Positions 1 to 64,000 of a stretch of DNA of 64,000 bases are shown here, piece by piece. Both the position numbers and the translations under genes were made by a program. The stretch spans positions 1,028,077 through 1,092,076 of the forward strand of contig NZ_CM001436.1 of the NCBI RefSeq assembly GCF_000243255.1. The letters run 5' to 3'. The notes under the pieces are model-generated. The model was not told the DNA's origin. It saw nothing but the letters and a program-made list of their open reading frames with translations, and did no database searches. Origin of the DNA: Methanoplanus limicola DSM 2279 (lineage in GTDB: Archaea > Halobacteriota > Methanomicrobia > Methanomicrobiales > Methanomicrobiaceae). Each line of letters starts with the position of its first letter. The first letter of the stretch is position 1.

Positions 1-1
1 A

Positions 2-865
2 CCGGATGCCTGCGGCTATGCAACATCAGGCGGCACTGAGTCAAATATTCAGGCTCTGCGGATTGCGGGCAAGCAGGCCCGGAGGAAGATGCCGAATGTC
101 GTTGTTCCTGAATCTGTCCACTTCTCATTTGAGAAGGCGTGCGATATCCTCTCATATGAACTCAGAACAGTTCCATGCGATGGTAACCAGAAGATAGATA
201 CGTCAGTGCTTGAGGACTATATTGACAAAAACACAGTATGTATCACAGGCATCGCCGGTTCAACTGAATACGGGGTCGTTGATCCGATAGAGCACCTCTC
301 GGATATATGTTCTGACCGGGAGATATTTCTCCACATTGATGCCGCATTCGGCGGTTTTGTCCTGCCCTTCCTGAAAAATGCACCAAAATTCGACTTTGAA
401 CTGGACGGGGTATCAAGCATATCGGTGGACCCGCATAAGATGGGAATGTCAACAATTCCCTGCGGATGCCTTATTGCAAGGGATCCGTCTTATTTCAAAT
501 CCACCGAGGTTGAGACACCCTACCTGACTGTGCAGAAGGAGTGCACCCTCCTTGGCACAAGGCCCGGAGGACCTGTGGCAGGCGCACTTGCTGTACTTAG
601 ATATCTTGGAAGAAGCGGTTTTGAAGAGATAGTCGGGAAGTGCATGAACAACAACAGAAGACTGATAGACGGGATGGCAGATCTCGGCTATGAAGTGGCC
701 GTGCAGCCGGACGTGAACGTAGCCTCATTTAAATGCGAAAACAGTCCCAAAGGCTGGATAGTCTCAAGGACAAGAGAAGGACATATGAGAACAGTCTGCA
801 TGCCCCATATTACAGAAGATATTATTGACGAATTTTTAAAGGATGTTAGTGAGATAAATGTTTAA
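2..865 (+). CDS. mfnA: L-tyrosine/L-aspartate decarboxylase MfnA (5' end missing)
   Basis: PLP-dependent group II decarboxylase. In methanogens MfnA makes tyramine for methanofuran, and close relatives make beta-alanine for coenzyme A. The frame is open from base 2, so the start lies left of the window. The 287 visible residues begin inside the conserved region [11 protein letters not shown], and about 80 N-terminal residues are probably missing compared with the usual length near 365. HIDAAFGG and SVDPHKMG are visible; the lysine codon at 437-439 is the expected Schiff-base residue. The stop overlaps the start of the next gene by 8 bases, so the two are probably co-transcribed and translationally coupled. 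Tyrosine versus aspartate preference cannot be told from the sequence. Confidence 0.93.
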
Positions 866-2339
866 TAAGCTGACAGAATCACTGGAAAAATGCCCGATTG
901 TTAAAAGGGGCGAATATAATTATTTTATACATCCGGTAAGCGACGGAGTGCCCATCGTTGAACCGGCACTCTTAAGGGAAGTTGCTGTTCTGATGATAAA
1001 AAAACTCAATCTGGAGGGAGTTACAAAGATTGTGGTCGCCGAAGCTATGGGCATTCATATAGGAGTTGCACTCTCCCTGATGACCGATATTCCGCTGACA
1101 ATTATCAGGAAGAGAGAGTATCAGCTTGAAGGTGAAATTGCACTTCACCAGACAACCGGATATTCAAAGGGAGAACTTTACCTGAACGGAATAGAGAAAG
1201 GCGAGAAGGTAGTTGTAATAGACGATGTCTTCTCAACCGGAGGGACAATGAAGGCTATCCTTGAGGGCATTTCCAGGAAGGGTGCTGAGGTTGCCGATGT
1301 TCTCGTAGTAATAAAAAGAGGTGAATGCGACATCGGAAGGCCGTACAAATACCTCGTCGAAATTGAAGTGACCGGAGACGGTGTGTGTGTGTCACTGACA
1401 CTCAGTTCTGATCTTCTGGAGAAGATTAAAAGATCAGGTGCAGAGACAGTTGCACTCCAGTTCCCCGAAGGCCTTAAGAGAAAGGCATCTCTTTTTTCAG
1501 AGCAGTTAAAGAAAGAGGGTTACAGAGTTATTATCTCCGGAAACCCGTGCTGGGGGGCCTGTGATCTTGACCTTGAGATACTCGGACAGGCCGATATTCT
1601 GGTTCATTTCGGTCATGCACCTGTAGGGGAGTATGACAGGGTGATTTATGAACCCTATTTTCAGGAGATTGATACCGGTTCACTGAATAAAGTGCTGCCG
1701 CATATCTCATCCGGAAATATCTCTGTTGTAACAACAGTTCAGCACGCCCCTCAGATAGATGAGATCATAGAATTTTTCAGATCTGAAGGGTACTCATGCA
1801 CAACAGGAGAGGCATCTGAGAGAACGCCGTACAGAGGGCAGGTCCTCGGCTGCACATACAGTGCCGCAAAGAATACAGGTGCTGATGAGATACTGTACAT
1901 AGGCACAGGGGTGTTTCATGCAATCGGTGTTAAACTCGCAACCGGGATTAAGGTGACGGCATTCGATCCTGTAACAGGTGAGATTCAGGTTATTGACGAG
2001 TCAAAGATGCTGAGAGTCCGGTTCGCAAAGATAGAGAAGGCACGAAGTGCAGATAATATTGCCATTATTGTCAGTACAAAATCAGGACAGAGAAGAGAAG
2101 ACCTTGCAGAGAGGCTCTGGTCACTCTCAAAAAGAGCAGATATTGTATATATAAAAGAGATTACGCCCGATGCACTTCTCAATCTGGGTTACGGTGCATA
2201 TGTCAATACAGCATGCCCGCGTCTTGCATATGACGATAATGTACGCTTCCCGGCACCGCTTCTCTCACCTGAGGAGTATGAGATTCTCCTGGGTGTAAGG
2301 GAATGGGAAGATTATGAGATAGATGAGATTGTCCGGTAG
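858..2339 (+). CDS. Fusion: hypoxanthine/guanine phosphoribosyltransferase (Hpt-type) + diphthamide synthase Dph2
   Basis: One uninterrupted 493-residue frame joins two enzymes. Residues 1-178 match archaeal purine phosphoribosyltransferases (purine salvage), with the PRPP loop [10 protein letters not shown] at 121-130. Residues 180-493 match archaeal Dph2, the iron-sulfur enzyme that starts diphthamide synthesis on elongation factor 2. The three expected cluster cysteines are present: C235 in NPCWGACD, C332 in LGCTYS and C453 in NTACPRL. Both catalytic halves look complete. The start overlaps the mfnA stop. In most archaea these are separate proteins, so this is a fusion, or a sequencing error removed a stop/start; no internal frameshift is visible. 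Family calls are confident; joint function is unknown. Confidence 0.9.
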
Positions 2340-2396
2340 AAATTACGGATAATAAAAGAGATAATAAGGACATCATATATACCCGCAAATAGCGGA

Positions 2397-2408
2397 GAAT
2401 ATAAATTT
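2397..2408 (+). promoter_or_regulatory. TATA-like box for the METTL5-like gene
   Basis: A GAATATAAATTT stretch lies in the 125-base spacer after the Hpt-Dph2 gene, 57 bases before the TTG start. It fits an archaeal TATA element, implying a leader of about 30 bases. Confidence 0.4.
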
Positions 2409-2464
2409 CCCTCCTAAAAACTGAGATAAGGCTATCAATAACCGTAAAAAGGCAGGTACAGCAA

Positions 2465-3070
2465 TTGAAACTAAGAAAACTTGAAATGATTCTTCAGGGA
2501 CTGAAGGATTTTGAAAATCCCGATGTATCCCTTGAGCAGTACTCAACGCCGGCAGAAGTCGCTGCCAGAATGCTCTATCATGCCTATATGAAAGGAGACA
2601 TTGAGAATATGAATATTCTGGACTTAGGGTGCGGAACAGGTGTTCTCTCCTGCGGTGCGGCACTTCTTGATGCTTCAGAAGTTACAGGAGTTGATACTGA
2701 CGGCAGTGCACTTGCCATTGCAGCAGAGAATGCTGAAAAGCTCTCACTGGATGTCAGCTTCATTGAGGCCGACATACAGGAGATCAATTGCGAAGATATC
2801 GACACCGTGATTATGAACCCCCCCTTTGGCGCACAGAATAAGCATGCTGACCGTCCCTTTATCGATAAAGCGGTTGAATGTGCAGAGATAACCTACGGAA
2901 TATTCAATGAAGGTTCATCCGGATTTGTTGAGTCGTACCTTAAGGGAAAGGCTGTTGTGGACGAGAAGATCAGATGCGAATTCCCGATGAAGAGGACATT
3001 CGCCCACCACAAAAAAGACTGCGTTGAGATCCGCGTTGAAATTCTCAGGATAAAGAGGATTAACGGCTGA
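2465..3070 (+). CDS. METTL5-like RNA N6-adenine methyltransferase
   Basis: 201-residue Rossmann-fold SAM-dependent methylase. The N-terminus (KLRKLEM, LEQYSTP) and the SAM loop DLGCGTGVLS, followed by the catalytic NPPFG, match the archaeal METTL5-like family. Such proteins methylate adenine in rRNA in eukaryotes, and the archaeal forms are thought to act on RNA too. The start is TTG at 2465: the homologous N-terminus begins there and no upstream ATG is available. It ends 5 bases before the next gene's start, suggesting one operon with the MFS transporter. The substrate is inferred from the family only. Confidence 0.85.
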   Translation: MKLRKLEMILQGLKDFENPDVSLEQYSTPAEVAARMLYHAYMKGDIENMNILDLGCGTGVLSCGAALLDASEVTGVDTDGSALAIAAENAEKLSLDVSFIEADIQEINCEDIDTVIMNPPFGAQNKHADRPFIDKAVECAEITYGIFNEGSSGFVESYLKGKAVVDEKIRCEFPMKRTFAHHKKDCVEIRVEILRIKRING

Positions 3071-3075
3071 TTATT

Positions 3076-4263
3076 ATGGAGAAAAGAGTCAGGACAGTGC
3101 TCGGACTTTCCGCAGCACACTGTATTAACGATATTTACTCTCCTGTTCTCCCGGCAATACTGCCGCTTCTGATCATTCAGGAGGGATATTCATACTTCCT
3201 TGCCGGAATTCTGGTTACAGTCTATAACCTCTCTTCATCATTCACCCAGCCAGTTATCGGATGGCTGTATGATAAAAAGAACATCAGAGTCCCGATTCCG
3301 ATATCAGTACTCTTCTGTGCATTTTTCATGTCCTTTATAGGGCTGATGCACAGCTATGAGATGATGCTCCTGTTTGCAGTCGGAGGTGCGCTCGGCCATG
3401 CTTTCTTTCACCCAAGCGCACTTGGACTTGTGAGCAGGATTGCAGACGGGCCTGACCGGGGACGGCTGACATCACTCTTTGTTGTCGACGGAAATCTTGG
3501 CTTTGCAATAGGGCCTGTGCTCGCCGGAATTCTGGTGGCATTCGGGGGAACGGATGCACTGGTATTTCTGATAATACCTGCCCTTGCAATTGCCGTTGTA
3601 CTTAAAAAACTCCTGCCGCCCGTATCTGAGCTTGAGAAGAGTTATGCAAAAACTGATGATAATTCCGGGAAGAAAAAAATCCCTGCAGGCCCTATATCCA
3701 TGCTGGTGGCGGCATCTGCATTCAGGTCATGGGTCATCTTCTCGTCAGTGGCATTTATCCCGACATTTCTTACCACACGGGGTTTTGACCTGATAACCGC
3801 AAACCTGCTGACCTCGCTCATGCTCATCGCCGGAGTTGCGGGCCAGATTATCGGTGCCACGATGTCAGATAAATACGGCAGAAAAGAGTATATTATGTTT
3901 GGAATGATAACTGCAATCCCGCCGTTCTTCCTCTTCCTGGCAACTGAGGGTATAATATCAATCATTGCAATGTTTGCGTTCGGATATTTCCTCTGGTCCA
4001 CATTCTCTGTTACTGTTGCAATGTCGCATGAACTGGCACCCGGAGGCACAGGAACTGTATCGGGACTGATGCTTGGTTTTGCAGTAGGTGCAGGAGGTGC
4101 AGGAGTTGCAGTCACCGGATATATCGCAGATCTTACATCCGCACAGACCGCATTTACATTCCTGATAGTCCCGATAATTATTGCACTGATACTCTTTGCT
4201 CTCCTGCCATATCCCTGGAAACTGCTAAAAAAAGATAAACTGACTGAGAGTACAGTTAATTAA
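3076..4263 (+). CDS. MFS transporter, fosmidomycin-resistance (Fsr) type
   Basis: 395-residue polytopic membrane protein with about 12 hydrophobic segments, the AAHCINDIYSP start typical of the Fsr group, and the inter-helix motif GWLYDKKN. Family members are proton-driven exporters of small molecules. It follows the METTL5-like gene by 5 bases and converges with the HEAT-repeat gene, overlapping it tail to tail by 8 bases (4256-4263). The substrate is unknown. Confidence 0.85.
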   Translation: MEKRVRTVLGLSAAHCINDIYSPVLPAILPLLIIQEGYSYFLAGILVTVYNLSSSFTQPVIGWLYDKKNIRVPIPISVLFCAFFMSFIGLMHSYEMMLLFAVGGALGHAFFHPSALGLVSRIADGPDRGRLTSLFVVDGNLGFAIGPVLAGILVAFGGTDALVFLIIPALAIAVVLKKLLPPVSELEKSYAKTDDNSGKKKIPAGPISMLVAASAFRSWVIFSSVAFIPTFLTTRGFDLITANLLTSLMLIAGVAGQIIGATMSDKYGRKEYIMFGMITAIPPFFLFLATEGIISIIAMFAFGYFLWSTFSVTVAMSHELAPGGTGTVSGLMLGFAVGAGGAGVAVTGYIADLTSAQTAFTFLIVPIIIALILFALLPYPWKLLKKDKLTESTVN

Positions 4264-5659
4264 TATCAAATATTCTTTTATACTGAAGATATTCCTCTCC
4301 GGCAGCCTCAATAAGCTTTTTCCTAAGTTCATAAGTGGATTTATCGACTGCCTTCTGAATTTCAGCCATTGCAGCCTCTGTCCCTATAAGCCCCAGTGAC
4401 TCAACAATCCTCTCCTTAACCTGAGGGTCATCCTCTTTAAAAAATCTCTCAGATAACGCCTCTACAATGTCATTGCCGGAAGTTTTACCGAGAGCACCTG
4501 CGGCTGCAAGCCTGACTCCCCTTACAGGATCATTTAAGAGAGGAAGAAGACATTCTGTATATCGTCCGTCTCCGAGCCGCCCGACTGTCTTGGCAGATTC
4601 CCGGCGGACATAATGGTTCTCATCCCCAAGAAGCGGGATTATATATTTCAGTGATTCGCTGACACCTATAATACGCAGCGAAGTGACACAGCCGGCTCTT
4701 ATCTTCCAGCGGCCGTCAACCAAAGAATCAATGAGAGGCGCTACTGCCGGTTCTCCAATCCTCGCGAGAGCCTGAACGGCAGAGTTATGCACACGCCGTG
4801 ATCTGTCATTTAAGGAGTCAATAAGGGCACAGATATTGTCTGGAGAACCGATTATCCCAAGCATCTTTGCCGAGTTCTCCCTTACCGGAATAGAGTCATT
4901 ACTCTCAAGCGCCTTTACCAGAAACTCCTCGGCAGATTTTCCTATTGCAAGTATCGCAGATTCAGTATTTACCAGTATATCACGTTCATTTATCCGGAAA
5001 GATTCAATAAGCGGCATAATCTGTTCAGGGGGAATAGTCTGTGCAGGTATTTTGGGACCTGTGCAGGGTGATTTAAACCCTTCAGCCATCCCTGCCGGGG
5101 AACCCGCAGAACCGGCAGATGCAGAAAAACTTTTCTTTACACCAGGCCCTGCGGCGGAAAGAGACTTTTCCTCTCTGAGCAATTCGTTACTCTCAGCTGA
5201 GCCTGATGCCATAATGCCTCCTTCCAGAGAGGGAACCGATAAAGACGGGAGTTTTGCTATGGAGTCTTTCACCTCCGCATCACCCGTATAGCCCGGAATT
5301 TTAAGGATGGCAAAGAAGACCCAGAGATATATCACCGAAGTGAATACCACAAACATCGCATCAATGCTGAGTCCGTAGAATATGAATGAAAAGATAATTG
5401 AGATGAAAACAACCAGCAGTATTACAACATGAATCATCCTGTTTTGCGGGTACCATAATGCAGTTAGAACAAGAGGAATGTAAATGAGGTGCGGTGTCAT
5501 TCTGGCAATTATGTAGGCACTCTCATCAATTCTGGAGGATGAAAATGAATAGAACCCCAGGATTGCAATGACAATAAAATAAAGAACCAGCACATATACT
5601 TTAATGAAATCAGAATGCCTCCCTGCCGTGAATTTCCTGTAATAATTCTTTTTATTCAT
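4256..5659 (-). CDS. Membrane-anchored HEAT-repeat protein
   Basis: 467 residues. Residues about 15-125 contain four or five hydrophobic segments. Residues 125-215 form a low-complexity linker rich in Ser, Gly, Ala and Pro. From about 215 to the end there are repeated helical units of the HEAT/PBS-lyase type (for example IGEPAVAPLIDSLVD and IGSPDNICALIDSLND). HEAT repeats make protein-binding surfaces; here they would face the cytoplasm from a membrane anchor. No catalytic motif is visible. It is divergent from the PAS gene at 6120 and overlaps the MFS gene at its 3' end. Function unknown. Confidence 0.8.
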   Translation of the reverse strand: MNKKNYYRKFTAGRHSDFIKVYVLVLYFIVIAILGFYSFSSSRIDESAYIIARMTPHLIYIPLVLTALWYPQNRMIHVVILLVVFISIIFSFIFYGLSIDAMFVVFTSVIYLWVFFAILKIPGYTGDAEVKDSIAKLPSLSVPSLEGGIMASGSAESNELLREEKSLSAAGPGVKKSFSASAGSAGSPAGMAEGFKSPCTGPKIPAQTIPPEQIMPLIESFRINERDILVNTESAILAIGKSAEEFLVKALESNDSIPVRENSAKMLGIIGSPDNICALIDSLNDRSRRVHNSAVQALARIGEPAVAPLIDSLVDGRWKIRAGCVTSLRIIGVSESLKYIIPLLGDENHYVRRESAKTVGRLGDGRYTECLLPLLNDPVRGVRLAAAGALGKTSGNDIVEALSERFFKEDDPQVKERIVESLGLIGTEAAMAEIQKAVDKSTYELRKKLIEAAGEEYLQYKRIFDIN

Positions 5660-6119
5660 ATTATTCTCCGATTTTTTCCCGGAAAAACCACAGTAATCAC
5701 AGAGAAGAGAGATTACTCTGATCAGTTTACCTGAACTTTACCACATAATCTGAATCAGACATATTTATATCAATCAGCCGGAACACTGAATATACGCAGG
5801 TCTTCCGGGGATATTTAAGGTCAGAGATCAGAACAGAAATTTTTAATCTGCATGATGTAAATATGACTGAAATTCAAATATTATTTTTTAAAATTGTCAT
5901 TTGATATTATTATAACCTTCTTTTGTAATTTTCGGAGATAAAAAAGGAAGAAGATAATTATTTAAGCGATGCATAAAACATTTAGAATCAGGCAGAATAC
6001 TACCGGAGAGAGTATTACAGGATAAATAACAAGACCGGGAATTTATGAATATAAATATTCATATTTCCCGCCATTTTATGCTTTAAATTTGCAAATAATA
6101 AATTAAAAGGGGAATTTCA
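5660..6119. other. 460-base divergent intergenic region
   Basis: AT-rich spacer between the HEAT gene (-) and the PAS gene (+). It holds no convincing ORF. It contains an inverted repeat AGTAATC/GATTACT at 5692-5717 on the HEAT side and a long hairpin overlapping a TATA-like sequence at 6036-6070 on the PAS side. Confidence 0.6.
6036..6070 (+). promoter_or_regulatory. Long inverted repeat over a TATA-like core (operator candidate)
   Basis: Arms of 16-17 bases (starting CGGGAA at 6036 and ending TTCCCG at 6070) are complementary except for one unpaired base. The inner part is ATGAATAT-AA-ATATTCAT at 6045-6062. The centre reads TATAAATA, so a regulator binding this palindrome would block TBP. 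The PAS gene starts 50 bases downstream after a good ribosome binding site (AGGGGAA). Confidence 0.5.
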
Positions 6120-7175
6120 ATGAATAAAAATAAAAAGAGTGAGTTTACAACCGATGAAAAAGGGCTTAAAATGTGGGCCGAAGAGGAGGAGAGAAAAACC
6201 GGACATATGTGGGAGAAGATATATGACGCAATAGCTGACCCGATCTTTATCCTTGACAGCACCGGCCTCATACTGAGTATGAATAAAGCTTCAGAAGAAC
6301 TGTTAGAGGTTAAATTTCCGGAGATAAAGGGCAGCAGATGTTATCAGATTGTCCATAAAACGGCGACATTCATTGAAGGATGCCCTTTCAGGAAGTCAAT
6401 GAAATCAGGAGAGAGGGAGAGCTATAAACTTCAGATTGGCACACGCTGGTACAGAGTATCTGTTGATCCAATAAAAAATTCCAGGGACGATGTTATAGGT
6501 GCTGTTCATATTATTACCGACATAGATGACCTGATTAAGACTCATGCAAAACGCGCCCAGCTCGGAGCCATTATAGAGAATACAGATGAGGCTGTAATAG
6601 GAACGGATCCAGACGGCATAATAGAAAGCTGGAACAACGGGGCAGAGAGGATATTTGGATTTACTGAAGATGAGATAACGGGAGAACCGTTCGTTAAACT
6701 TCTGAAGGAAGAGCATAAAAATGAACCTGATGAGATCAGAACGGAACTTGCTGAAAAAATACGGATTTCAGGAAGGGAATGGAAGATGATCCAGAAAGAC
6801 GGTTCAGAAACCGAGATTGAACTAAGCTTTTCCCCGATATATGATGAAAGAGATGTATTTTACGGGGTATCATATATAGGGCATAATATCGGCCCTCAAA
6901 GGCTTGCCGAGAGAGAACTTCTGGCATATATGACCGAATCATTCATCCGGATGAAAAAACCCGTTGAGATTATCAACAGTAATCTAAGGGAGATATCAGT
7001 TCTTTATGATAACGGTGAGATCAGTGGCGATGATACAAATGAGATGATAAAGATCCAGATCAGAAATGCAGAACAGATCCTGAAAAACCTCTATGAACTG
7101 AACAGAAAGATGGTTGAGAATAATTCAGGAATTCCGGATGAATACCGCGTATTCTTCCTTGAAGAGAAGAATTAA
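6120..7175 (+). CDS. Two-PAS-domain signalling protein without a kinase domain
   Basis: 351-residue cytosolic protein. PAS 1 spans about residues 28-138 (DAIADPIFILDSTG) and PAS 2 about 142-265 (IIENTDEAVIGTDPDG, WNNGAERIFGFTEDEITGE). The last 85 residues are helical and resemble a dimerisation segment, but no phospho-acceptor histidine motif and no HATPase domain follow. Its stop overlaps the start of the KaiC-like gene by one base, so the two are one operon and probably work together. The ligand is unknown. Confidence 0.8.
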   Translation: MNKNKKSEFTTDEKGLKMWAEEEERKTGHMWEKIYDAIADPIFILDSTGLILSMNKASEELLEVKFPEIKGSRCYQIVHKTATFIEGCPFRKSMKSGERESYKLQIGTRWYRVSVDPIKNSRDDVIGAVHIITDIDDLIKTHAKRAQLGAIIENTDEAVIGTDPDGIIESWNNGAERIFGFTEDEITGEPFVKLLKEEHKNEPDEIRTELAEKIRISGREWKMIQKDGSETEIELSFSPIYDERDVFYGVSYIGHNIGPQRLAERELLAYMTESFIRMKKPVEIINSNLREISVLYDNGEISGDDTNEMIKIQIRNAEQILKNLYELNRKMVENNSGIPDEYRVFFLEEKN

Positions 7176-7735
7176 TGGTGCAATACCTCATGAATTCAAC
7201 AGAGATTGTAACTGATGAAGAGAGCATAGTCCTTTATTTTTCCGAACCGGAGAAAGGGCGGGCCACCAACACTGATATAATTCACAACTGCATCGGTAAA
7301 GGTTACAGAGTGATAGTTGTCACAAATAATTTTCCTTCAAAGGTTTTAGAGAAACTTTATGTAAAAAATGGTATAAATCCGGATGAGGTATTTTTCATAG
7401 ACCAGGTAACCTCTTTTGGAGGTGGAAGTTCTGTAAAGTCTGACGGAAATCATATAATGATCAGAAGTCCGCAGGACCTCACAGGACTCTCAATGGCTTT
7501 TTCTGATGTAATGAAAAAATTCAGCGGAGATAAAATTTTCATTCTGTTTGATTCACTGAGCACTATGCTCATCTATCTTCCGTCTGACAAAGTGGTAAAG
7601 TTCATGCATTTCATTACAACGAAACTGAGGACACTTGAAGAGTCAGGAGCGATTCTTGCAGTAAAAGGAGGTCTTGATCCAATGCTGTATTCACAGGTAG
7701 GTTCCCTTGTGGATGAGATCGTTGATATCGGATGA
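7175..7735 (+). CDS. KaiC/RAD55-like protein lacking a Walker A motif
   Basis: 186 residues with a RecA-like core pattern: a hydrophobic strand before NNFPSKVLEKL and a Walker-B-like strand KIFILFDSLSTMLIY near residue 127. The N-terminal Gly-Lys-Thr/Ser loop expected of a nucleotide-binding KaiC domain is absent. Similar short proteins occur beside PAS-domain sensors in methanogens. I infer a non-hydrolysing partner or output module of the PAS protein encoded just upstream. The exact family is uncertain. Confidence 0.65.
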   Translation: MVQYLMNSTEIVTDEESIVLYFSEPEKGRATNTDIIHNCIGKGYRVIVVTNNFPSKVLEKLYVKNGINPDEVFFIDQVTSFGGGSSVKSDGNHIMIRSPQDLTGLSMAFSDVMKKFSGDKIFILFDSLSTMLIYLPSDKVVKFMHFITTKLRTLEESGAILAVKGGLDPMLYSQVGSLVDEIVDIG

Positions 7736-7919
7736 TTATGGGATATTGGGAAATTACAGAATTTCACATTTAAATCCGGAATTTCCGGATTTAACCTCTG
7801 AAAACACGGCACTAATTCACAGGGAGTAAAAATCCGTTGAAGAATCTCCTGACCAAACCACATTTAAATATTAACAGAACCAATATTTTCAGGAAATTTT
7901 CTTTACTTTTACACTATGA

Positions 7920-7992
7920 ACTCCCGTGGTGTAGTGGTCAATCATACCGGCCTTTGGAGCCGGTAACGGCGGTTCGAATCCGCCCGGGAGTA
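7920..7992 (+). tRNA. tRNA-Gln (anticodon UUG)
   Basis: A complete cloverleaf is visible. The acceptor arms ACTCCCG (7920-7926) and CGGGAGT (7985-7991) pair over 7 bp. The D arm contains GTGTAGTGGTCAAT. The anticodon stem CCGGC/GCCGG has loop CTTTGGA, placing anticodon TTG at 7954-7956. The T arm is GGCGG-TTCGAAT-CCGCC. The discriminator base is A; CCA is not encoded. A TTTAAATA sequence at 7863-7870 may be its promoter. Confidence 0.96.
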
Positions 7993-8215
7993 TATCTCTT
8001 TATCATCCGGAAATTTATAATATTCAAAATTCAACAGTCAGAAATCCCAAATCTTAAATCAGGCGGATATATCAGTAACTTACATCCTGCTTCCTGCCAA
8101 AAGAGAGACAGATGTCACCCGGTCAGGTTGCAATCACAATAACGATGTAAACCGGATTTTCTTAACCGGAATAAAACAGAGGCATAACTCTATTAATCAC
8201 CGGAATAAAAACTTC

Positions 8216-8917
8216 ATGAAGAATATGGGAAAAACCCGAAAGAATAAGCAGAAAAATAATACAGACATCCAAAAAGAAAAAGGCAATAATCTGCGTAGAA
8301 GTCTGGAAGCATTTTTTAAAAGTGAAGATCCTGTCAGAGGCACAATAAAGGATATTCTCTGGGTAATTGTTGTAGTTGGTGTTATAGCAGCCGGGCTTTA
8401 TATATTCTCAGGCACATGGCCGGCAGTGGTTGCAGTTGAGTCTGAGAGCATGGTTCCGAATATGAATGTCGGGGATCTTATCTTCGTTGTCGAGGAGAAC
8501 AGGTTTGGTGAACTTCAGACCTGGGAAGACGGACTTGCAACAGGCTACGGGAAATTTAACAGCATGCCCGATCTCCAGAGCAGAAATGTCTATGGCGATG
8601 TCATCATCTACAAACCAAACGGCGACGATTCAGTACACCCGATAATTCACAGGGCCGTTGAATGGTATGAGGGAAACACAAGCAGCGGGTACATCACAAA
8701 AGGGGACAATAACCAGATTGCAGACCAGTTGAGCGGCATATCCGGGATAGGGCAGATTATGCCGGTTAAGAAGGAATGGGTTGTTGGAAAAGCACTCTTT
8801 TCAGTACCTCTTATAGGATACGCCCCCCTGCATATCGTAGAATTTGCCATAATATTAATCCTGATAATGGTTGTACATGAACTGTACATAAGGTCAGACG
8901 GGAGAGATAAAAAATGA
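8216..8917 (+). CDS. Signal peptidase I, archaeal Sec11 type
   Basis: 233-residue membrane protease that removes Sec signal peptides outside the membrane. There is a charged N-terminal tail (1-45), a transmembrane helix about 47-65, and the catalytic Ser78 in SESMVPNM. His145 in HPIIHRAV replaces the bacterial lysine, as in the Sec11/archaeal Ser-His type. The KGDNNQIAD box and a second C-terminal membrane helix (about 205-222) are present. A start at the second Met (8225) is also possible. The stop overlaps the cofH start as ATGA. Confidence 0.9.
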   Translation: MKNMGKTRKNKQKNNTDIQKEKGNNLRRSLEAFFKSEDPVRGTIKDILWVIVVVGVIAAGLYIFSGTWPAVVAVESESMVPNMNVGDLIFVVEENRFGELQTWEDGLATGYGKFNSMPDLQSRNVYGDVIIYKPNGDDSVHPIIHRAVEWYEGNTSSGYITKGDNNQIADQLSGISGIGQIMPVKKEWVVGKALFSVPLIGYAPLHIVEFAIILILIMVVHELYIRSDGRDKK

Positions 8918-10005
8918 GACAGAATAACTTAAAAGAACTTCTTGAGGATACACTGCAGGGACACCGCCTGACAGTCGATGAGGCTGAGTCTCTGTTTAAG
9001 GCAAAGGGCAGGGATGTATGGGAGATTGTATCGGCAGCAGATATACTGCGTGAGAGAAAGGTAGGGGACACTGTAACATATGTCAGAAACCAGAATATCC
9101 ATATAACAAACATATGCAAAAACCTCTGCGGGTTCTGTGGATTTGGAAAGCCCAAAAACTCAGAAGAAGCCTTCATCTTCAACACAGAAGATATAATAAA
9201 AGGCTCAATGCTGGCAAAAGAGAGAGAAGTCACCGAGGTCTGCCTCCTGTCAGGTGTTCATCCGGATTTTGATGCTGAAAGATGTGCAGAGATTATCAGG
9301 ACAATACACCATGTCATTCCGGATGTGGATATACATGCCATGAGTCCGGATGAGATAATCCACTGTGCAGAAAAAAGTAATATATCGACAGAAGAAGTCC
9401 TTGAAATATTCCGGGATGCAGGTATCGGCACATTACAGGGCACTGCCGCAGAGATGCTTGTGGATGATGTCAGAAAGATAATCTGCCCGCTTAAACTCTC
9501 CACATCAGAATGGGTCAGAATCATTAAGGAAGCCCACAATATGGGAATGAAATCGACAGCCACCATAATGTACGGCACAGTTGAAAATGAACCGGACAGG
9601 GCGGCCCACCTTGGAATACTGCGGGACATACAGGATGAAACTGCCGGATTTACAGAACTGGTAACCCTTCCGTTCCTCTATAAAAATACAAAAATCTACG
9701 AGAGAGGCCTTGCACCCGCCGGAGCAACCGGAAGGGAGGACATCCTGATGTTTGCAGTATCCAGGCTGTTTCTTGACAACTTTGACAATATACAGGTGGC
9801 CTGGGGCAAATTAGGCAATAAATTCACACAACTTGCCCTGATGGCAGGCGGAAACGACTTCGGCGGCACAATGTTTATGGACTCGGTATCAGTTGAAGCC
9901 GGAGGGGAAGACTCCGATTACCTTGACCCTGCCGAGATGAAAAGAATTGCAGAGGATGCAGGCCGGATTCTCAGGCAGAGAGATACAAAATACAACCTGG
10001 TCTAA
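8914..10005 (+). CDS. cofH: FO synthase subunit 2 CofH (radical SAM)
   Basis: 363-residue radical-SAM enzyme. CofH transfers a 4-hydroxybenzyl radical from tyrosine to 5-amino-6-ribitylaminouracil on the way to FO, the chromophore of F420. The cluster motif is C68-X3-C72-X2-C75 (ICKNLCGFCGF). MSPDEIIHCAEKS, GTLQGTAAEML and the TATIMYGTVE strand are typical of the CofH/MqnC group. It overlaps the signal peptidase gene by 4 bases. CofG is not in the window. Confidence 0.9.
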   Translation: MRQNNLKELLEDTLQGHRLTVDEAESLFKAKGRDVWEIVSAADILRERKVGDTVTYVRNQNIHITNICKNLCGFCGFGKPKNSEEAFIFNTEDIIKGSMLAKEREVTEVCLLSGVHPDFDAERCAEIIRTIHHVIPDVDIHAMSPDEIIHCAEKSNISTEEVLEIFRDAGIGTLQGTAAEMLVDDVRKIICPLKLSTSEWVRIIKEAHNMGMKSTATIMYGTVENEPDRAAHLGILRDIQDETAGFTELVTLPFLYKNTKIYERGLAPAGATGREDILMFAVSRLFLDNFDNIQVAWGKLGNKFTQLALMAGGNDFGGTMFMDSVSVEAGGEDSDYLDPAEMKRIAEDAGRILRQRDTKYNLV

Positions 10006-10095
10006 GATAATAACAAAAAACATTTTTCCGGTTATCACACCAGAAAAAACTCTGATGACCTTAAGTGCACCGGACAAAAAGATGGACATCCGAAT

Positions 10096-12258
10096 TCAGA
10101 TTTTGCCAAGCCTTCTTAATTCTGCCCTGACCATACGTACCTCACCGGCAGTGGCACAGAGATCATAACTTCCCGCAATATTCCTGATGTCGCTTTCCGG
10201 GCTGAGAAGAATTATTTCTGAAATTTTCTCTGCCTTATCATAAGGCAGAATGTCCCCAAGATCAATCACCTCTCCGGACTCTATCATCTCTGCAATATGA
10301 AGTGATACGATATCTACTGTCAGACCTCTATCATCTGCAATCTCTGACAGGGTATAGCCGCCCCTGAAATATTCAAGTGTCACTTCAGCGGATTTTAACG
10401 GGAAATTACTTTTTCCGGGAACAGACGAAACATCACGGCCTTTGTCCTCCAAAACTCCAAAGACAGATGAACTGATCAGATCAAGAAACTGGCCGCCGTA
10501 ATTTTGGGCTTTAACATCGCCAATCCCCTTAATCTCTTTAAGACCGGAGAAATCAGCAGGCTTATTCCGTACCATTTCCATAAGGGCAGAATTTGAAAAT
10601 ATTTGATAAGCCATTATTCCTCTCTCCTGCGACATCTTCTTCCTGAGAGATTTCAGCTTATCCAGCAGGATCTTATCATCTCCGGACAGAACAGGGGTCT
10701 CTTCATCCCCCGATGGTGAAACAGCAGATTTCTTTCTGCCCTGCCCTTTCCTGCCGGTTACTTTTAACCTGACAGAGAGATCCCCGGAGAGGAAATCATT
10801 CACCCGCTCACCGGAAGAGATTACGGGATATTTTGTCCCTGTCCTGCACAGAATTCCGGAGCTGACCATCTGGTTGATATAAGAGGAGATCTCCTGCCTC
10901 GAAAACTTCTTTCCGCTCCCAAATGCCTTCAGGCTGTCATGGCCTCTCTCCTTAACTTTCTTCGACTTTGAGCCACGGATTATATCGGAGATATGGCCTG
11001 AACCATATGGAGTTCCTGCCTCCATGACACAGTCAAGAATGAGGGTTGCAACCTCCCTCCCGTCAATATATTCAGGAGGGTTTATACAGTTGTCACAGCG
11101 CCCGCACCTCTCCGTCACTGCCTCGCCGAAGTACTTCAGCATATATGAGACACGGCATCTGTCGGACTCACAGAACTCAGTCATTTCATCGAGTTTTTCC
11201 CTTGCAATCCTCTTCTGCTTTGCACTCTGCATCCTGCCGATGAAATACTCTGCCTTTATCCGGTCCCCACGGCTGTAGAAGAGTATGCAGTCTGAAGATT
11301 TACCGTCCCTTCCGGCACGTCCGGTCTCCTGGTAATATCGCTCAAGGTTTGGAGGAAGGTCATAATGTAGTACATATCTGACATCAGGTTTGTTAATTCC
11401 CATCCCAAAGGCTACAGTGGCAACAACGAGAAAAACCTCGCCTTTGATGAACTTCTCCTGCGTTTTCGCCCTCTCATCTTTTGAAAGACCTGCATGATAC
11501 GGAAGTGAATAGATACCATATGAATTCAGCTTTTTTGTCAGTATCTCAACAGAATTCCTGCTGGAGCAGTATATAATTCCACTCTCACCTTTTTTCCCTC
11601 TGATATACGAGAGAATCTGCCCCAGAGTATCTTCCTTCTCCCTGACCTCATAATTCAGGTTGCTCCTCCTGAAACTGCCTATCTGCACAAAAGGATCTTT
11701 CAGCTTAAGCTGGCGGAGTATATCATCTCTCACAGCCGGATTTGCAGTTGCTGTGAGTGCAATAACCGGCACACCGGGAAATTCCCTTTTGATCAGACCG
11801 AGCTGCCGGTATTCCGGTCTGAACTCATGACCCCACTGGGAGATGCAGTGCGCTTCATCTACAGCAAAAAGTGAGATCTTCGCGCTTTTAAGAAGTTTTC
11901 TGAATGACTGCGAGGCCATCTTCTCAGGCGAAACATACAGCAGGTCAATATCACCCCGCCCGGCATCTGCTGAAATCCTTCCATAATCCCGGATATCAAG
12001 GCTGCTGTTGAATGACTCGGCGTAAATACCCATCTCACGAAGAGAATCGGTCTGATCCTTCATAAGTGAGATCAAAGGAGAGATGACAACCGCCATACCG
12101 TCTGAGAGCAGTGCAGGAAGCTGATAGCAGATCGACTTGCCCCCTCCGGTTGCGACTACGCCAAGTACATCCCTGCCGGACAGTACAGCATCAATTATCT
12201 CTTCCTGGTAGGGATAGAGGAAATCATAGCCGAAATGCTTCTTCAGAAGATAACCCAT
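10096..12258 (-). CDS. recQ: ATP-dependent DNA helicase RecQ
   Basis: 720 residues; 3'-5' helicase for recombination and repair. Walker A ATGGGKS at 36-42 and DEAH at 134-137 ([15 protein letters not shown]) mark the first helicase domain. The second contains [13 protein letters not shown] zinc-binding segment with CESDRCR and CGRCDNC follows, then an RQC winged helix. An HRDC domain lies at about 535-605, and a C-terminal helix-turn-helix tail lies near 625-720. The domain set is that of bacterial RecQ. RecQ is patchy in archaea, so ancient transfer from bacteria is likely. It converges with cofH, 90 bases apart. Confidence 0.92.
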
Positions 12259-12474
12259 CCGGGATTTTCTGTTTATACTTCCACACTCCCGTGTTCAGAC
12301 ATAAAACTCTATTACCTGTATATAGTTAAATCTCCGGAAAAATTAAGGTTCATATCTTAAGTATATTTAAAAAAGTCACTCATCAGAAGACATTTACAGC
12401 AGACAAATAAAAAATATATTGATAAATATTAGTATACTGCCGGAATATCCCCGGCAAAATGTTATTCCGGATGA

Positions 12475-14748
12475 TCATCTCCTGCCGGAAATCCTGAACT
12501 TATCCATATCTTTCTTCAGAATGCCGGACATCTCATTTACTTCATGTATGGCGCTTCCAATCTCCTCGACAGAGGCGCTGGCCTCCTCGGCAAGTGCCGC
12601 AAGTTCCTCAACCTCACGCAGATTTTCCCTGGTCTTCTCAGTACCGACATCAGTTGCATGGACAACATTGTTGGCAATATTTGCCTGGTTCTCAATCGCA
12701 CGGGCAATATCACCCATATCTTCAGTAACCTCTTTTGCCCCTGTTACAATCTGATTAAGGGCCTGAATTGTGGCATCAACACTTTTAACGCTTGAGACCA
12801 CCTCATTATTTGCCTGTTTTATGCCTTCAGCAGTCTTACGGCTGTTCTTCTGAATTCCGCTTATAACCTTCTCAATATGATCGGTTGCCTTACGGGCGTC
12901 ACCTGCAAGATTTTTGACCTCACCGGCAACCACTGCAAACCCGCGTCCGTGTTCACCGGCACGTGCCGCCTCTATTGCAGCATTAAGGGCAAGGAGATTG
13001 ATCTGTCCGGCGATCTCATTGATCATCTTCAGAATGCTGTTGATCTCTTTAATCTGGTCGTTCAGTACCTCAATTTCAGAGACACTGCGGCTTGTTATCT
13101 CCTCAACTCTGTTCATCTTGCCATTTGCATCATTACCCAGAGCCTGGGCATCATTGCCCATCTTTGTAACATTTTCTGCATTTTTAAGCACATCGGCAGA
13201 AGTTGCGGCAACCTCCTGATTGGATGCCGAGAGGTCAGCTATCTGCATCTGGATGCTCTCCATCTGTTCAAGGACAGATTTGCTGAGATCTGCGCACTTC
13301 TGACTTGTCATCGCAACATCCTCAGTAGCTTTTGCAACTTCATCTGAACCCTTACTTGCCTCGGATGTTCCCACGCTCACATGGACGACAGCTTTAATAA
13401 CATCACCAATTACATCAACCAGTGTCTCTCCAAGACCGTTAATTGACATTTTAAACTTTGAAAAATCACCCTCAGCAGGGATATTATCCCTGAATCTGAC
13501 AGAATAGTCATTATTTGCAAAAGCTTCAATAACATTCATTGATTCACCAAGCGGCGCCGAGATCATATCAAGTGCCCGGTTAAACCCTTCTATAACTTTA
13601 CGATAATCTCCGGTAAGCTTTGAGGTATCGGACCTCTCGTCAAATCTTCCTCTGGAAGATATCTCAGCAATCTTCTCAGCTTCAATAACGAGATTATGTA
13701 TGCCGTCCTTCGCCATGCCAAGGTTTGTATTGATCTTTTCCATCAGAGCACGGTAATCTCCGGTATATTCATCGGCCTCACCAACCGAGAGATTCATATC
13801 AAGTTCTCCCCTGGCAAGCATCTCAAGGTTGGCTGAAACCCTCTCAACCTCCCGGTTCATGTAATCGCTCTGTGAAACCTCGGCAGTCCTGTCCTGGTAG
13901 ATATAATAATTGACATCTATCTCACCATTTTCATCCAGAATAGGGCACTGGAAAAGTCTCAGATGAGTCTGCGTCCGGTCCTTCCAGGAGATTGTCATAT
14001 CAGTGACGGCTTTTCTCTTAGTATCATATGACGCATAAAAGTCATCCCCTCCTGTGATTTCTATGTCAAAGTCATACAGTTTCTTCGCCATAAGCTCACT
14101 GTAGCTTCCACGCCATGCACGCTCATACTCCTTATTTAGATCAAGCCTGTGTTTATCAGATGCAAGAACGGTTATAGCCTGAGGATTCTCTTTCAGGAAA
14201 GTTTCAGCACGCTTCTGAAGCCTTTCGATCTCTTCCATCTCTTCCCTCTCATGAGTCATATCCTGAAAGGTATAATAGCTGACATCAATCTCACCGTCTG
14301 CATTTATAACAGGAGTCTGAAAAAGCCTTACATATGATTTTTCGCCATTCTTCCAGCGGATTTCAAGTTCAGAAACTGCATTCTTCTTTGTCCTGTAAGA
14401 GGCATATAGATCATCCCCCCCGACAATATTAATATCAAAATCATAAAGATTCTTAGCTATAAGTTCATCGTGGGTACCTCGCCAGAGGCGCTCATATTCA
14501 CGGTTAAGATAAATAATTCTCCTGTCGGCAGCAAGTACTGCAACTGCCTGAGGATTATTGGTCAGAAATGATTCAAATCGTGCCTGCATTATCGCGGCAT
14601 CGTTAAGCACTCTGTTCTTCTCAATCAGACAATTGACTTTTCCGGCTAAAAACCTCAAATCCCCGGAAATATCAGCTTCATTAACCCGGACAGAGGCATC
14701 GCCTGAGACTGCTCTGTCTATAGCATCTTCAATAATTCTGAAATCCAT
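12475..14748 (-). CDS. Cytosolic methyl-accepting chemotaxis-type transducer with two PAS domains
   Basis: 757 residues from the preferred start at 14748 ([10 protein letters not shown]), where HAMP-like repeats begin; the frame stays open to 14868, but the extra 40 residues look unlike the family. No membrane segment is present. Two PAS domains share an almost duplicated sequence ([14 protein letters not shown] and [14 protein letters not shown]). HAMP-like modules follow, then a signalling domain with the conserved hairpin tip [20 protein letters not shown]. Such proteins normally signal to CheA/CheW, but no che genes lie in this window. The signalling half resembles that of the transducer at 48611-50422. 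Confidence 0.88.
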
Positions 14749-15267
14749 ATAAATACACCATATGTTTATAAAATCCTCTCTAAAAATAGGATTCAACCGG
14801 AGATAAATTCTATTGTACATAATAATTATCCGGAGTTCAGCATCAGGGACTGTCAGAACTGTAAACATAATTACAATCAGGCAATTTTAAAAAAAACAGG
14901 AGCCAACAATCATTTTTCCGGGCAGTAATTAAAAAACAGAATTAATGATATTAACCGAACATTGACATACATAAAAGAATATCAAAATGGATTATCCAAA
15001 CCATATAATATACAATATACAAAATTACAGATCAATAATGAATAATCGGCCAATATAACCACAATATTGAAAACAAAGCCAATATTAAAATTAAAATCAT
15101 CATTAAGACCTATAGAGAGGATTAAAAAAAGAAGAAGTAGAGATAATTAATTATAATTACAATAACAATAAGAAAATAGTTACCAAACAGTTAATAGAGA
15201 TATTTTATAAATAATAACTGATTGGAATAGTTCAGTTATTCCTCACATGATAACTCGGGATTTTTAA
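14749..15267. other. 519-base very AT-rich divergent spacer
   Basis: No convincing ORF. It contains two copies of GCCAATAT (15049-15056 and 15078-15085), 29 bases apart, with the palindrome CAATATTG at 15062-15069 between them. The TATA/operator arrangement at 15204-15240 serves the downstream TPR gene. Confidence 0.5.
15204..15240 (+). promoter_or_regulatory. TATA box and overlapping inverted repeat before the TPR gene
   Basis: TTTATAAATA at 15204-15213 is a strong archaeal TATA match. Immediately after it, AATAACTGA (15213-15221) and TCAGTTATT (15232-15240) form a perfect 9-bp inverted repeat with a 10-base gap, covering the expected transcription start. This looks like a repressor operator. 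Confidence 0.5.
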
Positions 15268-15627
15268 ATGAAAGTCGGCGTCAGATACTGGTACAAAAAA
15301 GGGGTGGCACTCTCAGAGGCAGAACTATACGAAAGGGCACTTAAATGCTTTGATAAAGCAATCGAACTTGAAACAGAAGATGCAGAGATCTGGTTCAGGC
15401 GTGGTCTGTCACTCTTTCATACCGGAAATCCGGAAGAGGCCGTCAGGAGTTTTAACGAGTCCATCAGAATCAGTCCGGAAAATGCAGCAGCACTGAACAA
15501 TAAGGGTGTTGCACTTGCAAAACTGAACAAAACCAGTGAGGCTAAATCCTGTTTTGATAAAGCACGTGAGATTGACCCCGAAAATCCCGCAATAAAGTTA
15601 AACCTTAAAATTTCTCTGGACAAATAG
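15268..15627 (+). CDS. Small TPR-repeat protein
   Basis: 119 residues composed of three consecutive tetratricopeptide repeats (WYKKGVALSEAELYERALKCF, WFRRGLSLFHTGNPEEAVRSF, LNNKGVALAKLNKTSEAKSCF), each ending in the usual acidic-Pro turn. There is no signal peptide. TPRs are protein-protein interaction scaffolds. It precedes the coiled-coil gene by 21 bases, so the two probably form an operon. The partner is unknown. Confidence 0.8.
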   Translation: MKVGVRYWYKKGVALSEAELYERALKCFDKAIELETEDAEIWFRRGLSLFHTGNPEEAVRSFNESIRISPENAAALNNKGVALAKLNKTSEAKSCFDKAREIDPENPAIKLNLKISLDK

Positions 15628-15648
15628 ATTAAAGCCGGTGATATACTG

Positions 15649-16197
15649 ATGAGAGTAACAATAGCAATAGATGATGAAACTGCTTTTAGGATTACAAAAG
15701 CAGCTGAAGGAGAGGGCCTTACAAAAGAAGAATGGATGATTGCAGCATGCACAAAAGCACTTGATGCGGGAGAAAATACTCCGGCAAAAATTCCGGAGGA
15801 TTACAATAAACTGCATTCTTCAATCAAAGAAAAAGACAACGAGATCCTCTCTCTCAGGAAAGAGATAAATCACCAGATCGAACTGAAAGAGACTTACAGC
15901 AGATTCCTCGAAGAAAAAGTCCAGAGAATAGATGACTTAAAAGAAGAGATTGCAAGGATAGAGTCAATGAGCATGACGATGACTGACCAGATACTTCTTG
16001 ACAGGGATGAGAGAATTAAAGACCTCAACAAAATGATAGAACACCTTCAGGCACAGGCCGCAGCTCATTCCGTTGCCCTCCAGTCTGCAATTAAACCTGC
16101 ACTCGAAGGAAAAGTCAGAAAAGATGATATGGAAGAGATCAGAGAGACAGAAGACGGGAATAAACCAAAAAGGATGAGATGGTTTTTCCGGAAATAA
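15649..16197 (+). CDS. Coiled-coil protein of unknown function
   Basis: 182 residues. The first 45 resemble a ribbon-helix-helix-like or CopG-like small domain (RVTIAIDDETAFRITKAAEG), which is an inference. About residues 60-145 form a long charged coiled coil with heptad-like Leu/Ile spacing. The C-terminus is basic (KPKRMRWFFRK), suggesting nucleic-acid or membrane contact. It is co-oriented with the TPR gene. I do not recognise the family. Confidence 0.65.
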   Translation: MRVTIAIDDETAFRITKAAEGEGLTKEEWMIAACTKALDAGENTPAKIPEDYNKLHSSIKEKDNEILSLRKEINHQIELKETYSRFLEEKVQRIDDLKEEIARIESMSMTMTDQILLDRDERIKDLNKMIEHLQAQAAAHSVALQSAIKPALEGKVRKDDMEEIRETEDGNKPKRMRWFFRK

Positions 16198-16212
16198 TAC
16201 AGTATAATAAAG

Positions 16213-16238
16213 AACTTTCCGGAAGGATCCGGAAAGTT
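16213..16238 (+). terminator. Hairpin after the coiled-coil gene
   Basis: Perfect 10-bp stem AACTTTCCGG/CCGGAAAGTT with a 6-base loop, 16 bases after the stop codon. It is a 3'-end structure or terminator candidate. The remaining 236 bases up to the convergent gene contain nothing recognisable. Confidence 0.5.
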
Positions 16239-16474
16239 TGCTTATTACTATAAAGTGCGGTATAAGTGCATATTCTGGAATAATCTCCTTTACACTCCGA
16301 TTATCCCAAATGTTATGCTGTTCACTATAAATAATCCCTTTTGCCGGATATTCAGTCAGCCATCAGCCCGAAATAATCCAATAATATATCAGAATAAATT
16401 ATAACTTAGCAGGTTAAAAATCGGAAAACCTCAATTTTTTCAGTAAAATACGTATAAAAAGAGAGAATTTAGCA

Positions 16475-19400
16475 TCAGGCCTTATTCCGTGCCATAATAA
16501 TACCACGCCCTGCCTTTTTATTTGATGGATTAATCATCAGAACCTTCTCAAAGCAGTCAATAGCCTCAGTATATCTGCCGGTCTTACCATAAAGCACACC
16601 AAGTGAAAAATATCCGGATTCATTATAATCATCAATATCAAGCGCCTGGATCAATGATTTTTCTGCAATGTCATAATATCCGGATTTTGTAAGTTCAATC
16701 CCTTTCCTTACCAGTTCATTGGGATCTCCTGGTCTCTCATCCGGAATTTTGCCGGAAATATCCCGGCCTGACGGCCGTTCAGCCGGGACTTTATCCTCTG
16801 AAAACTCCCGTGCATATTTTTCGAGATCTTCTCCGGAGATACCATAGGGATAATCACGCCCATGACCGTAAGGATCACGCTTAATCTCTGCTTTTCTCTC
16901 CTTATCAGCAAAATCCTTTTTATATCCATAACTTTCAGAACTGCCAGATATAACCGGTTCTTTGGCCATTAAAAATGAGGCAGCACTGATTCCGGATTCA
17001 AGCCATCTGTTGCCGAATTCAGGATCGGCTTCAAGTGACTTTTTATAGCACCGGAGCGCTTTTTCCTTTTCACCGAGGCAGAGAAGTGATATGCCAAGAT
17101 TCAGCATTATTTCAGGGTCGCCCGGCTTTTTGGCAAGCACACGGTTAAAACAGCTTACAGCCTCCCGGTGCCTCTTTACTCCGGCCAGAATAAGTCCTTT
17201 TGAGATTAAAAGATCAGTCTCTTCAGGCATAAGAGAGATCAGTCTGTCATAAACCGGCAGAGCCTCTTCAAGCCGCCCAAGTGATGTCAGAAGATCTATC
17301 AGCTCCATGAGGATTTTGGTGTTCTTCTTATCAAGATTTAATGCAGAATTGTAAAGTACTATTGCCTCATCAGGCTTTCCGGTTCTGATGCAGGCTATTG
17401 CCTTATCAGCTATCAGGGAAGCATCAGAGGGGTTTTGAATTATCAGAAAGTTATAATCAGGAAGAGATTCTTCATACCGGCCCTGAGATACAAGCACGCG
17501 AATTCTTCCACGCAGACCATCCTGATTGGCAGGGTCAATTTTAAGGACACGGTTATATCCTTCCATTGCTTCATCAAACTGACCGCTGTTTTCAGAGAGT
17601 TTTGCAATGGTCAGCCAGATGTCAGCATTATCCTGTTCAAGTGAAGAGATCTCAATGTAAACATCCTTTGCTTCAGCAAACAGATGGCTTTTGAGAAGTA
17701 TTTCGGCCTTCTTTTCAAGGGCAGAAATGTCAGCCGGATTTATCTCCAGAATATTATTATAAACATTCAGGGCCTTTTCATTATGCCCGGTATTTTCATA
17801 TGACAGGGCCAGGCCGGATAAAGCCCACAGGGATTTTGGATCAGATTTCAAAGCACCTTCATAGACCCGCTCAGCATCACTGTACTTACCCTCAGCCAAC
17901 AGGATACCTGCCTTCTCCTTTTGTGCATCATCATCTGCCGGATTAATCTCAAGACACTTTTCAAATGAAAAGAGAGCCTCATCAGTTCTCTGGAGGGATT
18001 TCAGTACAAGACCTTTTGAATACCATACTTCAGATACTCCCGGTTTTAATTTTGTAAGCTCGGAATAACATTCAAGGGCCTCCTCTTTTCTGCCCTTCTT
18101 CACAAGTATAAGTGCCAGTTTAGCCCACGCGAGAGTGTTTTCCGGATCAAGAATGACAGCTTTTTTAAGTTCCCTCTCTGCAACTTCATTATTCCCTGCC
18201 ATCTCTTCAACAATTGCTTTTTCATACAATAATGAGGAGTCCCAAGGCTTCTTCCGGATCAAAACAGTGATAAATTCAACTGCTTCACCATAGCATTTCT
18301 TACCTTTAAAGATGTAAAAGAGACCCATTAAAGCCTCTTCATTGCCAAAATCCAGATTAACCGCCTGGTTGAAGGCATATTCTGCCTCTTCACTCATGCC
18401 TTTTTCTGCAAGAACTCTTCCAAGGCCGGACCAGCCTGAAGAGTCTGAAGGATCACCCTCTGTAAGATTACGGAAATATTCCTCTTCATCTCCGGAAAAA
18501 TCCTCATCAGTGGGCTTATCAGTATCGGGGTATTCAGGCAATGCTGAAATTTTAGGTTCAGTTCCGGATTCCCCGGCAATGAACCCTGCATCCGTGGCCC
18601 CTGAATAACTTTCAGCCTCTGCAAAATCATCAGAGTAATCTGACAATAAATCATCAGCTAATTCATCTGAAAGGCCTTCTGACGGCACTTCAGATAACTC
18701 AGTAAGAAATTCAGAACCGGAGACGCTCTCTACAGCTTCAGCAGTGACTTCATCAATATCGCTCAGATCGCCGAATTCATCCAGACCTTCAAAATTATCA
18801 ATATCTTCAAAACCGCTAAGATCAGCAGAATCTTCAGGGAGAACAGGGAGAACAATTTCTGAACCGGAGACGCTCTCTACAGCTTCAGCAGTGACTTCAT
18901 CAATATCGCTCAGATCGCCGAATTCATCCAGACCTTCAAAATTATCAATATCTTCAAAACCGCTAAGATCAGCAGAATATCCGCTAAGGTCATCAGAACC
19001 GTCAGGGAGATCCGGGAGAACAATTTCTGAACCGGAGACGCTCTCTACACCTTCAGCAGTGACATCGTCAATATCGCTCAGATCACCGAATTCGTCCAGA
19101 CCTTCAAAATTATCAATATCTTCAAAACCGCTAAGATCATCAGAATATCCGCTAAGGTCATCAGAACCGTCAGGGAGATCAGGGAGAACTGTTTCTGAAC
19201 CGGAGACGCTCTCTACAGCTTCAGCAGTGACATCGTCAATATCGCTCAGATCACCGAATTCGTCCAGACCTTCAAAAGCAATGGAATCACTGAGGTTCTC
19301 CAGTTCTGCATTATCAGGGATAAGATCAGAGATAATTTCAGACTCCGAAGAATCAGATGAAAGAATTTCAGACCCTCCGCCGGGGAGATCAGGCAGTACT

Positions 19401-20566
19401 AAACTTTCTGTATCATCATAACCCGGGGCGATAAACCTGTCCGGAACAGAACCTTTAGCATCAAAGTCAGATTCAGATAATAAATCATCACCCAAAGCGG
19501 CATCCAAATCAGAATAATCACCGGATAACTCATCCTGAACAGGAGCATACCCCTCTTCACCGAATTCATCCGGAAATTCGCCGCAAAAAGCATCTTCAGG
19601 AATAACAGACGATAAACTGTCATCAAAAGTTAATTCATCGTCTTCAGATATATCCTCCGGAATAAAAGACAATTCAGAAAGCATAGAATCATCGGAGAGA
19701 TCAGCAGGGGCTGAAGAGAGGAAATCAGAGTCCTCAGGCGGCAGATCAGGGAGAACAAGCCCTGAATTCTGCAAAACCAATTCTTCATCTGACAGGGATT
19801 CATCGGATCCAAAGAGAGCATCAGCAGAAGAAGGTACATCTCCGGATTCTTCAAAACCGGAAATACCACTAATTTCATCAATATTCAGGAAATCCTCAGT
19901 TCCAATATCCTCTGCAAATTCATCCGGAACAGAATCTTCAGTAGCACCCGGCAGGAATTGTTCTGCGACATATTCAGCAGGTAAACAGGACTCCTGCCTC
20001 CCAGCCGGCTCTGTCAGGGCAGAACCACCAGAATCCGGATCCAGAGGACTGCTCTTTTTCAGAAGCGGAAAATTAAGTTTATCTCCGGCAGAATGAGCAT
20101 CTTCAGATATTTCATCCCCGGAACTGTCAGCCCAGACTCTGGAAGAGGATTTAAACCTTAAATGATCACGCAGTGAACTCTTCTCAGGTATAAGCTTACT
20201 TACAAAACCGGGAGAGGAATATTCATTTATCAGCTGATAATCGCCCGTGTATTCAGAATCTGAAGAAGAGTCGTCAGAAATATTAATATCGGCAGAGGGA
20301 ATATTATCTCCGGCATTTTCCCAGGACAGTTTTACCCTGTCGATCAGATCATTAATCTGATCCGCAGCGCCTTCAATCATTGAACGTTTGGATGGCAGTG
20401 AAACAATGATTTTATCCTGACCAGGCTCAACAGTAAGCAGATTATAATCTTTGGACATCTCATCCATAAGCTCCTGATCTGAACTGTCAAGGCTTATTGT
20501 GAATTCTGCAGGAAATAACATCCCGTTATTTTCTTCAAAGTATCGTTCAATATTTATTTTTGCCAT
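16475..20566 (-). CDS. Giant acidic TPR-repeat protein with internal tandem repeats
   Basis: 1363 residues and no signal peptide. Residues 1-110 form a small N-terminal domain. Residues 110-700 are very acidic and rich in Ser, Asp, Glu and Leu, and probably disordered. Inside this are four near-identical blocks (DNA 18714-19280) built on GLDEFGDLSDIDDVTAEAVE. From about residue 700 to 1363 there are around seventeen TPR units. The acidic tract may act as a flexible linker or binding region and the TPR array as a scaffold; that is inference. It starts ATG at 20566. An unusually large gene for this genome, with no catalytic motif seen. Confidence 0.85.
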   Translation of the reverse strand: MAKINIERYFEENNGMLFPAEFTISLDSSDQELMDEMSKDYNLLTVEPGQDKIIVSLPSKRSMIEGAADQINDLIDRVKLSWENAGDNIPSADINISDDSSSDSEYTGDYQLINEYSSPGFVSKLIPEKSSLRDHLRFKSSSRVWADSSGDEISEDAHSAGDKLNFPLLKKSSPLDPDSGGSALTEPAGRQESCLPAEYVAEQFLPGATEDSVPDEFAEDIGTEDFLNIDEISGISGFEESGDVPSSADALFGSDESLSDEELVLQNSGLVLPDLPPEDSDFLSSAPADLSDDSMLSELSFIPEDISEDDELTFDDSLSSVIPEDAFCGEFPDEFGEEGYAPVQDELSGDYSDLDAALGDDLLSESDFDAKGSVPDRFIAPGYDDTESLVLPDLPGGGSEILSSDSSESEIISDLIPDNAELENLSDSIAFEGLDEFGDLSDIDDVTAEAVESVSGSETVLPDLPDGSDDLSGYSDDLSGFEDIDNFEGLDEFGDLSDIDDVTAEGVESVSGSEIVLPDLPDGSDDLSGYSADLSGFEDIDNFEGLDEFGDLSDIDEVTAEAVESVSGSEIVLPVLPEDSADLSGFEDIDNFEGLDEFGDLSDIDEVTAEAVESVSGSEFLTELSEVPSEGLSDELADDLLSDYSDDFAEAESYSGATDAGFIAGESGTEPKISALPEYPDTDKPTDEDFSGDEEEYFRNLTEGDPSDSSGWSGLGRVLAEKGMSEEAEYAFNQAVNLDFGNEEALMGLFYIFKGKKCYGEAVEFITVLIRKKPWDSSLLYEKAIVEEMAGNNEVAERELKKAVILDPENTLAWAKLALILVKKGRKEEALECYSELTKLKPGVSEVWYSKGLVLKSLQRTDEALFSFEKCLEINPADDDAQKEKAGILLAEGKYSDAERVYEGALKSDPKSLWALSGLALSYENTGHNEKALNVYNNILEINPADISALEKKAEILLKSHLFAEAKDVYIEISSLEQDNADIWLTIAKLSENSGQFDEAMEGYNRVLKIDPANQDGLRGRIRVLVSQGRYEESLPDYNFLIIQNPSDASLIADKAIACIRTGKPDEAIVLYNSALNLDKKNTKILMELIDLLTSLGRLEEALPVYDRLISLMPEETDLLISKGLILAGVKRHREAVSCFNRVLAKKPGDPEIMLNLGISLLCLGEKEKALRCYKKSLEADPEFGNRWLESGISAASFLMAKEPVISGSSESYGYKKDFADKERKAEIKRDPYGHGRDYPYGISGEDLEKYAREFSEDKVPAERPSGRDISGKIPDERPGDPNELVRKGIELTKSGYYDIAEKSLIQALDIDDYNESGYFSLGVLYGKTGRYTEAIDCFEKVLMINPSNKKAGRGIIMARNKA
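18714..19280 (-). repeat. Tandem DNA repeats inside the acidic TPR gene (four copies)
   Basis: Copies begin with GAACCGGAGACGCTCTC on the + strand at 18714, 18861, 19029 and 19197, spaced 147, 168 and 168 bases. All are multiples of three, so the frame is kept. One period encodes 49 or 56 residues; copies differ by a few bases and by a 21-base unit (the extra DLSGYSD segment). Recent in-frame expansion is the simplest reading. Confidence 0.9.
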
Positions 20567-20697
20567 CCTCTACCTCAATATATTGATAGGCAACATCTTT
20601 TGACAACAATGTTTTATCAATCGGTGTAACTGCCTATATAGAATCAGAATAGAATTGAAGAGGATATAATAAAAAATTATTGTCTGTTATAAAAAAA

Positions 20698-21270
20698 TCA
20701 CCTCTTTCCTTCACGATGTGTGTTGGAGAGAAGTTTCATAATTTTTTCGGCAATATCAATAGCTTTTTTAACAGCATGCTCATCTCTGAGGACATCCCCC
20801 TCACCAAATCCCCTGCCGGAGATATAACCAAGCGATGAAAAATTATGGGTATTTACAAAACCTTCAAGTGTTTCAAGAGTTCTCTCACATCCACGGTCTG
20901 CACAGACAGCGACAACAACAGCATTTTTACCCCCAAGTTTGCGGTCATGATAGAGAGAATAAGTCCTGTCTATAAAATTTTTGGTCTGTCCGTTTACATC
21001 ATAAAAATAAGTGGGGGCACCAATGATTAAAACATCACAGTCCACAACCTTTTCAGCAATATCATCCCAGTCACCCCCTCTGACACACCACTTCTTATCC
21101 CTGCACAACTCACATCCGATGCAGGGCTTGATATCCTTGCCTGCAAGAGTGATAAACTCCGTATCAATCTCAGAACAACCTTCTGCCTGAATATGTGCAA
21201 GAATCCTCTTTATTAACATCGCTGTATTGCCCTGATTTCTCATACTCCCGGAAATACCAAGTACCTTCAT
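20698..21270 (-). CDS. Iron-sulfur flavoprotein (Isf-type), flavodoxin fold
   Basis: 190 residues. GISGSMRNQGNTA at the N-terminus is the FMN phosphate loop of NADPH-dependent FMN reductase-like proteins. C50-X2-C53-X2-C56-X5-C62 is the compact cysteine motif of methanogen iron-sulfur flavoproteins, which bind a 4Fe-4S cluster and reduce O2 or peroxide in Methanosarcina. GAPTYFYDVNGQTKNFIDR is the second FMN contact. A second Isf-like protein lies at 52901-53503. The electron donor is probably ferredoxin, by family. Confidence 0.85.
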   Translation of the reverse strand: MKVLGISGSMRNQGNTAMLIKRILAHIQAEGCSEIDTEFITLAGKDIKPCIGCELCRDKKWCVRGGDWDDIAEKVVDCDVLIIGAPTYFYDVNGQTKNFIDRTYSLYHDRKLGGKNAVVVAVCADRGCERTLETLEGFVNTHNFSSLGYISGRGFGEGDVLRDEHAVKKAIDIAEKIMKLLSNTHREGKR

Positions 21271-21416
21271 AATTAAAACACGACTTTAAATTATTTGATA
21301 TTTGTCTTCAAAAAAATTAGAAGCATAATGACGGAACACCGGGCATATTCATAATTCCGGGCTAAAAATTCAGAACTGTTAAAAGCAGTTTAACCCGGCA
21401 GAAGAATATAAGTTCA

Positions 21417-21869
21417 TCAAAATATTGTTTTGACTGTAAAAGGTACCAGCCCGGCTCCCTTAAATGCCTCATTTACTTCATGAAGCGGACAGATTTCACG
21501 ATAGAAGAGATGCGAAACGCACCCGCAGTCACTGCAACCAAAATTTCTGATGCCTGTGCCCCCTATATTTCCTGCAACCTCGCATTCCCGTCTTTCAGAG
21601 GTCTTTGCAGCTACGATAAACTCAAGTGAAAAGTCCGGGGATGCAGATATGTAATCAACATGCCATCTCAGATTACCGCACTTATCCCGGTTAATCCTGG
21701 CATGCCTGAGTGCTCTCTTAAGCCCGCCAGGACCAAGTGCAGAGCCGGCATAGATGTGCCACCCGGAATTAAAGGTGAACTCTCCAAGACTGCCGACAGC
21801 AACAGAGGATGAGCTGTTTTTAAAAAGAAGACAATATATCCCCTTTCCACAGAGTATTTCAGAGACCAT
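21417..21869 (-). CDS. DUF123 / GIY-YIG-like protein
   Basis: 150 residues matching the archaeal DUF123 family, a GIY-YIG-nuclease-like fold (GIYCLLF, WHIYAGSALGPGGLKRALRHAR, LRWHVDYI, NFGCSDCGCVSHLFY). Some archaea fuse this domain to endonuclease III, hinting at a DNA-repair link, but its activity is not established. The start is 12 bases after the metallo-hydrolase gene, so both are likely read together. Confidence 0.8.
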   Translation of the reverse strand: MVSEILCGKGIYCLLFKNSSSSVAVGSLGEFTFNSGWHIYAGSALGPGGLKRALRHARINRDKCGNLRWHVDYISASPDFSLEFIVAAKTSERRECEVAGNIGGTGIRNFGCSDCGCVSHLFYREICPLHEVNEAFKGAGLVPFTVKTIF

Positions 21870-21881
21870 TTGGCCTTATCA

Positions 21882-22478
21882 TCAGTATAATCTGATCATC
21901 TTCAGGGCAGAGAGAATATGTCCTTTCCCATTGGACTGTACCGGTATTCCATGGCCGGGATAGAGGCCCTCAATATCATACACAGATAATTTATCTATGG
22001 ATTTTTCAAGATCGTCTGCGCTTCCGCCCGGAAAGTCAAATCTCCCGTAACCTCCGTCTGTAAAGACGGTATCACCGGACATCAGGGCTTTCTCTTCTTC
22101 GATATAACCACAGATTCCTCCGGGGGTGTGACCCGGAGTGTGAATGATCTTAATTCCGGATATGACATCGCCGTCATTTAAAATCCTGTCCGGAATTATT
22201 CCCGGACTTCTCTCTCCAAACATCACTGAAAGACTAATACTCCCTTCAGTAAGACCGGGAGCATCCAGATGATGTATGCAGACTTTTCCACCAGTCAGTG
22301 CCTGTATCTCCTTCACGTGGGCAATGTGATCATAATGGCAGTGTGTAAGTACTATTGTATCTATTTCATCGCAATACCCGGATATCTGATCGGGCATAAT
22401 TCCGGCATCGAAAAGAACATTCCCGCATACATACGAATTGGCATAATATCCGGTTCCTCTTATCCACTCAACTGTCAT
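21882..22478 (-). CDS. Metallo-beta-lactamase-fold hydrolase
   Basis: 198 residues, glyoxalase II-like. The metal-binding signature THCHYDH gives H46, H48, D50 and H51. Further ligands lie in HTPGHTPGG and MSGDTVF, and the C-terminal PGHG is present. The substrate is probably a thioester or similar ester, unknown here. It is divergent from thiC across only 39 bases and is followed by the DUF123 gene. Confidence 0.85.
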   Translation of the reverse strand: MTVEWIRGTGYYANSYVCGNVLFDAGIMPDQISGYCDEIDTIVLTHCHYDHIAHVKEIQALTGGKVCIHHLDAPGLTEGSISLSVMFGERSPGIIPDRILNDGDVISGIKIIHTPGHTPGGICGYIEEEKALMSGDTVFTDGGYGRFDFPGGSADDLEKSIDKLSVYDIEGLYPGHGIPVQSNGKGHILSALKMIRLY

Positions 22479-22488
22479 GCAATTACTG

Positions 22489-22498
22489 TTTAAATTAA
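22489..22498 (+). promoter_or_regulatory. TATA box for thiC; leaderless transcript likely
   Basis: TTTAAATTAA is centred about 25 bases before the thiC ATG at 22518, so transcription would start at or next to the start codon. No ribosome binding site is seen. The 39-base divergent gap must also serve the hydrolase gene. No thiamine riboswitch-like structure fits in this space. Confidence 0.5.
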
Positions 22499-22517
22499 TC
22501 AGGACTAAAGTATATCC

Positions 22518-23786
22518 ATGAGTACTCTTGTAAAAAAATGCAACTCAGTAGTTCCGGATATAATTGCCAGGGCAGCACAAAAGGAAGGCATTGACGGCAA
22601 AATGCTTGCATCGGCTGTGGCAAATGGAAGGGCTGTAGTACCGGCAAACCCTGTACGGGAGCACGACCCGATAGCAATAGGGGAAAACTGCACAGTAAAG
22701 GTCAATGTAAATATCGGCACATCAGGTGCAAGATGCAGTCCGGAATACGAATTTGAAAAGGCGGCATGCGCAATAGCAGAAGGGGCAGACGCTATTATGG
22801 ACCTCTCAACCGGAGGAGACTTAAAGGAAATCAGGAAAAAAATCCTCTCCCTTAATACAACCACCGGTACTGTGCCGATATATGAGGCAGTAAAGCGTGC
22901 AGGCAATGCGCTGGACGTAACTCCGGACCTCTTATTCAGTGTAATCAGGGAACACTGCAAGGAAGGTGTCGACTTCCTTACCCTTCACTGCGGAGTAAAT
23001 AAGGACTCCTTAGAATCACTCAGAAAGGACCCAAGAGTTACCGGCGTTGTCTCAAGGGGTGGGGCATTTCATACCGCAATTATAGCCTCAACAGGCGAGG
23101 AAAACCCTCTATATTCCGAATATGACTATCTGCTTGAAATTCTGGCCGAAAACGAGACTATAATCTCGCTCGGGGACGGAATGAGGCCGGGAGCTGTCAT
23201 AGATGCAGGAAGAAGAGCAAAGTCAACAGAGTACATGACACTCGGCGATCTCTCACAGAGGGCACTTGAAGGAGGAGTGCAGCGGATGATTGAAGGACCG
23301 GGACATATCCCGATAGATCAGATAGACTACAATGTCAGGTTCATAAAAGAGATCACCGGAAATGCGCCATTATACCTCCTCGGGCCGCTTGTGACCGACA
23401 TCTTCCCCGGATATGACCATGTTTCAGGTGCAATAGGCGGCTCTATCGCTGCTATGAGCGGCGCAGACTTCCTCTGTATGGTATCACCCTCAGAGCATCT
23501 GGCTCTCCCGGATATTGATGACATCAGAGAGGGTACAAGAGTTGCAAAACTTGCCGCCCATGTCGGCGACCGTGCCCGTAAAGGAGATAAATGGTTTGAC
23601 AAGGGGGAGTCGGGGATGGCTTTTGCCCGGAGAAATCTCGACTGGAATGCACAGTTTTCACATGCCGTGTATGGTGATTATGCCAGAAGCATCCATGATA
23701 GAGACGGCGAGACTGAGACCTGCTCAATGTGCGGCGAACTCTGCGCAATAAAAATAGTAAGGGAATCACTCGATAACCGGAACTGA
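22518..23786 (+). CDS. thiC: Phosphomethylpyrimidine synthase ThiC
   Basis: 422 residues. ThiC converts aminoimidazole ribotide to the hydroxymethylpyrimidine phosphate of thiamine, a radical-SAM reaction. VNVNIGTSG, MDLSTGGD, TLHCGVN, SRGGAFH and IEGPGHIP are family blocks, and the cluster cysteines are in the C-terminal CSMCGELC. Length matches archaeal/compact ThiC, which lacks the long bacterial N-terminal extension. Confidence 0.95.
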   Translation: MSTLVKKCNSVVPDIIARAAQKEGIDGKMLASAVANGRAVVPANPVREHDPIAIGENCTVKVNVNIGTSGARCSPEYEFEKAACAIAEGADAIMDLSTGGDLKEIRKKILSLNTTTGTVPIYEAVKRAGNALDVTPDLLFSVIREHCKEGVDFLTLHCGVNKDSLESLRKDPRVTGVVSRGGAFHTAIIASTGEENPLYSEYDYLLEILAENETIISLGDGMRPGAVIDAGRRAKSTEYMTLGDLSQRALEGGVQRMIEGPGHIPIDQIDYNVRFIKEITGNAPLYLLGPLVTDIFPGYDHVSGAIGGSIAAMSGADFLCMVSPSEHLALPDIDDIREGTRVAKLAAHVGDRARKGDKWFDKGESGMAFARRNLDWNAQFSHAVYGDYARSIHDRDGETETCSMCGELCAIKIVRESLDNRN

Positions 23787-23918
23787 TTCCGGAGATAAAT
23801 ACTTTTTTAAGACATTCAGAACACTTTGAAGGTCCGGGAAAACAGCAAACTGATATCTCAGCATATAAAAAAACAGATTGTGAACTATTCTGCCGGAAAC
23901 CCGGATTTATATCAGGAA

Positions 23919-24314
23919 TTACAGTTTCCCGGCAACTGCAAGAATCTTTACTGCAAGATGCGCTGCATTTGCTCCGTTGTCAATACCAACGCAGCCTACA
24001 GGGACGCCACGCGGCATCTGCACAATTGAAAGCAGCGCATCAATTCCGCCAAGAGTGCCCGAAACAGGCACACCTATCACCGGTTTATCAGTTTTTGAGG
24101 CGACAACTCCGGGAAGTGCTGCAGAAAGTCCGGCAATACAGATGAATACAAGTGAGTCAGAATTCTTCACATATTCATCAAGTTCATCAGGATTTCTGTG
24201 CGCAGACAATATCTGGTAGTCATAATCAATGCCGGCTTCATCAAGCACACGGATTGTCCTCTCAACAATCTGTTCATCAGATGCAGAACCGGATATTATG
24301 GATATTAAAGACAT
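23919..24314 (-). CDS. purE: N5-carboxyaminoimidazole ribonucleotide mutase PurE
   Basis: 131 residues, de novo purine synthesis. The early ISGSASDE stretch, SAHRNPDEL (catalytic His region) and [14 protein letters not shown] match PurE. A class II (AIR carboxylase) activity cannot be excluded from sequence. It is divergent from the HAD gene over 125 bases and convergent with thiC. No purK was seen nearby. Confidence 0.9.
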
Positions 24315-24439
24315 ACAGATTATAATGAATCTCTTTTAATTAATTGTTTATGGACGCGTGTCATATAGCTGTTCACACCAACCCCAAAGGGTAATCGAAG
24401 GGTTTACATTATTTAGGGTGGCGGATAAAACATGATTCA

Positions 24440-25096
24440 ATGATTGACCTGATAATACTCGATTTTGACGGAGTGATCCTTGAATCGGTCTCTGCAAAGA
24501 CAAAAGCATTCAGTGAGATTTTTTCCGGAGAAAAACCTGAAGATCTAAAGAAAATAATAGATTATCACCTTGAGAACGGAGGGATGCCCCGGTTTGACAA
24601 GTTCAGACATATCTACGCAGAAATACTCAATAAAGAACTGACTGATGAAAAGATAAAGGAGTTATCGGAGAATTTTGAGAAGATTGTGAAGCATGAGGTG
24701 ATAAACAGCCCGTTTGTATCAGGAGCAGAGGAGTTCCTCTCCGGAATACTGGGCAAGGTCCCTTTGTATGTGGTATCTGCAACACCTCAGGATGAAATAA
24801 GGGAGATTATAAAGGAGAAGGGCATAAACAGGTATTTTAATGGAGTATTTGGATCGCCTGAGACGAAAGCATCACATATCAGAAAAATTCTTGAAGATAC
24901 AGGCGTAAAACCGGAAAATGCAGTATTCATCGGCGATGCGAAGAATGACTGGAAAGCAGCGGTTGAAAACAAAGTCAGGTTTATCGGCAGAGTATGTGAC
25001 CAGATTCCGGATACGATTTCAGGGCTGCCCGATGTCGAGACAATTGTAGAGGATCTGAAGGATTTTGAGATGTATGTAAAGGCTTACATGCTCTGA
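24440..25096 (+). CDS. HAD-superfamily hydrolase, phosphoglycolate phosphatase-like
   Basis: 218 residues. Motif I is DFDGVILE with the nucleophile Asp near residue 9. Motif II is VVSATPQDE and motif IV is VFIGDAKNDWKAA. A helical cap lies between motifs I and II, as in subclass IA. Members dephosphorylate small phospho-metabolites such as phosphoglycolate; the true substrate is unknown. The start is ATG at 24440. A three-codon ORF (ATG ATT CAA TGA at 24431) overlaps the start. Confidence 0.85.
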   Translation: MIDLIILDFDGVILESVSAKTKAFSEIFSGEKPEDLKKIIDYHLENGGMPRFDKFRHIYAEILNKELTDEKIKELSENFEKIVKHEVINSPFVSGAEEFLSGILGKVPLYVVSATPQDEIREIIKEKGINRYFNGVFGSPETKASHIRKILEDTGVKPENAVFIGDAKNDWKAAVENKVRFIGRVCDQIPDTISGLPDVETIVEDLKDFEMYVKAYML

Positions 25097-25302
25097 AAAA
25101 CCTGAACTGTCAGATTCGGTCTTAGTCACCACTGCCGGAAATATCGGGGCAGGCAGACTAAATATTGGTTTTCAGTTCAGAAATTATCGCCCGCTCGGAG
25201 CGATTTAGTGAAATAATATTTCTTTTATTAAATCAGACGGAAAGAATAGCCAAACAAAAATTATTCATAAATACTTTTTATAACGGTAAAGCAGACTACT
25301 TA

Positions 25303-25336
25303 TCCGGCCATATCCCCAACAGAAAATATGGCCGGA
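25303..25336 (+). promoter_or_regulatory. Leader hairpin before the 24-codon ORF
   Basis: Perfect 11-bp stem TCCGGCCATAT/ATATGGCCGGA with a 12-base loop, ending 29 bases before the ATG. It would lie close to the 5' end of a transcript started from the TATA-like CATAAATA/TTTTATAA at 25266-25283. Confidence 0.6.
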
Positions 25337-25365
25337 GTAAATATAATAAGAGGAGAGGTTTACTG

Positions 25366-25440
25366 ATGTTTGACTGGGCGACATTTCTAAGTTTAATTGC
25401 AGAGATTCTAAAAATTATTGCAGAAAGCGGCTTATTTTAA
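25366..25440 (+). CDS. Candidate 24-residue small protein
   Basis: MFDWATFLSLI followed by AEILKIIAESGLF. It is preceded at 25348-25359 by AAGAGGAGAGGT, a strong match to the archaeal ribosome binding site seven bases before the ATG. The peptide is mostly hydrophobic with acidic D3, E13 and E20 and basic K16, consistent with one amphipathic or membrane-surface helix. The frame is open upstream to 25165, but that longer product has no start signal. The ORF sits between a strong leader hairpin and a 3' hairpin. It could be a small membrane peptide, a leader peptide, or part of a structured RNA. A TATA-like AAATATAATA at 25339 would instead give a leaderless message. Confidence 0.5.
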   Translation: MFDWATFLSLIAEILKIIAESGLF

Positions 25441-25497
25441 TAAGCCTGAAATTAATTCTGATTATCTCCATACATTTTTATGCCGGAGATTTCACCC

Positions 25498-25515
25498 GCC
25501 GGAAAAAATTCCGGC
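25498..25515 (+). terminator. Hairpin after the 24-codon ORF
   Basis: GCCGGAA-AAAA-TTCCGGC, a perfect 7-bp stem 58 bases after the small ORF's stop and 100 bases before the next gene. Terminator or transcript-end candidate. Confidence 0.45.
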
Positions 25516-25615
25516 AACTATCCCATAATCACCCGGCATTTTTCAGAATTCTTTTGATCATTTATCGACAATATAAATTGCCTTTAACTGAAAACATTAT
25601 TACAACTGATTTATT

Positions 25616-27222
<1,607 letters not shown>

Positions 27223-27266
27223 GGTATTATAGCTATATCAGAATATAATCAATAAGAGGATTTGAA

Positions 27267-27674
27267 ATGACAATAAAATTAGGATTCGTAGTTGCGGAAT
27301 TCAACCGCGACCTTACATATATGATGGAGATCGAGGGAGAGGAGCACGCAAAGTTCCTCGGTGCTGAGATCGTTGACAGAATTTACGTACCCGGAGCATA
27401 TGACATGCCCCTTGCAATCAAAAAACTCCTCAAAGACGACAATATAGATGCTGTTGTGACAATCGGATGCGTCATTGAAGGTGCAACAAGCCACGATGAA
27501 ATTGTGGTCCAGCATGCGGCAAGGAAGATAATCGATCTCTCACTTGAATATGACAAACCTGTAGCACTCGGAATTTCAGGTCCGGGCATGACAAGGCTTG
27601 AGGCAACACAGAGAATCGACTACGCAAAGCGTGCCGTTGAATCTGCAATAAAGCTCGTACAGAGACTTAAATAA
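27267..27674 (+). CDS. ribH: 6,7-dimethyl-8-ribityllumazine synthase RibH
   Basis: 135 residues, normal length. It makes the substrate of Rib[40 protein letters not shown] and [12 protein letters not shown] cover the active site. A ribosome binding site (AGAGGA) precedes the ATG. A T7 run at 27683-27689 follows, which may end the ribC-ribH transcript before the next gene. Confidence 0.95.
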
Positions 27675-27682
27675 TTAGTTCC

Positions 27683-27689
27683 TTTTTTT
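27683..27689 (+). terminator. Oligo-T run after ribH
   Basis: Seven consecutive T on the coding strand, nine bases after the ribH stop. Archaeal terminators are often such U-runs. It lies only 16 bases before the aminotransferase start, so termination would be partial if the genes share an operon. Confidence 0.35.
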
Positions 27690-27705
27690 CCGGTGTTAAT
27701 TAATT

Positions 27706-28842
27706 ATGAGAAAACTCTCTGAAAAAATTCAGGGAATACCCCCGTCGGCAACGATCGAGATCACAGACAAAGCACGCCGCATGAAAAAAGAGGGAATAGA
27801 TGTTATATCTCTCTCAATAGGCGAGCCTGACTTTGACACTCCCGGCCATATCACCGAGGCATGCATAAATGCCTTAAATGAGGGCAAAACCCACTACGAA
27901 TCGAGCAGAGGCATTCCGGAACTCTGCTCCGCAATATCAGACAAGCTGAATAGTGAGAACAGGGTTTTCACCACACCGGATAACATCATAGTCTCCTGTG
28001 GTGCAAAGGATACCATCTATGAGGGTGTCCAGGCATGTATAAATCCAGGTGACGAAGTCCTGATACTTGACCCATCATGGGTATCATATGACCCGATTGT
28101 CATGCTTGCAGACGGAAAACCTGTCCACCATCCTTTAGACGATGTACACTTCCAGTTAAAGGACGATGTTCTTGAAAAGATTACACCAAAGACCAGGATG
28201 TTAATCTTCAACACTCCTTCAAACCCGGCAGGTTCTGTTCTGAATCAGGACTCACTTAATCTCATAAAAGACATATGCGAGGACAATGACATAATCGCAC
28301 TTGCGGATGAGATTTATGAGAAACTTATATACGAAAAAGAGCACATCTCGGTGGCATCACTCGGCGACATGCACGAGAGAACTATAACCGTAAACGGCTT
28401 TTCAAAGGCATATGCAATGACAGGCTGGAGAATAGGATATGCCTCGGCACCGGATGAGATCATAAAACCTATGACAAAGATCCAGCAGCATACAATAAGC
28501 CACCCGACAACATTTGCGATGTGGGGGGCTGTTGCTGCACTTAGAGGGGATCAGTCCTGCGTTGAAAATATGAGGCAGGAGTTTGACAACCGGAGAAAGT
28601 ATATCACAGGTGCACTTTCAGATATGGGTATGAGGACAGCCCCGGCAGAAGGTGCATTTTATGCCTATGTGTACACAGGCGGCAATGACATAGAAGTCGC
28701 CGCAAGATGGCTTGATGAAGCCCATGTTGCAGCAACTCCCGGTACTGCCTTTAACACACCCGGATGGATTCGCCTCTCATACGCCGCCGGAACGGACAGG
28801 CTGCGTGAGGCGATGAGAAGAATATCAGAACTGCCAGAGTGA
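27706..28842 (+). CDS. Class I PLP aminotransferase (aspartate aminotransferase-like)
   Basis: 378 residues. SIGEPDFDTP, FNTPSNPAG, ALADEIYEKL and NGFSKAYAMTGWRIGY (Schiff-base lysine) are fold-type I, subgroup I-gamma motifs. Likely an aspartate or aromatic aminotransferase in amino acid synthesis. It is downstream of ribH in the same direction. Exact specificity is unknown. Confidence 0.88.
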   Translation: MRKLSEKIQGIPPSATIEITDKARRMKKEGIDVISLSIGEPDFDTPGHITEACINALNEGKTHYESSRGIPELCSAISDKLNSENRVFTTPDNIIVSCGAKDTIYEGVQACINPGDEVLILDPSWVSYDPIVMLADGKPVHHPLDDVHFQLKDDVLEKITPKTRMLIFNTPSNPAGSVLNQDSLNLIKDICEDNDIIALADEIYEKLIYEKEHISVASLGDMHERTITVNGFSKAYAMTGWRIGYASAPDEIIKPMTKIQQHTISHPTTFAMWGAVAALRGDQSCVENMRQEFDNRRKYITGALSDMGMRTAPAEGAFYAYVYTGGNDIEVAARWLDEAHVAATPGTAFNTPGWIRLSYAAGTDRLREAMRRISELPE

Positions 28843-28885
28843 ACTGCCGCAAAGACGAAAGATCTGAGAGATAATTATGAATAAT

Positions 28886-28916
28886 TCCGGAGAAAAACAA
28901 CCATCTCTTCTCCGGA
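28886..28916 (+). terminator. Hairpin after the class I aminotransferase
   Basis: TCCGGAGAA (28886-28894) pairs perfectly with TTCTCCGGA (28908-28916) over a 13-base loop, 43 bases after the stop. It is similar in arms to the hairpins at 16213 and 25498. Confidence 0.5.
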
Positions 28917-29045
28917 CAATTAACTGCCAGGTCAGAAATCCCTGCGTAACTCCGGAGATATTCAGATAAATCAGACCTTTTATTCTCTTTTGGCAACCGG
29001 AATATACCCTGATTTTATCAGGTTTTAACAATCATAATTATTGAA

Positions 29046-29783
29046 ATGACTGAAGAAGAGATCCCGGTTATAAATATTTCCGGATACATGATGATATTAC
29101 TGAGGTTTTTTCTTCCATTTATATTAGGCATCGCCTATCTTGGCGGACTGTACATCTCAATGCCCTATGGCGAATTTCTCACACTTGCCGGCCTGATGTT
29201 CATCTATTTCGTCCCTCCGGCAGGGAAGGAATCTGTAATTCCGCTCGGTATTGCTATGGGAGTGCCCTGGTGGCTCATAGCACTTTCAGTGGCCCTGATG
29301 GACATACTGTCATCACTTTTCATGGTGCTCAATTTCGACCTTGCACTGAAGATTCCGATTCTCGGTGACAGGTATATGAAATCCTTTATGGAAGCCGGAC
29401 AGGATTTTTTTGAGAAGCATAAATATATTGAGAGACTTTCAACCATAGGTCTTGCAATCTTTGTAATGATACCAATGCAGGGTACAGGCGGCGTATCAAC
29501 ACCAATAGTCGGCAGGATGATCGGCATACCTCCGTTAAAAGTAATGATTGCCGTAATATCGGGATCTATTCTTGGCTGTACCGTTATCGCTCTTGGTACG
29601 GAGTACATCAGAGATATACTTGTTGCGGATTTCACAACCGGAATTATGGTAATCATCGGCATTGTTCTGGCAGTTATTGCCGGATTTTTGATATACAGAA
29701 AAAATCAGTGGAAACTCCGGTCGAAAAAACCGCACCGCAGAAACCGGCACATGTCAGATTCCGGGCAGGAAAAAAAGGATTAA
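29046..29783 (+). CDS. Small multi-drug export family membrane protein (COG2426-like)
   Basis: 245 residues, about five or six membrane helices. The re-entrant-looking FVPPAGKESVIPLGIAMG and PMQGTGGVSTPIVGRMIG segments are typical of the family, which is related in fold to DedA-type proteins. The C-terminal tail is basic and cytosolic (residues about 222-245). Despite the name, transport has not been shown for most members. It is followed by two ArsC-like genes, which suggests a role in oxyanion or metal handling; that is inference. Confidence 0.75.
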   Translation: MTEEEIPVINISGYMMILLRFFLPFILGIAYLGGLYISMPYGEFLTLAGLMFIYFVPPAGKESVIPLGIAMGVPWWLIALSVALMDILSSLFMVLNFDLALKIPILGDRYMKSFMEAGQDFFEKHKYIERLSTIGLAIFVMIPMQGTGGVSTPIVGRMIGIPPLKVMIAVISGSILGCTVIALGTEYIRDILVADFTTGIMVIIGIVLAVIAGFLIYRKNQWKLRSKKPHRRNRHMSDSGQEKKD

Positions 29784-29830
29784 AGGGGACCGGGCAGGAA
29801 TAATACTAATACAGAAAAAATATCGTAATT

Positions 29831-30241
29831 ATGGTGAAAAAACAGAAGATTCTATTCATCTGCACATATAATTCAGTGAGATCACAGATGGCTGAGGCCA
29901 TAATAAACAGCAGATATTCAGAGAAATTTCATGCAGATAGTGCTGGCTTAATACCCGGAGGTGTTGATCCATACGCAATATCAGCCCTTAATATGAGAGG
30001 GATTGATACCTCCGGGCTTACATCAAAATCAATAGGCAGAATATCTGACAGAAAATACAGTATGATAATATTCCTGTGTGAAAACGCCCGTATGAGAGCA
30101 CATTACCTGCCGGTATCTGACAGGACAGAATGCAGATTAGTCTCACTCCCGCCGGCAGAAGGCGGCGATCCTGTTTTGGCTTATTCCAGACTCGCAGATA
30201 TTCTCATCAACATGTTTGAGACTGATCCTCTCTTCAATTAA
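29831..30241 (+). CDS. Low-molecular-weight phosphatase / arsenate reductase-like protein
   Basis: 136 residues. The catalytic P-loop C11-TYNSV-R17 (CX5R) followed by SQMAEA is the ArsC/LMW-PTPase signature; arsenate reductases of this type also use downstream cysteines. C-terminal similarity is weaker and no DP general-acid motif is obvious, so activity is uncertain. It is co-oriented with a second, longer ArsC-like gene 95 bases downstream. Confidence 0.75.
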   Translation: MVKKQKILFICTYNSVRSQMAEAIINSRYSEKFHADSAGLIPGGVDPYAISALNMRGIDTSGLTSKSIGRISDRKYSMIIFLCENARMRAHYLPVSDRTECRLVSLPPAEGGDPVLAYSRLADILINMFETDPLFN

Positions 30242-30336
30242 ATAAATTTAAGCTTAAATTTCCGGAATAATTCACAATCAATGATTCATAACCTACAATC
30301 CATGATCCATTTCAGAAGGTTAAACTGGAGACGAAA

Positions 30337-31197
30337 ATGAAGAGGAAGGTATTATTTATCTGCAACCATAATGCAGGAAGGTCACAGATGGCACAGGGAC
30401 TGCTGAACCATTACTCCGGAGATAAATATGAAGCATTCAGTGCAGGATTAAACCCGACAGAATCAGTAAATCCACATACAATAGAAGTGCTAAAGGAGAT
30501 CGGCATTGACATCTCCGGAAAAACTCCTCTGCACGTATCGGAATACCGGGATGTAAAATTTGACGAAATTGTTATTGCATGTGATTATGACCCTGATAAT
30601 CATGAACTGCCTGCGACGGAGAGGATAACTGAGAAAAAATTCCCAGACCCTTATCTCTTCTCAGGTTCTGATGAGGACATCCTTAAAAGTTTCAGGGAAG
30701 TCAGGGATGAGATAATGGAATGGACAGATAAGGAATTTACCGGAGATAATGAGATGAATAACAAAAACAGTGACAATGGTAATGCGAATAACAATATCTA
30801 CAAGAGTAATTTTCCCGATGATAACGAATGCAGACCGGTTACTGTAACTGTTTTCGTATCCGGCGATCCTTCGGGACCACCATTACGTTGTCCTGATACG
30901 GGCAGAAGTTTAAGTGAAGTGATAAAGGACACAGATATCATAATGAAAAAACAGGGTTTTGTGATAAGATATGAGGAGAGGCCGGAGAGTGAGAATACAA
31001 CAGAAAGTCTTCTTCTGATAGGCGGCAGACCGATAGAGGATTTGGTACCGCTTCCTGACCCCTCAAAATACTGCGGGATGGCCTGCGCAGACTGTGGCGG
31101 AAAACCGGCAGGGACAACATGCAGCAGAATATATGAATACATACCGGAATCAGTGCTGAGGCTTGCAGTAAAAAAAGCGGCTGATTCCATGGATTAA
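30337..31197 (+). CDS. Fusion: ArsC-like LMW phosphatase + DUF2703-like domain
   Basis: 286 residues in two parts. Residues 1-135 are an ArsC-type arsenate reductase with the P-loop C9-NHNAG-R15 and the DPYLFSG loop for the general acid. Residues 136-165 are an Asn/Asp-rich linker (NNKNSDNGNANNN). Residues 165-286 resemble DUF2703: cysteine C in LRCPDTGRSL, then GFVIRYEERP, ESLLLIGGRPIED and a cysteine cluster in YCGMACADCGG...TCSR. DUF2703 proteins sit in arsenic operons in several prokaryotes, to my knowledge. The second domain may bind arsenite or a metal through its cysteines (inference). Confidence 0.75.
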   Translation: MKRKVLFICNHNAGRSQMAQGLLNHYSGDKYEAFSAGLNPTESVNPHTIEVLKEIGIDISGKTPLHVSEYRDVKFDEIVIACDYDPDNHELPATERITEKKFPDPYLFSGSDEDILKSFREVRDEIMEWTDKEFTGDNEMNNKNSDNGNANNNIYKSNFPDDNECRPVTVTVFVSGDPSGPPLRCPDTGRSLSEVIKDTDIIMKKQGFVIRYEERPESENTTESLLLIGGRPIEDLVPLPDPSKYCGMACADCGGKPAGTTCSRIYEYIPESVLRLAVKKAADSMD

Positions 31198-31311
31198 AGA
31201 CAAAACCAAAAATATCGGCAAAATAAAAAACTGACACATATCAGTATCTTTCATATCCGGGAAAATAGGCATCTGCAATATTTATAATATCATGCAGTCA
31301 TAATAAGCGGT

Positions 31312-31950
31312 ATGATACCGATAAAAGAAATTATTCTTTCACCAAAAAGCTTTTTTGATGGTTTATGCGGTCAGCCTGAAAGCCTCAGCAAACCCTTTAT
31401 AATCATCAGCATTCTCGGCCTCATCTCCGGAATTGCCGCAGCGATCGTCTCCCAGAAATCAGCAGGCCTTCTGCCTGAAGAAGCACAGTTCCTGGCCGGA
31501 ATTCTGCCCGTTGTCGGATTTGTGGGTGCTGTGATTATGACGTATATTATCTGGCTGATATGGTCAGTTGCATTTTTCGTCATATCGTCCCTTCTGAAAG
31601 GTGAAGGTTCCTTTAAGCGAATGATGGAAATCGTGGGCTATGGTTCAGTGCCCCAGATAATCGGAGGAATATTCGGCGCAATAATAACATTATATTATAT
31701 GTCCGGCCTTGATATCAGACCAATGACAGATCCTGCACAGATAGAGGCATATACCCAGACCATGCTGACAGATCCAATGATGATCGCAGCAACATTACTC
31801 GGTTTAATATTCCTCTTCTGGAGTGCAAATATATGGATCTTCGGAGTCATGAAATGCAGAAAGCTTGATTTCAGAAAATCGGCAATAACAGTCATTATCC
31901 CGGTGATCATATACCTTATTGTGTCATATCTGCCGCTTATCGGAATTTAG
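31312..31950 (+). CDS. Yip1-family membrane protein
   Basis: 212 residues. The start IKEIILSPKSFFDGL is the Yip1-domain N-terminal pattern, followed by five membrane helices. It is 9 bases before the secreted COG1361-like gene and in the same direction as the ABC genes, suggesting a four-gene cassette. Function unknown. Confidence 0.8.
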   Translation: MIPIKEIILSPKSFFDGLCGQPESLSKPFIIISILGLISGIAAAIVSQKSAGLLPEEAQFLAGILPVVGFVGAVIMTYIIWLIWSVAFFVISSLLKGEGSFKRMMEIVGYGSVPQIIGGIFGAIITLYYMSGLDIRPMTDPAQIEAYTQTMLTDPMMIAATLLGLIFLFWSANIWIFGVMKCRKLDFRKSAITVIIPVIIYLIVSYLPLIGI

Positions 31951-31959
31951 GAGGAAAAT

Positions 31960-33123
31960 ATGAAACATATACCATCTATAAAAGGAATAATGCTGGCTGC
32001 ACTGATTATATGTGCATTACTGCTCACACCGGCATCTGCTATAATAAACCCGGATGCAACTCATATATCTATAGCATCATACACCGTTGAACCCGAAGCA
32101 CTGATGCAGTATGATACAGGAACTATTACTGTAAAGGTTACAAACTCAGGCACATCTCCGGTGGACATCAGAAGAGTGACTCTCTTCTCTGAAGACCTTC
32201 TCCTGATTAATGAACGGTCATACGACACAGTGGGTGCAATAGGACCGTCAACATCAAGAGAATTTACATTTTCAGTCAAAGCAGCAGCACCTGACGGGAT
32301 TTATTACCCGAAATATTATATGGACTTCTCAGCCGGAGGAAGCCTCTCATACCTTATCCCTGTTAAAGTGCAGAGCACACCACTTGAAATATCGGTAGTC
32401 AGCGAGCCGGACGAGTACAAAAAAGATGTGGAATCCACAATAAAATTATCCATCGGAAATCCCCGTGACAACAGAGTAACCGGCGTGGTTGTCCGGCCTG
32501 TGAGCGACTCCGCAGAATTCACACAGAACAGCTATTTTGTCGGTGAACTTGAAGCAAATAAAAATGCAGAAGTAACCTTTGAGGTGACACCGTACTCTGA
32601 AGGCGGGGTGCAGTTCATCGCAGATTACAGAAACGGGATAAACCACCATGAATCTTTCAAAACTCTCAACCTGAATCCCGGAACCGGAAAGAAGGATGCA
32701 GATCCGGTAATAAACAACATAGAGTCCGGATTCAGGGACGGAGCACAGTACATTGCAGGCGATGTAACAAATGCAGGCCTTAAAATTGCCAAGTCAGTGA
32801 TTGTAACCACCAAAAGTCCGGCAAAACCAACAGAACCTAACAGGCTTTACGTAGTTGGTGAACTTGAACCCGATGACTTCTCAAGCTTTGAAGTTACGTT
32901 TGAGACCGATGAACCGGGAGAGATACCTCTGATTGTCGAGTACAAAGACGAGGACGGGAACAGTTATTCAAAGGAATTTCCGGTTAAAACTGACACATAT
33001 ACATCATCAAAAGCAAAGACCTCAGATGCAGGCGATGAGGGGATGCCGGTTATGATAATAATACTGATAGTCGTGGTTATAGCTGCCGTCGGTGGGATAA
33101 TATATCATACATGGAAAAAATAA
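31960..33123 (+). CDS. Exported COG1361-like protein with CARDB-type domains and C-terminal anchor
   Basis: 387 residues. A signal peptide spans about 1-27 (MLAALIICALLLTPASA). Two or three beta-rich repeats follow (DTGTITVKVTNSGTSPVDI and similar), like CARDB/S-layer-associated domains. A C-terminal membrane helix at about 365-383 ends in a basic tail (HTWKK). It is outside the cell, attached to the membrane. Placed with a MacB-type ABC pair, it may be the extracytoplasmic partner of that transporter, as in other archaeal cassettes. Confidence 0.82.
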   Translation: MKHIPSIKGIMLAALIICALLLTPASAIINPDATHISIASYTVEPEALMQYDTGTITVKVTNSGTSPVDIRRVTLFSEDLLLINERSYDTVGAIGPSTSREFTFSVKAAAPDGIYYPKYYMDFSAGGSLSYLIPVKVQSTPLEISVVSEPDEYKKDVESTIKLSIGNPRDNRVTGVVVRPVSDSAEFTQNSYFVGELEANKNAEVTFEVTPYSEGGVQFIADYRNGINHHESFKTLNLNPGTGKKDADPVINNIESGFRDGAQYIAGDVTNAGLKIAKSVIVTTKSPAKPTEPNRLYVVGELEPDDFSSFEVTFETDEPGEIPLIVEYKDEDGNSYSKEFPVKTDTYTSSKAKTSDAGDEGMPVMIIILIVVVIAAVGGIIYHTWKK

Positions 33124-33155
33124 CCATGAATTCACATTTTCTGGAGGAATAAACT

Positions 33156-33833
33156 GTGAATTCCAGATCTCCGGTAATAAAGCTTGAAGATGTCAGGAAA
33201 ATATACAAACTCCCTTTTGGAGAGGTGAGAGCACTTGACGGAATAACGCTGGACATACACCAGGGCGATTTCATCGCAATTATGGGACCTTCGGGATCAG
33301 GAAAATCAACGCTCCTTAATATGGTGGGTTCTCTGGATGTACCGACATCAGGTGAACTTTATATTGACGGGATAAATGTAAAAAAACTCACTGATGACGA
33401 ACTTACTGATCTCAGGAGGGACACTATAGGGTTCATCTTCCAGCAGTTCAACCTCATACCCCTCCTGACCGTAAAGGAGAATGTTGAATACCCATATATT
33501 CTGAAATACCGTCATTCCGACAAAGAAGGCATATGTGAGGCACTGCTGGACAAAGTAGGCTTAACAGACAACCTGATCCACCACAAACCGACCGAACTTT
33601 CCGGCGGCCAGCAGCAGAGGGTTGCCATTGCAAGGGCACTGGTCAATGACCCAAAGATACTGCTCTGTGATGAGCCGACCGGAAATCTGGACTCAAAGAC
33701 CGGAAAACAGGTTATGGACCTGCTGAATGAGCTGAATGAAGCCGGAAAAACGGTTATAATGGTCACTCACGACTCAAACACAGCAGAGTATGCCCATAAA
33801 ATGATAAGAATAGAAGATGGAGTGATAAAATGA
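33156..33833 (+). CDS. ABC transporter ATP-binding protein, LolD/MacB type
   Basis: 225 residues. Walker [11 protein letters not shown]-loop [12 protein letters not shown], signature [15 protein letters not shown] and Walker [14 protein letters not shown] are all intact. The start is GTG at 33156, eight bases after a strong GGAGG. The stop overlaps the permease start by 4 bases. Confidence 0.93.
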
Positions 33834-34996
33834 GTACTGCCATTTTCTTTGAATTCGCAAAGAGGAGCATAAGGCTTCACTGGCTGAGATCCCTTCTTGC
33901 AATAATAGGAATAGTAATAGGTGTTTCGGCTATTGCCTCCATGGGAATGCTTGGAAACAGCCTTGTCCTCTCGGTCTCCGAATCCCTCTCAGATGTAGGG
34001 GATTCAGTGGTAATTTACCCGCACGGAGGCATACAGCAGGGGCCGGGCACAACATCGGTCAAGGAATATATAACTGAGAGGGATTTAAAAGATATCAAAC
34101 GGGCAGCAGGCTCAAATGATGTCATACCCGTACATTCTACGGCAGACAGGGTATTTATCGGCAGCGATGACACGATCTCTTCCATATATGGTCTGTATGA
34201 GGATGACACTGAAATTCTCCTCAGTCTTGCAGAAGGTCAGTGGCTGAGGGGAACGTCCGGTGCACTTGCCGGATCAAAAGTTGCAAAGGATTACGATCTT
34301 ACAGTCGGAAGCCGTGTAAAGATCGGAGAGGATAGCTTCAGAATTGCCGGAATACTTGAAGAGAGAGGAATGGGTTTTGATATAAGTCCGGATAACGGAT
34401 TCATCATTTCAGAAAGGTCCTTTTCATCAATATATGACCAGAATGACTTCAATCTTGTAATCGTGAAGGTAAGAGACCTTGATGAAATAGAATCTGTAAA
34501 GGAAGACATTAACAAGAAGATGAACAGAAGAGAAGATACAGTTGATGTCTTTGATACAAAAGCCATACTTGAGGTGATCCTTGACACCTTCGGCAAAATT
34601 TCTGCGTTCACAACCGCAATAGGTGGTATTTCGCTCATAGTAGCCGGAGTTTCAATCTTTAACGTACAGATGATGTCAGTTACAGAGAGAATAAAAGAGA
34701 TAGGCATTATCAGAAGTATAGGTACAAGAAGAAGGGAGGTAATGAAGACATTCCTCTATGAAGCCCTGATTCTTGGCTTTTTAGGGTCGGGGATAGGTGC
34801 CGTATTCAGTTTCGCAGGCGGTTACCTTGCAATTCTGGTTATGCTTCAGGAAACTTCATATCTCTACGATCCCGGAACCCTGATATACATTCCGTTCGGG
34901 ATGGCATTCGGAATAGGGACAAGCCTTATATCAGGACTTTATCCGGCATGGAAGGCAGCAAACTTAAACCCGATTGAAGCACTCAGGTTTGAGTGA
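33830..34996 (+). CDS. ABC transporter permease, MacB/FtsX type
   Basis: 388 residues: a first membrane helix at about 22-42, a periplasm-like MacB core domain to about 260, then three helices near 265-385 (FtsX). The RIKEIGIIRSIGTRRREV coupling motif is present. MacB-type systems act as mechanotransmitters or exporters of peptides and lipoproteins. It completes the Yip1, COG1361, ATPase, permease cassette. Confidence 0.92.
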   Translation: MSTAIFFEFAKRSIRLHWLRSLLAIIGIVIGVSAIASMGMLGNSLVLSVSESLSDVGDSVVIYPHGGIQQGPGTTSVKEYITERDLKDIKRAAGSNDVIPVHSTADRVFIGSDDTISSIYGLYEDDTEILLSLAEGQWLRGTSGALAGSKVAKDYDLTVGSRVKIGEDSFRIAGILEERGMGFDISPDNGFIISERSFSSIYDQNDFNLVIVKVRDLDEIESVKEDINKKMNRREDTVDVFDTKAILEVILDTFGKISAFTTAIGGISLIVAGVSIFNVQMMSVTERIKEIGIIRSIGTRRREVMKTFLYEALILGFLGSGIGAVFSFAGGYLAILVMLQETSYLYDPGTLIYIPFGMAFGIGTSLISGLYPAWKAANLNPIEALRFE

Positions 34997-35110
34997 ATGC
35001 GGAGATATTCATAAATTCTCAATACATTTTTCCGGGCATAAAATATTCGGCAGATAATAAGAGGCACCTAATGGCAGGGTAAAAATACAAATTCCCGGAA
35101 AAACAGCTTA

Positions 35111-37651
35111 TCACCCGAAAATTCTCCAGGATCCCGGAGGTATTTTAATTACGAATTTTGCACCCTCACCAAATATCCCGGATTCTTCAATGGAGGTGTC
35201 TGTAAGTGAGAGAATCTCCTTTGCCAGAAATAAACCAAGCCCGGTATTTTCACCAAAACTTCTGAGGAATATATCTGATTTATTATCATCCCAGACGCCC
35301 TTCCCGTTATCCTCAACCGTAATAACGCCTGTGCCCCCTTCATCAGAAAATGATACTTTAATCAAGTCCATCTTATCACCCCCATGACAGACTGAATTCA
35401 TGAAAAGGTTGTAAAAGACCTTCTCAATCATACGGTCTGAGAAGACCTCAAGACGGCCTTTAATATTCTCAACCTTAACACAGCTGAGATTGGGATTTTC
35501 TTTCTGCTTATCTACAATATGATCAATTCTGTACCATTTGGGCGCAGAAGAACCAAGATTCTGATAATCACGGGTAAAAACCGCCAGATTCTTAATCTGT
35601 TCGGTAAGGAGCATCATCATTTCAAGATCATCCTTTGCAGATTCGGATATCTCCTCTTCAGAGAGCATATCTTCATAGATGTCAAGTGCAGTGATGCAGT
35701 TTAAAATATCATGCCTTGTTATCTCGGAGAGAAGTTTCATCTTATGATTCGCTTTCTTAAGTGCCTCTTCAATACTGATACTCTCCGTAATATCATTCGC
35801 AGTCAGAAGATATGATGCAGAACCGTCATCATCCCTCTGCGGAGTAAACCGGACGTGAAAGATTTTCTCATGCCCGTCAGAGAATACGGAATAATTTCCT
35901 TCCACCAGTTTGCCGGAATTTACACAGCGGGAATACATATCCTGAAGCTCATTCAGGTTACCCGGAATTTCAGAATTTATAAGACTGTGACCTTCAAGCT
36001 CCCCCGGAGTAAACCCGAGAATCTCCGAAGCAAAATTATTGATGAAAAGAATTTTATGGTCCTCCCCAAGAACAACAACCGCCTGATCAGAAGCATCCGA
36101 GAGTATCCTGTACCTCTCCTCATTTCTCCGGTTAATCTCTTCGGCTTTCTTCTGCTCAGTGACATCCACAAGTGAACCGGCAAGGAGAAATGGGTATCCA
36201 TCCTGATCAGAGACATTCCGAATTGAATCCCTCACCCAGCAGAGGCCACCGGATTTTGTAGTAATACGGTAATCCCTTACAGTACTGAATCCAGGAACCG
36301 TACGAAGTTCTTCATCACGGTGAATAATCACATCCAAATCCTCCGGAAGAACCAACCGGTCCCATGAAACAGCTCCGGATATAAAATCCTCCTCAGAATA
36401 ACCGGTAATCTTCTCAACAGCGCCCCTGAAGAAAACCGGTTTCCTGTTAATAGCTGACAGATATGCAATGCCCTGAAAACCGGAGAAATATTTTTCATAA
36501 CTGAAGATATTATTCTGTAGCAGTTTTTCCTGTGCTTTTAAAAGTGAGATATCCTGCCCGAAAGCGAATATAAACTCCTTGCCCTTATATACAAATATGG
36601 AAAACGAGATTAAAAAAGGAATTTTAAGACCATTACAGACATTAACAGATATTTCAAGACTAACACTCTCTTTTTTCCTCAGGTCACTCAAAAAATCACC
36701 CCAGTTACCGGGAGTAATCTCGTTATAGAATTCAGAGATATTATGACCGGCTATCTCTTTACCAGAGTATCCTGTGAGTTTACAGGCCGCATCATTGGCA
36801 TCAATAATTGTACCGTCTGTACTGATCCATCCCATAGGATCTGAAGTAAACCGAAGTGAAACCCTCGCCTTTTCAAGTTCCCACCCAGTCTTATCCTCCT
36901 CACTGATATTCCTGAATATGCAGTGATTACCCTTAAAAGAGCCGTCAGGATAATGATCTATGCACCCGTCAAATGATACAGAAATCAGTTCTCCGGTTTT
37001 ACTGACCATCATAAACCTGACATCATGGACCTCACCTTCTCTTTTAAATTCCAAGAAATTTCGTACAAAAAAATCCCGGCAGTCAGGAGATACGAAATCC
37101 CCAAACCATTTCCCCAGAACCTCAGCCTTACTGTAGCCCAGAGCCTCAGTCCACTTCAGGTTGACATCGATGAAATTCCCGTTCTCATCAAGCGACTGAT
37201 AGGGTAGGGGTGCACGATGGAAGAAATTCCTGTAGTTTTCAAGGTTCCTGAAGCATTCTACTCCGTCAGAATGTTTACTGACAAGGTGAAAGATCAGATT
37301 ATATGTAAATTCACTGCCGCACTCATTTTTAGGTAGATAAACAACACCATTATGGTCATTTACATTAACCGGGAGCATATAATCTGAATCAGTGCAGATA
37401 TATACCGGGTCAGAGAATATACCGGACAGTGAACCATTATAATTATACTCTTTCTCCGGAAAATAACCGTTTGAGAATACTGCAACAATATTTTCCGGGC
37501 TGTTTTCCCGGATTAAATCTTCAAAAGAGCTATGGTCCTCAAAAAACCTGAATTCAAAACCACAATTTTCCGCAATTTTCTTCCCGACAGACACAACCGC
37601 AGAATCCGTGTCACCCAGTGCACAGATATAATTTTTAAATTTAGCCCCCAT
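35111..37651 (-). CDS. Multi-PAS sensor histidine kinase
   Basis: 846 residues from ATG at 37651 (MGAKFKNYIC), preferred over the in-frame TTG at 37708 because a TATA-like TAATATATG lies about 25 bases upstream. There is no membrane segment. The N-terminal 130 residues resemble a degenerate receiver or unknown domain. Four PAS domains follow, then a phospho-acceptor helix with H in ITRHDILNC and an HATPase domain (LFMNSVCHGG, DNGKGVWDD, GLGLFLAKEIL). No response regulator is adjacent, so its partner lies elsewhere. Confidence 0.88.
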   Translation of the reverse strand: MGAKFKNYICALGDTDSAVVSVGKKIAENCGFEFRFFEDHSSFEDLIRENSPENIVAVFSNGYFPEKEYNYNGSLSGIFSDPVYICTDSDYMLPVNVNDHNGVVYLPKNECGSEFTYNLIFHLVSKHSDGVECFRNLENYRNFFHRAPLPYQSLDENGNFIDVNLKWTEALGYSKAEVLGKWFGDFVSPDCRDFFVRNFLEFKREGEVHDVRFMMVSKTGELISVSFDGCIDHYPDGSFKGNHCIFRNISEEDKTGWELEKARVSLRFTSDPMGWISTDGTIIDANDAACKLTGYSGKEIAGHNISEFYNEITPGNWGDFLSDLRKKESVSLEISVNVCNGLKIPFLISFSIFVYKGKEFIFAFGQDISLLKAQEKLLQNNIFSYEKYFSGFQGIAYLSAINRKPVFFRGAVEKITGYSEEDFISGAVSWDRLVLPEDLDVIIHRDEELRTVPGFSTVRDYRITTKSGGLCWVRDSIRNVSDQDGYPFLLAGSLVDVTEQKKAEEINRRNEERYRILSDASDQAVVVLGEDHKILFINNFASEILGFTPGELEGHSLINSEIPGNLNELQDMYSRCVNSGKLVEGNYSVFSDGHEKIFHVRFTPQRDDDGSASYLLTANDITESISIEEALKKANHKMKLLSEITRHDILNCITALDIYEDMLSEEEISESAKDDLEMMMLLTEQIKNLAVFTRDYQNLGSSAPKWYRIDHIVDKQKENPNLSCVKVENIKGRLEVFSDRMIEKVFYNLFMNSVCHGGDKMDLIKVSFSDEGGTGVITVEDNGKGVWDDNKSDIFLRSFGENTGLGLFLAKEILSLTDTSIEESGIFGEGAKFVIKIPPGSWRIFG

Positions 37652-37751
37652 AATCAGAAAAGTTATCTGACCACATATATTATTATGCCTTTCGTTCCTG
37701 AGACGCAATGAAATAAATTAAACATCCTTACTTTATCTAAAAAAAAGTAAA

Positions 37752-38021
37752 TCAGATAAAAATGTCTGAAGATTCAGATTCAACGAGAAAAAGGAAATCA
37801 TTCAGTTCATTCACGGAATTTTCGATGCATTTACCATTCAGATTAAAGAAATAATATTTCCCCTTTACAGAAAAGAGCAGAAACTCAGGTCTGACATCTG
37901 CATGAATGAAGGAATTTCCGGAAATCACCTGACTGCTGACAAGAGGGACTATTCTTACACCATCTGCCAGAAGAGATTTCCCGGAAGTTTTTTTTGAACT
38001 GATTTTAACTGAACCTGCCAT
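37752..38021 (-). CDS. Small protein of unknown function in the GerW-DUF2953 operon
   Basis: 89 residues. Basic, Ser/Lys-rich N-terminus, then a beta-rich hydrophobic part (PEFLLFSVKGKYYFFNLNGK). No signal peptide and no recognised family. It lies 17 bases after the DUF2953 gene in the same direction, so it is probably the third gene of that operon. Confidence 0.65.
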   Translation of the reverse strand: MAGSVKISSKKTSGKSLLADGVRIVPLVSSQVISGNSFIHADVRPEFLLFSVKGKYYFFNLNGKCIENSVNELNDFLFLVESESSDIFI

Positions 38022-38038
38022 TTATCACACCTTCACAT

Positions 38039-38785
38039 TCACACGGGATTATTCATTCCTTTTAAGGAAGATTCAGCACCTCTGCCCTCTGAAATACCAT
38101 CCTTAGTACCTGAGGACTTATCCTTCGCATCAGTCTTCTTTCCGGCAAGGCCTGCCCCCCTTAACCTCCTGTAGGTCTTTAATGCAAAGAAGAGTATTCT
38201 GTAAATTCCGCAGACCCTAACCCTTCCGTCACAGTAAACCTCAAATGCCGGTCTGTCAAACCGTGAATAAGCATTTAAAGAGAGACCTCTGCATGAATAC
38301 AGAAAACCACTGACTGCCATCAGATATCCGTACACCTTCCCGGTCAGAACCGGATCGTCAAGACCGACTGTGATATCGGTATGCAGACTGTCAAACTTAA
38401 TTAAACGGAGAAGAGAAGAGAACTCCTCTGTCAGGAAATTATCTTTTGCAAAACAGATGATCTTTAAGAGATCTTTTTTATCCCCGACAGTTAAATCTTC
38501 TGATTCCACGGATTTGGAATCTTTCTGCTCTTCATCTCCGGAATTATTCTTATTAAGTTCATCTACAGGCTTTCTGAATACCTTAAACCCATATAACCTG
38601 ACTGTAAGAAAACCATCCTTCACATCACCGGAAACAGAAGCAATACCCCAGCGGAATTCAAAAACAACCCCACATTTAAATGGATAACCACCTTTAAGCC
38701 CGATATGCACAGGAAAAATAAAAATATGCAGAACCGCAGTTAAAAGGACCAGCAGCAGAAAAAGAAAAATGATCTGTAGAATCAT
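38039..38785 (-). CDS. DUF2953-domain membrane protein
   Basis: 248 residues. An N-terminal membrane helix spans about 2-24, followed by the beta-strand pattern of DUF2953 (FRWGIASVSGDVKDGFLTVRLYGF, YGYLMAVSGFLYS). The C-terminal tail is charged. In Bacillus the DUF2953 protein YtfI is encoded next to YtfJ (GerW), the same pairing seen here with the gene at 38830. The archaeal role is unknown. Confidence 0.78.
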   Translation of the reverse strand: MILQIIFLFLLLVLLTAVLHIFIFPVHIGLKGGYPFKCGVVFEFRWGIASVSGDVKDGFLTVRLYGFKVFRKPVDELNKNNSGDEEQKDSKSVESEDLTVGDKKDLLKIICFAKDNFLTEEFSSLLRLIKFDSLHTDITVGLDDPVLTGKVYGYLMAVSGFLYSCRGLSLNAYSRFDRPAFEVYCDGRVRVCGIYRILFFALKTYRRLRGAGLAGKKTDAKDKSSGTKDGISEGRGAESSLKGMNNPV

Positions 38786-38829
38786 TGTTTTGGAGGTTTA
38801 ACAGTCTGCATCAGAAATTTTCCGGAGAA

Positions 38830-39231
38830 TTAATCCTCCGGATTTCCTTCTGCCTTCTCTTCCATTTCTTCCTTTCCCATCTCTTTTTTTATGATTTCAA
38901 CAACTTTGGGAAGGACATCCTCGCCTACTGCGGTAATAGCCTCGGTGATAGGGCCGGGTTTTCTCACCGGAACAACTCTTATTCCTTCAGGGCCGCTGAC
39001 ATTCTTCTCAATGACTATCAGTGCGACAGGCGACACACCTCCGCCTGCACCGGTACCGGCACCACCATTACCTTCACTGCCGCCCGCACCGGCACCAAAT
39101 CCAAACCCGAATCCTGCAACAGGGACAACAATCCGGTCCCCCATCTCAACAGGGTCTCCCATAACGGTGCCTGCGTTTACAAGACGGTCGATTTCAGCAA
39201 GAGCTTTTTCAAATAAATTATCTGCATCCAT
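38830..39231 (-). CDS. GerW/YtfJ-family protein
   Basis: 133 residues. The pattern GDPVEMGDRIVVPVAGFGFGFG, a Gly-rich loop and the strand PVALIVIEK are characteristic of GerW/YtfJ. The acidic C-terminus is short and low in complexity. In endospore formers GerW is linked to germination, but many non-spore-forming archaea and bacteria carry it, so its general role is unknown. First gene of the operon; TGAGGTA precedes the ATG. Confidence 0.85.
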   Translation of the reverse strand: MDADNLFEKALAEIDRLVNAGTVMGDPVEMGDRIVVPVAGFGFGFGAGAGGSEGNGGAGTGAGGGVSPVALIVIEKNVSGPEGIRVVPVRKPGPITEAITAVGEDVLPKVVEIIKKEMGKEEMEEKAEGNPED

Positions 39232-39326
39232 ATTTTAATACCTCATATCTGTTGTTATTGAGTAATAACTGTAATAATATAAAAAATAAAGGGTTGCTTT
39301 AATTCCCGGCACAGAACCTGCATAAA

Positions 39327-40184
39327 TCAGCTGTCTGATATCTCTCTGATTACAAAAATCCGCCATTTATTATCCCACATAGTAACTGTTGTCCAGAAGG
39401 CCTCCTTTCTGATCTCCCTGTCAAATCCTGTATCATAAAAACTGTATTCAAAAATACCTGACCAGTCTTCAGATAAGGATCTGGCAAAGCTTAATATCTC
39501 AGGATAGTCCTCATATAGCGAATTGTCAAAAGTCTCTTTGCCAACTTCCTCAGGGTCCGGATCATACAGTATAAGCCCGCCGGGTTCTGTCACCATTGAC
39601 GAAAGACCTGAAGTATTCATGATATCTTCCGCACTATCTTTAATGAGTTCACAGGGAACGAATGTCAGGCTTACAAATCCGCTGTATATGCCTTCTGAAT
39701 CAAATACAGGATAATAAAGTGCAGAGGCAGAAGTGCCGTCATGAAGCACGAAATTATCTGTCAGCATCGGCACCCTCCTCTCAGTCTGTTTCCTCACACT
39801 CTCCTGTGAGAGAAGGTTCATACCGGAAATATTCCCGGATGCATTGGAATTATTGAACCTCACAGTTCCGGAACTGTCGATATAGATGACTGTATAAACA
39901 GCAGAATTTTCTGCCATGACTTCATCAAAGAGTTCTGTTACGGTATTCTCATCCGGACCGCCCCCCGTAACAGCAGCACTGCATCCTGCCGTAATCCTGC
40001 CAAGATGATGAAGGGCATTGCTGACTCCCCCCTGAAAAACAATCAGTTCTGAGAGAGCAGTGTTCCGGTCAGCAATATCACCCGGACATCCCTCACCGGA
40101 ATTAATACATCCGCACGTTACAATGACACCGAAAACGGCAGCAGTTGCAACTGCAAAGACCAGCAGATTCATCAGATTCCCCAT
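39327..40184 (-). CDS. Cache-domain-like lipoprotein
   Basis: 285 residues. A signal peptide runs to about residue 25, with Cys25/Cys27 (VTCGC) as candidate lipid sites. The remainder resembles a dCache sensor domain (YTVIYIDSSGTVRFNN, SALYYPVFDSEGIYSGFVSL, GLILYDPDPEEVGKETFDNSLY) without membrane-spanning output. A free-standing extracellular ligand-binding lipoprotein is the best reading. The ligand is unknown. Confidence 0.72.
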   Translation of the reverse strand: MGNLMNLLVFAVATAAVFGVIVTCGCINSGEGCPGDIADRNTALSELIVFQGGVSNALHHLGRITAGCSAAVTGGGPDENTVTELFDEVMAENSAVYTVIYIDSSGTVRFNNSNASGNISGMNLLSQESVRKQTERRVPMLTDNFVLHDGTSASALYYPVFDSEGIYSGFVSLTFVPCELIKDSAEDIMNTSGLSSMVTEPGGLILYDPDPEEVGKETFDNSLYEDYPEILSFARSLSEDWSGIFEYSFYDTGFDREIRKEAFWTTVTMWDNKWRIFVIREISDS

Positions 40185-40223
40185 TAATGAAAATTAGTCC
40201 GGCTGATATATCATAATTATCAT

Positions 40224-41558
40224 TTAAGATTTTCTGAACACAACGATCCGGTTTGTATTTGTGCCCCTCTTCTTATTGCTCACCCCCCATATATTTGAAG
40301 TCTTGGTAAAGTTCTGCTCATTTATCAGAACTCCTGCACACTCTAATCCGGCAGTAATCCCGGCAGGGACAATGTAATCATCAAGACGGATTTTTCCGTT
40401 CCTGACCTCGCCGACTTCAAAGGCAACCCAGCCACCAGGTTTTGTAATCCGGAAGAGTTCATGAAATACATCCTGCATACAGGATGCCCATTCTGCGGCA
40501 GTCCGTGCCATTGTGATCTCCCTGCCTATAGCCTCTGCATCAAGGGAATTAAACCAGCACCTAAGCCAGTTGTCATCACGGTAATTTACAATGTCAAGAA
40601 AAGGCGGCGATGTCACTGTCAGGCTGATGCTCCCATCTTCAATAAGTCTGGTTTTTGCAGCATCTGCATTCAGAAACACTGCATTATCCCCCGCTGATGT
40701 CAGGAAGGAAAGCTTATCTTTATCAATATCCTTCAGGAGAGAAACGCTCTTCTTTATTATCAGTTTCCTCGTATCCCTGTATTCCGGAGACTGACCCCTC
40801 TTTTCATTAATTATAACCTGTCTCTCCGGCAGAACTGCCTGATTGGGGGGGAGAGTATATACAGAGAAAAAACCGGGAGAATGACCGGTAAGGCGGTTTG
40901 TTGCCACCATCCTTATCCACCGGTCAGTGTGATCCTCATCTCCGGAATTTTTCCTTCCGTCAAGGTAACTTTTCAGTGACATAATCTCAGACGCTGTCTT
41001 TTCATCATAAAACATCGAGAGATCAATATCAGGTGAGAGGCTGTAGTCATAAGGTATTGAATCCACCCTCTCTTTTATCTCAGACACAGAAGGAGGATAA
41101 AGTCTCGGTTCACAGATTAACCTGCTTAAAGGACTGATATCATTTGAGACAACATTCCTTCCGAGAAGTGCTGCCTCTATTATGGTAGTGCCCCGCCCTG
41201 TAAAGGGATCATACACCCGCTCACCCATATCTGTCAGGAGATTTATGAAAAAACCGGGAAGCTGCGGCTTAAAGCATGCCCGGTATGATATTTCATGCAG
41301 TCTTGACGCTGCCCTCTGCCTGGAAGTCCAGAATTCGTTTGTGTAAACCGGAATTTCAGCATTCACAGCTGAAGAAGTGACAACTGTGCTGCGAACCTCT
41401 TCTTCTGCTGCATCTTCGCAGATTGTCAGCTTCTGACCTCTCCTGCAAACGCTGCTCTCATCTTCTGTGAAGGCAAAATCCAGGATATATTCACGGAACT
41501 CAGCGGCTGAATTAATTAAAGGCATTCTGCAATAGTATTGCACTGCACATAAAATCAT
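40224..41558 (-). CDS. Solitary DNA methyltransferase (SPPY-type)
   Basis: 444 residues, or 433 from the ATG at 41525 (MPLINSAAEF). The SAM loop YDPFTGRGTTIIEAALLG at about 116-133 comes first, then the catalytic TSPPF near 330 with an NYRDDNW extension. This order (motif I before IV) is permuted compared with the common beta-class enzymes with DPF-GSGTT at the end. No restriction endonuclease or specificity gene lies next to it, so it is probably an orphan. N4-cytosine versus N6-adenine cannot be decided. Confidence 0.78.
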   Translation of the reverse strand: MILCAVQYYCRMPLINSAAEFREYILDFAFTEDESSVCRRGQKLTICEDAAEEEVRSTVVTSSAVNAEIPVYTNEFWTSRQRAASRLHEISYRACFKPQLPGFFINLLTDMGERVYDPFTGRGTTIIEAALLGRNVVSNDISPLSRLICEPRLYPPSVSEIKERVDSIPYDYSLSPDIDLSMFYDEKTASEIMSLKSYLDGRKNSGDEDHTDRWIRMVATNRLTGHSPGFFSVYTLPPNQAVLPERQVIINEKRGQSPEYRDTRKLIIKKSVSLLKDIDKDKLSFLTSAGDNAVFLNADAAKTRLIEDGSISLTVTSPPFLDIVNYRDDNWLRCWFNSLDAEAIGREITMARTAAEWASCMQDVFHELFRITKPGGWVAFEVGEVRNGKIRLDDYIVPAGITAGLECAGVLINEQNFTKTSNIWGVSNKKRGTNTNRIVVFRKS

Positions 41559-41595
41559 TATAACCGGAATCTTCCGAAATTAAAGCACAACAATG

Positions 41596-41603
41596 TATAA
41601 ATA
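41596..41603 (+). promoter_or_regulatory. TATA box for trpB2
   Basis: TATAAATA, 31 bases before the trpB2 ATG, giving a leader of only a few bases. It is one of the clearest archaeal promoter matches in the window. A weaker ATATAACA also lies nearby. Confidence 0.6.
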
Positions 41604-41626
41604 TGTACTCCACCATATAACATAGT

Positions 41627-42988
41627 ATGAAGTCACGCATTATCCTTGATGAGGATGAGATACCAAAACAATGGTACAACATCCAGGCAGATATGCCAAA
41701 TCTCCCAAAACCTCCGATAAATCCGGCAACGATGAAGCCGGTCGGCCCGGATGACTTAAAGCCGATCTTTGCAGATGAGCTTATCAGGCAGGAGATGAGC
41801 ACAAAAAAGTACATCGACATTCCCGATGAAGTCAGGGAGATCCTCACCCAGTACAGGCCAAGCCCGCTCTACCGTGCAAAAAGGCTTGAGGAGAAACTGA
41901 AGACAACGGCAAAGATATACTTCAAATATGAAGGATTAAGCCCTCCAGGATCACATAAAGCCAACACCGCCATAGCACAGGTCTATTACAATGCAAAGCA
42001 GGGCATTGAGAGGATTGCAACCGAAACAGGTGCAGGACAGTGGGGATCTTCGCTTGCATATGCAACGCAGATCTTCGGCCTTGAGTGTATGGTCTATATG
42101 GTCAGGGGCAGCTACGACCAGAAACCTTACAGAAAGATAATGATGGAGACCTGGGGGGCACAGTGCTACCCAAGCCCGACAGATATGACCGATGCCGGAA
42201 GGGCAGTGCTGAAGAAGAATCCGGATACGGCCGGAAGTCTGGGCATTGCCATTTCTGAGGCGGTTGAAGACGCGGCAAAGCACGAAAATACCAACTATGC
42301 ACTTGGTTCGGTCTTAAACCATGTCTGCCTTCACCAGACTGTCATCGGACAGGAGACGCAGAAACAGCTTGAAATTGCGGAAGAGAAGGCCGATGTGGTG
42401 ATCGCCTGTGCAGGCGGCGGGTCGAACTTTGCCGGAATTGCATTTCCTTTCATAAGAGATCAGATCTCCGGCAAAGACAGGGATACCGAAATCGTCGCAG
42501 TTGAGCCGTCTGCATGCCCAACCCTTACAAAAGGGCTTTACGCCTATGACTTCGGTGATGTGGCAGGGCTTACACCTATAATGATGATGTACACCCTGGG
42601 CCATGCCTTTATCCCACCGGCAATCCATTCAGGCGGCCTCAGGTACCACGGGATGGCACCGCTGGTATCAAAACTTCATGCAGACGGATACATAAACGCA
42701 GTATCATACCACCAGAATGAGGTATTTGAATCAGCAGTTATGTTTGCAGGATGCGAAGGGATAATCCCTGCACCGGAATCCGCACATGCCATAAAAGCAG
42801 CCGTCGACAAAGCTCTTGAGTGCAGAAAGACAGGGGAGGAGAAGACAATAGTCTTTAACCTGAGCGGGCACGGCCACTTTGATCTCTCATCATACCAGGC
42901 ATTCCTCTCAGGAAAACTTCAGGATTATGAATACCCTGCCGATCTTATCAGGGAGTCACTCGCGGATCTGCCAAAGGTAGAGGTCTGA
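41627..42988 (+). CDS. trpB: Tryptophan synthase beta chain type 2 (TrpB2)
   Basis: 453 residues; condenses indole with serine. The longer N-terminus ([19 protein letters not shown]) and GSHKANTA with K111 identify the TrpB2 subgroup rather than TrpB1. [10 protein letters not shown] and [10 protein letters not shown] are catalytic and phosphate-binding blocks. No trpA or other trp gene lies nearby, as often seen for TrpB2, which may act alone to salvage indole. Divergent from the DNA methyltransferase. Confidence 0.94.
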
Positions 42989-43025
42989 AAACCGGAATGA
43001 TAACACCGGAAAGCAGAAGAGAATA

Positions 43026-44135
43026 ATGAGAAAGATCGGATTTATCATAAACCCTGTCGCCGGGATGGGCGGCAGGGTGGCACTAAAAGGCACAGACGGA
43101 ATGGCAGATAGAGCGTTAAGTCTTGGTGCAGAACCGGTCTCGCATAAACGTGCAGAGGCCTTCATAAAGGCCCTGAAAACCCACAGCCCCGGAAGAGAAG
43201 AGACAGAATTCCTGACTGCCGGAGGTGATATGGGAGAGAATACACTCAGAATAAACGGAATTCATAACATCAGAACTGTATACACACCGGAGAAGAATAC
43301 CACTGCAAAAGATACAAAAGAGGCTTGCAGGCAGTTTAAGAAGGAAGGGGCAGACCTGATAGTATTCTGCGGAGGAGACGGCACTGCAAGGGATATCATC
43401 TCCATTACAGGAGAGGAGGTGCCTGTTCTTGGGATACCTTCAGGAGTGAAGATGTACTCCGGAATTTTTGCCCGGAGTCCGGCTGCCGCTGCAAATATCA
43501 TCAGCAGCCCTGAAAAAACGGCTTACATATCAACAGAAGTCCTTGACATTGACGAGGACAAATACCGGGCAGGAAAGTTGGAACTTAAACTATTCGGAAC
43601 CGCAAAAACACCCGGGATTCCTGCAATGAATCAGACTTCAAAGATAACGTCTTCCGGGAACGAAACAGAAGCACAAAACGAGATTGCAGAATTTTTAACC
43701 TCACTGTTAAGCAGAAATACGCTCTGCCTGATAGGCGCCGGTTCGACTGCCAAATCCCTGTGCAATCATGCTGAAGGTGAATGCACCCTTCTTGGAGTTG
43801 ATGCCGTGTATGAAGGTCAGATAATCAGAAAAGACCTCTCGGAGAAGGATATCCTTGAGATGCTCGGCAAATACAGCAGAAGTAAGATTATCATAAGTCC
43901 CATAGGAGCGCAGGGCTTTATTTTCGGGAGGGGAAACCAGCAGTTCTCTCCGGAAGTGCTTAAGAAAGCAGGGAGCAGAAACGTAATTGTCATCGCAACG
44001 GCGGCAAAACTTGAGATGACACCAAAACTTTACATTGACACCGGAGACTCTTCTGTTGACGAAAGTTTTGGAGACAGTATTCAGGTGATATGCGGATATG
44101 CGGTTGCAAGAAGAATGCCCCTTATTCACTCATAA
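43026..44135 (+). CDS. ATP-NAD kinase-like protein (AcoX/COG3199 type)
   Basis: 369 residues. The diacylglycerol/NAD-kinase-fold glycine motif VFCGGDGTARD is present, along with IINPVAGMGGRV at the N-terminus and PSGVKMYSGIF. COG3199 proteins are predicted NAD or other metabolite kinases, not biochemically well characterised. It follows trpB2 by 37 bases in the same direction. Confidence 0.8.
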   Translation: MRKIGFIINPVAGMGGRVALKGTDGMADRALSLGAEPVSHKRAEAFIKALKTHSPGREETEFLTAGGDMGENTLRINGIHNIRTVYTPEKNTTAKDTKEACRQFKKEGADLIVFCGGDGTARDIISITGEEVPVLGIPSGVKMYSGIFARSPAAAANIISSPEKTAYISTEVLDIDEDKYRAGKLELKLFGTAKTPGIPAMNQTSKITSSGNETEAQNEIAEFLTSLLSRNTLCLIGAGSTAKSLCNHAEGECTLLGVDAVYEGQIIRKDLSEKDILEMLGKYSRSKIIISPIGAQGFIFGRGNQQFSPEVLKKAGSRNVIVIATAAKLEMTPKLYIDTGDSSVDESFGDSIQVICGYAVARRMPLIHS

Positions 44136-44220
44136 ACCGCTGCTGTCTGCTTACAAAGTGAATCTCCCGTAAAAAGATAAAAAGACAGATTCAATAATAT
44201 AAAGATGAGATGTTAATATA

Positions 44221-44520
44221 ATGTCGGAATCAAAAATAGAAATATCCGGTAAAGAGATAGAATGCTTTGAGATACCGCTTGGAGATGTAAATCTCGTATT
44301 TGCAAAAACAGATGATGGGCTTATAGGGTGCGGCGCCTTTGATGTCATTGCACTTGAAAAGTTCTCATATGCGGCAGCAAAGGTGAGACCTTCAGGAAAT
44401 TCAGTTAAAGATGTAGAAGACCTCTTAAACGGAGAGATTGCCCTTGCAAACAGATTTGCAAAGGATAAAGGCATAACTGAAGGGATGTCCGGAAGAGAAG
44501 CCATCGAAAAACTGATCTGA
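44221..44520 (+). CDS. DUF1805-family protein
   Basis: 99 residues, full family length. LIGCGAFDVIALEKFSYA and the acidic N-terminus match DUF1805 (YunC-like). The fold is known only from structures; its function is unknown. Downstream of the NAD-kinase-like gene by 85 bases. Confidence 0.8.
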   Translation: MSESKIEISGKEIECFEIPLGDVNLVFAKTDDGLIGCGAFDVIALEKFSYAAAKVRPSGNSVKDVEDLLNGEIALANRFAKDKGITEGMSGREAIEKLI

Positions 44521-44922
44521 AAATATTCCTTCCGGAAGTACTGCCAATCTTTCGGAGAGAATAAAAAAATCCACAAAATAAACTTTTTTTAAACTGAAAC
44601 AATTCACAAATTAAGAATCCGTTGTCATTCCGCCACACATTATTTACGTTTCTTCCGGACAGTTCTTGTCCAGACGGAAACTGAATCCGGAATTATTCAG
44701 ATTACAGGATTATATGAAGACCGACCGGGAAAAATCTAATATAAATACCAGCATATTACAGACTGTCCGGAAATTTCAGAAAATATTTCGGACAACGTAT
44801 AATACCGCCAAAAAAAATACCTCCAGCAACGGGTATTGCAGATTATATTGAAAATATAACTGTTAAAACAGGAGAGATGGATCTTCTGACCTCTAAATAC
44901 CACTTCCGGAATATAAGGAAAT
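44521..44922. other. 402-base regulatory spacer before copA
   Basis: No convincing gene; a 61-codon frame over 44666-44851 looks accidental. It contains an imperfect hairpin at about 44648-44681 (GTTTC...GGACA-TGTCC...GAAAC) and a palindrome at 44765-44793 next to the TATA-like TATAATA. Confidence 0.5.
44765..44793 (+). promoter_or_regulatory. Palindromic operator candidate before copA
   Basis: GTCCGGAAAT and ATTTCGGAC are inverted copies (one extra base in the left arm) about 10 bases apart. A TATA-like GTATAATA follows at 44797. The position suits control of the copper ATPase by a metal-responsive repressor. Confidence 0.45.
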
Positions 44923-47388
44923 ATGATAAAAATGCCTGAGAAACTGAAAAAAAGCGAACTTAAAGTTACCGGAATGCACTGTGCAGCCTGTGCTGTAAAT
45001 CTTAAAAAGGCGCTGAACGGTCTTGAAGGAGTCAGTGAGGCAGATGTCAGCATAGGCACAGAGAGTGCAGTTATCTCATTTGATCCCGAAAAGACGGACA
45101 TAAACAAGATTAATGAAACAGTAAAGAGGTCAGGATACGGCCTTTTAGAAGATGAGATTAAGATTAAAATCGGTGGTATGCACTGTGCAGCGTGCTCTGC
45201 GGCAGTGAAAGAGTCACTGATGAAAACAGAAGGCGTTACATCTGCGGATGTAAACCTTCTGGACAACTCCGCCTATGTTAAATTCATACCCGGCGCAGCG
45301 GGAGAAGAAAATTTCAAATCTGCGGTTGAAAGAGCCGGATTTGCATACGAAGGACCTGAAGAGGAGAGAAGGCCCGACATTGAAGAGGTCCTGTTTAAAA
45401 AAGAGCAGAAAGAGAGACTACTAAGGGTATTTACCGGAATCGGAACCGCTATCCTGATAATGGCTCTGATGTACCTTCCTGCTGAATATCCTCTGCCCCT
45501 GAAATATATACTCTTTGTAATCGCAACACCGGTCTTCATATATCTCTCGGTTCCCATATTCAGGGCGGCATTCTCCGGGCTTAGGAACCGGAATCTCAAT
45601 ATGGACGTCATGTATGCCCTCGGAATAGGTGTCTCCTATGCAGCATCATTTCTCGGGACATTCGGAATTCTTCTGAATACCGAATACCTCTTTTATGAAA
45701 CACCGCTTATGCTCGCCGGATTTCTGACCCTTGGCCGATACCTTGAAGCAGGTGCAAAGGGAAAGACCGGAACGGCAATAAAGAAGCTCATCAGTCTGAG
45801 GCCGGAATCCGCCTTTGTAAAAAAGAATGATCATTTTGAGGAAATTCCGGTTGAATCGGTCATATCCGGAGATCTGGTTATGATTAAGCCGGGAAGCAGG
45901 ATTCCCGTTGACGGCACTGTCCTTTCAGGTGAGGCATACGTGGATGAGTCAGTAATAACCGGAGAACCTCTTCCGGTACGAAAAACCTCAGGAAATAATG
46001 TTATAGGAGGAACTGTACTGACTGCCGGGTCTTTTTTGATGACTGCTGAAAAAGTTGGAAAGGACACAATGCTCTCACAGATCATAAGGACGGTAGAGGA
46101 TATGCAGAGGGCAAAACCCCCTGTGCAGAGAATTGCTGACCGGGTGGTTGCCTGGTTCATCCCCGCAATTCTGACAATTGCCACATTATCGGCACTGGTT
46201 TGGTATTTTGTCCTCTCTGCAACACCCCTCTTCTCAATGACGGTGTTTATATCGGTTATAGTAATCGCCTGCCCCTGTGCACTCGGACTCGCCACCCCGA
46301 CTGCTGTGACGGTTGGAATCGGCAGGGGTGCGGAACTTGGAATTTTAATCCGGAACAGTGAGGCGCTCGAGGTTTCCGAGAAGATCAGAAATGTGATATT
46401 TGACAAGACAGGCACGCTTACAACCGGAAAACCGACTGTGACTGAGATATTCTCCTCCGGAATAGATGAAGATGAACTGCTGGCCCTGCTGGCAGGGGCG
46501 GAAACTGGTTCAGAACACCCCCTTGCAGGAGCTATCGTAAGTTTTGCAGAATCAAAGGGAATTAAACCTGCCGCTCCGGAGAATTTCAGGTCTGTTTCCG
46601 GAGGAGGCATTGAAGCTCTGGCAGACGGCAGAGAGGTTACAGCCGGAAATGAACAGTTTACCGAGGACAACGGATTTATTATACCACCCGAAATAAAGGA
46701 GAATTTAAACAGAATACAGGGAGAGGGCATGACAACCGTTATCATAACAACTGACAGAAAAGTCACAGGGATTATCGGGATCTCAGACAGTCTTAAACCG
46801 GGAGCCTTCGGGGCTGTGAAGATGATAAAGGATATGGGGGCTTCTGTCTCGATGATAACAGGAGACAATGCCTTAACAGCACTGGCTGTCGGCAGAAAGG
46901 CGGGAATTGAGGATATACATGCAAATGTCCTGCCGGGGGGGAAGGCAGAGAAGGTAAAAGAGATAAAAAAGTCTTCAGGATTTACAGCTTTTGTAGGTGA
47001 CGGCATAAATGATGCACCGGCACTGGCTGCTTCAGATGTAGGAATCGCAGTAGGAAGTGGCACAGAAATCGCAATTGAAAGTGCTGATATTGTGCTGATG
47101 AGAGATGACCTCTATGACGTCGGAGCTGCCATTCAGCTCAGCAGAAAGGTGATGTCAAGGATTAAACTCAACCTCTTCTGGGCGTTTGCCTACAATTCCG
47201 CACTGATTCCGGTTGCCGCAGGTGTCCTGTACCCGTTATATGGCATAACTTTCAGGCCGGAATTTGCAGGAGCGGCGATGATGCTAAGTTCGGTTACAGT
47301 CATATCCCTGTCACTTCTCCTGAAAAATTATACACCGGAAGCAGTTAAAGAAGGCAGGAAAATAAAGGAAAAGAGAATAAAGGACTGA
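44923..47388 (+). CDS. copA: Copper-exporting P1B-type ATPase CopA
   Basis: 821 residues. Two N-terminal heavy-metal domains carry GMHCAAC, with C20/C23 and C88/C91. The membrane metal site is C450-P451-C452 (IACPCALGLATPTA). The phosphorylated Asp494 lies in DKTGTLT, and GDGINDAPAL forms the hinge. CPC with the GYNSALI-type helix 7 (here AFAYNSALIP) points to Cu(I) export. Start at 44923 or at the Met at 44932 (MPEKLKK). A palindromic operator candidate lies upstream. Confidence 0.94.
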   Translation: MIKMPEKLKKSELKVTGMHCAACAVNLKKALNGLEGVSEADVSIGTESAVISFDPEKTDINKINETVKRSGYGLLEDEIKIKIGGMHCAACSAAVKESLMKTEGVTSADVNLLDNSAYVKFIPGAAGEENFKSAVERAGFAYEGPEEERRPDIEEVLFKKEQKERLLRVFTGIGTAILIMALMYLPAEYPLPLKYILFVIATPVFIYLSVPIFRAAFSGLRNRNLNMDVMYALGIGVSYAASFLGTFGILLNTEYLFYETPLMLAGFLTLGRYLEAGAKGKTGTAIKKLISLRPESAFVKKNDHFEEIPVESVISGDLVMIKPGSRIPVDGTVLSGEAYVDESVITGEPLPVRKTSGNNVIGGTVLTAGSFLMTAEKVGKDTMLSQIIRTVEDMQRAKPPVQRIADRVVAWFIPAILTIATLSALVWYFVLSATPLFSMTVFISVIVIACPCALGLATPTAVTVGIGRGAELGILIRNSEALEVSEKIRNVIFDKTGTLTTGKPTVTEIFSSGIDEDELLALLAGAETGSEHPLAGAIVSFAESKGIKPAAPENFRSVSGGGIEALADGREVTAGNEQFTEDNGFIIPPEIKENLNRIQGEGMTTVIITTDRKVTGIIGISDSLKPGAFGAVKMIKDMGASVSMITGDNALTALAVGRKAGIEDIHANVLPGGKAEKVKEIKKSSGFTAFVGDGINDAPALAASDVGIAVGSGTEIAIESADIVLMRDDLYDVGAAIQLSRKVMSRIKLNLFWAFAYNSALIPVAAGVLYPLYGITFRPEFAGAAMMLSSVTVISLSLLLKNYTPEAVKEGRKIKEKRIKD

Positions 47389-47467
47389 TAAAGAGGAAAT
47401 TAATATCACAGACCCCGCCAGGTCCTCCGGGAAATATCTTAGATTTCAGCCTGAAAAATGCCTAAAA

Positions 47468-47956
47468 TCACTCAAGCCTTTTTTCAAGCGACTTTATCGA
47501 ATCAGTCATCGCCTTGTTTCCGGGTTTCATAATCACAACCGGAATATCAACTATCCTCTCAACAAGAGAGGCGAGGACCGGGGCACAGACAATCCCGCCT
47601 GCACCGTCTTTTTCAGCTTTAACGGCAGATACAATGCACTCTTCCAGTGAATATGACGGATAACCCTTTATCCTGTACTCCTTTCCTGCAGCACTGATGC
47701 TTTTCGTCTCAATATCATCAAGGAGAAATTTTGCACCGATAACTGCCACAAACTCCCCGCCCGACGGTTCAAATGCTGCACATATCGCCTTAATAGTTGA
47801 GAATCTCGGATCACGCTCTCCTGATGTGATCTTATATATTGTTGCAGAAGGGATGCCTGCCTTCTCAGAGAGATCCTTTATTGACATTCCTGTTCTCTTC
47901 AGCTCATCTTCGAGGACAGTCTTAAAGTCATAGTGAAAGATTTTTCTGGAAAACAT
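47468..47956 (-). CDS. HTH transcription regulator with C-terminal sensing domain
   Basis: 162 residues from ATG at 47956; the earlier Met at 47980 directly abuts a TTTTAAATA box, so the inner start gives a leaderless message with normal spacing. Residues about 10-65 are an Xre-type helix-turn-helix (MSIKDLSEKAGIPSATIYKI). The rest includes a small domain with GGIVCAPVLASLVERIVDIPVV, similar to PrpR-N-like sensor modules. It lies convergent to copA but no direct link is shown. Confidence 0.75.
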   Translation of the reverse strand: MFSRKIFHYDFKTVLEDELKRTGMSIKDLSEKAGIPSATIYKITSGERDPRFSTIKAICAAFEPSGGEFVAVIGAKFLLDDIETKSISAAGKEYRIKGYPSYSLEECIVSAVKAEKDGAGGIVCAPVLASLVERIVDIPVVIMKPGNKAMTDSIKSLEKRLE

Positions 47957-48017
47957 ATGATTAATACAATAGTAATACATTATTTAAAATAATTTCCCCG
48001 GAGGATAATTTCATGAG

Positions 48018-48410
48018 TCAGTAACAGTGAAAGAGGCATTCAGTCTCATCATTGTACAGGCGGTCAAACTCCAGATAAAAGAGTTCAGCCTCCGCCTCAA
48101 AACCCCTGCTGTTTCCGGATTTAAGATTTCCGGAGGCTTTATTAAAATGCGCCCTCAGTGTAGCGGCATCCCGGCCCTCAATTCCTGCAAGTGTGAGCAT
48201 ATCCTCCATCATTGTGATCTCATCTGAAGGCTGAATATCAAGTATTTCAGCCTCTTCACACCCGCAGAGACTTCCTTTTTCAGATACCAGTGTCTCACTG
48301 CCGGGGAGGCATGAGGCAGACCGGCATGATTTTCCGGGCGCCGCACCATGAGTAATTTCTTCCTTTTTCTTAGTGCAGTACCTCCCGGTTAAGCCGGTTT
48401 TACAGATCAT
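48018..48410 (-). CDS. Cysteine-rich small protein, unknown function
   Basis: 130 residues, with eight cysteines, seven in the first half and one near the C-terminus (CLFHCY has two). A ribosome binding site GGTGAT sits six bases before the ATG, which supports the start. Residues about 60-120 are helical (SDEITMMEDMLTLAGIEGRD). No family is recognised; cysteines may bind a metal or cluster (inference). Confidence 0.6.
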   Translation of the reverse strand: MICKTGLTGRYCTKKKEEITHGAAPGKSCRSASCLPGSETLVSEKGSLCGCEEAEILDIQPSDEITMMEDMLTLAGIEGRDAATLRAHFNKASGNLKSGNSRGFEAEAELFYLEFDRLYNDETECLFHCY

Positions 48411-48536
48411 ATTATATCACCAGTATAGTTATTCAGGATCAACAATCTGAATTTATATTAAATAAATGAATTATATACTCCGGATTAACTGTTCTAACCT
48501 TCAGGTTATACCTGAGTAACCGTATGATCTCCCGCA

Positions 48537-48633
48537 GCATCACTCAGACAATATATCTCTCCATGCAGGGCTTCGGAATAATATCCACTGGAACCCCAGC
48601 CCGGCATCACTCAGACAATATATCTCTCCATGC
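48537..48633. repeat. 30-bp direct repeat duplicating the 3' end of the transducer gene
   Basis: GCATCACTCAGACAATATAT...CCATGC occurs at 48537-48566 and again at 48604-48633. The second copy holds the last five codons and stop of the chemotaxis-type gene; the first, 67 bases away, is an untranslated copy. It looks like a remnant of a local duplication. Confidence 0.85.
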
Positions 48634-50422
48634 TTTTATTCAGAAATCCGGTCAGATCCTTCACTTCATGAATTGCACTCCCAATCTCCTCAATTGAAGC
48701 ACTGGTCTCCTCTGCAAGGGTTGCCAGTTCATCCATAACATCATTTACTTCTTTTGTAATAGATGTCCCCTCATCAGTATCCCTTACAATATTATTTGCA
48801 ATATCTGCCTGATCCTCAATCGCACGCACAATATTGCTAATGTCGCCATTCACCTCCCCGGCACTCCGGATTATATTATTCAGTCCGTCAATCGCCTCAT
48901 TCACACAATCAATACTATCATATATCTCTTCATTGGCCTTTTTGATTAACGATACCGTCTTCTCACCCGAAGACTGAACAACCGAGACTACTTTTTCGAT
49001 ATTATCGGTTGCAGCCCTCGCTTCAGCGGCGAGGTTTTTCACCTCCCCGGCAACTACTGCAAAACCCCTCCCGTGTTCACCGGCCCTTGCAGCCTCAATA
49101 GCTGCATTGAGAGCAAGAAGATTGATCTGACCTGTGATATCATTTATCAGCCTGATGACATCTGATACTTCCTTAATCTGCTCAGAAAGTGAATTAATCC
49201 CATTTACACTCTCCTTTGATATAGCTCCAACACTATTCATTTTATCTCTGGAGAGATCACCTGCGGTCTGTGCCCTCCTGCCGGTTTCAACAACGAGACT
49301 TGTCTTTTTATATACCTCATTTGAAGTTGAGGCGATCTCTTCGTTTGATGCTGACAGGTCAGATATCCTGCTGTTGATATCCTCAATTCTCCCATACAGT
49401 TTACCTGTAAGTTCAGCAGCACCGGAACATGATGAAGCCACCTTCTCAGAGGTTTTATAGACATCATCTGCCCCTCTGCTCACCTCAGAGCAGTTTGAAT
49501 CAATCTTTGAGACAGATTCAGAGACATCAGTGACAACTCCCGAGAAGGACTCCCCGACAATGTTGAGGCTGTTCTTAATATGAAGCATATCTCCCTTAAA
49601 TTCAAGATTTTCATCTACTCTTGCCAGAAAATTATTTCTCTCAAATTCACGGGATATTCTTCCGATCTCATTGACTGCCCTGCCAATCTCTTCTCCGGCT
49701 TTGTTAACACTGTTTTTAAGCAGCAGAAAATCTCCACGAAATTTATTCCCCCGGTCCATGACCACACTGAAATCACACTCAGAATAACTATTGAATACCT
49801 TCATAAGTTCTTTAAAGAAAAACCCGTACTCATCAAGAACATCATTGATTCCGGAGACTACCTCTTTCAGTTCGCCTTTATGCCACGAAGTATCAATTCT
49901 TCCCCTGATGTCCCCCGACCTGATATTATTGCTGATATACAGGATATCCTCAATTACACGTGCATTGGCATCCTTTTGATTGAAAATGTTCATTGATGCC
50001 GGAAGAAGACTCCCGATTACATTAATGAGGTTTCTCTCCTCTTTTAAAAAAGGCCCTTCATAATCTTCAGCCCTCTCTTCAAGATACAGTACATCAAGAG
50101 TCCCGGATATACCGTCAGAGTCGGTAAATTCAACACTCTGTATCCAGGGTGTTTCCCTGTAGCCCGGACTTTTGATATCAATATCCTTATACCGGAATCT
50201 TGCAACCGTAATTTCAGGATACTGCCATCCCGGCGGGATCATATCAACCACTTTTCTGAGAATAGATTCCCGTTCAAGGTTTCTGTCAAAAAGTATGGCA
50301 GATATTCCGTTTACAAGAGCCTGTTCCTTTAATCTCTCGTTATACTGATACGCAAGCGTTTCAAGTTTTATCTCAGCCATCTCATCCGCATCAAGTAACT
50401 CTCTGAGCCCTTCAAATTTCAT
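48611..50422 (-). CDS. Cytosolic methyl-accepting chemotaxis-type transducer with GAF-like input
   Basis: 603 residues, no membrane segment. Residues 1-150 form an input domain with a GAF-like pattern ([40 protein letters not shown]). HAMP-like repeats lie in the middle. The C-terminal signalling domain holds [20 protein letters not shown] and [19 protein letters not shown] second soluble transducer is at 12475-14748; the two tips are nearly identical, so both could join one array. No che genes are in the window. Confidence 0.87.
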
Positions 50423-50681
50423 ATTCCACCATCAAAAATAATATCTAAGCCGTCAATCAGCCCATAAAAAGGAATTATTCACAAAATACTGCCATTAGTT
50501 ATTGAAATGTAAATTCTGGCTTCAGCAGAAATATTGAGAACAGAACACATATAAATTTAGTTCAATAAATAAATGTAGAATATATAGGACAAACACAACC
50601 CGGCGTTATGCCGACAGTCAATAAAAAGAGAGCGTATTAAAATAGAGAATACAAAAATATATATTCGGACTTAAATTATAG

Positions 50682-51905
50682 TCAGGCCTTATTCCCGAAT
50701 ATCTGCCAGGACTCCTCAAGGGCAGCAACCGCAGGCAGTTTTTTTCCGGTTAAAAACTCAATACAGGCCCCGCCTCCGGTTGAGATATGACTGAATTTAT
50801 CATTTATTCCAAGCGATTCAACAACAACCGCGGTATGGCCCCCGCCGACAACCGAAAACTCCGCCTCGGCAGATGCCCTCAGCAGTTCAAAAGTTCCGGT
50901 TGAGAAGATCTCCTCCTCAAAAACTCCGGCAGGGCCGTTGAATACAACGGTGCCGGATTCTTTTATAATTCCGGTAAACTCCGCAAGTGAATCTATGCCG
51001 AGATCAAGAACCGGCAGATCTCCGGGGAGACGGTTTACCGGATATTCGACTCTTGCACCGTCTTCCCGGACTGCCACATTATCCGGGATTATGACCTTAT
51101 CTCCATGTGCAGAGAGTATCTCCTTCGCCTTCTCAATCTCTGATGTATAACCGAGTTTTCGTATAAGATCCATTGCGGGATCTCCGACATTAATCCCTTT
51201 TGCAAATAAGAAGACATTTGCAACAACGCCGACAGCCATGACCTGATCAGCAATTCCTGAATCAAGGACATTTTTCGCGACATCGAGTGAGTCATCCACC
51301 TTTGTCCCGCCAAGGACGAAGGTTACAGGAGATGGCGCATCTGTAAATACTCTTGAAAGAGTCTTAACTTCTTTCTCCATCAGAGTTCCGGCAACAGACT
51401 TCATCGCAAACGGAAGTCCGACAATTGAGGGCTGCGACCTGTGCGCAGTCCCAAACGCATCATTTACAAAATAGTCACCCATCGCAGAGAGGCGCCTTAC
51501 AAGATGAGTCTGTGCGGCCTCCGGGCCTGAGAGTTTGAGGTTCTCTTCAGCACTGAACCTGATATTTTCAAGCATGAGAACATCTCCGGCCTTCATTTGG
51601 TTTACAATATCTCTTGCGCACCGGCCGAATATGTCATCAATATACTCCACATTCCTGCCGATCAGCTTCCCAAGCTTTTCAGCATGGGCATTCAGGGTTG
51701 TAAAATCCTTTTTGCCAGGTCTGCTCTGGTGTGCGAGAATTACACATTTTGCATCCTCAAGTGCCTTTACAGTCGGGGAATGCTCTCTGAACCTTTTATC
51801 ATCAAGAATCAGGCCGGAGGCCGGATCTATTGGAGAATTGAAGTCCACACGGAGAAGTGCCGTTCCTTTGAGTGTATCAAGATCATTTAATGTACCGAAT
51901 TTCAT
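50682..51905 (-). CDS. pgk: Phosphoglycerate kinase
   Basis: 407 residues, glycolysis/gluconeogenesis. RVDFNSPID, AHQSRPGK, FVNDAFGTAHRSQPS, VLGGTKVDDS, FNGPAGVFEEE and the C-terminal VGGGHTAVVVE are the PGK blocks. Archaeal type. TATA-like AATATATG and a GGTGGCGG ribosome site precede the start. It is encoded alone. Confidence 0.95.
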   Translation of the reverse strand: MKFGTLNDLDTLKGTALLRVDFNSPIDPASGLILDDKRFREHSPTVKALEDAKCVILAHQSRPGKKDFTTLNAHAEKLGKLIGRNVEYIDDIFGRCARDIVNQMKAGDVLMLENIRFSAEENLKLSGPEAAQTHLVRRLSAMGDYFVNDAFGTAHRSQPSIVGLPFAMKSVAGTLMEKEVKTLSRVFTDAPSPVTFVLGGTKVDDSLDVAKNVLDSGIADQVMAVGVVANVFLFAKGINVGDPAMDLIRKLGYTSEIEKAKEILSAHGDKVIIPDNVAVREDGARVEYPVNRLPGDLPVLDLGIDSLAEFTGIIKESGTVVFNGPAGVFEEEIFSTGTFELLRASAEAEFSVVGGGHTAVVVESLGINDKFSHISTGGGACIEFLTGKKLPAVAALEESWQIFGNKA

Positions 51906-52097
51906 ACTTGCCCGCCACCGGAGAAAAACTATTGATACATATATTGGCGCAGCACTAAAATATTGGTTTTCTTCCTCTGCTGAGAAATTTTAGATCAGTC
52001 CCCAAAAACTTACACTGGATCGCTATTGTCACCATTATGCAAAAAACCGGATTTCCGACCACAAAAATATTATTATGAGTATTCCATCTGTACAGAT

Positions 52098-52844
52098 ATG
52101 GATGATTCATTTTTCTTCAGCATATTTGAAGGCCTGCCCCGGCAGGGTCCGGGAGATGACAGGTGCACGGCAAAAGCTTTTGCACTCGCAAAACCTCTTC
52201 CGGAAAATCCTGAAATTCTCGACATTGGCTCCGGGAGCGGCATGCAGACCATTGCCCTTGCAAAACTGTGCAGTAAATGCACGATTACTGCCATTGATAT
52301 TTATCAGCCTTTCCTTGATGAACTGAAAAAAAGAGCTGAGAAGGAGGGCTTTGAAAAGAGAATAAATACAATTCGCACCTCAATGGAGGAACTGGACTTT
52401 GATAAAGAGACTTTTGACCTCCTTTGGGCTGAAGGGTCAATCTTTATACTCGGAGTTGAGGAGGCAATCAGTAAATGGAAAAGTCTCATCAGAAAAGGAG
52501 GTAAAATTGCATTCTCTGAGGCTGTATGGCTCACGGATAAAAGATCAGATGAAGCCGAGGAGTTTTGGCTGACAGAATATCCGGGTATGAAAAATGAAGC
52601 TGAGATCTGCCGGATTCTTGAATCAGCCGGATTTACAAATATAAAGAAATTCAGGCTGCCGGATTCTGCATGGCTGGAGAATTACTACATTCCGCTTGAG
52701 AAGAAAGTGATGAAACTTAAGGAAGGAAAACACAGCAGAGAGGAAGAAGAGATACTTGACTTCACATTAACCGAAATAGAAATATTCAGGAAATTCAGTG
52801 GTGAATACGGATATGTATTCTTTATTGCAGAGAAAAAAGAGTGA
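52098..52844 (+). CDS. Class I SAM-dependent methyltransferase
   Basis: 248 residues from ATG at 52098 (MDDSFFFSIFEGLPR), where family similarity begins; the frame is open from a TTG at 52026. SAM loop ILDIGSGSGMQTIALA; second motif ITAIDIYQPFLD. GLPRQGPGDD is typical of a small-molecule methyltransferase group in methanogens. Its substrate is unknown. The flavoprotein gene starts 56 bases after its stop. Confidence 0.8.
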   Translation: MDDSFFFSIFEGLPRQGPGDDRCTAKAFALAKPLPENPEILDIGSGSGMQTIALAKLCSKCTITAIDIYQPFLDELKKRAEKEGFEKRINTIRTSMEELDFDKETFDLLWAEGSIFILGVEEAISKWKSLIRKGGKIAFSEAVWLTDKRSDEAEEFWLTEYPGMKNEAEICRILESAGFTNIKKFRLPDSAWLENYYIPLEKKVMKLKEGKHSREEEEILDFTLTEIEIFRKFSGEYGYVFFIAEKKE

Positions 52845-52900
52845 ATATACGGGACATTGTAGATATATTATTAATTAAAATAAAAAAGAGAGGGTTAATT

Positions 52901-53503
52901 ATGAAGGTTGTAATGTTTAACGGAAGTCCGAGAAGGAAGGGCAATACCGGGATTTTGCTAAAAGAGGTTGAAAAGATCCTTAATGATGAAGGGATAGAGA
53001 CTGAAATCGTGCACATTGCCGGAAAGAAATTTCACGGATGCACGGCCTGTATGAAATGCTTTGAGAACCAGGACTGCCGATGTGTCTTTGATGACGATTT
53101 TGTCAATAAATGTATCGAAAAGATGATTGATGCAGACGGTATAATTATCGGATCACCCACATATTTTGCCGACGTGACGGCAGAGACAAAGGCACTTATT
53201 GACAGGGCCGGTTTTGTCGGCACGGCGAACGGAGGGCTTTACAGGAGAAAAGTGGGCGCTGCCGTAGTTGCTGTCAGGAGGGCAGGGGCTGTGCACGCCT
53301 ATGATACAATAAACCACTTCTTCGGGATAAGCAGTATGTTCACTGTCGGATCTTCATACTGGAACCTTGGAATCGGGCTTGATGAAGGGGATGTACTGAA
53401 GGACGAGGAAGGGCTTTTAACCATGCAGGAACTTGGAAAGAATATGGCCTGGATTCTGAAGAAGATCAGTTCAGACGGAAAAACAGAACAGGAAAATATC
53501 TGA
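52901..53503 (+). CDS. Iron-sulfur flavoprotein-like NAD(P)H-FMN reductase
   Basis: 200 residues from ATG at 52901, preceded by AGAGGG. FNGSPRRKGNTG is the FMN loop. C47-X2-C50-X2-C53-X5-C59 is a compact Isf-type cluster motif, as in the gene at 20698. GSPTYFADVTAETKALIDR is the second flavin contact. Likely an electron carrier or oxygen/peroxide-detoxifying enzyme, by family. Confidence 0.82.
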   Translation: MKVVMFNGSPRRKGNTGILLKEVEKILNDEGIETEIVHIAGKKFHGCTACMKCFENQDCRCVFDDDFVNKCIEKMIDADGIIIGSPTYFADVTAETKALIDRAGFVGTANGGLYRRKVGAAVVAVRRAGAVHAYDTINHFFGISSMFTVGSSYWNLGIGLDEGDVLKDEEGLLTMQELGKNMAWILKKISSDGKTEQENI

Positions 53504-53722
53504 ATTAAATATAACAGGGAACCGGATCTGCAAAATTTTTCTCGAGAAAGAATTTCTTAAACCAAAGAAGTCATTCATGAACCAGCCGGTTCACAGATAA
53601 TGAATGAAACAGTGCACTGTTTCATAGGAGCATTTGCAGATTTTATTCCGGCAGGGTGAATTTTTATTATCCATAAAGACTGATAATTAAGATCCAGAGT
53701 TGATCTGAAACAAGGATTTAAT
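53504..53722. promoter_or_regulatory. Palindrome-dense leader before the YqhA gene
   Basis: Contains TTCTCGAGAA (53539-53548), the nested repeats TCATTCAT...ATGAATGA (53571-53578, 53600-53607) enclosing GAACC/GGTTC (53579-53592), and a 22-bp perfect palindrome at 53604-53625 with half-site ATGAAACAGTG. Strong promoter or operator candidate. Confidence 0.55.
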
Positions 53723-54268
53723 ATGAGTGAAAATACCGGAGATAAAATATCAGATAAAAAAGAGCAGAGTTCAGTTGAAAATATCTTTGAAAAATTCCTC
53801 TGGAGCCTCAGGTATGTTGTAATTTTAGGGGTGATATTCAGCGCACTCAGTGCAATTGTGCTCTTTGTAATAGGGTCAAAAGAGATACTTGACATAATTA
53901 TTGAAAGCGTTTCGATCACTTCCGGCCATGTCAGCCATGAATATATCCTCGTCGGACTTATAGGTGCGATTGACTTTTACCTGATAGGGCTCGTACTGCT
54001 GATATTCAGTTTTGGTACATATGAGCTGTTTATATCTGAACTTGATATTGCGAGGAAATGCGGTGGATTTACAAGCATTCTTGAGGTGAAAAATCTTGAC
54101 GACCTCAAAAACAAGATTCTGAAGGTTATAATCATGGTTCTGATCGTCAATTTCTTCCAGAAAATCCTGTCTATGGAGATGGGAGATGCCATGGATATGC
54201 TAAGCATGGCAGTATCAATATGTTTGATCTGTATTGGTGTCTATTTCCTCGGGAAGCATAATTACTGA
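53723..54268 (+). CDS. YqhA/UPF0114-family membrane protein
   Basis: 181 residues, four membrane helices. The N-terminal charged tail, then FLWSLRYVVILGVIFSALSA and DFYLIGLVLLIFSFGTYELFIS match UPF0114. Function unknown. It is preceded by the palindrome-rich leader. Confidence 0.83.
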   Translation: MSENTGDKISDKKEQSSVENIFEKFLWSLRYVVILGVIFSALSAIVLFVIGSKEILDIIIESVSITSGHVSHEYILVGLIGAIDFYLIGLVLLIFSFGTYELFISELDIARKCGGFTSILEVKNLDDLKNKILKVIIMVLIVNFFQKILSMEMGDAMDMLSMAVSICLICIGVYFLGKHNY

Positions 54269-54349
54269 CCAGAAAATAGCAGGTCTGGCAAAATAATCAG
54301 CCAGAGCAATTTTTTAGGACCTATTAATTTAATTAAGCAGATAAAAGGT

Positions 54350-54832
54350 TTATTTATGTATGGTATAACCGGCCTTCCTTAGCTTATCAATGATAATCCG
54401 GTCCCATTTGTCTGTATCAGGTTCTGTTATATCTTTAATTTCTTCTTCCCGGAATTTTTCAAGCTCATTGGTTTCTGCCGAGAAGTAACGGTTTTCCATC
54501 ACCCTGCCGGCCCGGTTTCCGTTTTTGTCAAGTATCAGAATCCTCCAGCAGGAGTAGCTTTTGCACATATCTGTCCTTGTTGCATGGACTGTGCAGCAGA
54601 CACGGTTGTTCTCCGGGTCTTCCCTGAGAAAAGGGCAGGCGTAAGGTTCTTTGTCAAATATGCTTCTGTCTGGAAAGAGATGCCTCTTGTCCTCATCAAC
54701 AGTCACATAGTGCTCCTCGTTTGTGTATTCATTCTTTATTCTGAATTCATATTCTCCGGTCTGCTCAATAATTGTCAGAACAAGGCCGAGGCATGAGCAG
54801 CACTCCCCGCACTGCTGGCAGTAAAATGACAT
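54350..54832 (-). CDS. YkgJ-family cysteine-cluster protein
   Basis: 160 residues. CQQCGECCSC at the N-terminus and later CPFLR, CCTVHATRTDMCKSYSC fit the zinc- or iron-chelating YkgJ family. Role unknown; some members are linked to metal-cluster assembly. Confidence 0.82.
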   Translation of the reverse strand: MSFYCQQCGECCSCLGLVLTIIEQTGEYEFRIKNEYTNEEHYVTVDEDKRHLFPDRSIFDKEPYACPFLREDPENNRVCCTVHATRTDMCKSYSCWRILILDKNGNRAGRVMENRYFSAETNELEKFREEEIKDITEPDTDKWDRIIIDKLRKAGYTIHK

Positions 54833-54953
54833 GGTACTTTCACAAAATGATTATCTTAAATAATTATATGATATAGGATAAGAAACAAAAAAAGCTAATC
54901 TGATTATTCCCTGCACCCGGAAATATAAAGAACACACAGAATCAATACCCGGA

Positions 54954-56162
54954 TTATTCATTTATTCCTGACATTCTGCTCTTCTCCATCCCTCTTTTGG
55001 CCCATACAAAAACAGGAAGGGATAAAAGCTGCATTATAACAACATATGAAATCAAAATCTCTACTGATGCCGAATACGCCCACCCGATGATTATACTCCC
55101 AATGAGCCATGAAAAACCATATACTGTGTTAAAAATACCATATGCAGTCCCCCTCCTGGAGATATGTGTATAGTCGGCAACTGCTGCTCTCAGAACAGTC
55201 TCCTGAATTCCCATCACCGCACCCCATAGAACAGCTGATATTATAATAGCTGTATAACTGGAACTAAAAGCCGCAAAGGGAATGATTATTCCAATAACCG
55301 GCATTCCAATCATGGCAATCAGGCCTTTTTTATCATATAATCTTCCGACAGCAAGTGCCACAACCGCATCAACCCCCATTGCAATTGCATAAAACAGAGG
55401 AATCTCTGCATCCGGCACAACACCTGTTGAGCTCATATGAAAAGCAATTAAAGGAAATGCGACAAAACCGCCGATTGTCAGAGCCGTAAATATACCATAA
55501 GGAATAAGTGCCTTAATTGACGGGTTCTTATTTTCAGCACCGGAATCCAGTTCAAATTCAACCGGTTCCGGCAGCCTGGCCCGAACAAGAATAAGTGTCA
55601 TAATCATAAGTATGAAAGGAATTATGAGCAGGGCAAATCCGCTCCGGTAATCTCCCCTGAAGATAAATGCAGCCGCAAATATCAGGGGACCCAAAACGGC
55701 ACCGATCTGATCGAGTGCTTCATGAATTCCAAATCCCCACCCTCGTCCGACATCTACGGTAATATTTGAGAGTATTGCATCTTTTGCCGGTGCACGAATT
55801 CCCTTTCCCATTCTTTCAAAGATAAAGAGAATTGCGGCAATCTCCCATGAACCGGCAAAGGCAAGAATAGGAACGGCAATCAGCATGCCGTAACCGAGGA
55901 ATACCAGTGCCCAGTAATGCCTGGTACTGTCAGCAACAAATCCGGATAAAAGACGCATGGCATATCCGGAGAACTCCCCGATACCTGCAACAAACCCTAC
56001 TACAAGAGCACTCCCGCCAAGGATGTACAGATATGGCCCTGTAACACTGCGTGCCCCTTCATAAATGACATCGCCAAACATTGCCACAATGCCAAACAGA
56101 AATATGACAATGTAGGCTTTTTTTATACGCAAATTCCTTTCAGATGAATTATTATTACTCAT
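54954..56162 (-). CDS. MFS transporter
   Basis: 402 residues, twelve hydrophobic segments. VIYEGARSVTGPYL, GEFSGYAMRLLSGFVADSTR and FERMGKGIRAPAKDAILSN are MFS intracellular motifs of a group common in methanogens. The substrate is unknown. Preceded by the TPR lipoprotein gene on the same strand. Confidence 0.84.
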   Translation of the reverse strand: MSNNNSSERNLRIKKAYIVIFLFGIVAMFGDVIYEGARSVTGPYLYILGGSALVVGFVAGIGEFSGYAMRLLSGFVADSTRHYWALVFLGYGMLIAVPILAFAGSWEIAAILFIFERMGKGIRAPAKDAILSNITVDVGRGWGFGIHEALDQIGAVLGPLIFAAAFIFRGDYRSGFALLIIPFILMIMTLILVRARLPEPVEFELDSGAENKNPSIKALIPYGIFTALTIGGFVAFPLIAFHMSSTGVVPDAEIPLFYAIAMGVDAVVALAVGRLYDKKGLIAMIGMPVIGIIIPFAAFSSSYTAIIISAVLWGAVMGIQETVLRAAVADYTHISRRGTAYGIFNTVYGFSWLIGSIIIGWAYSASVEILISYVVIMQLLSLPVFVWAKRGMEKSRMSGINE

Positions 56163-56253
56163 AGAATCTCTCCGGAAACAGGAAGAATTACCAAATTACC
56201 GGGTTCAATATTATCAAGTGATCAATTCTTCCCTGCAAAGCAGTTATTATTTA

Positions 56254-56724
56254 TCAGGTGCTCTCACCCGGATCTGCGGCAATAACATAGAAACTGCCGG
56301 AGGTTTCCGAACCGGAATTACTGCTTACAGGAATGTCAGCTTTAAGATCCGGATCATATTTAGTGGCATTTTCAAAGCATAACTGTGCAGCAGAACTGTT
56401 GTTCATGTTCATGAAGATTATGCCCTTCAGGTACCAGGCAAGCCCGTATTCCGGGTTTAGTTCAAGCGCTTTATTGCAGCTCTCCATTGCTTCTTCGTAC
56501 CGGTTGAAATTATCATTGTAAAACATCCCCCTGTAGCACCATGCAGTTGCATTTTCAGGGTCCAATCCAACCATATCATCATAATGTTTCCCGGTTTCAT
56601 TTACTTTAATCATGAATTCAGAAAACCGTTCATCGGGGTCTTCTGCTCCGGTTATGCAACCAGAGGCGAAGAGAGCAAAAACCAGAAAACAGACAAGGCA
56701 GATATTTCCTGATAAATATCTCAT
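56254..56724 (-). CDS. TPR-repeat lipoprotein
   Basis: 156 residues. Lipobox FALFASGC with the lipid Cys near residue 23. Two TPR units (WCYRGMFYNDNFNRYEEAMESC, WYLKGIIFMNMNNSSAAQLCF) follow. Short exported protein-interaction module. A decayed paralogue lies at 63501-63782. Confidence 0.8.
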   Translation of the reverse strand: MRYLSGNICLVCFLVFALFASGCITGAEDPDERFSEFMIKVNETGKHYDDMVGLDPENATAWCYRGMFYNDNFNRYEEAMESCNKALELNPEYGLAWYLKGIIFMNMNNSSAAQLCFENATKYDPDLKADIPVSSNSGSETSGSFYVIAADPGEST

Positions 56725-57151
56725 TGCATTGTATATCTTTTCAGGAAAGATTAATCTACCTGATTATCCCGGAATTTACCGATCCAAAGGAGAATTCGCA
56801 CAAATATTAATGACAAAATAAATTTAACGCATAAAGACATGAAAAACCAGAAATAACGGCAACATAACAGATTTAGAATGAAATTTAGAGAAATATTTAT
56901 ACAGGATATGTGAAAAGAAAATGGATTTAATTAAACTTCACTCAATAACAGAAAAACCGGCAATATACGAGAAAGGAAACGCCGTGATGTGGGACGATGA
57001 ACATATCTCCAAAATACTTCTGGAGGCTCATTTAGGCAGGATACTGATCTCACCCGGATCATCTGATTTTTTTACGTGACCGCCTTTTTCCCGGCACATC
57101 TAAAGAAAATAAAGCCGGCATTGACAATACAGATTTCCGGCCATTTATTAC
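56725..57151. other. 427-base spacer with a methyltransferase remnant
   Basis: Holds the truncated gene at 56921-57079; the rest shows no feature I can support. Confidence 0.5.
56921..57079 (+). pseudogene. Truncated SAM methyltransferase (N-terminal remnant)
   Basis: 52 codons. ITEKPAIYEKGNAVMWDDEH and ISKILLEAHL match the conserved N-terminal segment of a SAM-dependent methyltransferase family. The similarity stops after about residue 39 and a stop follows; the SAM-binding core is missing. Deletion remnant. Confidence 0.7.
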
Positions 57152-58785
57152 TCATTCCAAAACCTCCCAGTGACCGGTTTTTCTGCCTCCGATTCTTACA
57201 ATTATTCCCTTTTCTTTTAGCTGTGACAGATATTTTTCAACCATTCTTGTTGAAATATTCAGTTCATCAGCAATCTCATAAGTTGTTATATTGGGATTTT
57301 CGGACATTAAACCGATTAAGTGATCTATTTTATATTCCGAACTCTTTTCCGAACTCTTTTCCGAACCGGAAGCATCATCAGTAATAACTGCTTTCGTAGC
57401 AGCCTCGTCCTCTGCATTTAACAGTTTTATAGCATCCGGACTCATCGGGAATGTTATTCTGAGAAAATTCTGGGTAAATCTAAAACATTCTTTTGGATAT
57501 GCTTTCAGAATACGGGGCATACCTGAACCAAGCTGTTCAACCATATCCAGGTCTTTAAAGATACGCATCAGTTCCTGATTTCTTGGATTGGAAAAACCAT
57601 CGAAGAACTCATCTTCATTAATTCCAAGAATTGTTCCTCCGGCAGATGTTATCTCCAGACGGTCATCAAATATCTCAAACTTTGGCGGGACTCCGTTTGA
57701 ATAGTCATTGTGAATCAGTGCATTGATGATAGCCTCACGAACTGCAACATGGTCCCACAACCGTTTATTAATCCGCTTTTTATAGGTTATACGGGAAAAT
57801 GTTGGGTTTTCCAGTTCAAGTTTATCAAGCACATACTTTGCAGCTTTTACAAGGGAGCAGTAGCCGTACTCATTATTTTCAATAAGGTCCACCCTGTCCA
57901 GTCCGGCATATTTTGCAACTTTTATCGAATTTCCGTTGCTGTCTGCAAGAAGATAGCCTGCATAATTGTACTCTCCGGAACTGGTCAGAAGTTCAAGATT
58001 TGCTGCAAATTTGTCATTCAGTTCAAAGCCGGCCTCATTGTAATAGACCCAAATAGCTAAAAAAGTGTACACTACTACCAGTAATATTTTGAAAATATTA
58101 ACGTCACTTCGTTATTTCATTAAAATATTCGATATACTGCTGAAAAGGATTTATTGAATGCAGTGCATATGTACACTGCCAGTATGTATTTATATTCTCC
58201 ACAAAAATGTCGTAATTTTGGAAATGAAGGATTTAAAAAAGAAATTGACCAATTTATTAAGCAGTAGTGTATTAAAAACTAGCTAAATGGGTAATAGATC
58301 TTTAACTGTTCAAATGTAAGGTCCTGACGGGGGGATCGTATCTTTCCAATTGAGCTGCGGGTCCTTCCGGAATAAAACTCATCAATCATCCTCTGCGGCA
58401 TTGGTTCGGATGCAGAACCGACACGCATAAAGCAGCCTTTACCTGTCATGCCGTATTTTTTCAGATAATACGGCTTTTCCGGACCTCCGGCTATATTTAT
58501 CCTGACAATATCCTTATCATCCCTGACCTCATGGATTACATCAAAAAGACCCATAACTGACGGCTGAATATTATTTTTAAGCCGGTCTTTTATCTTAAGC
58601 TGGACGTCATCAACATCTAAAACTCCATACAACTCTCCGGAATCCTCTATCCCGATATAAATTACTCCACCTTCACGGGAATTTAAAAAGGCAACGACCT
58701 CTTTTTCAAAGTTGTCATTTAACTGCCGTTTATATTCAATGCGACTGGATTCTCTCATAAACACCTCTGGAAGTTCTGACCTCAT
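57152..58785 (-). pseudogene. AlbA_2 / COG2865-type regulator, split by a MITE-like insertion
   Basis: Two parts in the same strand. The first (58785 to 58298) encodes an AlbA_2 (Schlafen-like) domain ending LTFEQLKIYY; the second (58046 to 57152) resumes with YYNEAGFELNDKF and carries the HATPase_c_4-like and winged-helix parts (INALIHNDYS, LEITSAGGTI, QLGSGMPRIL, then a C-terminal HTH). Removing the element plus one target copy (58047-58297) gives one frame of 460 codons plus stop. The insertion adds an in-frame stop after KIYYPFS. The second part could still be translated alone from a start near 58072. Confidence 0.88.
58042..58297. mobile_element. MITE-like element (246 bp) with 5-bp target-site duplication
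   Basis: The element is 58047-58292. It begins ACCCAAATAGCTA and ends TAGCTAAATGGGT, an inverted repeat broken by two mismatches, and TACACTACT (58068-58076) is repeated inverted as AGTAGTGTA (58263-58271) at the same distance from each end. AATAG flanks both sides (58042-58046 and 58293-58297). It has no ORF of its own. It splits an AlbA_2-family gene, whose frame is restored exactly on excision. No transposase able to move it is in the window. Confidence 0.88.
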
Positions 58786-58887
58786 ATATCAATAAATCTG
58801 GATAATTCTACGGTTAAAGACAGTTATGATCCGATTTAAATTAAAAATTGCTGATATTTCAGAAATTTACCTGCCTGTGCAATACAC

Positions 58888-60195
58888 CTAAAAAAGCAGA
58901 AACTGCGTAATAGCCATTACCTCAATATCAATACCATCAAAACTCATAAGCTCACTACGACTTTCTGTGATGATATAACCCTTATCAAGCCCGAAATTTT
59001 TGCAGGCCATGACAACACCACCAACCTCCCTTTGCAGATTGTTATTATTCAGATCATAGCAGACCTGATAGGCTCCCGTAATTTCATTCCTCTCCTTAAT
59101 TATAAAATCACACTCTGAATTATTCTGATTCAGGAAAAATATCTCATATCCACGCCGTTTAAGTTCATTAAAGACCACATTCTCATAAAGCCTCCCCATA
59201 TTCTCAGAAAACCTAAATGAGACTGCATTTACAAATCCGGTATCGACAGAGTAGTATTTATTATCGGATTTAAGCTGCTTCTTTAAAGAGTAGTCATAAT
59301 TCCGGATACTAAAGAGCATGTAAGCTTCTTTTAGTGCATTTACATAACTCTCAACAGTAGCGTAATTATATCCTAATGCTTTTGAAATACTGTTAATACT
59401 GTTCTGTTTAGTGTCACTTGAGAGCAGGTAATAAGTGAGATTTTCAAGTTTGTTGTAGTCAAAATTATATCTTCCTGCAATATCCTTCACCAGAATTGTA
59501 TTAAAATATGAGATTAGATCCTCGTGCTTTAATTCAGCCCTCAAAGTTGCAATCTTTGGAAACCCGCCAAACTCCAGATATTCATTAAATAAACGGTTTA
59601 TCTGAATTTTTTTAGAAGTGTAGTCAAGAAGGTTACCGCAGTTTAAACCTTTAAAAGAGATATACTCTGCAAATGTCAGTGGATATACCTCAATACTAAG
59701 ATGCCTGCCGCTCAGTGCAGTGGCAATATCACTGGAAAGCATCTTTGATGATGAACCTGTAACATAGATCTTTGCCTGATTTAATTCATGGAGAGTATAG
59801 ACCCATTTTTCCCAACCGGAAACATTCTGAACCTCATCCAGAAATAAGTAAACTTCTCCCTCAGGATTTATATTCTCACGATATGTAGCAAATATCAAAG
59901 ATAAAATATCCTCATTATCACAGTTATAGAGCCTTAAATCCTCAAAATTCACATACAAGAGACATTTCCTATCCACAATTTCAGAGAGGGCCTTTATCTC
60001 CAGCTTAAGTAGTGTTGACTTCCCGCTTCTCCTGATACCTGAAAGTACAATTATCTCACCGGAATCACGAAAAAGTTTAATTTTATCCTGATATTTTGGC
60101 CGGTCCAGATATTCATCAAACGCCTCAGGACCTTTTTGCCAGTAATTCCAGTCATTCAGGATCTCCAGAACCTGAATCTTGGTAAGCAGAGCCAT
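58888..60195 (-). CDS. AAA ATPase with DUF4143 domain
   Basis: 435 residues from ATG at 60195 (a TTG in frame at 60204 is less likely). AAA_14 module: Walker A SGIRRSGKST near 53-62, Walker B EVYLFLDEVQ. The DUF4143 C-terminal domain is typical (ECDFIIKERNEITGAYQVCY). These ATPases are very common and patchily distributed in archaea; their role is not known. Lies beside the disrupted AlbA_2 gene. Confidence 0.87.
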   Translation of the reverse strand: MALLTKIQVLEILNDWNYWQKGPEAFDEYLDRPKYQDKIKLFRDSGEIIVLSGIRRSGKSTLLKLEIKALSEIVDRKCLLYVNFEDLRLYNCDNEDILSLIFATYRENINPEGEVYLFLDEVQNVSGWEKWVYTLHELNQAKIYVTGSSSKMLSSDIATALSGRHLSIEVYPLTFAEYISFKGLNCGNLLDYTSKKIQINRLFNEYLEFGGFPKIATLRAELKHEDLISYFNTILVKDIAGRYNFDYNKLENLTYYLLSSDTKQNSINSISKALGYNYATVESYVNALKEAYMLFSIRNYDYSLKKQLKSDNKYYSVDTGFVNAVSFRFSENMGRLYENVVFNELKRRGYEIFFLNQNNSECDFIIKERNEITGAYQVCYDLNNNNLQREVGGVVMACKNFGLDKGYIITESRSELMSFDGIDIEVMAITQFLLF

Positions 60196-60204
60196 TATGA
60201 TCAA

Positions 60205-60757
60205 ATATGATTTAATTCATTAAAAACTTATGGTACAATAAAAGTTATTTTTAAAATATGTTACATTGTAGCATAACAAGATTGCCTTTTTAGCTATCCA
60301 AAGCACAGGCTATTCCTGCATTCAATTGCTTTCAGATTAAATCCAAAAATTCTTGTCATCGCCGGTTGCATATCCTCACAAAAAGCACTAAAATCGCCTG
60401 ACAAAATCATAAATTCCGGGGGACGACCACCACATGAAGAATGCGAAAAACTGAGGAAAAAATGGATGAAAATTATCCGGCAGTGACATTTACAACCGTA
60501 TGCAAGTTATTCCAGTAGTAGCGGAGATAGTGGAGGGCCAGTATATTACAAAGATACTAACCACAGAGTTCATATCTCCAGCATACACTGGGGGAAAAGG
60601 AAGCTACTCATGCTTTTCTCCAATATATAATGTAATGAATGATCTTGGAATTTCAGTTAAAACATAAATTTTAGTACAATTATAAATTTTACAGTAATTA
60701 TTCGGAAATGTTGATTAATTCTATGTAGTGCAATTTAAAATAATGACCGGGATTTTT
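60205..60757. other. 553-base spacer with a protease remnant
   Basis: Holds the trypsin-like remnant at about 60490-60667. The rest (60205-60489) has no gene I can support. Confidence 0.5.
60490..60667 (+). pseudogene. Frameshifted C-terminal remnant of an S1 (trypsin-like) serine protease
   Basis: YSSSSGDSGGPVYYKD lies in one frame from about 60508, with the catalytic-serine motif GDSGGP at 60523-60540. After HISSIHWG the reading shifts by one base near 60592 and continues as GKGSYSCFSPIYNVMND to a stop at 60665-60667. The His and Asp parts of the triad are absent. Degenerate fragment of a secreted streptogrisin-like protease. Confidence 0.75.
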
Positions 60758-62305
60758 TTATTTTTCACCCCTGATAACCCTGAGCGTGAATGCTGAATAA
60801 TCAAAACCTCCCGTAGGTGTCCTCAGCTGTACACTGAAGCAGTAATCCCCGGGTTTAACCGTAGAATCAACTGAAAATATCATATCAATGTAATAATCAG
60901 CAAAACTTCTGGCTGTAAATCTTTCAGGCTTTACCGACACATCTATCCCCTCAGGCCACGGGGGGCGTTCATCCTCACCAACAGGCCCATGATCCAGGCT
61001 GCAGGGCACTGTTTTAAGCTTCATTGTCACTGTACCAGTGTCAAGCTCGCCTGTACTGATGTGAAACTGTGCATGTCCGCTTTCTCCCTGTGAAACTACC
61101 AGGAGATCCTGACAGTATTCGCCTTTGCCCTGGTAGAAATGCCAGAGTCCTGCACCACTCATAGGAGTCCCGTCATCAGCTGACACCCTTACCCAGTCAT
61201 CGGTTACTGCACCAGGCGCACCTTCGACATCGGCGTGCAGGTAAAGCCACAGGTTGTCAATTTCAGATTCAGGCTGAAGGTGAACTGTCACCTCAGATGT
61301 ATATATCTTCCCGGGCTCTGCCGCAAATTCACGAGGCTCAACGGCAACGGTAAAATTTCGGGGCAGGGGGAGAGGAGTGGCCTCATAAAGTCCTGCAACA
61401 CGGCATATTTCATATTTCACGATTCCGGGCTCCATGTTTCTGGAGTAGAATGTGTAGTTTACAGAGCCTGAAGGGTCAGGATCACTTATCCTTTCTGCCC
61501 TGTCATAGTTGTAGAGGGCAATTAAGAATCTGTTCCCGCTAAAACCGCCTATAGGCTGTGTCAGCAGATCTTCTGTGCAGTCTCTATCAGAGTCATTTTT
61601 TCCAGCCGCACAAGACAGAGGACTTTTACTTTCACACCCAAGTCCTGAACCGGATGGAGGAGAGAACGAGAATCTCTCTTCAGGTATGCCTGTATTCACT
61701 TCGATTTTTTTGTACTCTATGATATCGTTTAACGTATCTGACGGGTAATATGTGGTGATATTCCATGCAAGCCCTGACTGTGGATCTATCTGGGCGCAGA
61801 TCTTTGAGCTGATATAATCAGTGTATTTGTCTGACCAGGGTTCGGTCAGGATCTCTATATTATACAGCATACGCTCGTCAGCCTGCACTGTATCAGTTAT
61901 GGTGAATTTCTCATCCCTGACAGCTCTCCGGATCATATTCTGGTAATCATGCCGGGGAAGATATGCTATCTCAGGCATGATCCTGTATGTGTTCTCTTCG
62001 GCATCATAGCGTACTGCTGTTGTTTTATTCATCAGAAGAAGTGTTCCGGGAGCATTTTTTGTGCTGTCCCGGTATTCCATACGGTATTCTGAAGGTTTTT
62101 TCCAGTCGAAGAAAATAAGGCCGTCTTTTTTTGAGTGATATTCAGACTGATAATCCTCAATTTTGCCTGCATTTTCAAGATACTTATTTTTTAGTTCGCC
62201 TGCGTCAGGGTTTTTCTGCCCGCTTTCCGTGCATCCTGCAATAAAAGAGGCTGTTACAAGAAGAAGCACCAGACACAGACATATCAATTTTCCCGGATAT
62301 TTCAC
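60758..62305 (-). CDS. Lipoprotein with LolA-like domain
   Basis: 515 residues. Signal peptide with lipobox TASFIAGC (Cys25). Residues about 40-220 resemble LolA-like or DUF4367-type lipoprotein carrier domains (KIEDYQSEYHSKKDGLIFFDW, KPSEYRMEY, IDPQSGLAWNITTYYP). The C-terminal half is beta-rich and Ig-like. Extracellular, membrane tethered. Function unknown. Confidence 0.75.
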   Translation of the reverse strand: MKYPGKLICLCLVLLLVTASFIAGCTESGQKNPDAGELKNKYLENAGKIEDYQSEYHSKKDGLIFFDWKKPSEYRMEYRDSTKNAPGTLLLMNKTTAVRYDAEENTYRIMPEIAYLPRHDYQNMIRRAVRDEKFTITDTVQADERMLYNIEILTEPWSDKYTDYISSKICAQIDPQSGLAWNITTYYPSDTLNDIIEYKKIEVNTGIPEERFSFSPPSGSGLGCESKSPLSCAAGKNDSDRDCTEDLLTQPIGGFSGNRFLIALYNYDRAERISDPDPSGSVNYTFYSRNMEPGIVKYEICRVAGLYEATPLPLPRNFTVAVEPREFAAEPGKIYTSEVTVHLQPESEIDNLWLYLHADVEGAPGAVTDDWVRVSADDGTPMSGAGLWHFYQGKGEYCQDLLVVSQGESGHAQFHISTGELDTGTVTMKLKTVPCSLDHGPVGEDERPPWPEGIDVSVKPERFTARSFADYYIDMIFSVDSTVKPGDYCFSVQLRTPTGGFDYSAFTLRVIRGEK

Positions 62306-62401
62306 GATTTAAACCCCACATGAATATTATGCTTTTTTTGAATTAAAATCAGATCAGATATTAACACATTAATCTTTATCATACAGTATTTATGGCTCTC
62401 C

Positions 62402-62980
62402 TCAAGCATCGTCTGCATGGGCAAGATAATCCTGTACAGGAGGGAGAGGTTCGCCTTCTACTCTTACATCACCTGTCCTGTATTCGTAGTGGTAATAGTT
62501 TCCATTTTTATCGGTGTACGAGGCGCTGTCCACGATATACTCCTCACCGAATGCCCGAACAGATGCTACAACCGAATGCTCGCCTGCTGTCAGAACTATC
62601 TCGCTTTCAGAAAAACCCTCAAGATATCCGGTGTAGGAATATATCCCCAAAACTTCGCGGGGATTTTTTATTGTAAAACCTTTAAGAACCATAAGATACG
62701 GCTCTCCTTCTATTTTTACAGGAATATTTTCACCTGAAAAAAGCTGATTTCTGATCATTTCTATATCAAGGATCACGAGGTCGCAGTTTTCAATGGTGCC
62801 CTGTATATTAAGCTCCGTGCCGTTCTTCTGTGAATGTACAAGCGTAGTTGCACCTGTAAAATCAACAAGCGGAACTTCCGGCATATCTCCCCCGGAATTT
62901 ATTATAAAGCAGGTTACAACCAGAATTATCAGTGCCGAAAAAATTCCGGCAGCAATCAGTTTTTTATCAGCCCCTTTCAT
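62402..62980 (-). CDS. Membrane-anchored exported protein, unknown
   Basis: 192 residues from ATG at 62980 (MKGADKK), which overlaps the upstream stop as ATGA. N-terminal helix at about 9-27 (IAAGIFSALIILVVTCFII), then a beta-rich extracellular region. Tandem with the 145/127-residue gene, so they are translationally coupled. No family recognised. Confidence 0.65.
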   Translation of the reverse strand: MKGADKKLIAAGIFSALIILVVTCFIINSGGDMPEVPLVDFTGATTLVHSQKNGTELNIQGTIENCDLVILDIEMIRNQLFSGENIPVKIEGEPYLMVLKGFTIKNPREVLGIYSYTGYLEGFSESEIVLTAGEHSVVASVRAFGEEYIVDSASYTDKNGNYYHYEYRTGDVRVEGEPLPPVQDYLAHADDA

Positions 62981-63360
62981 GATCTGGCCATAAGAATACA
63001 GTAATAATCCCCGTTCCAAAAAAGGGCCTTTCTTATGTGTTTGCCCTGGCCGTCGGTTTCAACAGAGTATTTTGACATAATCTCGTCTGTCGCTCTTCCC
63101 CGGACAGATGCATGGCTTATAAACTCCCCCCCGTCGCCGTTGATGTTTTCAAAAAGCTCTCTTAAGGAAGGGTATTTGTTGAAATCATCATCTGTTATCT
63201 CTACAATTTCGTAATGAGCCAGGTTCTCTTTTGACACTTTTGCAAGCGACATGGATCCTCCGAGATCGCCTGAGAGCAGGTGCAAAAAGAGCATCAGTCC
63301 CGATGCCAGGATAACCACTACAATTAAAAGCGCAAGTAAAGCTTTCTGTAATTTTTTCAT
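62977..63360 (-). CDS. Small membrane-anchored protein, unknown
   Basis: 127 residues from ATG at 63360 (MKKLQKALLALLIVVV), ten bases after GGAG; the frame runs open to 63414. N-terminal helix about 8-28, then an extracellular domain. Its stop overlaps the start of the next gene. No family recognised. Confidence 0.62.
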   Translation of the reverse strand: MKKLQKALLALLIVVVILASGLMLFLHLLSGDLGGSMSLAKVSKENLAHYEIVEITDDDFNKYPSLRELFENINGDGGEFISHASVRGRATDEIMSKYSVETDGQGKHIRKALFWNGDYYCILMARS

Positions 63361-63500
63361 ATAAGCATATACTCCGGTTAAAAATTGAGTACAGTCATTT
63401 ATATATTCTCTCACTATGTCCTTGAACTGTTCTTTCAGACAATTGAATTAATTGTATAATTGCGCGATCTATTTTCCCATTGTAAAAAAATAATGGTACT

Positions 63501-63782
63501 TCAGTCTGAAACCGAATAAAACAGGCAGAATGAATCCGAGCCTCCGAAACTGTAATTCTCAGCATCAGGGACGTATTCTTTTAGTTCCGGGCTTTATGAA
63601 ATTGCATTTTCAAATGAAAACTCCGCTTCGCTGATATTGGCAATGTTGAGCAGGACATATCCTTTCAAAAGCCATGCGAGACCATATTCGGGATTGATTT
63701 CAATAGCTTTATCCGCACTTTCCAGAGCTTCATCATACCTGTTGAAGTTATTGTTGTAATACATTCCCAAAGAGATTGACAC
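63501..63782 (-). pseudogene. Decayed paralogue of the TPR lipoprotein
   Basis: GMYYNNNFNRYDEALESADK and YGLAWLLKGYVLLN match the TPR part of the lipoprotein at 56254-56724 closely. The signal peptide and lipobox are missing. An in-frame TAA follows FENAIS; beyond it the frame continues SPELKEYVPDAENYSFGG to a second stop at 63501-63503, corresponding to the lost C-terminus. Confidence 0.75.
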
Positions 63783-63897
63783 AAGAAAGGAATCTGATGA
63801 GGTGTTTTATTTATTGGTGGATGATATTAGAGGAAGGACTTATTATCTCTAATATTTACCTGATGAAATCTGAATATAATGTCCTGAAAGAGAATTA

Positions 63898-64000
63898 TCA
63901 AAGGTAAGGATCTTTCAGAATAACTTCCCCTGTCACTGCATCAATGAGAACTATCCCACCCACAGAGATGTAATTCTTTGGTTTTCCTTTAATATCGACC
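63898..64000 (-). CDS. C-terminal end of a gene running off the window (PepSY-like)
   Basis: The last 33 codons before the stop at 63898-63900 read VDIKGKPKNYISVGGIVLID then AVTGEVILKDPYL. The DA-TGEV pattern resembles the end of a PepSY domain. The start lies to the right of the window; nothing more can be said. Confidence 0.55.
   Translation of the reverse strand, partial: VDIKGKPKNYISVGGIVLIDAVTGEVILKDPYL

Follow-up and report, generated by a model that had tools for sequence, protein, structure and literature searches.

A 24-codon open reading frame (ORF) in an intergenic spacer of Methanoplanus limicola (25366..25440, + strand; peptide MFDWATFLSLIAEILKIIAESGLF) is very likely a translated gene, and it appears to belong to a previously undescribed family, termed MFDW, which is restricted, as far as searched, to the Methanomicrobiales. 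All positions refer to the window, by which we mean the whole stretch of 64,000 nucleotides that was analysed. Homology, coding nature, a conserved start and ribosome-binding site (RBS) and independence from any one neighbouring gene were established by comparison with the genomes of relatives. The best explanation of the whole, to which we give a probability of roughly 0.4, would be an independent MFDW gene encoding a 24-residue membrane helix which serves as an accessory modulator. What emerges is a gene for a small protein that has no Pfam or NCBIfam model; it came to light through its sequence alone, and natural variants of it exist in seven genera or more. Should the peptide act at the membrane, it would be a further regulator or toxin in a group of organisms responsible for much of the biological methane on Earth.

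Organization of the locus

The sequence-only reading had described TATA-like sequences, a leader hairpin, an RBS, the 24-codon ORF and a 3' hairpin as too well arranged for an ordinary spacer. The parts are all present where it had placed them, but the arrangement is unremarkable because, in the 7.8 kb of spacer surveyed for comparable small ORFs within the window, five intergenic sites carry an ORF that starts with ATG, is 18-45 codons long and has a Shine-Dalgarno core of 4 nt. The co-occurrence of hairpins, RBS and ORF alone is weak evidence for a gene; it is conservation, not layout, that appears decisive in raising the small ORF above chance. A very hydrophobic spacer ORF of 23 codons elsewhere in the window (MMILILILALFSILWLYWPIIHY; 15032-15103, minus strand) had no convincing homologue in six relatives.

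The small gene begins, on the + strand, with a probable archaeal TATA-box region, read from the sequence as the AT-rich elements CATAAATAC and CTTTTTATAAC (25264..25284), which is 81% identical in the sister species (G001, presumably M. endosymbiosus) compared with 63-69% at fourfold sites. The Methanoregula orthologues carry an ATAAATA-like element at a comparable location, and transcription of the small gene is predicted to start at about 25293-25306. Near this predicted 5' end lies a leader hairpin (25303..25336, + strand) with a 12-nt loop, in which TCCGGCCATAT (25303-25313) is joined to ATATGGCCGGA (25326-25336) by a stem of 11 perfect pairs. The RBS AAGAGGAGAGGT (25348..25359, + strand) sits in a region (25337-25365) that is 97% identical in the sister species, and the f5 copies have GGAGGTGA at the matching position. 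A 7-bp hairpin spanning the stop codon, GGCTTAT-TTTA-ATAAGCC (25429..25446, + strand), is an additional part that had gone unmentioned. A scan for bacterial promoters and terminators gave nothing above shuffles, as expected of bacterial models in an archaeal host. A longer frame of 91 codons starting with TTG (25165-25440) was considered as the gene and ruled out, the corresponding Methanolacinia frame having a stop just upstream of the ATG.

Extent of the MFDW family

A search for homologues of the 24 residues had been proposed as a check, and among 100 relatives matches at E up to 1 were obtained in only seven genomes besides the window: three of Methanolacinia (g3), the sister species and three of Methanoregula (g18), all of them short ORFs with the same start and preceded by a Shine-Dalgarno site. 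Reading the spacer 5' of the same downstream aminotransferase gene across the window's own family added G002 (MFDWLGFAIMLLKFITENWDSLTGLF) and G008 (MFDWLGLIIMILKFVSENLDSIAALF), and a profile search and a pattern search over the class (232 genomes) brought in further members from g12, g18 and g40, whilst a reversed control pattern gave 0 matches in the same genomes. Pooling the residue, spacer-reading, profile and pattern searches, there are 27 intact copies, distributed over 26 Methanomicrobiales genomes and at least seven genera, and all have a Shine-Dalgarno site 4-10 nt before the start. The members are ORFs of 24-27 codons in which ATG, TTG or CTG is followed by F-D-W and then by a hydrophobic helix; nearly all thus begin (M/L)FDW, and the sole exception to W4 is a Q in the sister species. 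Profiles built from the own-family copies and from those of f4/f5 match each other (E 2e-12).

The MFDW profile, run on 393 genomes sampled from the phylum, found nothing outside the Methanomicrobiales, and of ten stretches matching the DNA pattern in about 85,000 species, nine lie in this order. The tenth, in Bordetella, is inside a longer open frame and was taken as chance; viral matches to the DNA pattern likewise lie inside longer open frames, and the phage and plasmid collections held no match to the family. No Pfam or NCBIfam family scored above cut-off for the peptide, and a search of solved structures returned designed helical proteins only (E 0.5 or worse). Within the order the distribution appears patchy and non-universal.

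Evidence for translation

The ORF, its start position, its RBS and its amino-acid sequence are conserved across genera, which bears out the suggestion of an unannotated small protein. The strongest signal comes from 14 Methanoregula orthologues, which are under purifying selection (pS 0.57, pN 0.087): variation is greatest at third codon positions and almost nil at second ones, and the DNA around these ORFs has diverged. A synonymous/nonsynonymous comparison of this kind had also been proposed; its result is strong in Methanoregula but weak in the closest pair, M. limicola and its sister species, in which purifying selection is slight (pN 0.25) and the ORF is 72% identical, near the neutral value of 63-69% at fourfold sites of the flanking genes.

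Of the 27 intact copies, 11 start with ATG, 13 with CTG and 3 with TTG. In six of the CTG copies there is no ATG, GTG or TTG upstream before the preceding in-frame stop, so that CTG is the only plausible start in these copies. Ribosome profiling in Methanosarcina mazei assigned CTG starts to 5% of unannotated small ORFs (PMC11456600), and these resemble the MFDW genes in being very short and intergenic, in a methanogen, with CTG as the start of some; however, they belong to a different order, and MFDW has no homologue outside the Methanomicrobiales in the phylum sample. A CTG start apparently kept across many species of one archaeal lineage bears on start-codon choice in archaea.

Properties of the peptide and decayed copies

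All members of the family except one are strongly hydrophobic, and the peptide is probably a membrane helix, as judged from its composition, with a plausible polar strip at residues 3, 9, 13, 16 and 20. The amphipathic pattern noted in the earlier description is moderate: the window peptide has a hydrophobic moment of 0.47 (P 0.026), but in the family-averaged columns amphipathicity is not significant (P about 0.11). The peptide of the sister species is much less hydrophobic (W4Q, L10R, I14K, I17Q), and this large loss of hydrophobicity suggests a relaxed or altered function there.

Several copies have decayed. A second copy in G041 is without RBS and start, that of G173 has a frameshift, that of G179 has TGA at W4, and that of G197 (L055 / L086) has lost its stop and gained 12 residues (RSGKPGQKISRF). 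These losses show the MFDW gene to be dispensable, a property which fits a toxin and an accessory modulator alike. The inverted repeat around the old stop in G197 (TGCCC...GGGCA) is still present. Genus g12 (L065, L066, L081, L082, L085) has decayed copies with an altered start and no Shine-Dalgarno site, whose flanks and downstream extension (...NNIRSCLIP) are alike between genomes, and in G070 some 400 bp separate an intact copy from a remnant.

A possible role at the membrane

In the reading we prefer, 25264-25446 is a self-contained gene, comprising promoter, leader, RBS and ORF, whose product may form a single hydrophobic helix with the polar strip at residues 3, 9, 13, 16 and 20 and associate with the cytoplasmic membrane. 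There it might dock on a membrane protein, using the near-invariant F-D-W start and the conserved region at L15 as contacts. Translation may be limited to a modest level, in some lineages through leader structure and in others through the CTG start. The model for such a role is MtrI of Methanosarcina mazei, a standalone regulatory protein of 68 residues which is bound to the Mtr methyltransferase membrane complex; its Cys40 binds cobalt, and reports of it are confined to Methanosarcinales (PMC12774963). A modulator is favoured because the restriction to one order, the non-universality within it, the varying context and the strict F-D-W start resemble the MtrI pattern; both are standalone small genes of methanogens, found in one order but not universally there, in contexts that vary between genera. 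The two differ in that MtrI is longer, has Cys40 and belongs to the Methanosarcinales, whereas the MFDW peptides have no cysteine and their docking is conjectural. A modulator, rather than a toxin or some other role, is accordingly a tentative choice, and we infer that MFDW is a new family of accessory micropeptides at the membrane for which the modulator role is somewhat likelier than that of a toxin.

The alternative that survives best is a peptide like the type I toxins, of which TisB of E. coli is the nearest parallel. It would insert into the membrane, collapse ion gradients and bring on dormancy, and its restraint would come either from an antisense RNA or from leader structure together with a weak start codon. 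We regard this as unlikely, though not to be dismissed. Such toxins are short hydrophobic peptides of the membrane; the MFDW peptides are hydrophobic by composition, and their membrane location is a prediction. Patchy presence and repeated decay are in keeping with a toxin. To our knowledge archaea have yet to yield a demonstrated type I toxin-antitoxin system. The fuller proposal of an archaeal counterpart, in the form of a micropeptide that depolarises the membrane, is controlled through its start codon and leader, and has been patchily distributed and repeatedly inactivated, is distinctly doubtful. TisB itself is a hydrophobic helix of 29 residues with a polar strip, and structure in its 5' UTR limits its expression; the MFDW peptides are similar in kind in size, hydrophobicity and polar strip (PMC8309996). 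Aligned with TisB, the Methanoregula peptides outscore shuffles (P 0.003-0.004, the comparison having been prompted by the likeness itself), and BLASTP of TisB against a Methanoregula peptide gave E 0.002 as a single comparison, but the window peptide does not score against TisB (P 0.28) and the Pfam and NCBIfam searches gave the MFDW peptide no TisB match at E up to 10. The likeness is thus a weak one, picked post hoc and absent for the window peptide. Moreover, no antisense RNA was identified when the opposite strand was read by eye, and a start as strict as F-D-W seems more than membrane insertion would need.

Genomic context

In the genera of the window's family that carry it (g1, g2, g3 and g8) the small ORF always precedes, in the same orientation, an aminotransferase gene (PF00266), which in the window is found at 25616-26746 on the same strand. 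Elsewhere the context differs. In most Methanoregula genomes the MFDW ORF lies between a same-strand gene for Thg1 (tRNA-His guanylyltransferase) and a convergent tRNA-ligase gene, probably that for isoleucyl-tRNA synthetase; the next gene is convergent in most f5 loci, and the remaining copies occupy other, unrelated genomic places. The fixed upstream position on the same strand that an attenuator would have is thus seen in four own-family genera but not across the MFDW family. Because the context varies and the neighbours are convergent, the comparison argues that the MFDW ORF is transcribed as a unit by itself rather than acting as an attenuator.

This evidence also bears on the suggestion of a leader peptide, that is, a cis-acting upstream ORF that controls the aminotransferase gene. 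The invariable order in g1, g2, g3 and g8 is what such an element would produce, but the downstream gene in Methanoregula is convergent and unrelated, other copies lie elsewhere, the aminotransferase has a TATA-like element of its own (25568-25577) and its orthologues in g4-g7, g9, G013 and G019 are without the small ORF; control of this kind is improbable. The hairpin GCCGGAA-AAAA-TTCCGGC (7 bp, 25498-25515), between the small ORF and the aminotransferase gene, had been assigned to the 3' end of the small unit, and although it is present and kept in the sister species, it lies inside a conserved block running into the aminotransferase gene and is at most a putative part of the small gene. The spacer before that gene (25480-25615) is 87% identical in the sister species, above neutral, and contains a motif, TAAATTGCCTTT, which recurs upstream of the same aminotransferase gene in Methanolacinia; it is probably the aminotransferase promoter region. 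Further along the window, two adjacent genes (26761-27674) both match the lumazine synthase family PF00885, one of them probably encoding an archaeal-type riboflavin synthase.

Bacteria use small hydrophobic helices as exported antimicrobial or signalling peptides, and an MFDW peptide exported without a classical leader sequence could be imagined from two related f5 loci (L039, L058) in which the ORF adjoins an ABC-2 exporter. As there are only two such loci, the exporter is convergent and the other loci have no transporter, we consider export highly improbable.

RNA structure

The leader of the window folds with an energy of -17.5 kcal/mol (z -4.3 against dinucleotide shuffles), and the hairpin is 89% identical in the sister species. 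It is strong in the sister species too (z -2.9), weaker in G008 (-1.6) and absent in G002, whilst Methanolacinia (g3) has unrelated hairpins at its position (-2.1, -2.4); the leader hairpin is thus not conserved across genera, whereas the ORF persists. That the locus is a structured RNA with an incidental ORF, as the sequence-only reading had allowed, is hardly credible. Between M. limicola and its sister species the leader has indeed changed less than the ORF, but in the comparison of genera it is the ORF that remains, its changes being mostly synonymous, whereas the leader varies in both sequence and fold: outside the genus the hairpin is replaced by another (Methanolacinia) or is weak or absent. 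Rfam has no match at the locus. Leader pairing that would mask the Shine-Dalgarno site seemed plausible by eye but was set aside, as in f5/f4 it is barely above shuffles (z about 2.2).

The stop-codon hairpin recurs more often than the leader hairpin, with counterparts of different sequence in the sister species, G008 and most Methanoregula copies, and could be a 3'-end element. Its summed energy gives z 7.5, an upper bound as related copies are treated as independent, and counting the pairs that span the stop across copies gives z 2.6, a value that, like the other statistics across copies, carries no phylogenetic correction. Two Methanoregula loci (L061 and L083) have a dyad, GTGCTAATGATTAGCAC or similar, some 40-50 nt before the start codon and near the predicted transcription start, which could be an operator or an RNA hairpin.
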